Shown piece by piece: positions 1-24,023 of a stretch of DNA of 24,023 nucleotides. This DNA is from a virus. The stretch is taken from IMG/VR virus record IMGVR_UViG_3300032240_001380, positions 1 through 24,023 of that record. The stretch is one strand, 5' to 3'. The notes under the pieces are model-generated. The model was given only the letters and a program-made list of their open reading frames with translations, had not been told where the DNA came from and searched no databases. Each line of letters begins with the position of its first letter. Positions within the stretch are counted from its first letter, which is position 1. A program made the position numbers and the translations under genes.

Positions 1-1
1 T

Positions 2-256
2 CCTGATTTTAACATACTTGATACAGGGTTTTCTGAAGATATCGAGGACCACAAGTCTTATAATTTCATCATGTGTGATAATGGTCAGTTTGCTGCTCAG
101 CCAAATAATCGTTTAATTATATTGGAACCAAGTAGTAATCCTAAAGAATTAAAGATGCCAGATTTTAGAGTTGCAACAAAACGATGGTCAGTTGAAACAG
201 ATTCTAAATGGGCACTTGGAGAAACAAACACAGTAATGTATGAACAAGGTGATTAA
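2..256 (+). CDS. hypothetical protein, 3' part only
   Basis: The reading frame is open from base 2 and stops at TAA 254-256, so the start lies outside the window and 84 residues are visible. An internal ATG at 71 exists, but the frame reads through it with protein-like content (a run ending SYNFIMCDNGQFAAQ), so I treat it as internal. No motif I can name. It is soluble-looking and mixed in charge. Its stop overlaps the next start as TAATG, which places it in the same operon as the amidotransferase-like gene downstream. Function unknown. Confidence 0.7.
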   Translation, partial: PDFNILDTGFSEDIEDHKSYNFIMCDNGQFAAQPNNRLIILEPSSNPKELKMPDFRVATKRWSVETDSKWALGETNTVMYEQGD

Positions 257-903
257 TGAAACCGACAATTGCAATATTTCTACACCAACCTAAATGTTCG
301 GTGCAGTCTGGAAATGGCATAATGAAGGCGCTGAGTGATGATTATAGATTTAAGATTTTCACAAAGCATGATTTAGAAGATGATTTTTTTGATGATGTAG
401 ATATGGTCTGTGTGCCAGGTGGCATCGGTGATGCAGATAGTTTTGATTACCTTATGCGTGAAAATTTACCACGCATAAAAGATTTTGTAATGAATGGTGG
501 TAGATACCTTGGCATTTGTATGGGTGCATATTGGGCAGACAAAAATTACTTTGACATCCTTGACAAAGTAGATGCGGTTCAGTATATTACACAACCTAAC
601 ACTTGCACTCGCAGACCACATGCAAAGAATATGCCAGTTATGTGGAGAAATGAACCATGTAACATGTTCTTTTATGATGGTTGTGCTTTAGTTGGTGGTG
701 ATATGTCGCCGTATGAAACTGTTGCAACATACAGTAATGGTGATAATATGGCAATCATACAAAATAGAATCGGTCTAATTGGTTGTCATCCTGAAAGTGA
801 GAATCATTGGTATGAAAGTTATAGTTGGATGCGTGGTAAATATCACAACGGGTCGCAACATAAATTATTATTGAATTTTGTTAATGAATTGATGGAGAGA
901 TAA
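256..903 (+). CDS. BPL_N / class I glutamine amidotransferase-like protein
   Basis: 215 residues, a full-length single domain. It has the flavodoxin-like amidotransferase layout: a VCVPGGIGDAD strand-turn near residues 51-61, a nucleophile elbow GICMGAYWA with Cys88, and a late CHPESE motif giving His178 and Glu180. Cys-His-Glu is therefore complete. The FFYDGCALVGGD stretch (138-149) is typical of the biotin-protein-ligase N-terminal (BPL_N) family rather than of biosynthetic GATases. The family's substrate is not well established; a hydrolase acting on small amides or peptides is possible. The start ATG overlaps the upstream stop, and the next gene starts at the base after its stop. Confidence 0.8.
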   Translation: MKPTIAIFLHQPKCSVQSGNGIMKALSDDYRFKIFTKHDLEDDFFDDVDMVCVPGGIGDADSFDYLMRENLPRIKDFVMNGGRYLGICMGAYWADKNYFDILDKVDAVQYITQPNTCTRRPHAKNMPVMWRNEPCNMFFYDGCALVGGDMSPYETVATYSNGDNMAIIQNRIGLIGCHPESENHWYESYSWMRGKYHNGSQHKLLLNFVNELMER

Positions 904-1026
904 ATGATTATAGTGGCAACTTGGGTTACAGTTGGATTTTTTTCCGCAATAGGTTGGTATGGTGCAAATCATTTTGTGATTGAACCTTACTTCCCTCCTC
1001 CTATTGAGAAGAAGGAGTCGAAATAA
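904..1026 (+). CDS. small membrane protein, 40 residues
   Basis: A 40-codon ORF that starts immediately after the preceding stop (903/904) and whose TAA overlaps the next ATG as TAATG. Residues 3-25 form one hydrophobic segment (IVATWVTVGFFSAIGWYGANHFV), followed by a proline-rich linker (PYFPPPIEKK) and a charged tail. This is probably a single-pass inner-membrane protein with a short cytoplasmic tail. The exact operon fit on both sides is the main evidence that it is real. Function unknown. It could work with the next membrane protein. Confidence 0.7.
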   Translation: MIIVATWVTVGFFSAIGWYGANHFVIEPYFPPPIEKKESK

Positions 1027-1226
1027 TGGATATGGATCAGGCAGCCGTATTCTTTGCGGGTAGTGTTTTGACAATGTTGGGTTTTGTCGTAATAGTGGTG
1101 GGTGTTGTTGTGATAAACAACATAATTTATAAATTTTGGAAACCAGTTAAATTGTTTACAGAAGATAGTTGGAAAGGATTTAATCCGCCTACTACTGTAT
1201 ATCAAGAAAAAGACAAGGAAAAATAG
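1026..1226 (+). CDS. small membrane protein, 66 residues
   Basis: 66 residues with one long hydrophobic helix at about residues 7-34 (AVFFAGSVLTMLGFVVIVVG then VVVINNIIY), then a basic, proline-containing tail ending in EKDKEK. The start overlaps the upstream stop (TAATG) and the next gene begins at the base after its TAG. A single-pass membrane protein, presumably co-translated with the 40-residue membrane protein before it and the phosphoesterase after it. No family recognised. Confidence 0.75.
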   Translation: MDMDQAAVFFAGSVLTMLGFVVIVVGVVVINNIIYKFWKPVKLFTEDSWKGFNPPTTVYQEKDKEK

Positions 1227-1985
1227 ATGCATTACAAAAGCATATTCATTAGTGATGTGCATTTGGGGACAAAAGATTGTAAGGCAGAATTATTAAATAA
1301 TTTTTTAAAACATAATACTTGCGAAACATTATATTTAATTGGTGATATTATTGATGCGTGGAAGATACAACAAAACAAGTGGCGCTGGAAACAATCACAC
1401 ACAAATGTAGTTCGTAGAGTATTGGGTTACGCAAAAAGAGGAACAAGAGTTGTCTATATTGCGGGCAACCATGATGAATTTCTGAGACCTATGATACCAT
1501 ATGGTTTTAGTTTTGGTAAGGTTGAGATACATAATCAAACTGAACATATTGGTATAGATGGTAAACGCTATTTGGTTGTGCATGGCGATTTGTTTGACGG
1601 CATTACTAGGTTGGCACCATGGTTATCTTTTCTAGGTGATAGAGCATACGATTTTGTATTATCATTAAATAGTAAGTTCAATTGGGTTAGACATAAGTTT
1701 GGTTTTGGATACTGGTCATTAAGTCAATTCTTAAAACATCGTGTTAAGAAAGCGGTTGATTTTATGTTTCAGTTTGAAAAAAATCTTGCGGGATATTGTA
1801 AGAAAAAAGGATATGATGGTGTTATATGTGGACATATACATCATGCAGAGATTAAAGAAGTTGATGGCGTAACCTACATGAATGATGGTGATTGGGTAGA
1901 ATCTTGCACCGCTTTGGTAGAACATAGTGATGGCCGTTGGGAGATAATCACATGGAACGAAATCAAAAATGAAATGGATAACTAA
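1227..1985 (+). CDS. calcineurin-like metallophosphoesterase, LpxH/UDP-2,3-diacylglucosamine hydrolase-like
   Basis: 252 residues with all metallophosphoesterase blocks in order: SDVHLG (Asp10, His12), IGDIID (Asp40), AGNHDE (Asn81, His82), VHGD (His119) and GHIHH (His203, His205). The active site therefore looks intact with a two-metal centre. The length, the ISDVHLGT start and the RxxPWL region are closer to the UDP-2,3-diacylglucosamine hydrolase-like group than to DNA-repair nucleases. A lipid-headgroup or nucleotide diphosphate substrate is plausible but inferred. It lies between membrane proteins and a glycosyltransferase, which fits an envelope role. The next gene starts directly after its stop. 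Confidence 0.85.
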   Translation: MHYKSIFISDVHLGTKDCKAELLNNFLKHNTCETLYLIGDIIDAWKIQQNKWRWKQSHTNVVRRVLGYAKRGTRVVYIAGNHDEFLRPMIPYGFSFGKVEIHNQTEHIGIDGKRYLVVHGDLFDGITRLAPWLSFLGDRAYDFVLSLNSKFNWVRHKFGFGYWSLSQFLKHRVKKAVDFMFQFEKNLAGYCKKKGYDGVICGHIHHAEIKEVDGVTYMNDGDWVESCTALVEHSDGRWEIITWNEIKNEMDN

Positions 1986-2969
1986 TTGCAAAAAATTGTA
2001 ATCATCACCGATGCATGTGCGCCTCAAGTGAATGGTGTTGTTCGAACATATGAAAACATATGTAAAGAAATGGAAAAGAAAAGACAACCATTTGATTTAA
2101 TAACACCATATCATCCTAAGTTAAAGAGAAAAACTTTAAAGGGTTACGAAGAAATTGAGTTGGTTGTTAATCCATGGAAGATTAAACAACTATTGTGGAT
2201 TGCCATGTATGAAGGTCATAAGATTCATATTGCAACAGAAGGTCCATTAGGACTGTATGCAAGGTATCTTTTAAACAAACATAACTATCCTTACACATCA
2301 AGTTTTCATACACTATTTCCTGAATTCATAAAGAAACGAATTGGTTTGCCACTATGGTTAAGTTATGCATACTTCAGGTGGTTTCACAATAAATCAAAAT
2401 GCGTTATGGTGCCAACTAAAGGCATGATAGAACATTTGAACACAAAAGGTTTTAAGTTTTTAAAGTTGTGGACAAGAGGTGTTGATAGTGAAGTCTTTAA
2501 TCCACAAAGAAGGAAAGAAGGCAAACCATTTATACTATGTGTATCGAGAATTTCAAAAGAAAAGAATTTAGATGCATTTTGTAAATTGACAGGTCGTAAA
2601 GTCCTTATTGGTGATGGACCTTACTTAGAGTCTTTGAAGAAAAAATATCCAGATGTAGAATATTTGGGTGTTAAACAAGGTGAAGAATTAGCCGAATGGT
2701 ATGCAAGTGCGGATGTTTTTGTATTTCCCTCAAAGACAGATACATTTGGAATTGTCATTTTGGAAAGTATAGCAAGTGGTACGCCTGTTGCGGCATATAC
2801 AGAACCGGGACCACTAGAAGCAATTGAACTAATGTATAATGGGATGTATAGTGAAAACTTACAACACAATGTAAATGCATGTTATTCAATTAACAGGCGT
2901 GAAGTATATGAGTCGTCCAAGAAATGGACATGGGAACATTCAACAAAACAATTTTTAGAGGCATTATGA
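1986..2969 (+). CDS. GT4-family glycosyltransferase (GT-B fold), TTG start
   Basis: 327 residues. N-terminal half: KIVIITDACAPQVNGVVRTY (3-22) is the glycine loop seen in GT4 enzymes that act on diacylglycerol or mannose acceptors, followed by an SSFHT motif near 99. C-terminal half: GVDSEVFNP, LCVSRISKEKN, then FPSKTDTFGIVILESIASGTP. In that motif the first acid of the usual E-x7-E pair is Asp252 and the second is Glu260. A nucleotide-sugar-dependent transferase acting on a membrane or polysaccharide acceptor is likely. TTG at 1986 directly follows the preceding TAA and is the only start that keeps the first beta strand. The stop overlaps nrdB as ATGA. Confidence 0.85.
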   Translation: MQKIVIITDACAPQVNGVVRTYENICKEMEKKRQPFDLITPYHPKLKRKTLKGYEEIELVVNPWKIKQLLWIAMYEGHKIHIATEGPLGLYARYLLNKHNYPYTSSFHTLFPEFIKKRIGLPLWLSYAYFRWFHNKSKCVMVPTKGMIEHLNTKGFKFLKLWTRGVDSEVFNPQRRKEGKPFILCVSRISKEKNLDAFCKLTGRKVLIGDGPYLESLKKKYPDVEYLGVKQGEELAEWYASADVFVFPSKTDTFGIVILESIASGTPVAAYTEPGPLEAIELMYNGMYSENLQHNVNACYSINRREVYESSKKWTWEHSTKQFLEAL

Positions 2970-3958
2970 TTAAGAAAGCAAAAAGTAATTTAATGGATGA
3001 GAGACAATCATTCAAACCCTTCCACTATCCATGGGCATATGAGGCATGGTTGAAACATGAACAAATCCATTGGTTGCATACTGAAGTTCCTATGTTGGAA
3101 GATGTTAAGGATTGGAAGAATAGATTGACTGCAAGTGAGAAACAATTTCTCACACACATTTTCCGTTTCTTTACACAAGGTGATATCGATGTAGCAGGTG
3201 GTTATGTAAAGAATTACTTGCCATATTTCCGTCAACCAGAAGTGCGAATGATGTTGTTGGGTTTTGCAGCTCGTGAAGCATTGCATATTGCCGCCTATTC
3301 ACACCTAATTGAAACTCTTGGACTGCCAGACACAATGTATAATCAGTTCTTAGAATATGATGCGATGAAAGAGAAACACGAATATCTGTTGGACATTTCA
3401 GACCAGAATACAACAAAACAAAACACCGCAAAACATATTGCCGTATTCTCGGCATTTACAGAGGGTATGCAATTGTTTAGTTCATTCATTATGTTGTTGA
3501 ATTTCCCACGCAACGGCACTATGAAGGGCATGGGTCAAATTGTTACATGGTCAATCGTAGATGAAACAATGCATTGCGAATCAATGATTAAATTGTTCAG
3601 AACATATGTTGAAGAAAACAAAGAGATTTGGAATGATGAGCTGAAAGGTGAATTATACACCATCGCAGAGAACATGGTTCGATTAGAAGATAAGTTTATT
3701 GACCTGGCATTTGAAATGGGTGAGATGACTCGACTAAGTAAAGAAGATGTGAAAAATTACATTAGATATATTGCAGACCGCAGATTAATTTCATTGGGTC
3801 TCAAAGGTGTATTTAAAGTTAAGAAGAACCCTTTACCATGGGTAGAAGAAATGGTTAATAGTCCTGTTCACGGTAATTTCTTTGAGAATCGTGTAACAGA
3901 TTACGCCAAGGGTGCTTTGTCGGGTAATTGGGATGAAGTATGGGCTGAGGCCGCTTAA
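2966..3958 (+). CDS. nrdB: class Ia ribonucleotide reductase beta subunit
   Basis: 330 residues from ATG 2966, which overlaps the upstream stop as ATGA. An in-frame ATG at 2924 would only add 14 residues lying inside the glycosyltransferase. Diiron ligands are all present at family spacing: Asp73, Glu104, His107, Glu166, Glu200, His203. Tyr111, seven residues after Glu104, sits at the tyrosyl-radical position (motif AREALHIAAYSHL). The second half-site is WSIVDETMHCE. The protein makes the radical used by the alpha subunit to reduce ribonucleotides, supplying dNTPs for phage replication. nrdA is not in the window and should lie upstream. Confidence 0.95.
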   Translation: MIKKAKSNLMDERQSFKPFHYPWAYEAWLKHEQIHWLHTEVPMLEDVKDWKNRLTASEKQFLTHIFRFFTQGDIDVAGGYVKNYLPYFRQPEVRMMLLGFAAREALHIAAYSHLIETLGLPDTMYNQFLEYDAMKEKHEYLLDISDQNTTKQNTAKHIAVFSAFTEGMQLFSSFIMLLNFPRNGTMKGMGQIVTWSIVDETMHCESMIKLFRTYVEENKEIWNDELKGELYTIAENMVRLEDKFIDLAFEMGEMTRLSKEDVKNYIRYIADRRLISLGLKGVFKVKKNPLPWVEEMVNSPVHGNFFENRVTDYAKGALSGNWDEVWAEAA

Positions 3959-4075
3959 TGCCAGAAATCATATACACACTAATAGCAACACATATGGTAT
4001 GAATTTGACATAGGATGGTTTTGGTTGAGAGTTTTACATAATTTAAAATTAGCAAAAATTAAGGATTACCAATGA
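3958..4075 (+). pseudogene. remnant of a fatty-acid (acyl-CoA type) desaturase gene with its middle deleted
   Basis: Base 3958 starts MPEIIYTLIATH, which looks like the N-terminus of phage/bacterial acyl-lipid desaturases (usually continuing THIT...). The frame stops at TGA 4000-4002 after 14 codons. In the next frame, 3995-4072 reads WYEFDIGWFWLRVLHNLK..., which looks like the C-terminal end of the same family. Its natural TGA (4073-4075) overlaps the next gene as ATGA, and the remnant's ATG overlaps the nrdB stop as TAATG. Both gene ends are in place, but roughly 200 or more codons, including the His boxes, are missing, and the join near 3990-3996 is out of frame. Either a real deletion or an assembly collapse. 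Confidence 0.7.
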
Positions 4076-4875
4076 AAAGATTATTAATGATATTATTACT
4101 AGTGCCTGTATTGGCACTAGCATGGGAACAACAAACACCAAGACAAGTTCAGGCATGTGCTGAATTTGTTCCATACGGCGCACCTGTTATCCCAAACAAA
4201 GATGCTACTGCAATTTGTCGTGTAGGTTATTATACTGTGCATGATAATGTCGCAAAGATTCCAGTATATGGTGTTTATGTTCTTAAACCGGAAAACGCAC
4301 TAGGTTGTTGGCCAAGAACAAATGCATTTACTGCTGACCAATCACTACCAAAAGACCGAAGAGCAACACCTGATGACTATGCAGGTACAGGTTACGATAA
4401 AGGTCATAACATTCCTGATGGCGACCTATCATATGGTGAGTATGTTGAATTAGAATCCTTTCTAATGTCCAACATGATGCCTCAATTGCCTAATCTAAAC
4501 AGAGGTATTTGGAAGAACCTAGAAACTAATGTCCGTATTTGGGCATGGCAACACGGTCATCCATTGCAAGTGATTGTTGGTCCCATCTATCAATATGGAG
4601 ACCCAACCATTGGTAAGAACCAAGTGTTAGTACCAAGAGCATTTTATAAAGTTGTTATTGATACAGTAACAGGTGAACACTATGCATTTTTATTTCCACA
4701 CAAAGACGGTCTAGGTGCTGACCCTTCAGTTGTTCAAACAACAGTTGCTGAAGTGGAACAATATGCGGGCATTACGATTAACTTACCTGCTGGCAGAGTA
4801 AAAACAGAAAAGTTTCCAATGAAACTTGCTGACTTTGGTGCCGCTCTTAATGCAAAAAAGGCTAAATGTAAATGA
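4072..4875 (+). CDS. secreted DNA/RNA non-specific endonuclease (NucA/Serratia nuclease-like)
   Basis: 267 residues. Residues 1-17 are a signal peptide (KR, then LLMILLLVPVLALA). The catalytic block YDKGHNIPDGDL carries His112 in the DRGH-type motif. About 30 residues on, MSNMMPQLPNLNRGIWKNLE supplies the metal-binding Asn143 and Glu151 of the beta-beta-alpha-metal fold. Later segments (VIVGPIY, VPRAFYKVV) match the rest of the domain. Four or more Cys fit an oxidising, exported environment. It probably degrades nucleic acid in the periplasm or medium, for nucleotide scavenging or during lysis. The start overlaps the desaturase-remnant stop, and the stop overlaps the zinc-ribbon gene (ATGA). 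Confidence 0.88.
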   Translation: MKRLLMILLLVPVLALAWEQQTPRQVQACAEFVPYGAPVIPNKDATAICRVGYYTVHDNVAKIPVYGVYVLKPENALGCWPRTNAFTADQSLPKDRRATPDDYAGTGYDKGHNIPDGDLSYGEYVELESFLMSNMMPQLPNLNRGIWKNLETNVRIWAWQHGHPLQVIVGPIYQYGDPTIGKNQVLVPRAFYKVVIDTVTGEHYAFLFPHKDGLGADPSVVQTTVAEVEQYAGITINLPAGRVKTEKFPMKLADFGAALNAKKAKCK

Positions 4876-5021
4876 GTTCATTACATCACACATGTGGTGA
4901 GTGCAGTTCCGAGTTTACAATCAAATACGATGAACATGAATGTGAATCAGACCCTCTACATTGTCCATTCTGCGGTGAATACATACTAGATATGGACAAA
5001 GTAGAGGATGACGATGAATGA
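4872..5021 (+). CDS. zinc-ribbon protein, 49 residues
   Basis: A 49-codon ORF joined to both neighbours by ATGA overlaps (4872 and 5018). It has two cysteine knuckles, Cys8-x2-Cys11 (TCGEC) and Cys31-x2-Cys34 (HCPFCG), and an extra Cys24, followed by an acidic tail (DMDKVEDDDE). This is a typical small phage zinc ribbon that could bind nucleic acid or a protein partner. The neighbouring GIY-YIG protein is the obvious candidate partner, but that is inference. No more exact assignment is possible. Confidence 0.75.
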   Translation: MSSLHHTCGECSSEFTIKYDEHECESDPLHCPFCGEYILDMDKVEDDDE

Positions 5022-5425
5022 CTTGGTTTTATCATAACACACCGCAAGAATTTAAAGAAGAAGATATCCAAGAGTATTTTGGATTTGTATATCTTATCAC
5101 ACATAACCCGACTGGCCGCAAATACATTGGTAAGAAATTCTTTACCATGGCGGCCACTCGCCAAGTCAAGGGCAAACGGAAGAAAATCCGCAAGTCTAGC
5201 GATTGGGAGAAGTATTGGGGTTCAAATAAAAAACTGCAAGAAGAAGTCAAACTCAACGGGGAAGAAAACTATACCCGTGAGATTCTGCACCTATGTAAAA
5301 GTAGAAGTGCTTGCAGTTATTGGGAAACTTTTGAGATTTTCAACCGGCATGCATTGGTTGGAGACGGATATTATAATGAGTGGGTCTCTTGCAAGATACG
5401 CAAAGACCATCTAAGTAAGCTATAA
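5018..5425 (+). CDS. GIY-YIG-like nuclease domain protein
   Basis: 135 residues. GFVYLITHNPTGRKYIGKK (22-40) is the GIY...YIG signature (FVY/YIG). A basic stretch (RQVKGKRKKIRKSSDWEKYWGSN) and a C-terminal helix with glutamates (SYWETFEIFNR) follow in the order expected for the family. No separate DNA-binding domain is visible, so it may be a stand-alone endonuclease or a nuclease-like accessory protein. I cannot assign the catalytic Arg and Glu with certainty. The start ATG overlaps the preceding stop. Confidence 0.75.
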   Translation: MTWFYHNTPQEFKEEDIQEYFGFVYLITHNPTGRKYIGKKFFTMAATRQVKGKRKKIRKSSDWEKYWGSNKKLQEEVKLNGEENYTREILHLCKSRSACSYWETFEIFNRHALVGDGYYNEWVSCKIRKDHLSKL

Positions 5426-5532
5426 CATCAATTCAAAGGAGGACACCGATACTTATAAGTTTATGAGAGGATTTAAGTCTCAAGATAGGTAAAAGTAAAC
5501 AATAATTGCCCGATTACAAACAAAGGAACCAC

Positions 5533-6273
5533 ATGGCTCGCAAACAGACAGCAAACAATGAAGTAATAACAGTAGCCAAGACAACTAATCAATTACGAAT
5601 TAGAATTGATGACCTAAAAACATTTCAACCACTAACAGATAATCAAAAAAAGTTCTTTGATGCATACAAAAGAGGTGACTACTTTGTAGCACTACATGGT
5701 GTTGCAGGTACAGGTAAAACATTCTGTGCATTGTATAAAGCAATCGAAGAAGTATTAGATAAATCAAACCCATTCAACAAAATCATTGTTGTTCGTTCTG
5801 CGGTGCAAAGCCGTGAGATTGGTCACCTACCTGGTGATGTAAACGAAAAGATGGAAATCTATCAACAACCATATCGCCAAATTTGTGATACACTATTTGG
5901 TCGCCGTGATGCATGGGATAGGTTAGAAGAACAACACCATATAGAGTTCATTTCAACATCGTTCATTCGAGGCATGTCATTTGATGATGCCATTATTATT
6001 GTGGATGAGATGCAGAATATGACCTTTGAAGAAATTGATACAGTAATGACCCGTGTTGGTTATCGTTCAAAGATTCTATGGTGTGGTGATTACAGACAGA
6101 CCGACCTGAACAAGAAGAAGAATGATATGTCAGGCATTTTAAAATTCTTTGATATCGCCATGCATATGAAGGCATTTACAAGAATTGAATTTACTGCCGA
6201 TGATATTGTTCGTTCCTCATTAGTGAAAGATTACATTCTTGCCAAGATGCAGTATGAGGACAAGATTTCATAA
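5533..6273 (+). CDS. phoH: PhoH-like ATPase
   Basis: 246 residues from ATG 5533, chosen over the in-frame TTG at 5506 because an AAGGA ribosome site (about 5523-5528) sits just ahead of it. Walker A is GVAGTGKT (56-63) and Walker B is IIIVDEMQN (154-162). VVRSAVQSREIGHLPGDVNEK in between and the later WCGDYRQTD (sensor region) are hallmarks of PhoH and SF1 helicase-like ATPases. The length fits the single-domain phage type. PhoH is common in marine and freshwater phages; a role in RNA handling or phosphate stress is suggested but not settled. It is preceded by a 107-nt leader without a convincing gene. Confidence 0.93.
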   Translation: MARKQTANNEVITVAKTTNQLRIRIDDLKTFQPLTDNQKKFFDAYKRGDYFVALHGVAGTGKTFCALYKAIEEVLDKSNPFNKIIVVRSAVQSREIGHLPGDVNEKMEIYQQPYRQICDTLFGRRDAWDRLEEQHHIEFISTSFIRGMSFDDAIIIVDEMQNMTFEEIDTVMTRVGYRSKILWCGDYRQTDLNKKKNDMSGILKFFDIAMHMKAFTRIEFTADDIVRSSLVKDYILAKMQYEDKIS

Positions 6274-6318
6274 TATGACATAGTTAGAGTATTGCCTCTA
6301 TTCTATGTTGCAATGCAG

Positions 6319-6334
6319 TATAATTGACTAAATA
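6319..6334 (+). promoter_or_regulatory. candidate promoter region: TATAAT box and late-type CTAAATA box
   Basis: TATAAT at 6319-6324 lacks a convincing -35 at 17 bp. Directly downstream, CTAAATA at 6328-6334 resembles the T4-type late box (TATAAATA). Both sit in the 123-nt gap before the small helical protein at 6397. Direct sequence observation; promoter function is inferred. Confidence 0.35.
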
Positions 6335-6337
6335 AGA

Positions 6338-6372
6338 GTGTGACGCCTAAACGGGTCACACCTTATCTTTTT
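6338..6372 (+). terminator. hairpin in the phoH downstream gap, possible weak terminator
   Basis: GTGTGAC (6338-6344) pairs with GTCACAC (6355-6361), a 7-bp stem with a 10-nt loop, followed by CTTATCTTTTT. The T tract begins a few bases off the stem, so termination would be modest. It could instead act as a 5' stabilising hairpin for the mRNA of the next gene. Confidence 0.45.
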
Positions 6373-6396
6373 AACTCGCTTAACTAAGGAGCAATT

Positions 6397-6606
6397 ATGT
6401 TTGCATTAAACACTTTTATCGATTCTTTCCAAAATGGCAAGAAATATTTCGTAAATTCATTTGTCACCGACAAATCTCTCAGCGCTTCTATCAACGCCTT
6501 TGTTGATGCACAGACCGCTTACACAAAACAAGTTTTCAAAACTACAAATGAAGTTAGTGAGTCTATCGCTACTCAAGTTCAAAAATCATTTAGCACGGTG
6601 AAGTAA
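6397..6606 (+). CDS. small helical protein, phasin-like in composition
   Basis: 69 residues starting at ATG 6397 with a strong AAGGAG site just upstream. It has no membrane helix. The sequence is all-helical and amphipathic, with a Ser/Thr/Gln-rich second half (FVDAQTAYTKQVFKTTNEV) that resembles the repeat style of short phasins (granule- or surface-associated proteins). This is resemblance only. The strong ribosome site and own promoter region suggest high expression. Its TAA overlaps the next ATG. Confidence 0.7.
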   Translation: MFALNTFIDSFQNGKKYFVNSFVTDKSLSASINAFVDAQTAYTKQVFKTTNEVSESIATQVQKSFSTVK

Positions 6607-6707
6607 TGAAATCAATAAAGAAGTTTTTCATTGCGTTCATTGAAATTATCCAAAACACCAGAAAACTACAAGCAGAAGAAATGAAGAAAAGGTATTTTCA
6701 GAGATGA
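6606..6707 (+). CDS. very small basic protein, 33 residues
   Basis: A 33-codon ORF (MKSIKKFFIAFIEIIQ..., ending KKRYFQR) linked to both neighbours by TAATG (6604-6608) and ATGA (6704-6707) overlaps. An amphipathic hydrophobic N-terminal half followed by a basic half would suit membrane-surface or protein binding. It is supported mainly by the exact overlaps. Function unknown. Confidence 0.55.
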   Translation: MKSIKKFFIAFIEIIQNTRKLQAEEMKKRYFQR

Positions 6708-6850
6708 AATACCTATTATCTAAAATTTCCAACTTGTTTAAATCTAAATCAGCACTAGAAGAATTCATTATTTCCAAGAATCCTACAAATGCTGGTGATG
6801 TTGAACATTGGACTAGAGTTTTCAATCATTCACATTACAGAGGTTTATGA
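6704..6850 (+). CDS. small conserved-type protein, 48 residues
   Basis: A 48-codon ORF with ATGA overlaps at both ends. After a short hydrophobic N-terminus it reads LEEFIISKNPTNAGDVEHWT, then RVF...YRGL. The 'SKNP-x-x-AxDVExWT' style occurs in short uncharacterised proteobacterial and phage proteins. Predicted soluble and helical. No function can be given. Confidence 0.6.
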   Translation: MKYLLSKISNLFKSKSALEEFIISKNPTNAGDVEHWTRVFNHSHYRGL

Positions 6851-6927
6851 TGTTAAACTGGATACCAATGACCGATGATGATTGGGACTGGGTAAACGGA
6901 AAACAACCAGAACCAAAGACTAAGTGA
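6847..6927 (+). CDS. very small Trp/Asp-rich protein, 26 residues
   Basis: A 26-codon ORF starting at ATG 6847, overlapping the upstream stop; a second ATG at 6850 is equally possible. It has an acidic, tryptophan-rich core (WIPMTDDDWDWVNG). Its TGA overlaps the GTG start of the next gene (GTGA at 6924). It is very short, so the coding call rests on its position in the overlapping gene chain. Confidence 0.45.
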   Translation: MMLNWIPMTDDDWDWVNGKQPEPKTK

Positions 6928-7214
6928 GGTTTTCGTATTGCATACATAAAGATATGCAGAAGAAAACTATCAGTAAACCGGTACCCTCGAAGCGATACTT
7001 AGAGTTTGCTTCGAGGTCCAAATCATGGATGCCCGTCAGCCGCAATGGTTGGATTATTAAGTTCTCCTCATATAGAGACAATAGCATCCTTTTATTCGTA
7101 GTTTCGCAACATACAGGCCAGACTATTATTCGATATTTTAAAGATGAAGATGAGGCCTGCAAATTCATCAATCTAGTTATTGAGCTAAATTCCCAAGAAG
7201 AATACGACCTTTAA
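6924..7214 (+). CDS. hypothetical protein, 96 residues, GTG start
   Basis: 96 residues from GTG 6924 (GTGA overlap with the preceding stop). Reads MRFSYCIHKDMQKK..., a basic N-terminus followed by alternating strands (WIIKFSSYRDNSILLFVVSQ) and a C-terminal helix (DEDEACKFINLVIEL). A small alpha/beta soluble protein. I do not recognise a family. It is the last gene before a weak terminator-like hairpin and the late-type promoter boxes. Confidence 0.65.
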   Translation: MRFSYCIHKDMQKKTISKPVPSKRYLEFASRSKSWMPVSRNGWIIKFSSYRDNSILLFVVSQHTGQTIIRYFKDEDEACKFINLVIELNSQEEYDL

Positions 7215-7217
7215 TGC

Positions 7218-7237
7218 CCGCCTTTAGGTGGATTTTT
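7218..7237 (+). terminator. weak intrinsic terminator
   Basis: CCGCC (7218-7222) pairs with GGTGG (7227-7231, one G-T pair) around a TTTA loop, followed by ATTTTT. It lies just after the stop at 7214 and before the late-type boxes. Confidence 0.45.
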
Positions 7238-7240
7238 AGC

Positions 7241-7258
7241 ATAAATAGACAATAAATA
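7241..7258 (+). promoter_or_regulatory. tandem T4-late-type promoter boxes
   Basis: ATAAATA occurs twice, at 7241-7247 and 7252-7258, one helical turn apart (11 bp). They resemble the T4-family late promoter core TATAAATA recognised by the phage late sigma factor with its clamp coactivator. They lie 30-50 bp ahead of the large LamG-domain gene, which would be a late gene. Motif seen directly; use inferred. Confidence 0.5.
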
Positions 7259-7289
7259 GATTATTCCAATCTTTCCGTAGAGAGAAAAT

Positions 7290-9887
7290 ATGGCCATTTC
7301 CAAAATAGTGCAAAATTCCCTAGATACTGATTCTATTAGTCTAGGTCCAAAAATTCGAAGCGTTCAAATCGCTAACAGTACCTATGTTGTAAAAGATGAT
7401 ACCGCAGTTAATACAGGTGGTGGTTATATCGTTATCACAGGTTCTGGTTTCACTTCAAATTCCACAGTATTAATTGGTAGTAACACCGCATGTTCGGTGA
7501 CTTATGTTTCTACGACACAATTGCGAGCTCAAGTTCCGTCTGCAACACCAGGTTCTTATCCTGTTTATGTTGTAACTGGAGATGGAGGTACTGCCATTCG
7601 TGTTAATGCATTGACATATAGTGATTCTCCAACATGGGTCACAACAAGTCCATTAACGGCGCAAACTGTTGATACTGCATTTTCTATTCAATTATCCGCA
7701 ACTGGTGCAAACACATATGTTCTGCAAACTGGTAGCACATTACCATCTGGTGTCTCACTAGCAGCAAACGGATTATTGTCTGGCACAGTAACAGGTATTA
7801 ATGATGATACGACATACAATTTCACAGTAGAAGCGGTTGATGCCGAAGCACAAGAATCACCAAAAGCACTGGCAGTTACAATTAATGGTTCTGATCCTTA
7901 TTTTAATTTAACCACAATGTATCTAAATGGTGACGGTACAAATGGTGCAAATAATAGTGTAATCGTTGATTCTTCAAATAATAATTATACCATTACAAAA
8001 AGTAGTGATACAACACAAGGAACATTTAGTCCATTTAGCCCTGCCGGTTTTGGTGCATATTTTGATGGTAGTGATGATTCTTATTCGATACCTGAAAGTG
8101 CCGATTTTAGATTTGGTACGGGGGATTTTACAATTGAAGCATGGCTTTGGATTGAAACTACTTCCAATTCGCAGTTAGCTTTCCATCATAACGGATCAGG
8201 TGGTTCTTTTATTGTGACTGGTAGTACCAATGTTCTACCAAATCGATGGAACCATTGTGCAGTTACAAGAACCGGAACAACGGTGCGTTTTTGGATTAAT
8301 GGAGTTCAAGATACTGGCGGCGCTCAAACAATAGGCGCAACAATATACAATAACAGCGATCCTCTTTATATTGGTCGTGGTGCTGACCATTCTGGGGCTG
8401 GGGCTTCTGGTCGAGATATTTGCCATTGTGGTGAAGTTGGCGGCAGTGCAAATAAATGGTTCTGGTATCTTGCTAGTGGCGGAACAGGATTTTTTAAAGG
8501 ATATATTTCTAATTTTAGGTTATCTAATAGTGTTAGATATACAACTACATTTACTCCTTCAACAGTTGATTTAACTAATGATGCCAACACAAAATTATTG
8601 ACACTTAACAGTAACAGACCTTTAGATTTATCTTCTAGTGCAAGAGTTGTCACACCAATTGCCGGTGTCAAAACAACAAACTTTTCACCTTTTAAATTTA
8701 CGGCAATATATTCTGCGGAAACTCATGGTGGGTCTTTATATTTTGATGGTGATAGTGATGTTGTATATGCAACAGAAGCTAGTTCGCAATTCACATATGG
8801 AACCGGTGATTTTGAATATGAATGTTGGTTCTACAATGATAGAGATTCCAGTTTCACCTCTCAAGAAACGCTTTTTGGTAGAAATAGTACCAGTAATGAT
8901 TTATCACCATACATTTATATTGTTCCAACATCAAGAGTAATTTCATTATATTATCAATCTCAAGTTTTGGTTGGTTCAACTGTTATCAAACCATATCAAT
9001 GGTATCACTTAGTTGTTTCAAGGGTTAGTGGAACATCAAAAATATTTTTAAATGGTGTGCAAGATGCAACCGCTTCTGATTCAAATAATTTAACTGCTGC
9101 CGGAAAATTGGTTGTTGGTGGACAATGGACTGGAAATACTAACATGTTTAAAGGTTATATGTCGGGTATAAGAGTGAGAAAGGGGTCTGGTTCAACTTCT
9201 GTCACTATTCCAACAACACCACCTACCGCAATCACAAATACTAATCTATTGTTGAATGGTACAAATGCTGGAATTATTGATTCATCCACTAGAAATGTAT
9301 TAGAAACAGTAGGTAATGCACAAGTAAGCACAAGTGTTAAGAAGTATGGGACAGGGAGTTTAGCGTTTGATGGGATAGGAGATTATTTACTTGCGCCAAA
9401 TAACCCCGCATATTTATTTAACACTGGCGATTTTACTGTTGAACTTTATTATTATCCAACAGCTTTAGTAGGTTCGCCAGCAAACAGTCAAGCTTTAATT
9501 GGAATGTGGGGTGCAGGTACTAGCCAAGCAAGTTGGTTACTTTATTATTCTAATGGTAATTTATATTGGTACACATCTACTAACGGAAGCACACAAGTGG
9601 CATCAATTACTGCGTCAAGCAGTCTGTCTATCAACAACTGGTATCACATTGCATTTGTTAGAAATTCTGGCACAACAACAATTTATGTTAATGGAACATC
9701 AATAGGCTCAACTGCAACAGTTGTTAATCTTTTTAATGCGAATTGCTCACTAGTAATTGGATATAACCCAATTGGTGGAACACCTGATTATCTTTACGGT
9801 TACATAGATGACCTACGCATCACCAAAGGGTATGCTCGATATACAACGACATTCACACCACCAACTGGTACTTTCCCAAGAAGGTAA
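7290..9887 (+). CDS. IPT/TIG, putative-Ig and triple LamG-domain protein (virion decoration, fibre or adhesin-like)
   Basis: 865 residues, no signal peptide. About 18-110: an IPT/TIG-like beta domain (GGGYIVITGSGFTSNSTV... AQVPSATPGSYPVYVV). About 112-200: a putative-Ig domain (LPSGVSLAANGLLSGTVTG). Then three concanavalin A/LamG-like domains at about 205-425, 470-640 and 649-865. Each repeats the YFDG/AFDG, TGDF-x-x-E, NxWNH or QWYH/NWYH and GYISNFRLS/GYMSGIRV/GYIDDLRIT blocks, ending RYTTTFTP. This is a carbohydrate- or surface-binding structural protein, likely on the phage particle. Late-type boxes precede it and a strong terminator follows, so it is probably a single-gene transcript. Confidence 0.85.
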   Translation: MAISKIVQNSLDTDSISLGPKIRSVQIANSTYVVKDDTAVNTGGGYIVITGSGFTSNSTVLIGSNTACSVTYVSTTQLRAQVPSATPGSYPVYVVTGDGGTAIRVNALTYSDSPTWVTTSPLTAQTVDTAFSIQLSATGANTYVLQTGSTLPSGVSLAANGLLSGTVTGINDDTTYNFTVEAVDAEAQESPKALAVTINGSDPYFNLTTMYLNGDGTNGANNSVIVDSSNNNYTITKSSDTTQGTFSPFSPAGFGAYFDGSDDSYSIPESADFRFGTGDFTIEAWLWIETTSNSQLAFHHNGSGGSFIVTGSTNVLPNRWNHCAVTRTGTTVRFWINGVQDTGGAQTIGATIYNNSDPLYIGRGADHSGAGASGRDICHCGEVGGSANKWFWYLASGGTGFFKGYISNFRLSNSVRYTTTFTPSTVDLTNDANTKLLTLNSNRPLDLSSSARVVTPIAGVKTTNFSPFKFTAIYSAETHGGSLYFDGDSDVVYATEASSQFTYGTGDFEYECWFYNDRDSSFTSQETLFGRNSTSNDLSPYIYIVPTSRVISLYYQSQVLVGSTVIKPYQWYHLVVSRVSGTSKIFLNGVQDATASDSNNLTAAGKLVVGGQWTGNTNMFKGYMSGIRVRKGSGSTSVTIPTTPPTAITNTNLLLNGTNAGIIDSSTRNVLETVGNAQVSTSVKKYGTGSLAFDGIGDYLLAPNNPAYLFNTGDFTVELYYYPTALVGSPANSQALIGMWGAGTSQASWLLYYSNGNLYWYTSTNGSTQVASITASSSLSINNWYHIAFVRNSGTTTIYVNGTSIGSTATVVNLFNANCSLVIGYNPIGGTPDYLYGYIDDLRITKGYARYTTTFTPPTGTFPRR

Positions 9888-9904
9888 TATATCATTGCCT
9901 TAAA

Positions 9905-9929
9905 AGACCCTGCTTCGGCAGGGTTTTTT
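9905..9929 (+). terminator. strong intrinsic terminator with UUCG loop
   Basis: ACCCTGC (9907-9913), TTCG loop, GCAGGGT (9918-9924), then a run of six T. A textbook C(UUCG)G tetraloop terminator closing the LamG gene. Confidence 0.93.
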
Positions 9930-9972
9930 GTTTCCGCCTCACTACATATGAGTATCAGATATAATCCATAAC

Positions 9973-10386
9973 ATGATAGTCAAAGGCAAAATCAAAAAGT
10001 CCCGCTTAGCCGCATTGGACTTTTTTGCCTATTCTCTATTGACAAAACAGTTAAGTAAGCATATAATAGTAACTGTAATCTTTCGTAGGTCACTTGATGT
10101 TCTCGGCATTACTACCGTGGATGACTATAATCTAAGTGGCAAGCCGAGAGAATTCATTATTGATATAAATTTGAATCAGACCGAAGAAGAAATCCTACGC
10201 ACATTGGCACATGAAATGGTGCATGTAAAACAATATGCCAAAGGTCAATTGGACGATGAAGGCCGATACTGGTGCGGTGAGAAATTATACAATGAATTGC
10301 AGTATCACGAACAGCCATGGGAAATCGAAGCACATGATGTAAGTGATATCTTATTAATGGAATATATGGAAAAATGTAATGGATGA
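9973..10386 (+). CDS. zincin-like metallopeptidase-fold protein (SprT/HExxH type)
   Basis: 137 residues. LAHEMVHVKQYAKGQ contains the HExxH zinc site (His80, Glu81, His84), and WEIEAHDV near 115-122 could provide a third ligand. The size and layout match small SprT-like or ImmA-like phage zincins. It may be a protease acting on a host or virion protein. TATAAT at 9960-9965 lies only 7 nt before the ATG and no clear ribosome site is visible, so its translation may be unusual. The 8-nt overlap with the next gene starts a chain of tiny genes. Confidence 0.75.
   Translation: MIVKGKIKKSRLAALDFFAYSLLTKQLSKHIIVTVIFRRSLDVLGITTVDDYNLSGKPREFIIDINLNQTEEEILRTLAHEMVHVKQYAKGQLDDEGRYWCGEKLYNELQYHEQPWEIEAHDVSDILLMEYMEKCNG
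10039..10067 (+). promoter_or_regulatory. consensus sigma70 promoter inside the zincin gene
   Basis: TTGACA (10039-10044), 17-bp spacer, TATAAT (10062-10067): a full match at optimal spacing inside coding sequence. It could give extra transcription of the following small-gene chain. A coincidence cannot be excluded. Confidence 0.5.
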
Positions 10387-10606
10387 TAATAACCTGATTG
10401 AAATTGCTAAATCGATTGACGATGTGTTAATGGAGAAGCTTCTGAAGTATAAACTCTCGGTGAATGGACTCAACGGTGTGGTACTGGCTCGATTGATAAT
10501 GTTGAATCAAGAAGCAAATAACATGGTTAGCCTGCGTGACTTTATGAATGATATATTAGCAAATGACTTTGGAGTGCCAGATGAGCAAGAGCCAAAAATA
10601 CATTGA
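10379..10606 (+). CDS. hypothetical protein, 75 residues
   Basis: 75 residues, starting at ATG 10379 and overlapping the zincin stop by 8 nt. All-helical: residues 5-35 (LIEIAKSIDDVLMEKLLKYK) and 36-65 (VVLARLIMLNQEANNMVSLR). Its C-terminus overlaps the next start by about 26 nt. Soluble, acidic, no recognised family. The position in a tight gene chain supports translation. Confidence 0.65.
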   Translation: MDDNNLIEIAKSIDDVLMEKLLKYKLSVNGLNGVVLARLIMLNQEANNMVSLRDFMNDILANDFGVPDEQEPKIH

Positions 10607-10754
10607 AGATAACACGGAACTCATAGAGCAATGGGTCACCTGGCTTGATTCTGAGACCCGTATGCATGTCATGTCCGATTGGGAAAAGAAAAACAAGCGT
10701 GAGTTAATGCATTTTCTTGCCGGTCTATTAGAGAATGAACCTAGTAAAGTATAG
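10581..10754 (+). CDS. hypothetical protein, 57 residues
   Basis: 57 residues from ATG 10581, which has a GGAG ribosome site at 10571-10574; this start is preferred over an in-frame ATG at 10563. Two helices (YIEDNTELIEQWVTWLDSET; KRELMHFLAGLLEN). Soluble, no family recognised. Overlaps both neighbours. Confidence 0.6.
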   Translation: MSKSQKYIEDNTELIEQWVTWLDSETRMHVMSDWEKKNKRELMHFLAGLLENEPSKV

Positions 10755-10764
10755 AGATGCTGGT

Positions 10765-10899
10765 ATGAAAGACTATACCTATTTTTGGGTAAAGGACGAT
10801 TCGAAGGCTATTATCAGTCCGTATTTTAATACAGTAACAGAAGCAGAGAATTGGGCTCGTAAGTTGATAGAGGAAAAGAAAGATGAACCACACCGTTGA
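10765..10899 (+). CDS. small protein, paralogue of the 85-residue protein at 12424
   Basis: 44 residues from ATG 10765; an upstream in-frame ATG at 10735 would give 54. It reads YFWVKDDSKAIISPYFNTVT then EAENWARKLIEE. The same pattern (W-V-x-V-KD..., YF-x-S/T, EQAENWA) occurs in the N-terminal half of the gene at 12424, so the two look like paralogues, the present one truncated at the C-terminus. It probably forms a small beta-beta-alpha unit. Function unknown. Confidence 0.6.
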   Translation: MKDYTYFWVKDDSKAIISPYFNTVTEAENWARKLIEEKKDEPHR

Positions 10900-11044
10900 A
10901 GAATATCCAGGTCATATCAAGCAATTAGAGAATTACATTACAATTCTTGAAGCCGAGATTACCAAGTTTGAAAATAAGGTTGCACAATTAAGTGACAGAA
11001 TCCGTGAACTAGAGTCCCAAGTTTACGGAGGTTCCGTCAAGTGA
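10883..11044 (+). CDS. small coiled-coil protein, 53 residues
   Basis: A 53-codon ORF with an AGAGGAAAAG ribosome-site region before ATG 10883, overlapping the previous gene by 17 nt. Residues 10-45 form an obvious coiled coil with hydrophobic heptads (IKQLENYITILEAEITKF, then ENKVAQLSDRIRELE). Probably an oligomerising scaffold or adaptor. Its TGA overlaps the GTG start of the next gene. Confidence 0.65.
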   Translation: MNHTVEEYPGHIKQLENYITILEAEITKFENKVAQLSDRIRELESQVYGGSVK

Positions 11045-11334
11045 CTGAGCAATTAGAATTCAAGTTTTTCTGGCCATTAACAGAACAAATCCCATTAGAA
11101 TTAGATTATACCGATTGTGCCAAGCCACGATTGAACTACCCATTAGGTGGTGGTGGCGGGAATGGACCTATTACAGTATCATTCGCTCCATATGCAACAG
11201 GTCATACGACAATCACCGCTTCCAATTTAAGCCTAGATATAGATACCACTACACTAAAGGTCAGAGAGAAACCTGGCTTTTGTCGTAGAACAATACTCAA
11301 ATGTTTAGGTCTAAAATGGGAGATAAAGAAATGA
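11041..11334 (+). CDS. hypothetical protein, 97 residues, GTG start
   Basis: 97 residues from GTG 11041 (GTGA overlap), with a GGAGG site about 10 nt upstream, over the end of the coiled-coil gene. N-terminus EQLEFKFFWPLTEQIPLELD, a glycine cluster (LGGGGGNGP) around residues 36-42, a Ser/Thr-rich middle and a basic C-terminus with two Cys. The 'LEFKFFWPLTEQIPLELD' opening recurs, to my memory, in other phage small proteins but has no assigned function. Confidence 0.65.
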   Translation: MTEQLEFKFFWPLTEQIPLELDYTDCAKPRLNYPLGGGGGNGPITVSFAPYATGHTTITASNLSLDIDTTTLKVREKPGFCRRTILKCLGLKWEIKK

Positions 11335-11540
11335 ATAACTATTGGGGCGAACCAGAAGATGATGGAGATATGCCAGATTGGATGAAAGCATCTACGCATC
11401 AAAATGGCGGTAAACCAAAGAATAAAACAAAATCATTGGAAGAAGCAATCAATCAGGCGATGCAAAAACCGCCAATTGATACTTCCCATCTATCATGGGA
11501 CCAATGGAAGCCGAATGAGGATATTGATGAGGCATTATAA
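11331..11540 (+). CDS. hypothetical acidic protein, 69 residues
   Basis: 69 residues from ATG 11331, overlapping the previous stop (ATGA). An in-frame ATG at 11301 lies inside the upstream gene and is not needed. Trp- and Asp/Glu-rich N-terminus (YWGEPEDDGDMPDWMKAS), a lysine-rich linker and an acidic end. Probably partly disordered. The last 14 nt overlap the next gene. No function known. Confidence 0.6.
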   Translation: MNNYWGEPEDDGDMPDWMKASTHQNGGKPKNKTKSLEEAINQAMQKPPIDTSHLSWDQWKPNEDIDEAL

Positions 11541-11691
11541 AGAATTTGAAGATTGGTTCTATGAGGTCGAAATCACAGGTACAAGAGGTGACAGGTTCTA
11601 TGATGAATTCCTGTCCCATATGCCAGATGATAGTCTAATGAATTGGTTGAAGGCCGCATGGGAGTGTGCCCGTATGGAAAAGATTGAATGA
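11527..11691 (+). CDS. hypothetical protein, 54 residues
   Basis: 54 residues from ATG 11527, overlapping the preceding gene end. Reads HYKEFEDWFYEVEITGTRGD, then RFYDEFLSHMPDD and a helix with WLKAAWECARM. Compact, aromatic-rich and acidic. The longer frame from 11404 is unlikely because it would lie almost wholly within the upstream gene. Family not recognised. Confidence 0.6.
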   Translation: MRHYKEFEDWFYEVEITGTRGDRFYDEFLSHMPDDSLMNWLKAAWECARMEKIE

Positions 11692-11816
11692 CAGTAGAAG
11701 AACAAATAGAAGAATTTTTGGAGATGTATGGCGATAGGTTACCCAATCCCGACCATTGTCCCAAAGAGTTTGCATATTATGTGCTGCTATACAAATACAG
11801 TAAAGGTTTATTATGA
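11688..11816 (+). CDS. hypothetical protein, 42 residues
   Basis: A 42-codon ORF joined by ATGA overlaps on both sides (11688 and 11813). Acidic N-terminal helix (TVEEQIEEFLEMYGDRLPNP) and an aromatic C-terminal helix (EFAYYVLLYKY). Too short for a family call. The coding evidence is the two exact overlaps. Confidence 0.55.
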   Translation: MTVEEQIEEFLEMYGDRLPNPDHCPKEFAYYVLLYKYSKGLL

Positions 11817-12031
11817 ATATATTACAAGCCGCCATTGAGAACCTATGGTACTGGACTTATGGAATACTTGTAGGTTGGGGTGCATCCTTTACGATATGCA
11901 TAGGTCTTATTATCTTCCTATTCCTAGAGATAATGCGCCTCCGTAAGACAGTTAATTACCTTTACGGCAGAGTAATTGCCAATGAGCGAGAGTTAAGCCT
12001 ATATGTGAATAAGGATGGCATCAAAAAATGA
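11813..12031 (+). CDS. single-pass membrane protein, 72 residues
   Basis: 72 residues. Hydrophobic segment about 17-41 (GILVGWGASFTICIGLIIFL, then FLEIM), then a basic, heptad-like cytoplasmic tail (RLRKTVNYLYGRVIANEREL). This layout, an N-out membrane anchor with an inner coiled coil, is seen in phage spanins or superinfection-type proteins, but nothing here fixes the function. ATGA overlaps join it to both neighbours. Confidence 0.7.
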   Translation: MNILQAAIENLWYWTYGILVGWGASFTICIGLIIFLFLEIMRLRKTVNYLYGRVIANERELSLYVNKDGIKK

Positions 12032-12177
12032 AAGTGACCGAAGTAAAGACTAAAGAAGATTATGTTTTATACCTTCAATCCGTTATAGATTACAAGGATG
12101 AAGTAATCGAAAGACAAATGAATCAGATAAAGAAACTATTGGAGTTGCTTGCTGACCGAGAGAATACACCAAAATGA
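12028..12177 (+). CDS. small coiled-coil protein, 49 residues
   Basis: A 49-codon ORF with ATGA overlaps at 12028 and 12174. One long charged helix (YVLYLQSVIDYKDEVIERQM, then NQIKKLLELL) with heptad spacing of I/V/L. It resembles the 53-residue coiled-coil protein at 10883 in style but not clearly in sequence. Perhaps it partners the membrane protein just before it. Function unknown. Confidence 0.6.
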   Translation: MKVTEVKTKEDYVLYLQSVIDYKDEVIERQMNQIKKLLELLADRENTPK

Positions 12178-12395
12178 ATGAGAAAGAACAAAGAGAATAT
12201 GATGAAGTAGTCGATTTGCATATGGAAAGAATAGAGAAATTAGACTATGCCAAAGAGAGATATTCCATATGCAAGTCCTGCGACCAGTTTAATAACCTAT
12301 TGAAATTGTGTGGATATTGTGGATGCTTTATGCCTGTAAAGACCCAATTCAAAGTATTTACCTGTCCGATGCAGAAATGGGGTAAGGTAGAGTGA
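12174..12395 (+). CDS. zinc-binding protein with Cys-rich C-terminal half (DUF6171-like)
   Basis: 73 residues. A charged helical N-terminus (1-30) leads to a cysteine cluster: Cys33-x2-Cys36, Cys46-x2-Cys49-x-Cys51 and Cys64 in SICKSCDQFNN...LCGYCGCFM...FTCPMQKW. This spacing is that of a small phage/bacterial zinc-ribbon family (I recall it as DUF6171-like). Probable structural zinc and nucleic-acid or protein binding. The start ATG overlaps the previous stop. Confidence 0.7.
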   Translation: MNEKEQREYDEVVDLHMERIEKLDYAKERYSICKSCDQFNNLLKLCGYCGCFMPVKTQFKVFTCPMQKWGKVE

Positions 12396-12423
12396 GACTA
12401 GAACATTATTGGAGGGTATAAAA

Positions 12424-12681
12424 ATGGGTAGAAAATCGAGACCTTGGGTAGTATTAGTTAAAGACAAAGACAATTGGTGGCCAAGAAGTTATTTTGATAG
12501 TAAAGAACAGGCCGAGAATTGGGCCATTGAAAAATCTAAGAATAGTAATAGTGTATTCCGTGTAGAGAGAAATAGTCCAACAAATCCATCTATATTTGCG
12601 AGAAAAAGAACCTCAGTTTATACGCAAAAGGCCAATGATAAACTAAGAACTCATAGTGGAATGACCATAAAAAGAACTTAA
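12424..12681 (+). CDS. hypothetical protein, 85 residues, paralogue of the gene at 10765
   Basis: 85 residues from ATG 12424, chosen because GGAGGG at 12411-12416 is at ideal distance; an in-frame TTG at 12409 is rejected. N-terminal half WVVLVKDKDNWWPRSYFDSK then EQAENWAIEKSK matches the 10765 protein. The C-terminal half is basic and Ser/Thr-rich (RVERN...FARKRTSVYTQK) and may bind nucleic acid. Function unknown. Confidence 0.7.
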   Translation: MGRKSRPWVVLVKDKDNWWPRSYFDSKEQAENWAIEKSKNSNSVFRVERNSPTNPSIFARKRTSVYTQKANDKLRTHSGMTIKRT

Positions 12682-12684
12682 AAT

Positions 12685-12861
12685 ATGATAAAGTATAAGA
12701 CTATCGGCTTATCTGTAATAGTAATAATATTCTTAATACTCCTCATTATAGTACCAAAACCTGAGGGAATAACCTATGATTGTCGCCTTGCAGAGATAAG
12801 TCCAGACTATCCCATAGAGGTAAAGAATGAATGCCGTAAGAGAATGAGTATAAGTAGGTAG
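12685..12861 (+). CDS. small membrane-anchored protein, 58 residues
   Basis: A 58-codon ORF 3 nt after the preceding stop. Residues 6-24 are one hydrophobic helix (TIGLSVIVIIFLILLIIVP), followed by a polar domain with two cysteines: TYDCRLAEISPDYPIEVKNE then CRKR. The 'YDCRLAEISPDxPxxVKxECR' segment is familiar from other T4-like phages as an unassigned small protein. The cysteines would be periplasmic if the N-terminus is inside and could form a disulfide. Confidence 0.65.
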   Translation: MIKYKTIGLSVIVIIFLILLIIVPKPEGITYDCRLAEISPDYPIEVKNECRKRMSISR

Positions 12862-12892
12862 TAACTCTAGGTATTCCACAGATAGGTTTCCG

Positions 12893-13216
12893 ATGCCAAA
12901 CCAGTATAAAGAAAAGAAATGTCCCGAATGTAAAACACCGCATAGAAAAAGAGGCCTCTATTGCTCACAGTCTTGCGCCAATACTAACCAATCTAAATCA
13001 CCTGAGCATATAAAGAGAATAAAGAAGTCCCTCAATGAGTATCAGAATTCACCAGAGGGTCTTGCTAATGCTAAGAGACAATCACTTAGAGCCTCTGCTA
13101 TGCGTAATGATGAACCACTGCCAGTCACAATAGAGGATTTTGCAGTTGATATACCAGACACTACCGAACTTAGCGATTATGACCTCGATGGATATAGTCG
13201 TGCTGAGAATTGGTAG
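12893..13216 (+). CDS. small zinc-finger protein, 107 residues
   Basis: 107 residues. Cys10-x2-Cys13 (CPECK) and Cys24-x3-Cys28 (YCSQSCAN) form a short zinc knuckle, followed by a basic helical region (SPEHIKRIKKSLNEYQ) and an acidic C-terminus. The knuckle resembles those in HNH-associated or NUMOD-type DNA-binding segments, but no nuclease residues follow. The ribosome site is weak. It is the last gene before a divergent promoter region, and a leftward promoter there would make RNA antisense to it. Confidence 0.7.
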   Translation: MPNQYKEKKCPECKTPHRKRGLYCSQSCANTNQSKSPEHIKRIKKSLNEYQNSPEGLANAKRQSLRASAMRNDEPLPVTIEDFAVDIPDTTELSDYDLDGYSRAENW

Positions 13217-13239
13217 AACCCGCCCGCATCCACCCTTCC

Positions 13240-13268
13240 ATTATACCAGATAACCACCGAATTGTCAA
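13240..13268 (-). promoter_or_regulatory. leftward sigma70 promoter with TTGACAATTCGG element
   Basis: Read on the minus strand: TTGACA (13268 to 13263), 17-bp spacer beginning ATTCGG, TATAAT (13245 to 13240). Every consensus base is present. The 13-nt segment 13257-13269 is the exact reverse complement of 13340-13352 in the rightward promoter. No gene runs leftward here, so the product would be antisense to the zinc-finger gene. Confidence 0.7.
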
Positions 13269-13286
13269 GTAATACCGCTGGCCCGT

Positions 13287-13304
13287 TGTTGTATAAAAGC
13301 AACA
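13287..13304 (+). repeat. TGTTG...CAACA hairpin upstream of promoter, copy 1
   Basis: TGTTG (13287-13291) pairs with CAACA (13300-13304). The same hairpin type precedes the promoters at 13915, 18332 and 21646. It may be an operator or a weak terminator stem. Confidence 0.4.
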
Positions 13305-13340
13305 GTATTTCTCTAACGGAATCAATGACTTACACCAGGC

Positions 13341-13369
13341 TTGACAATTCGGTACTAGTGGCATATAAT
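13341..13369 (+). promoter_or_regulatory. rightward sigma70 promoter with TTGACAATTCGG element
   Basis: TTGACA (13341-13346), 17-bp spacer starting ATTCGG, TATAAT (13364-13369). The expected RNA start (7 nt on) falls on the ATG at 13376. Confidence 0.85.
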
Positions 13370-13375
13370 GGCCAC

Positions 13376-13684
13376 ATGATGAGAAAAAAGCGATCCGACC
13401 GAAATTATGTGCTGTATCAGTTGACCGCTGATAATGAGACCTATATTGGCCTTACTGTGGCACAAGGTCAAGCATTCCTCCGTAGTGTAAAGGTTCGAGT
13501 GCAGAAGCATTTGTCCCGAGCGAAGCGTGAAAATAAAGAATGGACACTATATTCCTTCCTGAGAGAAAACCCAGAGACCACTATACAATATGAGGTCATC
13601 GAAGTTGTGCGTGGTCGTAAGCCTGCGTACCAAAGAGAGCGAGAGCTAATCGCTGAGTATGAACCAACCCTTAATACATTCTAA
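13376..13684 (+). CDS. GIY-YIG-domain protein, 102 residues, possibly from a leaderless mRNA
   Basis: Starts at ATG 13376 or the adjacent ATG 13379. A longer frame from TTG 13262 would run through the promoter and is rejected. Residues 10-25 (NYVLYQLTADNETYIG) are the GIY...YIG signature. A basic stretch follows (VRVQKHLSRAKRENKEW), and a late AYQRERELIAEYEP helix carries candidate catalytic Glu. A full minimal GIY-YIG domain and nothing else, so perhaps a small endonuclease. The promoter's predicted +1 falls on the first ATG and no ribosome site precedes it. Confidence 0.78.
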   Translation: MMRKKRSDRNYVLYQLTADNETYIGLTVAQGQAFLRSVKVRVQKHLSRAKRENKEWTLYSFLRENPETTIQYEVIEVVRGRKPAYQRERELIAEYEPTLNTF

Positions 13685-13697
13685 TGGAGAACTAATC

Positions 13698-13868
13698 GTG
13701 GTACCTACAATCGAAGAAATTAACGACCTATGCCGGGAAATTGCAGAGGAAACTACTGATATTACCGAAGAGGAATTGGCCTTGCTGGAACTGGAAAAGC
13801 AATATGAATTCATGAGCTATGCGGATGAAGCGGCCGATGCGGATGCGGAATACTATGGTGTTGCTTAA
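13698..13868 (+). CDS. small acidic protein, 56 residues, GTG start
   Basis: 56 residues from GTG 13698, chosen because TGGAGAA at 13685-13691 lies 6 nt before it. An in-frame ATG at 13659 would add 13 residues and overlap the GIY-YIG gene. Strongly acidic (IAEETTDITEEELALLELEK then ADEAADADAEYYG). It could be a DNA-mimic-like or partner-binding peptide, but that is speculation from charge alone. It is co-transcribed with the GIY-YIG gene; its stop lies in the loop of the next hairpin. Confidence 0.6.
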   Translation: MVPTIEEINDLCREIAEETTDITEEELALLELEKQYEFMSYADEAADADAEYYGVA

Positions 13869-13877
13869 AAACAACAC
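13858..13877 (+). repeat. GTGTTG...CAACAC hairpin upstream of promoter, copy 2
   Basis: GTGTTG (13858-13863) pairs with CAACAC (13872-13877). A second dyad, CTTGAC (13881-13886) with GTCAAG (13894-13899), follows before the promoter at 13915. Both elements have counterparts at 18288-18325. Confidence 0.45.
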
Positions 13878-13914
13878 AATCTTGACTAATCCGGTCAAGT
13901 ATGAATGGTGCTGG

Positions 13915-13943
13915 TTGACAATTCGGCACTTTGCTGATACAAT
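13915..13943 (+). promoter_or_regulatory. sigma70 promoter with TTGACAATTCGGC element
   Basis: TTGACA (13915-13920), 17-bp spacer starting ATTCGGC, TACAAT (13938-13943). Drives the Ala/Lys-rich protein at 13980. Confidence 0.85.
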
Positions 13944-13979
13944 TATACCATACTGAGAAATTAATTGAAAGGAACTCAA

Positions 13980-14315
13980 ATGTCTAATTTTACTTTTGCC
14001 TGTGCTTCTGTGAATGGTCTTACTCTTAACCAAAAGCGTGAGACTATCAAAGCTCTCCGTGAATCAATCAAGTCCGAAGTTGCTGCTCGTAAGGTTGCTC
14101 GTGAAACTGCTAAGTCACAAAAAGCACTTGCTAAGACTGCTCGTGCTGCTGTGAAGGCCGAGAAAGCCGCTGAGCGTGCTGCTAAGAAAGCTGCTAAGAT
14201 TATCGCCTTAGAAGCGAAGTTGAATGCTTTGAAAAACCCTGTTGGTACTGCTGCTCGCAAAGCCAATAAGAAACCATCGAAAGTATCAGTAACCAAAGTT
14301 GCTGTTGCTGCTTAA
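13980..14315 (+). CDS. Ala/Lys-rich histone H1-like or coiled-coil protein
   Basis: 111 residues from ATG 13980, with an AAAGGAA ribosome site at 13968-13974; TTG 13965 is rejected. After an ordinary N-terminus (SNFTFACASVNGLTLNQKRE) comes a long helical region of alanine and basic residues (KVARETAKSQKALAKTARAA...AAERAAKKAAKI) and a Lys/Pro/Val tail, like bacterial histone H1-type or DNA-compacting proteins. Its codons are mostly GCT and CGT, which together with its own strong promoter suggests high expression. It may coat DNA or RNA; a structural coiled coil is the alternative. Confidence 0.7.
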   Translation: MSNFTFACASVNGLTLNQKRETIKALRESIKSEVAARKVARETAKSQKALAKTARAAVKAEKAAERAAKKAAKIIALEAKLNALKNPVGTAARKANKKPSKVSVTKVAVAA

Positions 14316-14327
14316 TAAAGGAATATA

Positions 14328-14705
14328 ATGAGCGAAGTCTTGACCAGTTGGGAAGAAATGACAGTCCTAGAGCAAATGCAATGCCAATATTGGGACATGT
14401 ATAAGGATGCATATGGTGTCCGACCCCGTGGTATTGATACCTCCAATTGGTCAGAGGCTGAATTCATGGCTGAGTTTGATATGCTCGCCAAGATTATAGA
14501 AGCAGAGTATATTGCTCGTAAAGAAGCAGAAGCACAGGCTATCATTGCGTTTGAGGACCGTGTGCTTAATCTAATGCACACTGGCACCAATCGTGAGCGT
14601 GTTATTGCATGGCTGATGGATGCAGAAGGTGCCAATGGCGACCACGAATATTTTTGCTTTACGCAAGGTCTGCCGTATGGGTATTTTAAGAATATGGAGA
14701 AATAA
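14328..14705 (+). CDS. hypothetical protein, 125 residues
   Basis: 125 residues, with an AAAGGAA ribosome site close to ATG 14328. It reads SWEEMTVLEQMQCQYWDMYK, then AYGVRPRGIDTSNWSEAEF, a long helix rich in Ala/Glu (LAKIIEAEYIARKEAEAQAI) and an aromatic end (FCFTQGLPYGYF). The MTVxEQLxCxYxDMYKDxYGxRPR pattern is, to my memory, widespread in phages and proteobacterial prophages but unassigned. Soluble. It lies downstream of the strong promoter at 13915. Confidence 0.75.
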   Translation: MSEVLTSWEEMTVLEQMQCQYWDMYKDAYGVRPRGIDTSNWSEAEFMAEFDMLAKIIEAEYIARKEAEAQAIIAFEDRVLNLMHTGTNRERVIAWLMDAEGANGDHEYFCFTQGLPYGYFKNMEK

Positions 14706-14706
14706 A

Positions 14707-14853
14707 ATGGGCAAGATGAAAGAACTATTGCTGGAGATTGTAGAAGCCTATGATTACAATGGCTTGACAATTAAGCAAATAAGTGATACCTATGGGATGC
14801 CAGAGGATCAGGTCATAGAGTTACTGAGTGAACACAGCATGACATTCGCTTAG
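14707..14853 (+). CDS. small helix-turn-helix-like protein, 48 residues
   Basis: 48 residues from ATG 14707, one base after the previous stop. NGLTIKQISDTYGMPEDQVI, then ELLSEH has the helix-turn-helix pattern (T-I-x-x-I-x-x-x-Y-G-M-x-x-x-x-V-x-x-L) of small transcription factors or terminase small-subunit-like N-termini. It could bind the repeated promoter elements nearby, but nothing in the sequence proves this. The longer frame from 14620 is an internal extension in the previous gene. Confidence 0.6.
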   Translation: MGKMKELLLEIVEAYDYNGLTIKQISDTYGMPEDQVIELLSEHSMTFA

Positions 14854-14862
14854 GTCAAAAGC

Positions 14863-14982
14863 GTGGTAGGACAGTTGGAAGGAGTCCTCTAGAGCAGGTC
14901 TACTATTGCTCAAGAATCCTTTGCTGTTCTCTCACTAGGACAAAAGCAGAAACCGGACAGAGAACCACAATAAAATTTTTTT
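14863..14982 (+). ncRNA. possible structured RNA in a 160-nt gap
   Basis: No ORF fits 14854-15013. Pairings visible: AGGAC (14868-14872) with GTCCT (14884-14888); GAGCA (14892-14896) with TGCTC (14907-14911); GTTCTCT (14926-14932) with AGAGAAC (14959-14965), which competes with GTGGT (14863-14867) pairing to ACCAC (14964-14968). A run of seven T (14976-14982) follows. No promoter seen directly upstream. It could be an mRNA leader for the gene at 15014 instead. Confidence 0.3.
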
Positions 14983-15013
14983 CGGCCAGGAAACACACAG
15001 GAAAGATGGATAT

Positions 15014-15349
15014 ATGAAACTAGTGCAAAATGTATTAAAGACTCAATATGAGCAGATGCATACTACCTATATGAAAGCGCATAATGAAGAAGTGCGTTCC
15101 CGTATGGAACTCAATAAATTTCAGAGAGAGGTTTCGAGACTGGTCAAATGGTCTCAGGACTCTGGCGTTGTATACCTTTCATACGGACTGGAAGTCTATG
15201 AGGTACATAAGAATAAGAAGAAGCGTGCAAGCGGAGATAATACATTCAAAGTCTTAAAGGCGAAAAGAGTGATTTGTAATGAATACTGGAGAGATATGGA
15301 TTCTCTCCGTGTTGATATTGTGTTTGATAACTTAGGTGAATATAAATGA
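15014..15349 (+). CDS. hypothetical protein, 111 residues
   Basis: 111 residues with an AGGAAAG site upstream of ATG 15014. The N-terminal 45 residues form a charged helix (YMKAHNEEVRSRMELNKFQR), followed by a small beta-rich region (GVVYLSYGLEVYEVHKNKKK... VLKAKRVICNEYW). Basic overall; possibly nucleic-acid binding. The stop overlaps the next ATG (ATGA at 15346). No family recognised. Confidence 0.65.
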   Translation: MKLVQNVLKTQYEQMHTTYMKAHNEEVRSRMELNKFQREVSRLVKWSQDSGVVYLSYGLEVYEVHKNKKKRASGDNTFKVLKAKRVICNEYWRDMDSLRVDIVFDNLGEYK

Positions 15350-15501
15350 GTAAATGGAATTTCGTAATTAAAGAACTAAAAGCACTCCAGCAGGAGACGC
15401 CAGATACACAGGTTATCGTAGAAGCGTATGTTGAGTGGGTATTATTAAACGGATATAAAATTTCAAAGAAGGAAACTTTCAATGCCAAAAGTGGTAATTA
15501 A
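15346..15501 (+). CDS. hypothetical protein, 51 residues
   Basis: A 51-codon ORF starting in an ATGA overlap and ending 20 nt inside the next gene. Helical (WNFVIKELKALQQE, then VIVEAYVEWVLLNGYKISKK). The large 3' overlap is unusual for the window, but the exact 5' coupling argues that it is translated. Function unknown. Confidence 0.55.
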   Translation: MSKWNFVIKELKALQQETPDTQVIVEAYVEWVLLNGYKISKKETFNAKSGN

Positions 15502-15763
15502 TACATGTTATGGCGGATTCGGTTTATCTGAGTCCTCTCTAACCGAATATAAGAAGCGTAGAGATACAACAGAGGATATCTGGCATTGGGACATTCCACG
15601 GGATTGCCCTCACCTTGTCGCAATGGTCGAAGAAGGTGGTACGGATGTAAACGGACAATTTTCGGATCTAAAAGTCGTGAATGTTCCTGATGATGCCAAT
15701 TGGTACATCGAGGAATACGATGGCATAGAGCATGTCGCCGAAAGACACAGGACTTGGAGTTAA
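15482..15763 (+). CDS. conserved-type phage protein, 93 residues
   Basis: 93 residues, ATG 15482 after an AGAAGGAAA ribosome site. Reads VVINTCYGGFGLSESSLTEY, then IPRDCPHLVAMVEE, a KVVNVPDD strand and WYIEEYDGIEHVAERHRTWS. The 'INxCYGGFGLS...IxExDGxEHVAExHRTW' architecture is, to my memory, carried by many unrelated tailed phages with no assigned biochemical role. It is full length here. Soluble alpha/beta. Its broad conservation suggests a general host-interaction or regulatory job, which is inference. Confidence 0.8.
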   Translation: MPKVVINTCYGGFGLSESSLTEYKKRRDTTEDIWHWDIPRDCPHLVAMVEEGGTDVNGQFSDLKVVNVPDDANWYIEEYDGIEHVAERHRTWS

Positions 15764-15764
15764 T

Positions 15765-15986
15765 ATGAATGAATTGATATCGAAACTATTTAAACAATCT
15801 GGTGGTAGTATAGAAATCGAGAATGGTAACTTCTGGACTTATACTACGGAAAACTATGACCCTGAGTTATTCGCCACATTGATTGTGCGGGAATGTGTTC
15901 GTGAGTTTGTTCGCAAGCAACCAGTATCCGTAAATGTATCTAATCGTGCCAGGCATGTATTTAAACAATTCGGAGTTGAAGAATGA
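15765..15986 (+). CDS. hypothetical protein, 73 residues
   Basis: 73 residues from ATG 15765, with a GGAG site at 15755-15758; the longer frame from 15732 is rejected. It contains PELFATLIVRECVREFVRKQ, a helix pattern (FAxLIVRECVxxF) common in small phage proteins, and a basic end (NVSNRARHVFKQFGVEE). Helical and soluble. The stop overlaps the next start as ATGA. No function known. Confidence 0.7.
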   Translation: MNELISKLFKQSGGSIEIENGNFWTYTTENYDPELFATLIVRECVREFVRKQPVSVNVSNRARHVFKQFGVEE

Positions 15987-16240
15987 GTCCAATCGAAATA
16001 ACTGGATTGAATAAGCGCCAACAAATTTTGGCCGATATTATATGGGGAATTGATGATTGGCCTGCGGTCGAAACATTTATTAATTCCTTGTCGAAGCGTG
16101 ATAAAATCGATTGTGAAGGTATTATCGAAATGATGCGTATGTCTCTAGTCGAACAATATGCGGAAGCAATGAAAAAGGAAGGTTTGATTAAAGATGAATA
16201 TGCCGATGCCAAAAGACTAATCGAAAAGGTAAAGCGGTAA
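15983..16240 (+). CDS. hypothetical protein, 85 residues
   Basis: 85 residues starting in an ATGA overlap. All-helical: NKRQQILADIIWGIDDWPAV, ETFINSLSKRDKIDCEGIIE, MMRMSLVEQYAEAMKKEG, then a basic C-terminus. The 'KRQQxLADIIWxxDxWxxVExFI...EMMRMxLVEQY' pattern is familiar from phages of Gram-negative hosts, unassigned. Last gene before the promoter at 16258. Confidence 0.7.
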   Translation: MSPIEITGLNKRQQILADIIWGIDDWPAVETFINSLSKRDKIDCEGIIEMMRMSLVEQYAEAMKKEGLIKDEYADAKRLIEKVKR

Positions 16241-16257
16241 AAGTGATGGACTGGCGC

Positions 16258-16286
16258 TTGACAAACAAATGAATAGCTCATATAAT
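16258..16286 (+). promoter_or_regulatory. consensus sigma70 promoter
   Basis: TTGACA (16258-16263), 17-bp spacer, TATAAT (16281-16286). Perfect consensus but without the ATTCGG extension. It drives the two membrane-protein genes at 16324 and 16464. Confidence 0.88.
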
Positions 16287-16323
16287 AGCGGTGTTCCGTT
16301 TGAGAGTATAGAAAGGTACCTAA

Positions 16324-16467
16324 ATGCTTCGAAGTGTAATTAAAGTAATATTATGGATAGCCGTTGTTGTAACTATCTTTAATGAGATTTACCTGAATGC
16401 CATAATTAATTTGTTAATTCTGGTATTGTTAGAACTCCAAGATATTAAAGAAGGGAAGAAACTATGA
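16324..16467 (+). CDS. small membrane protein, 47 residues
   Basis: A 47-codon ORF 38 nt downstream of a consensus promoter, with an AAAGG site. Almost entirely hydrophobic from residue 5 to 38 (VIKVILWIAVVVTIFNEIYL, then NAIINLLILVLLEL), probably one or two membrane passes, with a short charged tail. Its TGA overlaps the ATG of the next membrane protein, so the two are made together. Confidence 0.7.
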   Translation: MLRSVIKVILWIAVVVTIFNEIYLNAIINLLILVLLELQDIKEGKKL

Positions 16468-16661
16468 AAATAGGATTTTTAGGTCTGTTAGGTATATTGT
16501 TTATCGGTCTGAAGTTGACTGGATTTATTGATTGGTCGTGGGTATGGGTCCTTGCGCCAATATGGTTTAGTTCTGCCATTGTAATCCTTGCCTTAGGCTT
16601 ATTGTTTTTTGCGGAGTATAAAGGCCTCGGTAAAGTAACGATTCGGAAGGCAAAAGACTAG
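16464..16661 (+). CDS. membrane protein, 65 residues ('transmembrane Fragile-X-F'-type)
   Basis: 65 residues with two hydrophobic segments, about 4-20 (GFLGLLGILFIGLKLTG) and 29-50 (VLAPIWFSSAIVILALGLLF), separated by a Trp-rich turn (FIDWSWVW), then a basic tail. The LKLTGxIDWSWxWVxxPxW signature is that of short phage proteins often labelled 'transmembrane Fragile-X-F protein', whose role is unknown. ATGA overlap with the preceding membrane protein. Confidence 0.7.
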   Translation: MKIGFLGLLGILFIGLKLTGFIDWSWVWVLAPIWFSSAIVILALGLLFFAEYKGLGKVTIRKAKD

Positions 16662-16713
16662 GCAGCGCCGGAACCGTTGAAGGTTATGTGTTGTGCCCGA
16701 AATACGGATAAGG

Positions 16714-16742
16714 TTGACAAATGAATGATTATCTGTTATGAT
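16714..16742 (+). promoter_or_regulatory. sigma70 promoter
   Basis: TTGACA (16714-16719), 17-bp spacer, TATGAT (16737-16742). It lies 33 bp before the lipoprotein gene. Confidence 0.75.
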
Positions 16743-16774
16743 GTGTATTATGATTTATATTATGGAGAAAAGTG

Positions 16775-17320
16775 ATGTATAAAAGATTAGCAATTGTTTC
16801 TGCGGTAGTTATGTTAAGTGCCTGTTCGAGTATGCCGTTTAGTGATAAGCGAGTGCAGGCAGAAGATTCGGTTACTGCCGAGTTTATGGGTGGTGACTTG
16901 AAAATCACCTATACAAAAGAAGGTCGATTTGAATCCATGACGGCGGCAGGAACTGCTCGAGTGACTTCTACTCTACCATCCGCAACAGAAGAAGCCTTTA
17001 TCGTGGCGAACCTCCGTGCAAAGCAAAAGGTTGTTGAGTTTATGAAGAATGAATTGGAAGGCGATAAGTTTACCAAGACAGTCTATAACTCATTGCAAGA
17101 AGGTCAGGCCATTAATAATCAGGCCAACAATGAAGTGAATTCAAAGATTGCAGGCGATGTGCAAGAAAATATCAAATCCAAGACTAAGGCAATCCTACAA
17201 GGTGTCTATGTCGAATCAAAGAAGTTTGATACTGCAACCAATACCGTTCGTGTGGTCGTAAAGACTGGTACGAAAGATATTCAGACTGCAAAAGAAATGC
17301 GTATGTTAATGGGTAACTAA
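16775..17320 (+). CDS. lipoprotein, LPP20-like
   Basis: 181 residues from ATG 16775, with a GGAGA site 6 nt away; the GTG at 16772 is one codon earlier and less likely. Lipobox LSAC with Cys17 after a short hydrophobic signal, so it is processed by signal peptidase II and lipid-anchored. The mature part has an AAGTARVTSTLPSATEEAFI-type strand, a long helix (ANLRAKQKVVEFMKNELEGD) and a C-terminal TNTVRVVVKTGT strand, the layout of LPP20/LPOB-type lipoproteins. The stop overlaps the next gene (TAATG), which is also exported, so the two probably form an envelope complex. Confidence 0.8.
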   Translation: MYKRLAIVSAVVMLSACSSMPFSDKRVQAEDSVTAEFMGGDLKITYTKEGRFESMTAAGTARVTSTLPSATEEAFIVANLRAKQKVVEFMKNELEGDKFTKTVYNSLQEGQAINNQANNEVNSKIAGDVQENIKSKTKAILQGVYVESKKFDTATNTVRVVVKTGTKDIQTAKEMRMLMGN

Positions 17321-18285
17321 TGCGAAAACTACTGATAGGATGCCTACTGATGGCATCCACGGCAGTATCAGCACAACCGGCATTTGACCCGTTCTCATTA
17401 CTTACTTTAATCTTTCAAGGTGTCCGATTCTCAATGGAAGAATCTTCACCAAAAGAGATTATTGTTACTTCAAAGGGAACTGGCAAGAACCAACAAGAAG
17501 CCATCGATTCAGCATTGTTTGCAGCCGTTCAAAAGGCAATTGGTGTTCTGGTCGTTTCTGACCAAACTGTTCAAAATGATAAAGTGATTCGTAACCTGGT
17601 CGCCTCATATTCTTCTGGTATTGTCAATGAATACAAAATCAACAAATGTTCAGGCGTACCGACTACATGTGAAGTAACCGCAAAGGTATCTCCATGGAAG
17701 TTTATGCGAAGGTTAGAAGGTGAATCACAAACTATCAAAGTGAACGGAAACGATTTGGCAGCTCAGGCCGCCACCGCCCGTAATACGCTGATACACCGAG
17801 AAAAGATTACACGATATTACATGTCACAAATTCGGCAATCAGGTCTGGATGTGATTGTAAGGAAAATGGAAATCATACCATCAACCGGTAATGATGTGAA
17901 GTTGGTGATTGATTATGAAGTAAAATGGAACAAAGAATTCAAAGACCATATTCTATCCTATCTAAAGAAATTGGAGAAAGATACGGTTCTGAATCAATCT
18001 GAAAATGAACAAGTCTATATTCAATGGGCACCTACGGGTATGTTTGAAAATCGTGTGCGTATCAATACCTATGATAATAATTTCCGCATGATGATGGAAC
18101 ACTACATGTTTGAGCCAGTCAAGGTGAAGTTTAACGAATTGGATTTATGCGTGGAACACCGAATGGACAACAATGTTTTTACAATTGATTGGTACGGGTT
18201 GAGGAGACAAAAAACCATTTATGTCAATCTTGATAAGTTGCGAAATTTACAATCGATTTCCATGCAGATAGGATGCGCTTCCTAG
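17320..18285 (+). CDS. exported protein with FlgT-N/LPP20-like N-terminal domain
   Basis: 321 residues. Residues 1-18 are a signal peptide (RKLLIGCLLMASTAVSAQP). Residues about 46-125 (EIIVTSKGTGKNQQEAIDSA, then LFAAVQKAIGVLV... YKINKC... CEVTAKVSPW) resemble the FlgT N-terminal/LPP20 alpha-beta fold in which an 'A-x-G-x-G' strand is followed by an Ala-rich helix. A longer periplasmic domain with three further Cys follows. Coupled by TAATG to the lipoprotein gene. A host-envelope role, for example at the surface or during adsorption exclusion, is inference. Confidence 0.75.
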   Translation: MRKLLIGCLLMASTAVSAQPAFDPFSLLTLIFQGVRFSMEESSPKEIIVTSKGTGKNQQEAIDSALFAAVQKAIGVLVVSDQTVQNDKVIRNLVASYSSGIVNEYKINKCSGVPTTCEVTAKVSPWKFMRRLEGESQTIKVNGNDLAAQAATARNTLIHREKITRYYMSQIRQSGLDVIVRKMEIIPSTGNDVKLVIDYEVKWNKEFKDHILSYLKKLEKDTVLNQSENEQVYIQWAPTGMFENRVRINTYDNNFRMMMEHYMFEPVKVKFNELDLCVEHRMDNNVFTIDWYGLRRQKTIYVNLDKLRNLQSISMQIGCAS

Positions 18286-18287
18286 AC

Positions 18288-18325
18288 TGTTGCTTTTTAG
18301 CAACACTTGACTAAATTACTCAAGT
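18288..18325 (+). repeat. TGTTGC...GCAACA hairpin plus ACTTGA...TCAAGT dyad, copy 3
   Basis: TGTTGC (18288-18293), TTTTTA loop, GCAACA (18300-18305); then ACTTGA (18305-18310) with TCAAGT (18320-18325). Same order of elements as 13858-13899, again directly upstream of a TTGACAATTCGG promoter. Confidence 0.5.
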
Positions 18326-18331
18326 ATTGAC

Positions 18332-18360
18332 TTGACAATTCGGCAGTTAGCTGATATAAT
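18332..18360 (+). promoter_or_regulatory. sigma70 promoter with TTGACAATTCGGC element
   Basis: TTGACA (18332-18337), 17-bp spacer starting ATTCGGC, TATAAT (18355-18360): full consensus. It drives the small genes from 18391. Confidence 0.9.
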
Positions 18361-18390
18361 ACTTCCATGATAGTTGATAAGGAAACAAAA

Positions 18391-18663
18391 ATGTCTGCAT
18401 TAAAAGAATACACCCTCGAAATTTATAAAGTTGACCGCAGGATTAAAGGTGGTTACAAAAAAGTTGAAGTTATCGATTTTGCGCCTTCAACCAAAGATTT
18501 TATCGACAGCGCCGCTTCTGATTATATGGATAATGGTTACCTCGTTAAAGTTTTTGAAACCTATGTTACCAAAACTAATTTAATTGGTGGTAAAGAATTC
18601 ACCGAGCGTTATGATACACCTCATTATTGCTCACCTTCCTCAGAATCTTATTGGAGTATGTAA
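18391..18663 (+). CDS. hypothetical protein, 90 residues
   Basis: 90 residues from ATG 18391, with AAGGA at 18379-18383 in front. An in-frame ATG at 18367 sits where transcription should start and would add 8 residues. Reads SALKEYTLEIYKVDRRIKGG, a strand-rich N-terminus, a helix (TKDFIDSAASDYMDNGYLVK) and a C-terminal strand (FETYVTKTNLIGGKEFTERY). This looks like a single small alpha/beta domain. First gene after a strong promoter. No family recognised. Confidence 0.7.
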   Translation: MSALKEYTLEIYKVDRRIKGGYKKVEVIDFAPSTKDFIDSAASDYMDNGYLVKVFETYVTKTNLIGGKEFTERYDTPHYCSPSSESYWSM

Positions 18664-18665
18664 TC

Positions 18666-19022
18666 ATGGCATATATGAATCAAGAAAAGAAAGCGGTTAT
18701 TGCCGCCAAGGTTAAACCGATTTTGAAAAAATACAAACTAAAAGGTAGTTTGTCGGTACATAATCATTCGAGTATTACCTTAACCATCAAATCTGGTCCT
18801 ATCGATTTTGGTGGTGATAATATTCAAGTGAATCATTATTGGTTGGATGACCATTATGGCGACCGACCAAAGGCGTTGAAAGCGCTGAAAGAATTAAAAG
18901 ATGCTTTAATGGCGGCGGATTATTATGATGAGTCGGATGCCATGACTGATTATTTTAATACTGCTTATTATTATCATATTAATGTTGGAAAGTGGAATAA
19001 ACCATATGTTGTTTCCGTGTAA
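18666..19022 (+). CDS. conserved-type phage/mobile-element protein, 118 residues
   Basis: 118 residues from ATG 18666, with a GGAG site in the end of the previous gene; the frame from 18627 is too early. Reads MAYMNQEKKAVIAAKVKPIL, KYKLKGSLSVHNHSSITLTI, KSGPIDF, and ends FNTAYYYHINVGKWNKPYVV. The MAYMxQExK...LSVxNHSxIxLTxKSGxIDF...VGKWNKPY architecture recurs, to my memory, in phages and conjugative elements as an unassigned family. Overlaps the next gene by 17 nt. Confidence 0.8.
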   Translation: MAYMNQEKKAVIAAKVKPILKKYKLKGSLSVHNHSSITLTIKSGPIDFGGDNIQVNHYWLDDHYGDRPKALKALKELKDALMAADYYDESDAMTDYFNTAYYYHINVGKWNKPYVVSV

Positions 19023-19224
19023 AGTTAAATGGATTGCAACAGCGGTTACCTTGGTTGGTGCCATGGCGACCGCTTTGCAATATGACCCGCTAAACATTTA
19101 TTTGTTAAATGCGGGTGCAATTTTGTTTTTATGGTGGGCAATCCTGATTAAAGACAAAGCAATGATTACTGTTAATGCTGGTTTATTGGCAACATATATT
19201 TTGGGAATTTTTATAAGGTTGTAA
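19006..19224 (+). CDS. small membrane protein, 72 residues
   Basis: 72 residues from ATG 19006, within the end of the previous gene; TTG 19009 is an alternative. Three hydrophobic segments: about 9-25 (WIATAVTLVGAMATALQ), 31-47 (IYLLNAGAILFLWWAIL) and 52-70 (MITVNAGLLATYILGIF). The VKWIATAxTLxGAxxTAL...NAGAxLxLWW...VNAGLLxxY pattern is like short SemiSWEET/PQ-loop-like half-transporters found in phages, which is only a structural resemblance. An inner-membrane protein of unknown function. Confidence 0.7.
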   Translation: MLFPCKVKWIATAVTLVGAMATALQYDPLNIYLLNAGAILFLWWAILIKDKAMITVNAGLLATYILGIFIRL

Positions 19225-19225
19225 A

Positions 19226-19369
19226 ATGAAAGTGAAAATCAAACCTCGCAATTTGGTTGCGAAGGATTTACGCACTCCTAAATATAGGATGCGTGTTGTT
19301 GCATCCGTAAAAGGATACAACCGCAAATCTGAAAACCAAACATTGCGTAAGGAATTATCGTATGGATGA
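19226..19369 (+). CDS. small basic protein, 47 residues
   Basis: A 47-codon ORF starting 1 nt after the previous stop, with TAAGG upstream. Very basic: KVKIKPRNLVAKDLRTPKYR then MRVVASVKGYNRKSENQ. The 'KPRNLVAKDLRTPKYRxRVV' core is recognisable from other phage genomes without function. Probably nucleic-acid or ribosome binding by charge. Overlaps the next gene by 8 nt. Confidence 0.65.
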   Translation: MKVKIKPRNLVAKDLRTPKYRMRVVASVKGYNRKSENQTLRKELSYG

Positions 19370-19757
19370 AAGACTAAAACCTAGTGAGTATGATGGCATT
19401 TATTTTTTGCCTGGAAATACTGATAATGAGTTGATGCTGAGTTGTTGGGAATTTAAAACGGATTCGGAATTCGCAAACTCAAAACCTTTAGGTGATAGTC
19501 AAATTGGTCACACATACCACATTGCCTTCTTCACTAAAGATGAGGAGGGTCATCCGGTATTTGATGAACATTTTGAAGCGATTTTAGGTGACCCTGAAAC
19601 TTACCTAAAAAATCTGACTGGTTCAGGACTGTATGGGTGTATTATAAAGAAAACCGAAGCATCAGGCAAATGGTTTGAAGAATACCTCAAAAGAGCATTG
19701 AAACATGTTAAGATGAGTAAAATGAAATCGTATGCTGAATCAATTGCAAACACATAG
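19362..19757 (+). CDS. hypothetical protein, 131 residues
   Basis: 131 residues from ATG 19362, with TAAGGAA 8 nt upstream. It reads DERLKPSEYDGIYFLPGNTD, LMLSCWEFKTDSEF, TYHIAFFTKDEEGHPVFDEH, and ends in a basic helix (YLKRALKHVKMSKMKSYAES). Soluble alpha/beta domain, acidic with a basic tail. No family recognised. Followed after 16 nt by the YubB-like gene. Confidence 0.65.
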   Translation: MDERLKPSEYDGIYFLPGNTDNELMLSCWEFKTDSEFANSKPLGDSQIGHTYHIAFFTKDEEGHPVFDEHFEAILGDPETYLKNLTGSGLYGCIIKKTEASGKWFEEYLKRALKHVKMSKMKSYAESIANT

Positions 19758-19773
19758 AAAGTGAGATTATATT

Positions 19774-20607
19774 ATGCCTAATTGGTGTTCTAACAATGCA
19801 GAGTTTAATAATGATGATGTTGCTGAAGTTGCGAGACTAGAAGCACACCTAAAATTCTTAGACGAAAGAGAAAAAGGTGAAACTGCCGAAGCAGGTTTAT
19901 TTGGATATTTTGTACCACGACCGCCTGAGTTTGATGAGGGTGAATCTTGGTACGGGTGGAATATTTCAAATTGGGGAACCAAGTGGGAAGCATCCATCTA
20001 TTCTTGGGAAAGAGTGAATGAAAATTGCATTAAGATTAATTTTGATACTGCATGGGCACCACCTACGATTTTTTATGAGACAATAGCACAAAATACTGAA
20101 TGGTATGTTACTGCTACTTATTGGGAACCTGGTATGGGATTCGTAGGTTCGAATGAAGGCGGTTTCGATGACTGTTATGAGTATTCTAATGCTGATGATA
20201 TTGAAAATATACCCGAAGAATTGGTTGATGAGTATAATCTGCACGACCAATTCGAAGAAGAAGATGAAGAATGGGACGCTGAAGAAGAATTGGAAAAGAT
20301 TGTGAATGATTTTAATGTTGAAGAAGAACCAAAAGGCAGTCAAATTAACACTCCCGAAGGTCGTGAGTGGTTGAAAGGACTGTTACGAAGTGAAAATGTA
20401 AAGGTTACATTCACTAAAAAAGACGGAACCGACCGGGAAATGCTTTGCACATTGGTGAGTGATAAAATCCCAAGTGAAAAAGCACCAAAAAACACCGGGA
20501 AAACTGGTTCAGATGAGGCAATTGCAGTTTTTGACTTGGACAAAACTGAATGGCGCAGTTTCCGTTGGGATTCTGTAAAGAAAATTGAGTTTACACTTGG
20601 AGAATAG
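19774..20607 (+). CDS. YubB/Api92-like (DUF1281) ferredoxin-fold protein fused to an SH3-like (DUF2693-type) domain
   Basis: 277 residues. Residues 1-130: MPNWCSNNAEFNNDDVAEVA... WYGWNISNWGTKWEASIYSW... NFDTAWAPPTIFYETIAQNT... YWEPGMGFVG, the YubB/Api92-like ferredoxin-fold family. Residues about 131-190 are a very acidic linker (HDQFEEEDEEWDAEEELEKI). Residues about 205-277 (NVKVTFTKKDGTDREMLCTL, FDLDKTEWRSFRWDSVKKIE) match the small phage SH3-like domain normally found as a stand-alone gene. The fusion suggests a shared target. Function unknown for both parts. N-terminal assignment firm, C-terminal likely. Confidence 0.82.
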   Translation: MPNWCSNNAEFNNDDVAEVARLEAHLKFLDEREKGETAEAGLFGYFVPRPPEFDEGESWYGWNISNWGTKWEASIYSWERVNENCIKINFDTAWAPPTIFYETIAQNTEWYVTATYWEPGMGFVGSNEGGFDDCYEYSNADDIENIPEELVDEYNLHDQFEEEDEEWDAEEELEKIVNDFNVEEEPKGSQINTPEGREWLKGLLRSENVKVTFTKKDGTDREMLCTLVSDKIPSEKAPKNTGKTGSDEAIAVFDLDKTEWRSFRWDSVKKIEFTLGE

Positions 20608-20611
20608 TAGT

Positions 20612-20971
20612 ATGAGTAAAAAATCTAGCAAGAAAAAGACAAAAAAACAAATATTTGTGGTTGAAACCGTAAATACTTTTTATGAAGTGCATTTGGTTGA
20701 AGCTTCAAGTGAAGCCGAAGCAAAAGTAATCGTTGAACATAGCGACTATAACGCTTCAAAATGGTTAGGACAACAAATTGCAAATGTTTCCGTGTTCAAA
20801 GAGGAAGATATGCCTCGATTGAAGCAACTTGATTCGTATTTTTTCGAAGGGTATGCTACGACCACGGAAGATGGTGACTTAGTTTACAAAAGACCAGATG
20901 GTTCTGTAAACGGCGGCATGCATACAACAAATATTTCTGGATATCTGAAAAATATTCAGGCAGAAGTATAA
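20612..20971 (+). CDS. hypothetical protein, 119 residues
   Basis: 119 residues from ATG 20612, with a GGAG site at 20599-20602; the frame from 20585 is rejected. Lys/Ser-rich start (SKKSSKKKTKKQIFVVETVN), then FYEVHLVEASSEAEAKVIVE, typical of small beta-alpha-beta 'tfYEvhlVeA' phage proteins. The end (KRPDGSVNGGMHTTNISGYL) is polar. Soluble. Last protein gene before the tRNA operon leader. Confidence 0.7.
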   Translation: MSKKSSKKKTKKQIFVVETVNTFYEVHLVEASSEAEAKVIVEHSDYNASKWLGQQIANVSVFKEEDMPRLKQLDSYFFEGYATTTEDGDLVYKRPDGSVNGGMHTTNISGYLKNIQAEV

Positions 20972-20979
20972 AAAAGAGC

Positions 20980-21008
20980 TTGACTTTTACTAAATAATTT
21001 GATACAAT
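20980..21008 (+). promoter_or_regulatory. sigma70 promoter of the tRNA operon leader
   Basis: TTGACT (20980-20985), 17-bp spacer, TACAAT (21003-21008). The predicted RNA start near 21015 lies just before the leader ORF ATG at 21018. Confidence 0.8.
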
Positions 21009-21017
21009 AACACTATT

Positions 21018-21140
21018 ATGAATAACTTAATACATTTATCGACAACGCTTTGTTCCATGCTCCCTGAGACATGGCAGGCCGTTTATCGCTCACCAAGAAG
21101 TGATAATAAAGGCTTTATTGGACGGGTTGGGTTTGTGTAA
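21018..21140 (+). CDS. candidate leader peptide, 40 residues, of the tRNA operon
   Basis: A 40-codon ORF (MNNLIHLSTTLCSMLPETWQ, then AVYRSPRSDNKGFIGRVGFV) whose ATG lies about 10 nt after the -10 box, without a Shine-Dalgarno site. Its stop (21138-21140) directly follows the 5' arm of a hairpin (21129-21137) that competes with the downstream terminator. Position rather than composition argues for a regulatory leader. It could also be a non-translated RNA segment. Confidence 0.45.
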   Translation: MNNLIHLSTTLCSMLPETWQAVYRSPRSDNKGFIGRVGFV

Positions 21141-21171
21141 ATAGTTTTTCTTAGTAGAAAATCACAAACCC
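21129..21171 (+). promoter_or_regulatory. antiterminator hairpin of an attenuator-like switch
   Basis: GGGTTTGTG (21129-21137) is exactly complementary to CACAAACCC (21163-21171). The 3' arm shares bases 21166-21171 with the 5' arm of the terminator at 21166-21194, so the two hairpins exclude each other. Confidence 0.6.
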
Positions 21172-21197
21172 TAGACCTAAAAAATCTAGGGTTTTTT
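21166..21197 (+). terminator. intrinsic terminator ahead of the tRNA genes
   Basis: AAACCCTAGA (21166-21175) pairs perfectly with TCTAGGGTTT (21185-21194) around a 9-nt loop, ending in six T (21192-21197). It lies between the leader ORF and the first boxA and tRNA. Confidence 0.88.
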
Positions 21198-21208
21198 GTT
21201 CTTTAAAA
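21197..21208 (+). promoter_or_regulatory. boxA antitermination site, copy 1
   Basis: TGTTCTTTAAAA matches the rRNA-leader boxA bound by NusB-S10. It is the start of a 25-nt sequence (21197-21221) repeated exactly at 21703-21727, each ahead of tRNA genes. Confidence 0.65.
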
Positions 21209-21224
21209 ATTTGAGTTGTTTTGT

Positions 21225-21298
21225 TGGCGCATGGTGTAATGGTAACACAGCGGACTTTGACTCCGCTATTTCAGGTTCGAGCCCTGATGCGCCTGCCA
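21225..21298 (+). tRNA. trnQ: tRNA-Gln(TTG)
   Basis: Anticodon loop CTTTGAC between GCGGA and TCCGC. Acceptor GGCGCA pairs with TGCGCC, leaving a T1-T72 mismatch; a weak first pair is usual for Gln tRNAs. CCA is encoded. Reads CAA (and CAG by wobble). Confidence 0.95.
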
Positions 21299-21301
21299 AA
21301 T

Positions 21302-21391
21302 GGAAGTGTGGCCGAGTCCGGTTTATGGCACTAGTCTTGAAAACTAGCGAACAGAAATGTTCCGTGAGTTCGAATCTCACCGCTTCCGCCA
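21302..21391 (+). tRNA. trnS: tRNA-Ser(TGA)
   Basis: 90 nt with a long variable arm. CTAGT/ACTAG stem, loop CTTGAAA. Acceptor GGAAGTG with CGCTTCC. CCA encoded. Confidence 0.95.
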
Positions 21392-21424
21392 TATAAAAAC
21401 ATATTAGTAGTGTGTTTCTATATG

Positions 21425-21512
21425 GGAAGATTGGCCGAGTGGTTAAGGCAGCGGTTTGCTAAACCGTCATTCAGAAATGGGTGGATCAGTTCGATTCTGA
21501 TATCTTCCGCCA
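21425..21512 (+). tRNA. trnS: tRNA-Ser(GCT)
   Basis: 88 nt with a long variable arm. Loop TTGCTAA between GCGGT and ACCGT. Acceptor GGAAGAT with ATCTTCC. CCA encoded. Together with the TGA isoacceptor it covers AGY and TCN serine codons. Confidence 0.95.
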
Positions 21513-21517
21513 AATGT

Positions 21518-21594
21518 GTGGGTGTGCAACTGAAAGGCGAGGTAACGGATTGCAAATCCGTATTATGCAGGTTCGAATCCTGTCACCCACTCCA
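21518..21594 (+). tRNA. trnC: tRNA-Cys(GCA)
   Basis: Loop TTGCAAA between ACGGA and TCCGT. Acceptor GTGGGTG with CACCCAC, discriminator T as expected for Cys. CCA encoded. Confidence 0.95.
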
Positions 21595-21620
21595 TGTTAG
21601 TAAATTGAAAACAAAAGTAG

Positions 21621-21638
21621 TGTTGCAATCTGGCAACA
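21621..21638 (+). repeat. TGTTGC...GCAACA hairpin upstream of promoter, copy 4
   Basis: TGTTGC (21621-21626), AATCTG loop, GCAACA (21633-21638), 7 nt before the -35 of the promoter at 21646. Same arms as the hairpin at 18288. Confidence 0.5.
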
Positions 21639-21645
21639 AACAGAC

Positions 21646-21673
21646 TTGACAGTTCGGCCAAAGTCTGTATAAT
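21646..21673 (+). promoter_or_regulatory. sigma70 promoter with TTGACAGTTCGGC element
   Basis: TTGACA (21646-21651), 16-bp spacer starting GTTCGGC, TATAAT (21668-21673). It transcribes boxA copy 2, tRNA-Glu and the structured RNAs. Confidence 0.88.
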
Positions 21674-21702
21674 ACGATGCATAGATTGAGAAATCAATCA
21701 AA

Positions 21703-21714
21703 TGTTCTTTAAAA
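21703..21714 (+). promoter_or_regulatory. boxA antitermination site, copy 2
   Basis: TGTTCTTTAAAA, about 24 nt downstream of the predicted RNA start of the promoter at 21646 and 19 nt before tRNA-Glu. Part of the 25-nt direct repeat with 21197-21221. Confidence 0.7.
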
Positions 21715-21732
21715 ATTTGAGTTGTTTAATAT

Positions 21733-21807
21733 GCTCGGTTCGTCTATCGGTTAGGACGCTGCCCTTTCAAGGCGGAAAGACCAGTTCGATTCTGGTACCG
21801 AGTACCA
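21733..21807 (+). tRNA. trnE: tRNA-Glu(TTC)
   Basis: Loop CTTTCAA. Acceptor GCTCGGT with ACCGAGT (G1-T72 wobble), discriminator A, CCA encoded at 21805-21807. The CCA is also the first three bases of the 20-bp helix that closes the next RNA. Confidence 0.95.
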
Positions 21808-22019
21808 TATTAAATTACATTAGGTTACCAACTCCAGTAGGTGACTTATTTGGTTGAAACACAGGCCGCTGTGAACCAGTTATAAGTTACATGAAGCAAT
21901 CCGACTGTGCTGGATTAAGTTGAATCGTAATGTGGAAGTTGTCTTATCGGCAGACGAAGCCGTGAGAAGCCAGATGAAGTTCTGGAACGACAATGACATC
22001 CTAGTGTAATTTAATATGG
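21805..22019 (+). ncRNA. structured RNA A, unrecognised
   Basis: Closed by a 20-bp helix, 21805-21824 with 22000-22019 (one G-U). Internal helices: GTGACTTAT 21841-21849 with 21882-21890; TGGTT 21851-21855 with AACCA 21874-21878; CACAG 21860-21864 with CTGTG 21869-21873 around GCCG; AATCC 21898-21902 with GGATT 21912-21916; ATGT 21930-21933 with ACAT 21996-21999; GTTGTC 21938-21943 with GACAAT 21989-21994; CGGC 21948-21951 with GCCG 21959-21962; CCAGA 21970-21974 with TCTGG 21981-21985. Most of the sequence is paired and no ORF fits. It is transcribed with tRNA-Glu. Family unknown; the position recalls T4 RNA C/D. Confidence 0.75.
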
Positions 22020-22172
22020 TATCATTGTTAAGTGTTATCAGGGTATCGTTATGGGACGCCATGACTATGCGGGCCTAACTGTGCGAGGAACAGGTCCTGA
22101 TATAACCGTTATTCGCTTGTGAGTGTTAGCTACATTGTTCACAAATTGACACGATAACACTTAACAATGATA
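22020..22172 (+). ncRNA. structured RNA B, unrecognised
   Basis: Closed by a perfect 20-bp inverted repeat, 22020-22039 with 22153-22172, whose first base directly follows the last base of RNA A. Inside: GTTAT 22048-22052 with ATAAC 22102-22106, stacked on GGGAC 22053-22057 with GTCCT 22094-22098; CTGT 22079-22082 with ACAG 22090-22093; TTGTGA 22117-22122 with TCACAA 22139-22144. It reads as a multi-branch junction on a long stem. No coding potential. tRNA-Lys begins 7 nt after it. RNase III trimming of both long stems is possible. Confidence 0.75.
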
Positions 22173-22178
22173 AAGTTT

Positions 22179-22252
22179 GGGAGTATAACTTAGTGGTAAA
22201 GTAACCGGCTTTTAACCGGTAAACCAGAGTTCAATTCTCTGTGCTCCTACCA
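22179..22252 (+). tRNA. trnK: tRNA-Lys(TTT)
   Basis: Loop CTTTTAA between ACCGG and CCGGT. Acceptor GGGAGTA with TGCTCCT (two G-U). CCA encoded. Confidence 0.93.
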
Positions 22253-22264
22253 GTTGAATACAAA

Positions 22265-22358
22265 AACGAAAATGTGCGATTCGTTCTCTGTAAAGAGTTT
22301 AACAAGGGTTTGATGTGGTAATGCCTTCTGCATCATGTAATAGGCAATTCCTTGTTAG
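22265..22358 (+). ncRNA. structured RNA C with pseudoknot-like fold, unrecognised
   Basis: In the 117-nt gap between tRNA-Lys and tRNA-Tyr. Hairpins AACGAA 22265-22270 with TTCGTT 22280-22285 and CTCT 22286-22289 with AGAG 22294-22297. Then TTAACAAGG 22299-22307 closes with CCTTGTTAG 22350-22358. Within it, TGATGT 22311-22316 pairs with GCATCA 22330-22335, while loop bases TGCC 22322-22325 can pair with GGCA 22343-22346, an H-type pseudoknot. No ORF. Confidence 0.55.
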
Positions 22359-22369
22359 CATTAAGTTTC

Positions 22370-22454
22370 GGAGAGCGAGAAGCATTGGTGACTTCAGCAG
22401 ACTGTAAATCTGTCGCCTCAGGCATACGGGGTTCGAATCCCTGGTTCTCCACCA
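22370..22454 (+). tRNA. trnY: tRNA-Tyr(GTA)
   Basis: 85 nt with a long variable arm. Loop CTGTAAA between GCAGA and TCTGT. Acceptor GGAGAGC with GTTCTCC. CCA encoded. Confidence 0.95.
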
Positions 22455-22458
22455 ATTT

Positions 22459-22533
22459 GGTCTCATAGTATAATGGTCAGTATAGCGGCTTGTCACGCCG
22501 TTGATAGGAGTTCGATTCTCCTTGGGACCGCCA
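22459..22533 (+). tRNA. trnD: tRNA-Asp(GTC)
   Basis: Loop TTGTCAC between GCGGC and GCCGT. Acceptor GGTCTCA with TGGGACC, discriminator G as expected. CCA encoded. Confidence 0.95.
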
Positions 22534-22540
22534 AGTTTAT

Positions 22541-22614
22541 AGCGGGTTAGAGTAACGGTAATTCAGGAGTCTCATAAGCTCCAGATGGGGGTTCGATTCC
22601 CTCACCCGCAACCA
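22541..22614 (+). tRNA. tRNA with CAT anticodon, initiator-like features (Met/fMet or Ile2)
   Basis: Loop CTCATAA between GGAGT and GCTCC. The T arm GGGGG/CCCTC fixes the acceptor as AGCGGGT with ACCCGCA, so position 1-72 is an A-A mismatch. The D stem GAG/TTC gives an A11-U24 pair. Both are initiator-type marks, but the three G-C pairs at the bottom of the anticodon stem are absent. Could also be lysidine-modified tRNA-Ile2. CCA encoded. Confidence 0.85.
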
Positions 22615-22620
22615 AGTTAT

Positions 22621-22696
22621 TGTCTAGTAGCTCAGTCGGTAGAGTAGCGGACTGTTAATCCGTTGGTCGTAGGTTCGAACCCTACCTAGACAGCCA
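22621..22696 (+). tRNA. trnN: tRNA-Asn(GTT)
   Basis: Loop CTGTTAA between GCGGA and TCCGT. Acceptor TGTCTAG with CTAGACA, discriminator G. CCA encoded. Confidence 0.95.
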
Positions 22697-22697
22697 T

Positions 22698-22772
22698 GGT
22701 GATGTAGCACAGCGGTAGTGCAATTGCTTCATACGCAATAGGTCGTTGGCTCGAATCCAACCATCACCACCA
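22698..22772 (+). tRNA. trnM: tRNA-Met(CAT), elongator-type
   Basis: Loop TTCATAC between ATTGC and GCAAT. Acceptor GGTGATG with CATCACC. D stem GCAC/GTGC (C11-G24, elongator type). CCA encoded. tRNA-Ile2 is the alternative reading of a CAT anticodon. Confidence 0.92.
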
Positions 22773-22778
22773 AGTTTT

Positions 22779-22852
22779 GCCCTAATAGTTAAATGGTATA
22801 ACAGTTGCCTTGTAAGCATCAATTCGGAGTTCGATTCTCTGTTGGGGCACCA
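22779..22852 (+). tRNA. trnT: tRNA-Thr(TGT)
   Basis: Loop CTTGTAA. Acceptor GCCCTAA with TTGGGGC. One mismatch (T28-T42) in the anticodon stem. CCA encoded. Confidence 0.92.
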
Positions 22853-22861
22853 TTTTTTTAT

Positions 22862-22938
<77 letters not shown>

Positions 22939-22942
22939 ATTC

Positions 22943-23017
22943 GGGGGATTGGCGTAATTGGGAACGCAGTAGCTTTGCAAGCTTCAGTCAGGAGTTCGAA
23001 TCTCCTATTCTCCACCA
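22943..23017 (+). tRNA. trnA: tRNA-Ala(TGC)
   Basis: Loop TTTGCAA. Acceptor GGGGGAT with ATTCTCC carries the G3-U70 pair that defines alanine identity, and discriminator A. CCA encoded. One mismatch in the anticodon stem. Confidence 0.94.
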
Positions 23018-23018
23018 G

Positions 23019-23051
23019 TTTAAGTTTACAATAAAGTTTTTTAAGTTTACA
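23019..23051 (+). repeat. 12-nt direct repeat between tRNA-Ala and tRNA-Arg
   Basis: TTTAAGTTTACA occurs at 23019-23030 and 23040-23051 with 9 nt between. AT-rich spacer; no promoter recognised. Confidence 0.5.
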
Positions 23052-23053
23052 GT

Positions 23054-23130
23054 CGGTCGTTAGCTCAACGGATTAGAGCACAAGGCTACGGACCTTGGGG
23101 TTGAGAGTTCGAATCTTTCACGACCGGCCA
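23054..23130 (+). tRNA. trnR: tRNA-Arg(ACG)
   Basis: Loop CTACGGA between CAAGG and CCTTG. Acceptor CGGTCGT with ACGACCG. CCA encoded. A34 should be converted to inosine by host TadA to read CGT, CGC and CGA. Confidence 0.95.
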
Positions 23131-23135
23131 AAAAT

Positions 23136-23210
23136 AGCCGTGTAGCTCAGAGGAAGAGCAATCGCTTGATAAGCGATAGGTCGACATTTCGAAATTGTCC
23201 ATGGCTACCA
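23136..23210 (+). tRNA. trnI: tRNA-Ile(GAT)
   Basis: Loop TTGATAA between ATCGC and GCGAT. Acceptor AGCCGTG with CATGGCT. CCA encoded. Confidence 0.95.
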
Positions 23211-23212
23211 AT

Positions 23213-23287
23213 ATCTCGCTAGTGTTAACGGCAGCACAATGGTCTCCAAAACCACAAGACGGGGTTCGAATCCCTGGCGGGATGCCA
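23213..23287 (+). tRNA. trnW: tRNA-Trp(CCA)
   Basis: Loop CTCCAAA. Acceptor ATCTCGC with GCGGGAT, discriminator G as expected for Trp. 3' CCA encoded. Confidence 0.95.
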
Positions 23288-23313
23288 AATTAAAAATAGA
23301 AAGTGATAAAATC

Positions 23314-23784
23314 ATGCGTAAGTTAAATTTAGAAGAAGTCAGACAATTTATCGAAGCACAAACACCACAAACAAAAATTTATATTGGTTGTGATTCGGAG
23401 AGAGTTAAGATAGATAAAGTATGGTACGCAGATTATATCACGGCTATTGTAGTTCACATTAATGGTAATAATGGTTGCAAGTTATTTGGTGAAGTTATCC
23501 GTGAAAGAGACTATGACCAAAAACAAAATAAACCTAGATACAGATTAATGAATGAAGTTTATAAAGTTTCGGAATTGTATTTGAAATTGGCCGATGTTTT
23601 GGTCGATAGAGTAGTGCAAGTCCATTTGGATATTAACCCAAGTGAAATGCATGGTTCTAATTGCGTTATTCAAGAAGCAATTGGATACATTCGTGGAACT
23701 TGTAATGTTATACCTCTTGTTAAACCAGAAGCGTTTGCGGCATCATATGCAGCAGACCGATTTAAAGGATTGAAAGCAGCATGA
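23314..23784 (+). CDS. RNase H-fold protein, YkuK/DUF458-like
   Basis: 156 residues from ATG 23314; the frame extends back to 23239, but that would run through tRNA-Trp. KIYIGCDSERVKIDKVWYAD (21-40) has the first catalytic-type Asp (27) of an RNase H fold. AIVVHINGNNGCKLFGEVIR is the next strand pair, and VVQVHLDINPSEMHGSNCVI carries further acids in the DUF458/YkuK arrangement. The domain is complete. A nuclease role is likely but its substrate is unknown; being embedded in the tRNA operon suggests RNA, possibly the structured RNAs or tRNA. The stop overlaps the next start (ATGA). Confidence 0.75.
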   Translation: MRKLNLEEVRQFIEAQTPQTKIYIGCDSERVKIDKVWYADYITAIVVHINGNNGCKLFGEVIRERDYDQKQNKPRYRLMNEVYKVSELYLKLADVLVDRVVQVHLDINPSEMHGSNCVIQEAIGYIRGTCNVIPLVKPEAFAASYAADRFKGLKAA

Positions 23785-24011
23785 GTGATGGTGGAAAAGG
23801 AAGTAAACCAAGACCGTTTAGTGTAACCCAACATGAATATGATAATCGTTGGGATGCAATCTTCAGTCGTGATTTACCAAAAGAAGATAAATTAGTTTTG
23901 CCAATGCCAGGTACAATTGGTGGTGCAAAAATAGTTTTTGATGAAGATATGCCCGTTTTAGAAAATGAAGAAATGTGGTCTCAACGGGTTATTGATAATA
24001 AGCGGGATTAG
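23781..24011 (+). CDS. hypothetical protein, 76 residues
   Basis: 76 residues from ATG 23781 (ATGA overlap). It opens MSDGGKGSKPRPFSVTQHEY then DNRWDAIFSRD, a start I associate with many T4-like phage small proteins of unknown role, followed by an acidic end. Its last codons overlap the first bases of a following tRNA gene, so the mRNA and tRNA share sequence. Soluble, probably partly disordered. Confidence 0.75.
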   Translation: MSDGGKGSKPRPFSVTQHEYDNRWDAIFSRDLPKEDKLVLPMPGTIGGAKIVFDEDMPVLENEEMWSQRVIDNKRD

Positions 24012-24023
24012 TTTAATGGTCAA
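24002..24023 (+). tRNA. 5' end of a tRNA, probably tRNA-Gly, cut by the window edge
   Basis: GCGGGATTAGTTTAATGGTCAA has the acceptor start GCGGGAT, T8/A9 and a D arm with GG, as in glycine tRNAs. The anticodon is outside the window. It overlaps the last 10 nt of the preceding gene. Confidence 0.65.

Follow-up and report, generated by a model that had tools for sequence, protein, structure and literature searches.

A putative ribosome-mediated attenuator with a leader peptide sampling every amino acid in front of phage tRNA genes

In the attenuators of amino-acid operons, one to three amino acids are sensed by repeated codons, and the genes under control encode enzymes. Under the trp-type logic, termination follows when translation is completed or absent, and read-through follows when the ribosome stalls. 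In T-box leaders, tRNA charging decides between antiterminator and terminator, and one uncharged tRNA is bound directly. The phage leaders described here resemble T-box leaders in that tRNA charging would decide the same choice; they differ in that the proposed reader is the ribosome, and a search against Rfam gave no T-box match for the leader under study, which does not qualify as a T-box. With the trp, his, leu, ilvGMEDA and thr attenuators, the general logic of which is set out in PMC1183508, they share a leader peptide, mutually exclusive antiterminator and terminator structures, and codons cognate to what the operon supplies. Unlike amino-acid attenuators, they hold nearly every amino acid, often once, control phage tRNA genes and are often leaderless.

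Why phages carry sets of tRNA genes, and when these are used, is an old open question, to which the proposed switch gives a testable answer. Both PMC10264068 and PMC11555353 discuss phage tRNAs as a means against tRNA-targeting defences, and the latter reports a strong promoter of phage tRNA genes. The tRNAs of T5 and SP15, which rescue infection from tRNA-cleaving defences, resemble our case in that tRNA supply acts as counter-defence; the difference is that no attenuation is described in these two sources, which contain neither "attenuat" nor "leader" (PMC11555353) and neither "attenuat" nor "terminator" (PMC10264068). A search of the open-access literature, with most subscription papers and preprints outside its scope, revealed no described attenuator ahead of phage tRNA genes, no leader peptide holding all amino acids and no boxA before phage tRNAs. 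Such a switch would tie phage tRNAs to tRNA-cleaving immunity, would show that attenuation can sense all amino acids at once, and would give a compact natural reporter of aminoacyl-tRNA shortage.

We analyzed a stretch of 24,023 bases (virus record IMGVR_UViG_3300032240_001380), hereafter the window, and read the region 20980-21224 directly; the parts of the switch and the tRNA genes all lie on the plus strand. The region begins with promoter P1 (TTGACT-17-TACAAT with an extended -10, 20980-21008), identified by reading the sequence and by promoter search, from which transcription is predicted to start at about 21015. A leader ORF of 40 codons plus TAA follows (21018-21140, stop codon at 21138-21140); it contains all 20 amino acids, has its AUG 9 nt after the -10 element, and is nearly leaderless and without a Shine-Dalgarno sequence. 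Its last codons hold the 5' arm of an antiterminator (arm 2, 21124-21137), the perfect part of which, GGGTTTGTG (21129-21137), is exactly complementary to CACAAACCC (21163-21171) in the 3' arm (arm 3, 21163-21178). Arm 3 overlaps the 5' arm of an intrinsic terminator (21166-21197) with a perfect 10-bp stem (21166-21175/21185-21194) and a T6 run (21192-21197), of which three T lie within the stem and three beyond it. Strong structure was found in the leader RNA (z -3.4). Directly behind the terminator, a boxA-like sequence as in host rrn operons, GTTCTTTAAAAATTTG (21198-21213), begins 27 nt ahead of tRNA-Gln. The mutually exclusive antiterminator and terminator that define a ribosome-mediated attenuator are thus present upstream of the tRNA genes. 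An earlier, sequence-only reading of this DNA had described a promoter leading to a 40-codon ORF and a terminator with an exclusive arm, exact pairing of the ORF-end bases, and a 10-bp terminator stem with boxA ahead of the tRNAs. Direct reading confirmed all of this, and the antiterminator proved longer than described, with five more pairs (two of them G-U) between 21124-21128 and 21174-21178.

We consider it very probable that this element is a ribosome-mediated attenuator controlling the phage tRNA genes, its leader peptide sampling all amino acids. Transcription would begin at P1, with a ribosome loading at the AUG close to the 5' end and following the polymerase; translation of the ORF is inferred. 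With all aminoacyl-tRNAs available, the ribosome would arrive at the stop codon and cover arm 2, arm 3 would be left free to form the terminator, and the tRNA genes would remain off. If any aminoacyl-tRNA were short, the ribosome would stall upstream, arm 2 would pair with arm 3, no terminator would form, and the polymerase would continue into boxA and the tRNA genes. Possible causes of such a shortage are starvation, decay of host tRNAs, or cleavage by a defence nuclease. Stalling, termination or read-through, the function of boxA and the biological trigger are likewise inferred, there being no expression or ribosome data.

The switching was then modeled by equilibrium folding of the window leader, which disregards that the antiterminator is made first. 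With a ribosome at the stop codon the terminator was predicted at 0.95, and with a stall at 25, 50 or 75% of the ORF the antiterminator was predicted at 0.98-0.99. Without a ribosome, the terminator was at 0.95 versus 0.01 for the antiterminator; in this state the early ORF is predicted to pair with the arm 2 region, so that the terminator is favoured. The folding was less clear in the twin relatives L004 and L006 without a ribosome (0.58 vs about 0.40). The expectation of the sequence-only reading that a ribosome finishing the ORF favours termination is supported by the folding at the stop codon and by the reach of the arm described below. Its further expectation, that poor translation or stalling gives read-through, stands in the model for stalling only, and absence of the ribosome is predicted to give termination; the predicted states of the window thus follow the trp-type logic.

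We compared the window with its close relatives. L001 and the near-twin contigs L004 and L005 carry a leader 98% identical to that of the window. In the transcribed leader (21015-21196), the close relatives showed three substitutions and one deleted T, none of them in either arm, and among the window, L001 and L005 only two changes fall inside the ORF, both nonsynonymous. Between the window and L005, identity was about 98% from 20979 to about 21660, tRNA spacers included, and 59% in the upstream gene. Judged from these alignments, 20979-21660, from P1 to near the promoter P2 described below, is probably a recombined or exchanged operon module within genomes that have otherwise diverged. Because the near-identical block includes spacers, we rejected conservation in the window, L001, L004 and L005 as proof of constraint. 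The check that had been proposed, whether relatives keep both pairings, was therefore positive but of little weight by itself in the close relatives, where the arms are unchanged, and positive in diverged phages, where the arms have other sequences and are still complementary.

To find such diverged leaders, we used a scan blind to composition, which required a terminator, a complementary arm upstream of it, and an ORF with an ATG start whose end is close to that arm. Across all loci collected at that stage it gave 33 hits, 28 of which had 19-20 amino-acid types; one of these was an over-long ORF of 78 codons, and the rest measured 29-47 codons. The other five hits (three shadow frames, L042 and L152) had 12-15 types. 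Following a scan for E. coli-type boxA, L286 and L303/L312 were added by the leader scan and L369 by eye. Several boxA loci carry a diverged leader in which the arm sequences differ and complementarity is retained; arm complementarity is demanded by the scan itself and is not independent evidence there. The all-20 content was first spotted by eye before statistics were planned. A second sample, which came later, consisted of 80 loci picked by the downstream gene (alignment A3) and not by leader or boxA. A leader was found ahead of the tRNAs in 23 of these 80 loci by scan and in 6 more by homology, and among 23 distinct peptides from new contigs, 10 had 20 types and 13 had at least 19. The arm threshold was 8 nt in the blind scans (first loci and E. 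coli-type boxA) and in the terminator count, and 7 nt in the scans of annotated phage regions and the downstream-gene sample and for arm geometry.

The final leader set contained 67 occurrences of 50 distinct peptides, which blastp linkage grouped into 12 sequence families of phages. Left out of the counts were additional shadow frames of a leader, L042 and L152, which are not followed by a tRNA array, and L425, a peptide of 51 residues and 17 types that likewise has no tRNA after it. The L250 ORF was corrected from 78 codons with 20 types to 40 codons with 19 types, and L286 was counted from its ATG (23 residues, 17 types); by eye, it could also start at a GTG preceded by a Shine-Dalgarno-like AAGGA, and would then have 32 residues and 20 types. 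Sequence-pattern hits outside the known relatives were rejected as matches of 16-20 nt only. When leader relatives were sought in isolated phages, by distant blastn with the leader and by tblastn with three leader peptides, all hits were at chance level, and tblastn with the upstream gene gave none. No leader was present in the examined regions of 11 annotated phage records (DLP6, BUCT-ZZ01, X1, XacN1, MD-2021a, RaK2, Bajun, D484, Sf13, Aeh1 and Atu_ph07), although some of these regions hold only part of an array; MD-2021a looks bacterial by its gene names.

The geometry of the leaders was examined across this set. In viral loci, an exclusive upstream arm of at least 8 nt was observed at 43 of 92 terminators ahead of a first tRNA, compared with 4 of 634 other terminators (some contigs are near-duplicates). 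Ten of the 50 leaders lacked a perfect arm of at least 7 nt. In all 40 perfect-arm leaders, the start of arm 2 is 8-25 nt upstream of the stop codon and its end falls at -19 to +1. Arm 2 thus lies inside the usual ribosome footprint in 40/40 leaders and would be masked by a ribosome that has arrived at the stop codon. Counted from the first base of that codon, the terminator starts 20-38 nt farther on. When the 40 leaders were folded, the stop state gave the terminator in all of them and a half-way stall gave the antiterminator in 28; the other 12, e.g. L253, L426, L444, L452 and the first L469 leader, showed no switch at this stall. In 12/40 leaders an amino acid is first encoded only after the arm has begun, and at least 12 nt remain before the arm in only 4/40; late codons therefore could not be sensed cleanly. 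A promoter with just 6-10 nt between the end of its -10 and the ATG was present in 28/50 leaders, all of which lack a Shine-Dalgarno-like motif, versus 22/637 long ORFs; such transcripts should therefore be leaderless or nearly so. For the other leaders, no promoter was found in 17/50 and it was farther away in 5/50.

We next counted the amino acids encoded by the leaders. Among the 50 distinct peptides, 30 had 20 types (29 after the L250 start correction), 9 had 19, 6 had 18 and 5 had 17 or fewer, whereas null protein windows of lengths 29-48 had means of 14.3-16.9 types. With one peptide taken per family, the summed types were at least 222, whereas the null averaged 190.8 (sd 5.6) and never exceeded 209 in 2,000 draws. 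A null based on the peptides' own composition predicted 0.81 of 50 with 20 types where 29 were observed. At 29-48 codons, all 20 types were present in 29/49 leaders and in 3/1,653 ordinary short ORFs of the same loci (mean types 19.27 and 15.33, respectively). Homologous leaders are not independent, so p-values are optimistic. Of the 47 leaders that contain Trp, 45 have a single one. One family is less complete, with 15 types in L460 and 17 in L463. The peptides can be aligned within families, the families are mutually unrelated in sequence, and pN/pS values of 0.67, 0.78 and 0.57 in three families indicate modest coding constraint. Sensing of translation capacity would require just such content of all or nearly all 20 amino acids; the idea that the element senses translation capacity, already put forward from the sequence alone, gained support from this content and from the same architecture in diverged phages.

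To relate the leaders to the tRNAs behind them, we compared leader codons with array anticodons. The codons of 37 leaders covered a mean of 0.896 of the array anticodons, versus 0.676 for coding windows of the same loci; coverage was not clearly above chance (P > 0.1) for L277, L303, L444, one L457 leader and L463. In 24 leaders with complete arrays, 417/431 amino acids represented in the array were also in the leader, versus 33/49 of those not in the array. The 14 in-array residues missing from a leader compare with 24.6 (sd 2.0) under shuffled arrays, and none of 5,000 shuffles was as low. Codons cognate to the operon's supply, as in the known attenuators, are thus present. In one family, what the leader lacks is what the array lacks: Cys and Glu in L441 and L455, Ala and Tyr in L440, and Asp and Tyr in L471. 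In the same family, the L460 leader is without Glu, His, Arg, Val and Tyr, and its array is without these except Arg and Val. In L449, L455, L460 and L463, the missing tRNAs are largely in an upstream sub-operon. L469 has two successive leaders whose missing residues do not overlap, and the first leader represents every one of the five intervening tRNAs (Ser, Glu, Tyr, Asp and Met). Exceptions to the rule are L277 (no Cys in the leader although the array has Cys), L303 (Gly), L245 (Leu), L250 and L459 (Val), L444 (His) and L463 (Leu).

These comparative data, in which anatomy, recurrence in diverged phages, geometry, all-amino-acid composition and array match are each observed at the level of sequence, turn the putative switch of the window into a class of regulators. 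It is likely, in our judgment, that the class is widespread and that its leaders contain each amino acid of the controlled tRNAs about once, so that loss of any charged tRNA, e.g. by a tRNA-cleaving defence, would cause the whole set to be replaced. Many phages seem to turn on their tRNA genes when translation of any codon falters.

The window contains 17 tRNA genes. tRNA-Gln, tRNA-Ser, tRNA-Ser and tRNA-Cys (21225-21594) lie directly behind the attenuator, and the other 13, Glu to Trp, occupy 21733-23287. Before tRNA-Glu stands the promoter P2 (TTGACA-16-TATAAT, 21646-21673), which matches the consensus at 12/12 positions and has its own boxA (21704-21719); the 25-nt string 21197-21221 is repeated exactly at 21703-21727. 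Gln, Ser, Ser and Cys are the only tRNAs dependent on the window leader alone. We compared the phage boxA with those of bacterial rrn operons. Twenty nt of the phage core (TGTTCTTTAAAAATTTGAGT) are identical to a Polynucleobacter boxA that lies, in L055, between a tRNA and the 23S gene of an rrn operon, and a 17-nt boxA core was found 138-246 nt upstream of the 16S start in three other genome contigs. The sequence is thus that of a host rrn boxA; the difference is that in the window it stands before phage tRNA genes, where its function is inferred. The exact 22-nt boxA string was absent from all genome contigs searched, and the 17-nt search gave at least 119 stretches, of which 80 loci were examined, so a host among Burkholderiales such as Polynucleobacter is only suggested.

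The boxA-core scan of viral contigs gave 119 stretches, and 80 loci were examined for the spacing between boxA and tRNA. These contained 82 matches, 37 with a same-strand tRNA within 400 nt, most at 26-32 nt; with the E. coli-type boxA, 8/123 matches lay ahead of tRNAs. Phage tRNA operons thus often seem to use an rrn-type boxA, and we infer, without data on NusB/NusE binding or termination, that they borrow host rrn antitermination. In L166, L213, L239 and others, boxA lies near behind a promoter and 26-32 nt before a tRNA, with no leader directly in front.

Sites of boxA in rrn operons have a hairpin directly upstream, and so does the second boxA of the window, where a small hairpin (GATTGA-GAAA-TCAATC, 21684-21699) stands at the position of boxB, its role being inferred. 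The hairpin before the first boxA could likewise be the boxB-position element of an unregulated rrn-type leader, with the ORF incidental. However, this hairpin is accompanied by a T run, ORFs that cover nearly all amino acids recur there in 12 sequence families, and several phages have a promoter between terminator and boxA, which separates the hairpin from the boxA unit; we regard this explanation as very unlikely. The observed geometry alone would suffice for a general sensor of translation or coupling, in which any arriving ribosome causes termination and amino-acid content is not sensed, and leaderless starts may, by inference, sense ribosome state. We hold such a sensor to be quite unlikely, as it leaves both the all-20 coverage and the match between leader and array unexplained.

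Alignment of the peptides within families would be expected if the ORF encoded a functional small protein and the terminator merely ended its transcript. Yet unrelated families share the amino-acid coverage, pN/pS is only 0.57-0.78, and only terminators that precede tRNA genes characteristically have the exclusive arm, which makes this reading highly improbable. Shared coverage and arm specificity also speak against a terminated small RNA that acts in trans, with read-through as a side effect. The promoter, strong structure and terminator would suit such an RNA, but nucleotide sequence is not conserved across families and the arrangement alone is kept, and we give it next to no credence.

Structured RNAs were also observed among the tRNA genes. 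One, closed by a long stem, lies after tRNA-Glu (21803-22021; predicted -74.8 kcal/mol), is also found in relatives and had no match in Rfam. Its motif GGTTACCNNNNCCNGTAGG was present in 13/488 loci and lay 15 nt after a tRNA in 11/11 records examined (Glu in nine, Ser in two), and RNAs of similar look precede tRNA sub-operons in L455 and L469. A second stem-closed RNA (22021-22172), ahead of tRNA-Lys, is 95.5% identical to L004 over 133 nt, with most neighbouring genes there at 66-86%; it may resemble the stable RNAs, without a known role, that the tRNA cluster of T4 encodes. Finally, a gene of PHROG 11311 (23314-23784) lies within or beside phage tRNA arrays; it is annotated as a ribonuclease or DUF458 in some records, and its product might act on tRNA.

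Follow-up and report, generated by a model that had tools for sequence, protein, structure and literature searches.

RNA A is a real, conserved, plus-strand structured RNA family that is absent from Rfam, and both its identity and its structure are near certain. The element lies in a 24-kb IMG/VR virus fragment (hereafter the window, meaning the whole stretch of 24,023 nucleotides that was analysed), in which 17 tRNAs are clustered at 21225-23287. The gap between tRNA-Glu and tRNA-Lys holds 371 nt without a credible gene, and these correspond to RNA A (215 nt, 21805..22019) and to the abutting RNA B (22020..22172), both on the plus strand. About 100 distinct homologues, an unusually stable fold and covariation within the helices carry the assignment of RNA A.

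Secondary structure

The MFE of RNA A is -71.8 kcal/mol, with a z-score of -5.78, and none of 200 dinucleotide shuffles folded to an equally low value. The original prediction had described a gene-free, highly structured stretch, and the element does fold far better than its shuffles, but it does not stand alone, as the equally structured RNA B abuts it. The conserved shape is a long rod composed of P1-P2-P3-P4-P5-P5b-P6, with a side domain formed by P7, P8 and P9 (21938-21994) between P2 and the 3' strand of P1, all on the plus strand. The closing helix P1 has the anticipated 20 bp (21805..21824 / 22000..22019) with exactly one G-U pair, and P2 (21825-21828 / 21927-21930), P3 (21829-21832 / 21919-21922) and P4 (21834-21837 / 21910-21913) are stacked on it. 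These three short helices are 98.5-100% paired in 38 sequences, and their 3' strands (21910..21930) contain the conserved GUAAUG motif. The rod continues with the 9-bp P5 (21841-21849 / 21882-21890), P5b (21851-21855 / 21874-21878) and the P6 hairpin (21860-21864 / 21869-21873), which is capped by a GCCG loop at 21865-21868. In the side domain, the 6-bp P7 (21938-21943 / 21989-21994) encloses P8 (21948-21951 / 21959-21962) and P9 (21970-21974 / 21981-21985).

The GCCG hairpin and the 9-bp and 6-bp helices that had been proposed were all located, but the conserved fold differs from the MFE fold. P2-P4 and P7 take the place of some of the MFE pairs, which makes the constrained fold about 2 kcal/mol less stable (-69.6 vs -71.8 kcal/mol). 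Among the bases that are invariant or almost so are GGUU, UAGG, CAUGAA, GUAAUG and GACG. A T-loop-like GUUCAAAA segment was also considered as a conserved feature and was rejected, being present in one clade and lacking family-wide conservation.

Compensatory changes in the helices

In 38 diverse RNA A sequences, the 45 tested pairs of P1-P6 and P8 are paired in 97.4% of 1683 cells, and 25 of them show two-sided changes. Pairing falls to 30-37% when the partners are slid by 1-3 columns, and the covariation score of 0.394 compares with 0.157 after shuffling and with at most 0.089 after sliding. Both sides change in all five pairs of P6 and in three of the four pairs of P8, which is 100% paired. 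Significance was assessed against a tree-aware null obtained by simulation along the tree in the style of R-scape, using a custom script with approximate E-values; eight pairs of RNA A and 17 of RNA B are significant, all of them nested and predominantly Watson-Crick or wobble. The 20-bp helix, for which the original prediction had called for a check of compensatory changes, has 10 of its 20 pairs changed on both sides in the 38 sequences and is significant under the same null.

P7 was tested without an alignment because the sequence alignment shifts there, and its native helix score of 6.68 exceeds the maximum of 5.49 reached in 5000 partner permutations. Compensatory exchanges in this helix include the replacement of TTGATAGA/TCTATCAA by CAAAAGC/GCTTTTG. 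P7 is missing from the RNAalifold structure underlying model R2, since the sequence alignment misplaces this helix. Since paired mutations preserve the shape, RNA A is a real functional RNA. In addition, G-U pairs are far more frequent than A-C in the helices (351:72 in RNA A and 258:51 in RNA B), therefore selection acts on the plus-strand RNA, and this asymmetry rules out the wrong strand as well as a palindrome at the DNA level.

Occurrence in phage genomes

Scanning 2.9 million viral contigs with patterns, followed by an iterated profile search, returned 134 matches to RNA A, about 100 of them distinct, in IMG/VR contigs that belong to large tailed phages. The related RNAs are about 208-263 nt long, and the phages that carry them are known only from environmental DNA. 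Among 24 large records searched, one is without any match, and each of the other 23 contains one full-length RNA A. The first relatives were reached via the PF04308 gene that follows the array, which led to 80 tRNA-rich viral loci, several of them with RNA A or RNA B. This gene (window 23314-23781) specifies an RNase H-like protein encoded in about 300 viral contigs, in many of which it lies inside or directly after tRNA arrays, and the protein is a candidate for an enzyme that processes the RNA of such arrays.

At E-values up to 10, neither RNA A nor RNA B matches any Rfam family, the only matches in the window being tRNAs, and RNA A is likewise without a match in the relatives L131, L205, L141 and L096, as expected for the unrecognised RNA of the original prediction. 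A blastn search of 50,697 GenBank phage records with four RNA A queries recovered no homologue, the matches being tRNA-Glu or a 34-bp chance match, and RNA B has no homologue by blastn in the same records. The RNA B pattern is absent from GTDB representative genomes, and three pattern matches to RNA A in these bacterial genomes were dismissed as chance, with no CM score above 4.6 bits. We found no description of the RNA A family in the open-access literature; an earlier description available by subscription only is possible.

The phages carrying RNA A probably infect Betaproteobacteria, a host range inferred because most of them carry a permuted tmRNA. This two-piece tmRNA of the betaproteobacterial type scores over the Rfam cut-off in 14 of 22 records and gives any match at all in 21 (examples are L058:155-625, L198:6079-6480 on the minus strand and L231:4107-4552), encodes tags such as ANDEQFALAA and is often situated 0.4-2 kb 5' of RNA A. 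Aquatic phages are known to encode permuted tmRNAs (PMC9004378). Like the betaproteobacterial permuted tmRNA (RF01850), RNA A is a structured RNA encoded by these phages, but the two are unrelated in sequence and structure, and RNA A contains neither a tag reading frame nor a tRNA-like domain.

RNA B and other structured RNAs of the arrays

RNA B is a second new structured RNA family, with a fold z-score of -6.13, 141 matches in IMG/VR representing about 100 distinct sequences, and no sequence relationship to RNA A. It is closed by a perfect 20-bp helix (22020-22039 / 22153-22172) and contains a GACG-capped hairpin (22048-22065), whose GACG loop is found in 70 of 75 copies; these elements are likewise on the plus strand. 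RNA B directly follows RNA A or, when RNA A is absent, overlaps tRNA-Glu by the final 4-5 bases of the latter. Of 73 copies of RNA A, 61 have a GNCG loop on P6, with GCCG, GACG and GGCG interchanging, and most P8 loops contain GACG. GNCG-capped hairpins are therefore common to P6 and P8 of RNA A and to the first hairpin of RNA B, and the simplest reading is that these loops serve as a recognition element shared by both RNAs.

Further families were observed in the arrays, where gaps between tRNAs were clustered with a coverage requirement; plain single-linkage merges the gaps via the shared promoter and boxA. Family E (about 126 nt; L095:2090-2218 on the minus strand, L039:3238-3361, L027:537-660) has a long closing helix and the conserved core AAACGGUAA...CGUUG...GCAAAUAGU, and either replaces RNA B after RNA A or follows tRNA-Glu alone. 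Family F, a hairpin of about 78 nt with conserved CGCCUGGAUACUUC...GCACUAGGUCCUGCAACC and a 3' U-run (L101:9574-9651 on the minus strand, L049:5404-5481), lies mostly between tRNA-Asp and tRNA-Glu, and family G (about 80 nt, core GAUGGAUAGUUUCUGUUUAGUACAGUAUCCGAAG; L007:2644-2721, L192:12605-12692) comes after tRNA-Lys. The spacer between tRNA-Lys and tRNA-Tyr (window 22253-22369) folds weakly (z -2.1) and has conserved relatives elsewhere in the arrays of L022, L025, L012, L011 and L005.

Operon context

The strong promoter and boxA that had been claimed to precede RNA A were both recovered, with a hairpin between them. A sigma-70-type promoter (TTGACA-16 nt-TATAAT, 21646..21673, plus strand) agrees with the consensus at 12 of 12 positions and is predicted to drive tRNA-Glu, RNA A, RNA B and onward. 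It is followed on the same strand by a boxB-like hairpin (GATTGA-GAAA-TCAATC, 21684..21699), by boxA TGTTCTTTAAAAATTTG (21703..21719), an rrn-type antitermination signal as judged by its sequence, and by tRNA-Glu(UUC) (21733..21807, predicted by ARAGORN); the next tRNA of the operon, also on the plus strand, is the predicted tRNA-Lys (22179..22252). The promoter/hairpin/boxA module is conserved 5' of tRNA-Glu in related arrays. A second copy of boxA at 21197-21221, identical over 25 nt, precedes tRNA-Gln and has no RNA A behind it. This copy is placed directly 3' of a terminator-like hairpin, CCCTAGACC...TCTAGGGTTTTTTG (both within window 21160-21221), and the first promoter, before tRNA-Gln, is possibly attenuated.

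RNA A copies are located in tRNA arrays or at their heads. Where a boxA is recognised, its distance to RNA A falls into two tight modes: at 39-53 nt nothing lies between, and at 88-103 nt there is one tRNA between them, usually tRNA-Glu. In the window, the CCA of tRNA-Glu (21805-21807) doubles as bases 1-3 of RNA A, as had been noticed originally, and this arrangement is conserved, because P1 reads CCA...UGG in 49 of 53 tRNA-adjacent copies, the CCA belonging to the tRNA. Copies without an upstream tRNA (38 of 91) mostly have CUA...UAG instead (28 of 38). P1 is 17-22 bp long, with a median of 21 pairs in tRNA-headed and 19 in leader-headed copies. The overlap may put tRNA maturation and helix formation in competition; however, this is not the main purpose of RNA A, because the 38 copies lack an upstream tRNA. 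A tree from which P1 was excluded gives nine switches between the tRNA-headed and the hairpin-headed context by parsimony, at least six of them on well-supported branches, and RNA A is therefore a unit of its own that is independent of the tRNA.

In the hairpin-headed copies (L115, L131, L181, L179, L043 and others), an upstream hairpin uses the 5' end of RNA A as its 3' strand, and it forms because its upstream strand repeats the 3' end of RNA A, as in CATATAG...CTATATG...CATATAG and the compensated variant CATATGG...CCATATG...CATATGG. All seven pairs of this leader helix are present in 22 of 33 such copies, compared to 1.8 expected. The leader pairing is mutually exclusive with P1, and a growing transcript would resolve toward P1. 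As a general switch the alternative leader pairing was rejected, since the tRNA-headed copies, including the window, show no excess of it; the leader match of the window, TTTAATAT:ATATTAAA, is common only to close relatives.

Relation to known phage and bacterial RNAs

GOLLD and ROOL are ncRNAs found at phage and prophage tRNA islands (PMC12286853), and RNA A resembles them as a highly structured ncRNA, supported by covariation, that adjoins phage tRNA genes. They are, however, over about 600 nt long, whereas RNA A has 215 nt arranged as a single rod with a side domain, is tied to boxA and not merely near tRNAs, and shows no sequence or CM match to either. The shorter length and the lack of identity that were stated at the outset thus hold, with the Rfam models of both unmatched at E-values up to 10. 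The comparison that had been drawn with T4 RNA C (rnaC, 139 nt) and RNA D (rnaD, 119 nt) is likewise apt for the type of site: these are small, stable RNAs that occur in tandem after tRNA-Arg in the T4 tRNA cluster, just as RNA A and RNA B occur in tandem after a tRNA. T4 RNA C ends in a hairpin that resembles the tRNA T-arm, which RNA A lacks, and kinship is ruled out by the searches, as rnaC and rnaD have no profile similarity to RNA A or RNA B (nhmmer without filters) and no cmsearch match.

The bacterial rrn leader (PMC10250234) shares more of the architecture, namely a promoter, a boxB-like hairpin, boxA, a long closing helix (>17 bp) and a neighbouring tRNA, and in both cases the pairing of the helix is conserved more than its sequence. 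E. coli rrn depends on a leader-trailer helix longer than 17 bp, inside which the RNase III site is located, and the leader strand of pre-16S follows boxA at a fixed spacing (PMC10250234). In RNA A, boxA and a boxB-like hairpin are found just 5' of P1, which is a >17-bp helix with compensatory changes. Unlike the rrn leader, RNA A encloses only about 200 nt and no rRNA, and its helix can include the CCA of a tRNA.

A possible mode of production and action

These features lead us to propose that RNA A is an ncRNA coupled to boxA and produced in the manner of a small rRNA, whose core acts in trans as an RNP, a mechanism that, taken as a whole, we regard as evenly balanced between right and wrong. 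After initiation at the consensus promoter and transcription of the boxB-like hairpin and boxA, RNA polymerase would be loaded with the rrn antitermination factors of the host. Next, beside boxA, the 5' strand of P1 would emerge, followed about 200 nt later by its 3' strand, at which point the 17-22-bp P1 would close. The pairing of P1 is shown by covariation, and it may correspond to the leader-trailer helices of pre-16S and pre-23S rRNA. RNase III might cleave P1, or P1 might be trimmed while the 3' end of tRNA-Glu matures and RNase P cleaves the following tRNA; either event would free the core. The biology of boxA is carried over here from rrn of E. coli, and the processing of P1 by RNase III is suggested by analogy. 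The released core would act in trans, most likely as an RNP in which a protein contacts the GNCG-capped hairpins of RNA A and RNA B; it is the conserved unpaired motifs and loops that point to such a role. The fixed position of RNA A could partly derive from shared ancestry of the array head.

A different view holds that RNA A, with or without RNA B, works in cis on the nascent transcript, either as an antitermination or processivity element comparable to put of HK022 and EAR, or as a timer of tRNA-Glu maturation through sequestration of the CCA. RNA A always lies within about 100 nt of a recognisable boxA at the start of the operon, this fixed place would also suit a leader, tRNA-headed copies hold the CCA inside P1, and each genome has a single copy. 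However, the second boxA of the window (21197-21221) lacks RNA A behind it, sequestration of the CCA is not general given the copies without an upstream tRNA, the invariant loops and core motifs deep inside P1 would be needless for masking it, and tRNA-headed copies have no conserved alternative leader pairing, so that a role in cis seems to us possible though doubtful. RNA A could instead act as a decoy or inhibitor of an RNA-binding host factor engaged in defence or processing, for instance a nuclease that targets tRNA or dsRNA. Its phage tRNA neighbours, long double-stranded rod, single copy and consensus promoter would be in keeping with this, as would its expression together with the tRNAs that such factors destroy, and adenovirus VA RNA provides a non-phage precedent for a viral dsRNA-like ncRNA (PMC6599070); with a hypothetical defence target and hosts that are only probable, we consider this explanation unlikely.

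That RNA A is the subunit of a multimeric particle, as GOLLD and ROOL are, is suggested by a genomic site of the same kind (PMC12286853), by its high structure and by its conserved, exposed hairpin loops, and is nevertheless improbable in view of its length of 215-263 nt compared to more than 600 nt, the unmatched Rfam models of both RNAs and the lack of a palindromic loop across the family, in which GCCG, GACG and GGCG replace one another. Finally, the lack of a known homologue might point to a chance structure, or to a decayed gene or intron without function, an idea refuted by the covariation test and rendered scarcely credible by the strand asymmetry, the about 100 copies and the fixed position as well. 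Returning to the proposed production in the manner of rRNA, it might be extended, tentatively, to a phage 'mini-rRNA' system of large phages of Betaproteobacteria, in which an rrn-like unit with an rrn-type promoter, a boxB-like hairpin, boxA, leader-trailer helices and tRNAs yields the trans-acting ncRNAs A, B, E, F and G. At least two of these would share the GNCG element for one protein, and the system would hijack or protect the translation machinery.

Concluding remarks

Unexplained stable RNAs have accompanied phage tRNA arrays since T4 RNA C and D. To conclude, RNA A is of this known kind, while the family itself appears to be new, as do its architecture coupled to boxA and its connection with a sister family. 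The overlap with the CCA is conserved where a tRNA is present, yet there are copies without a tRNA, and therefore it is not the purpose of RNA A. A family of about 100 members with a structure proven by covariation, a fixed position relative to boxA and one copy in each genome, joined by the sister family RNA B with the same hairpin caps, makes the role of tRNA-linked phage ncRNAs testable. If RNA A is indeed produced like an rRNA, it would mean that phages reuse the antitermination and folding machinery of host rRNA for ncRNAs of their own.
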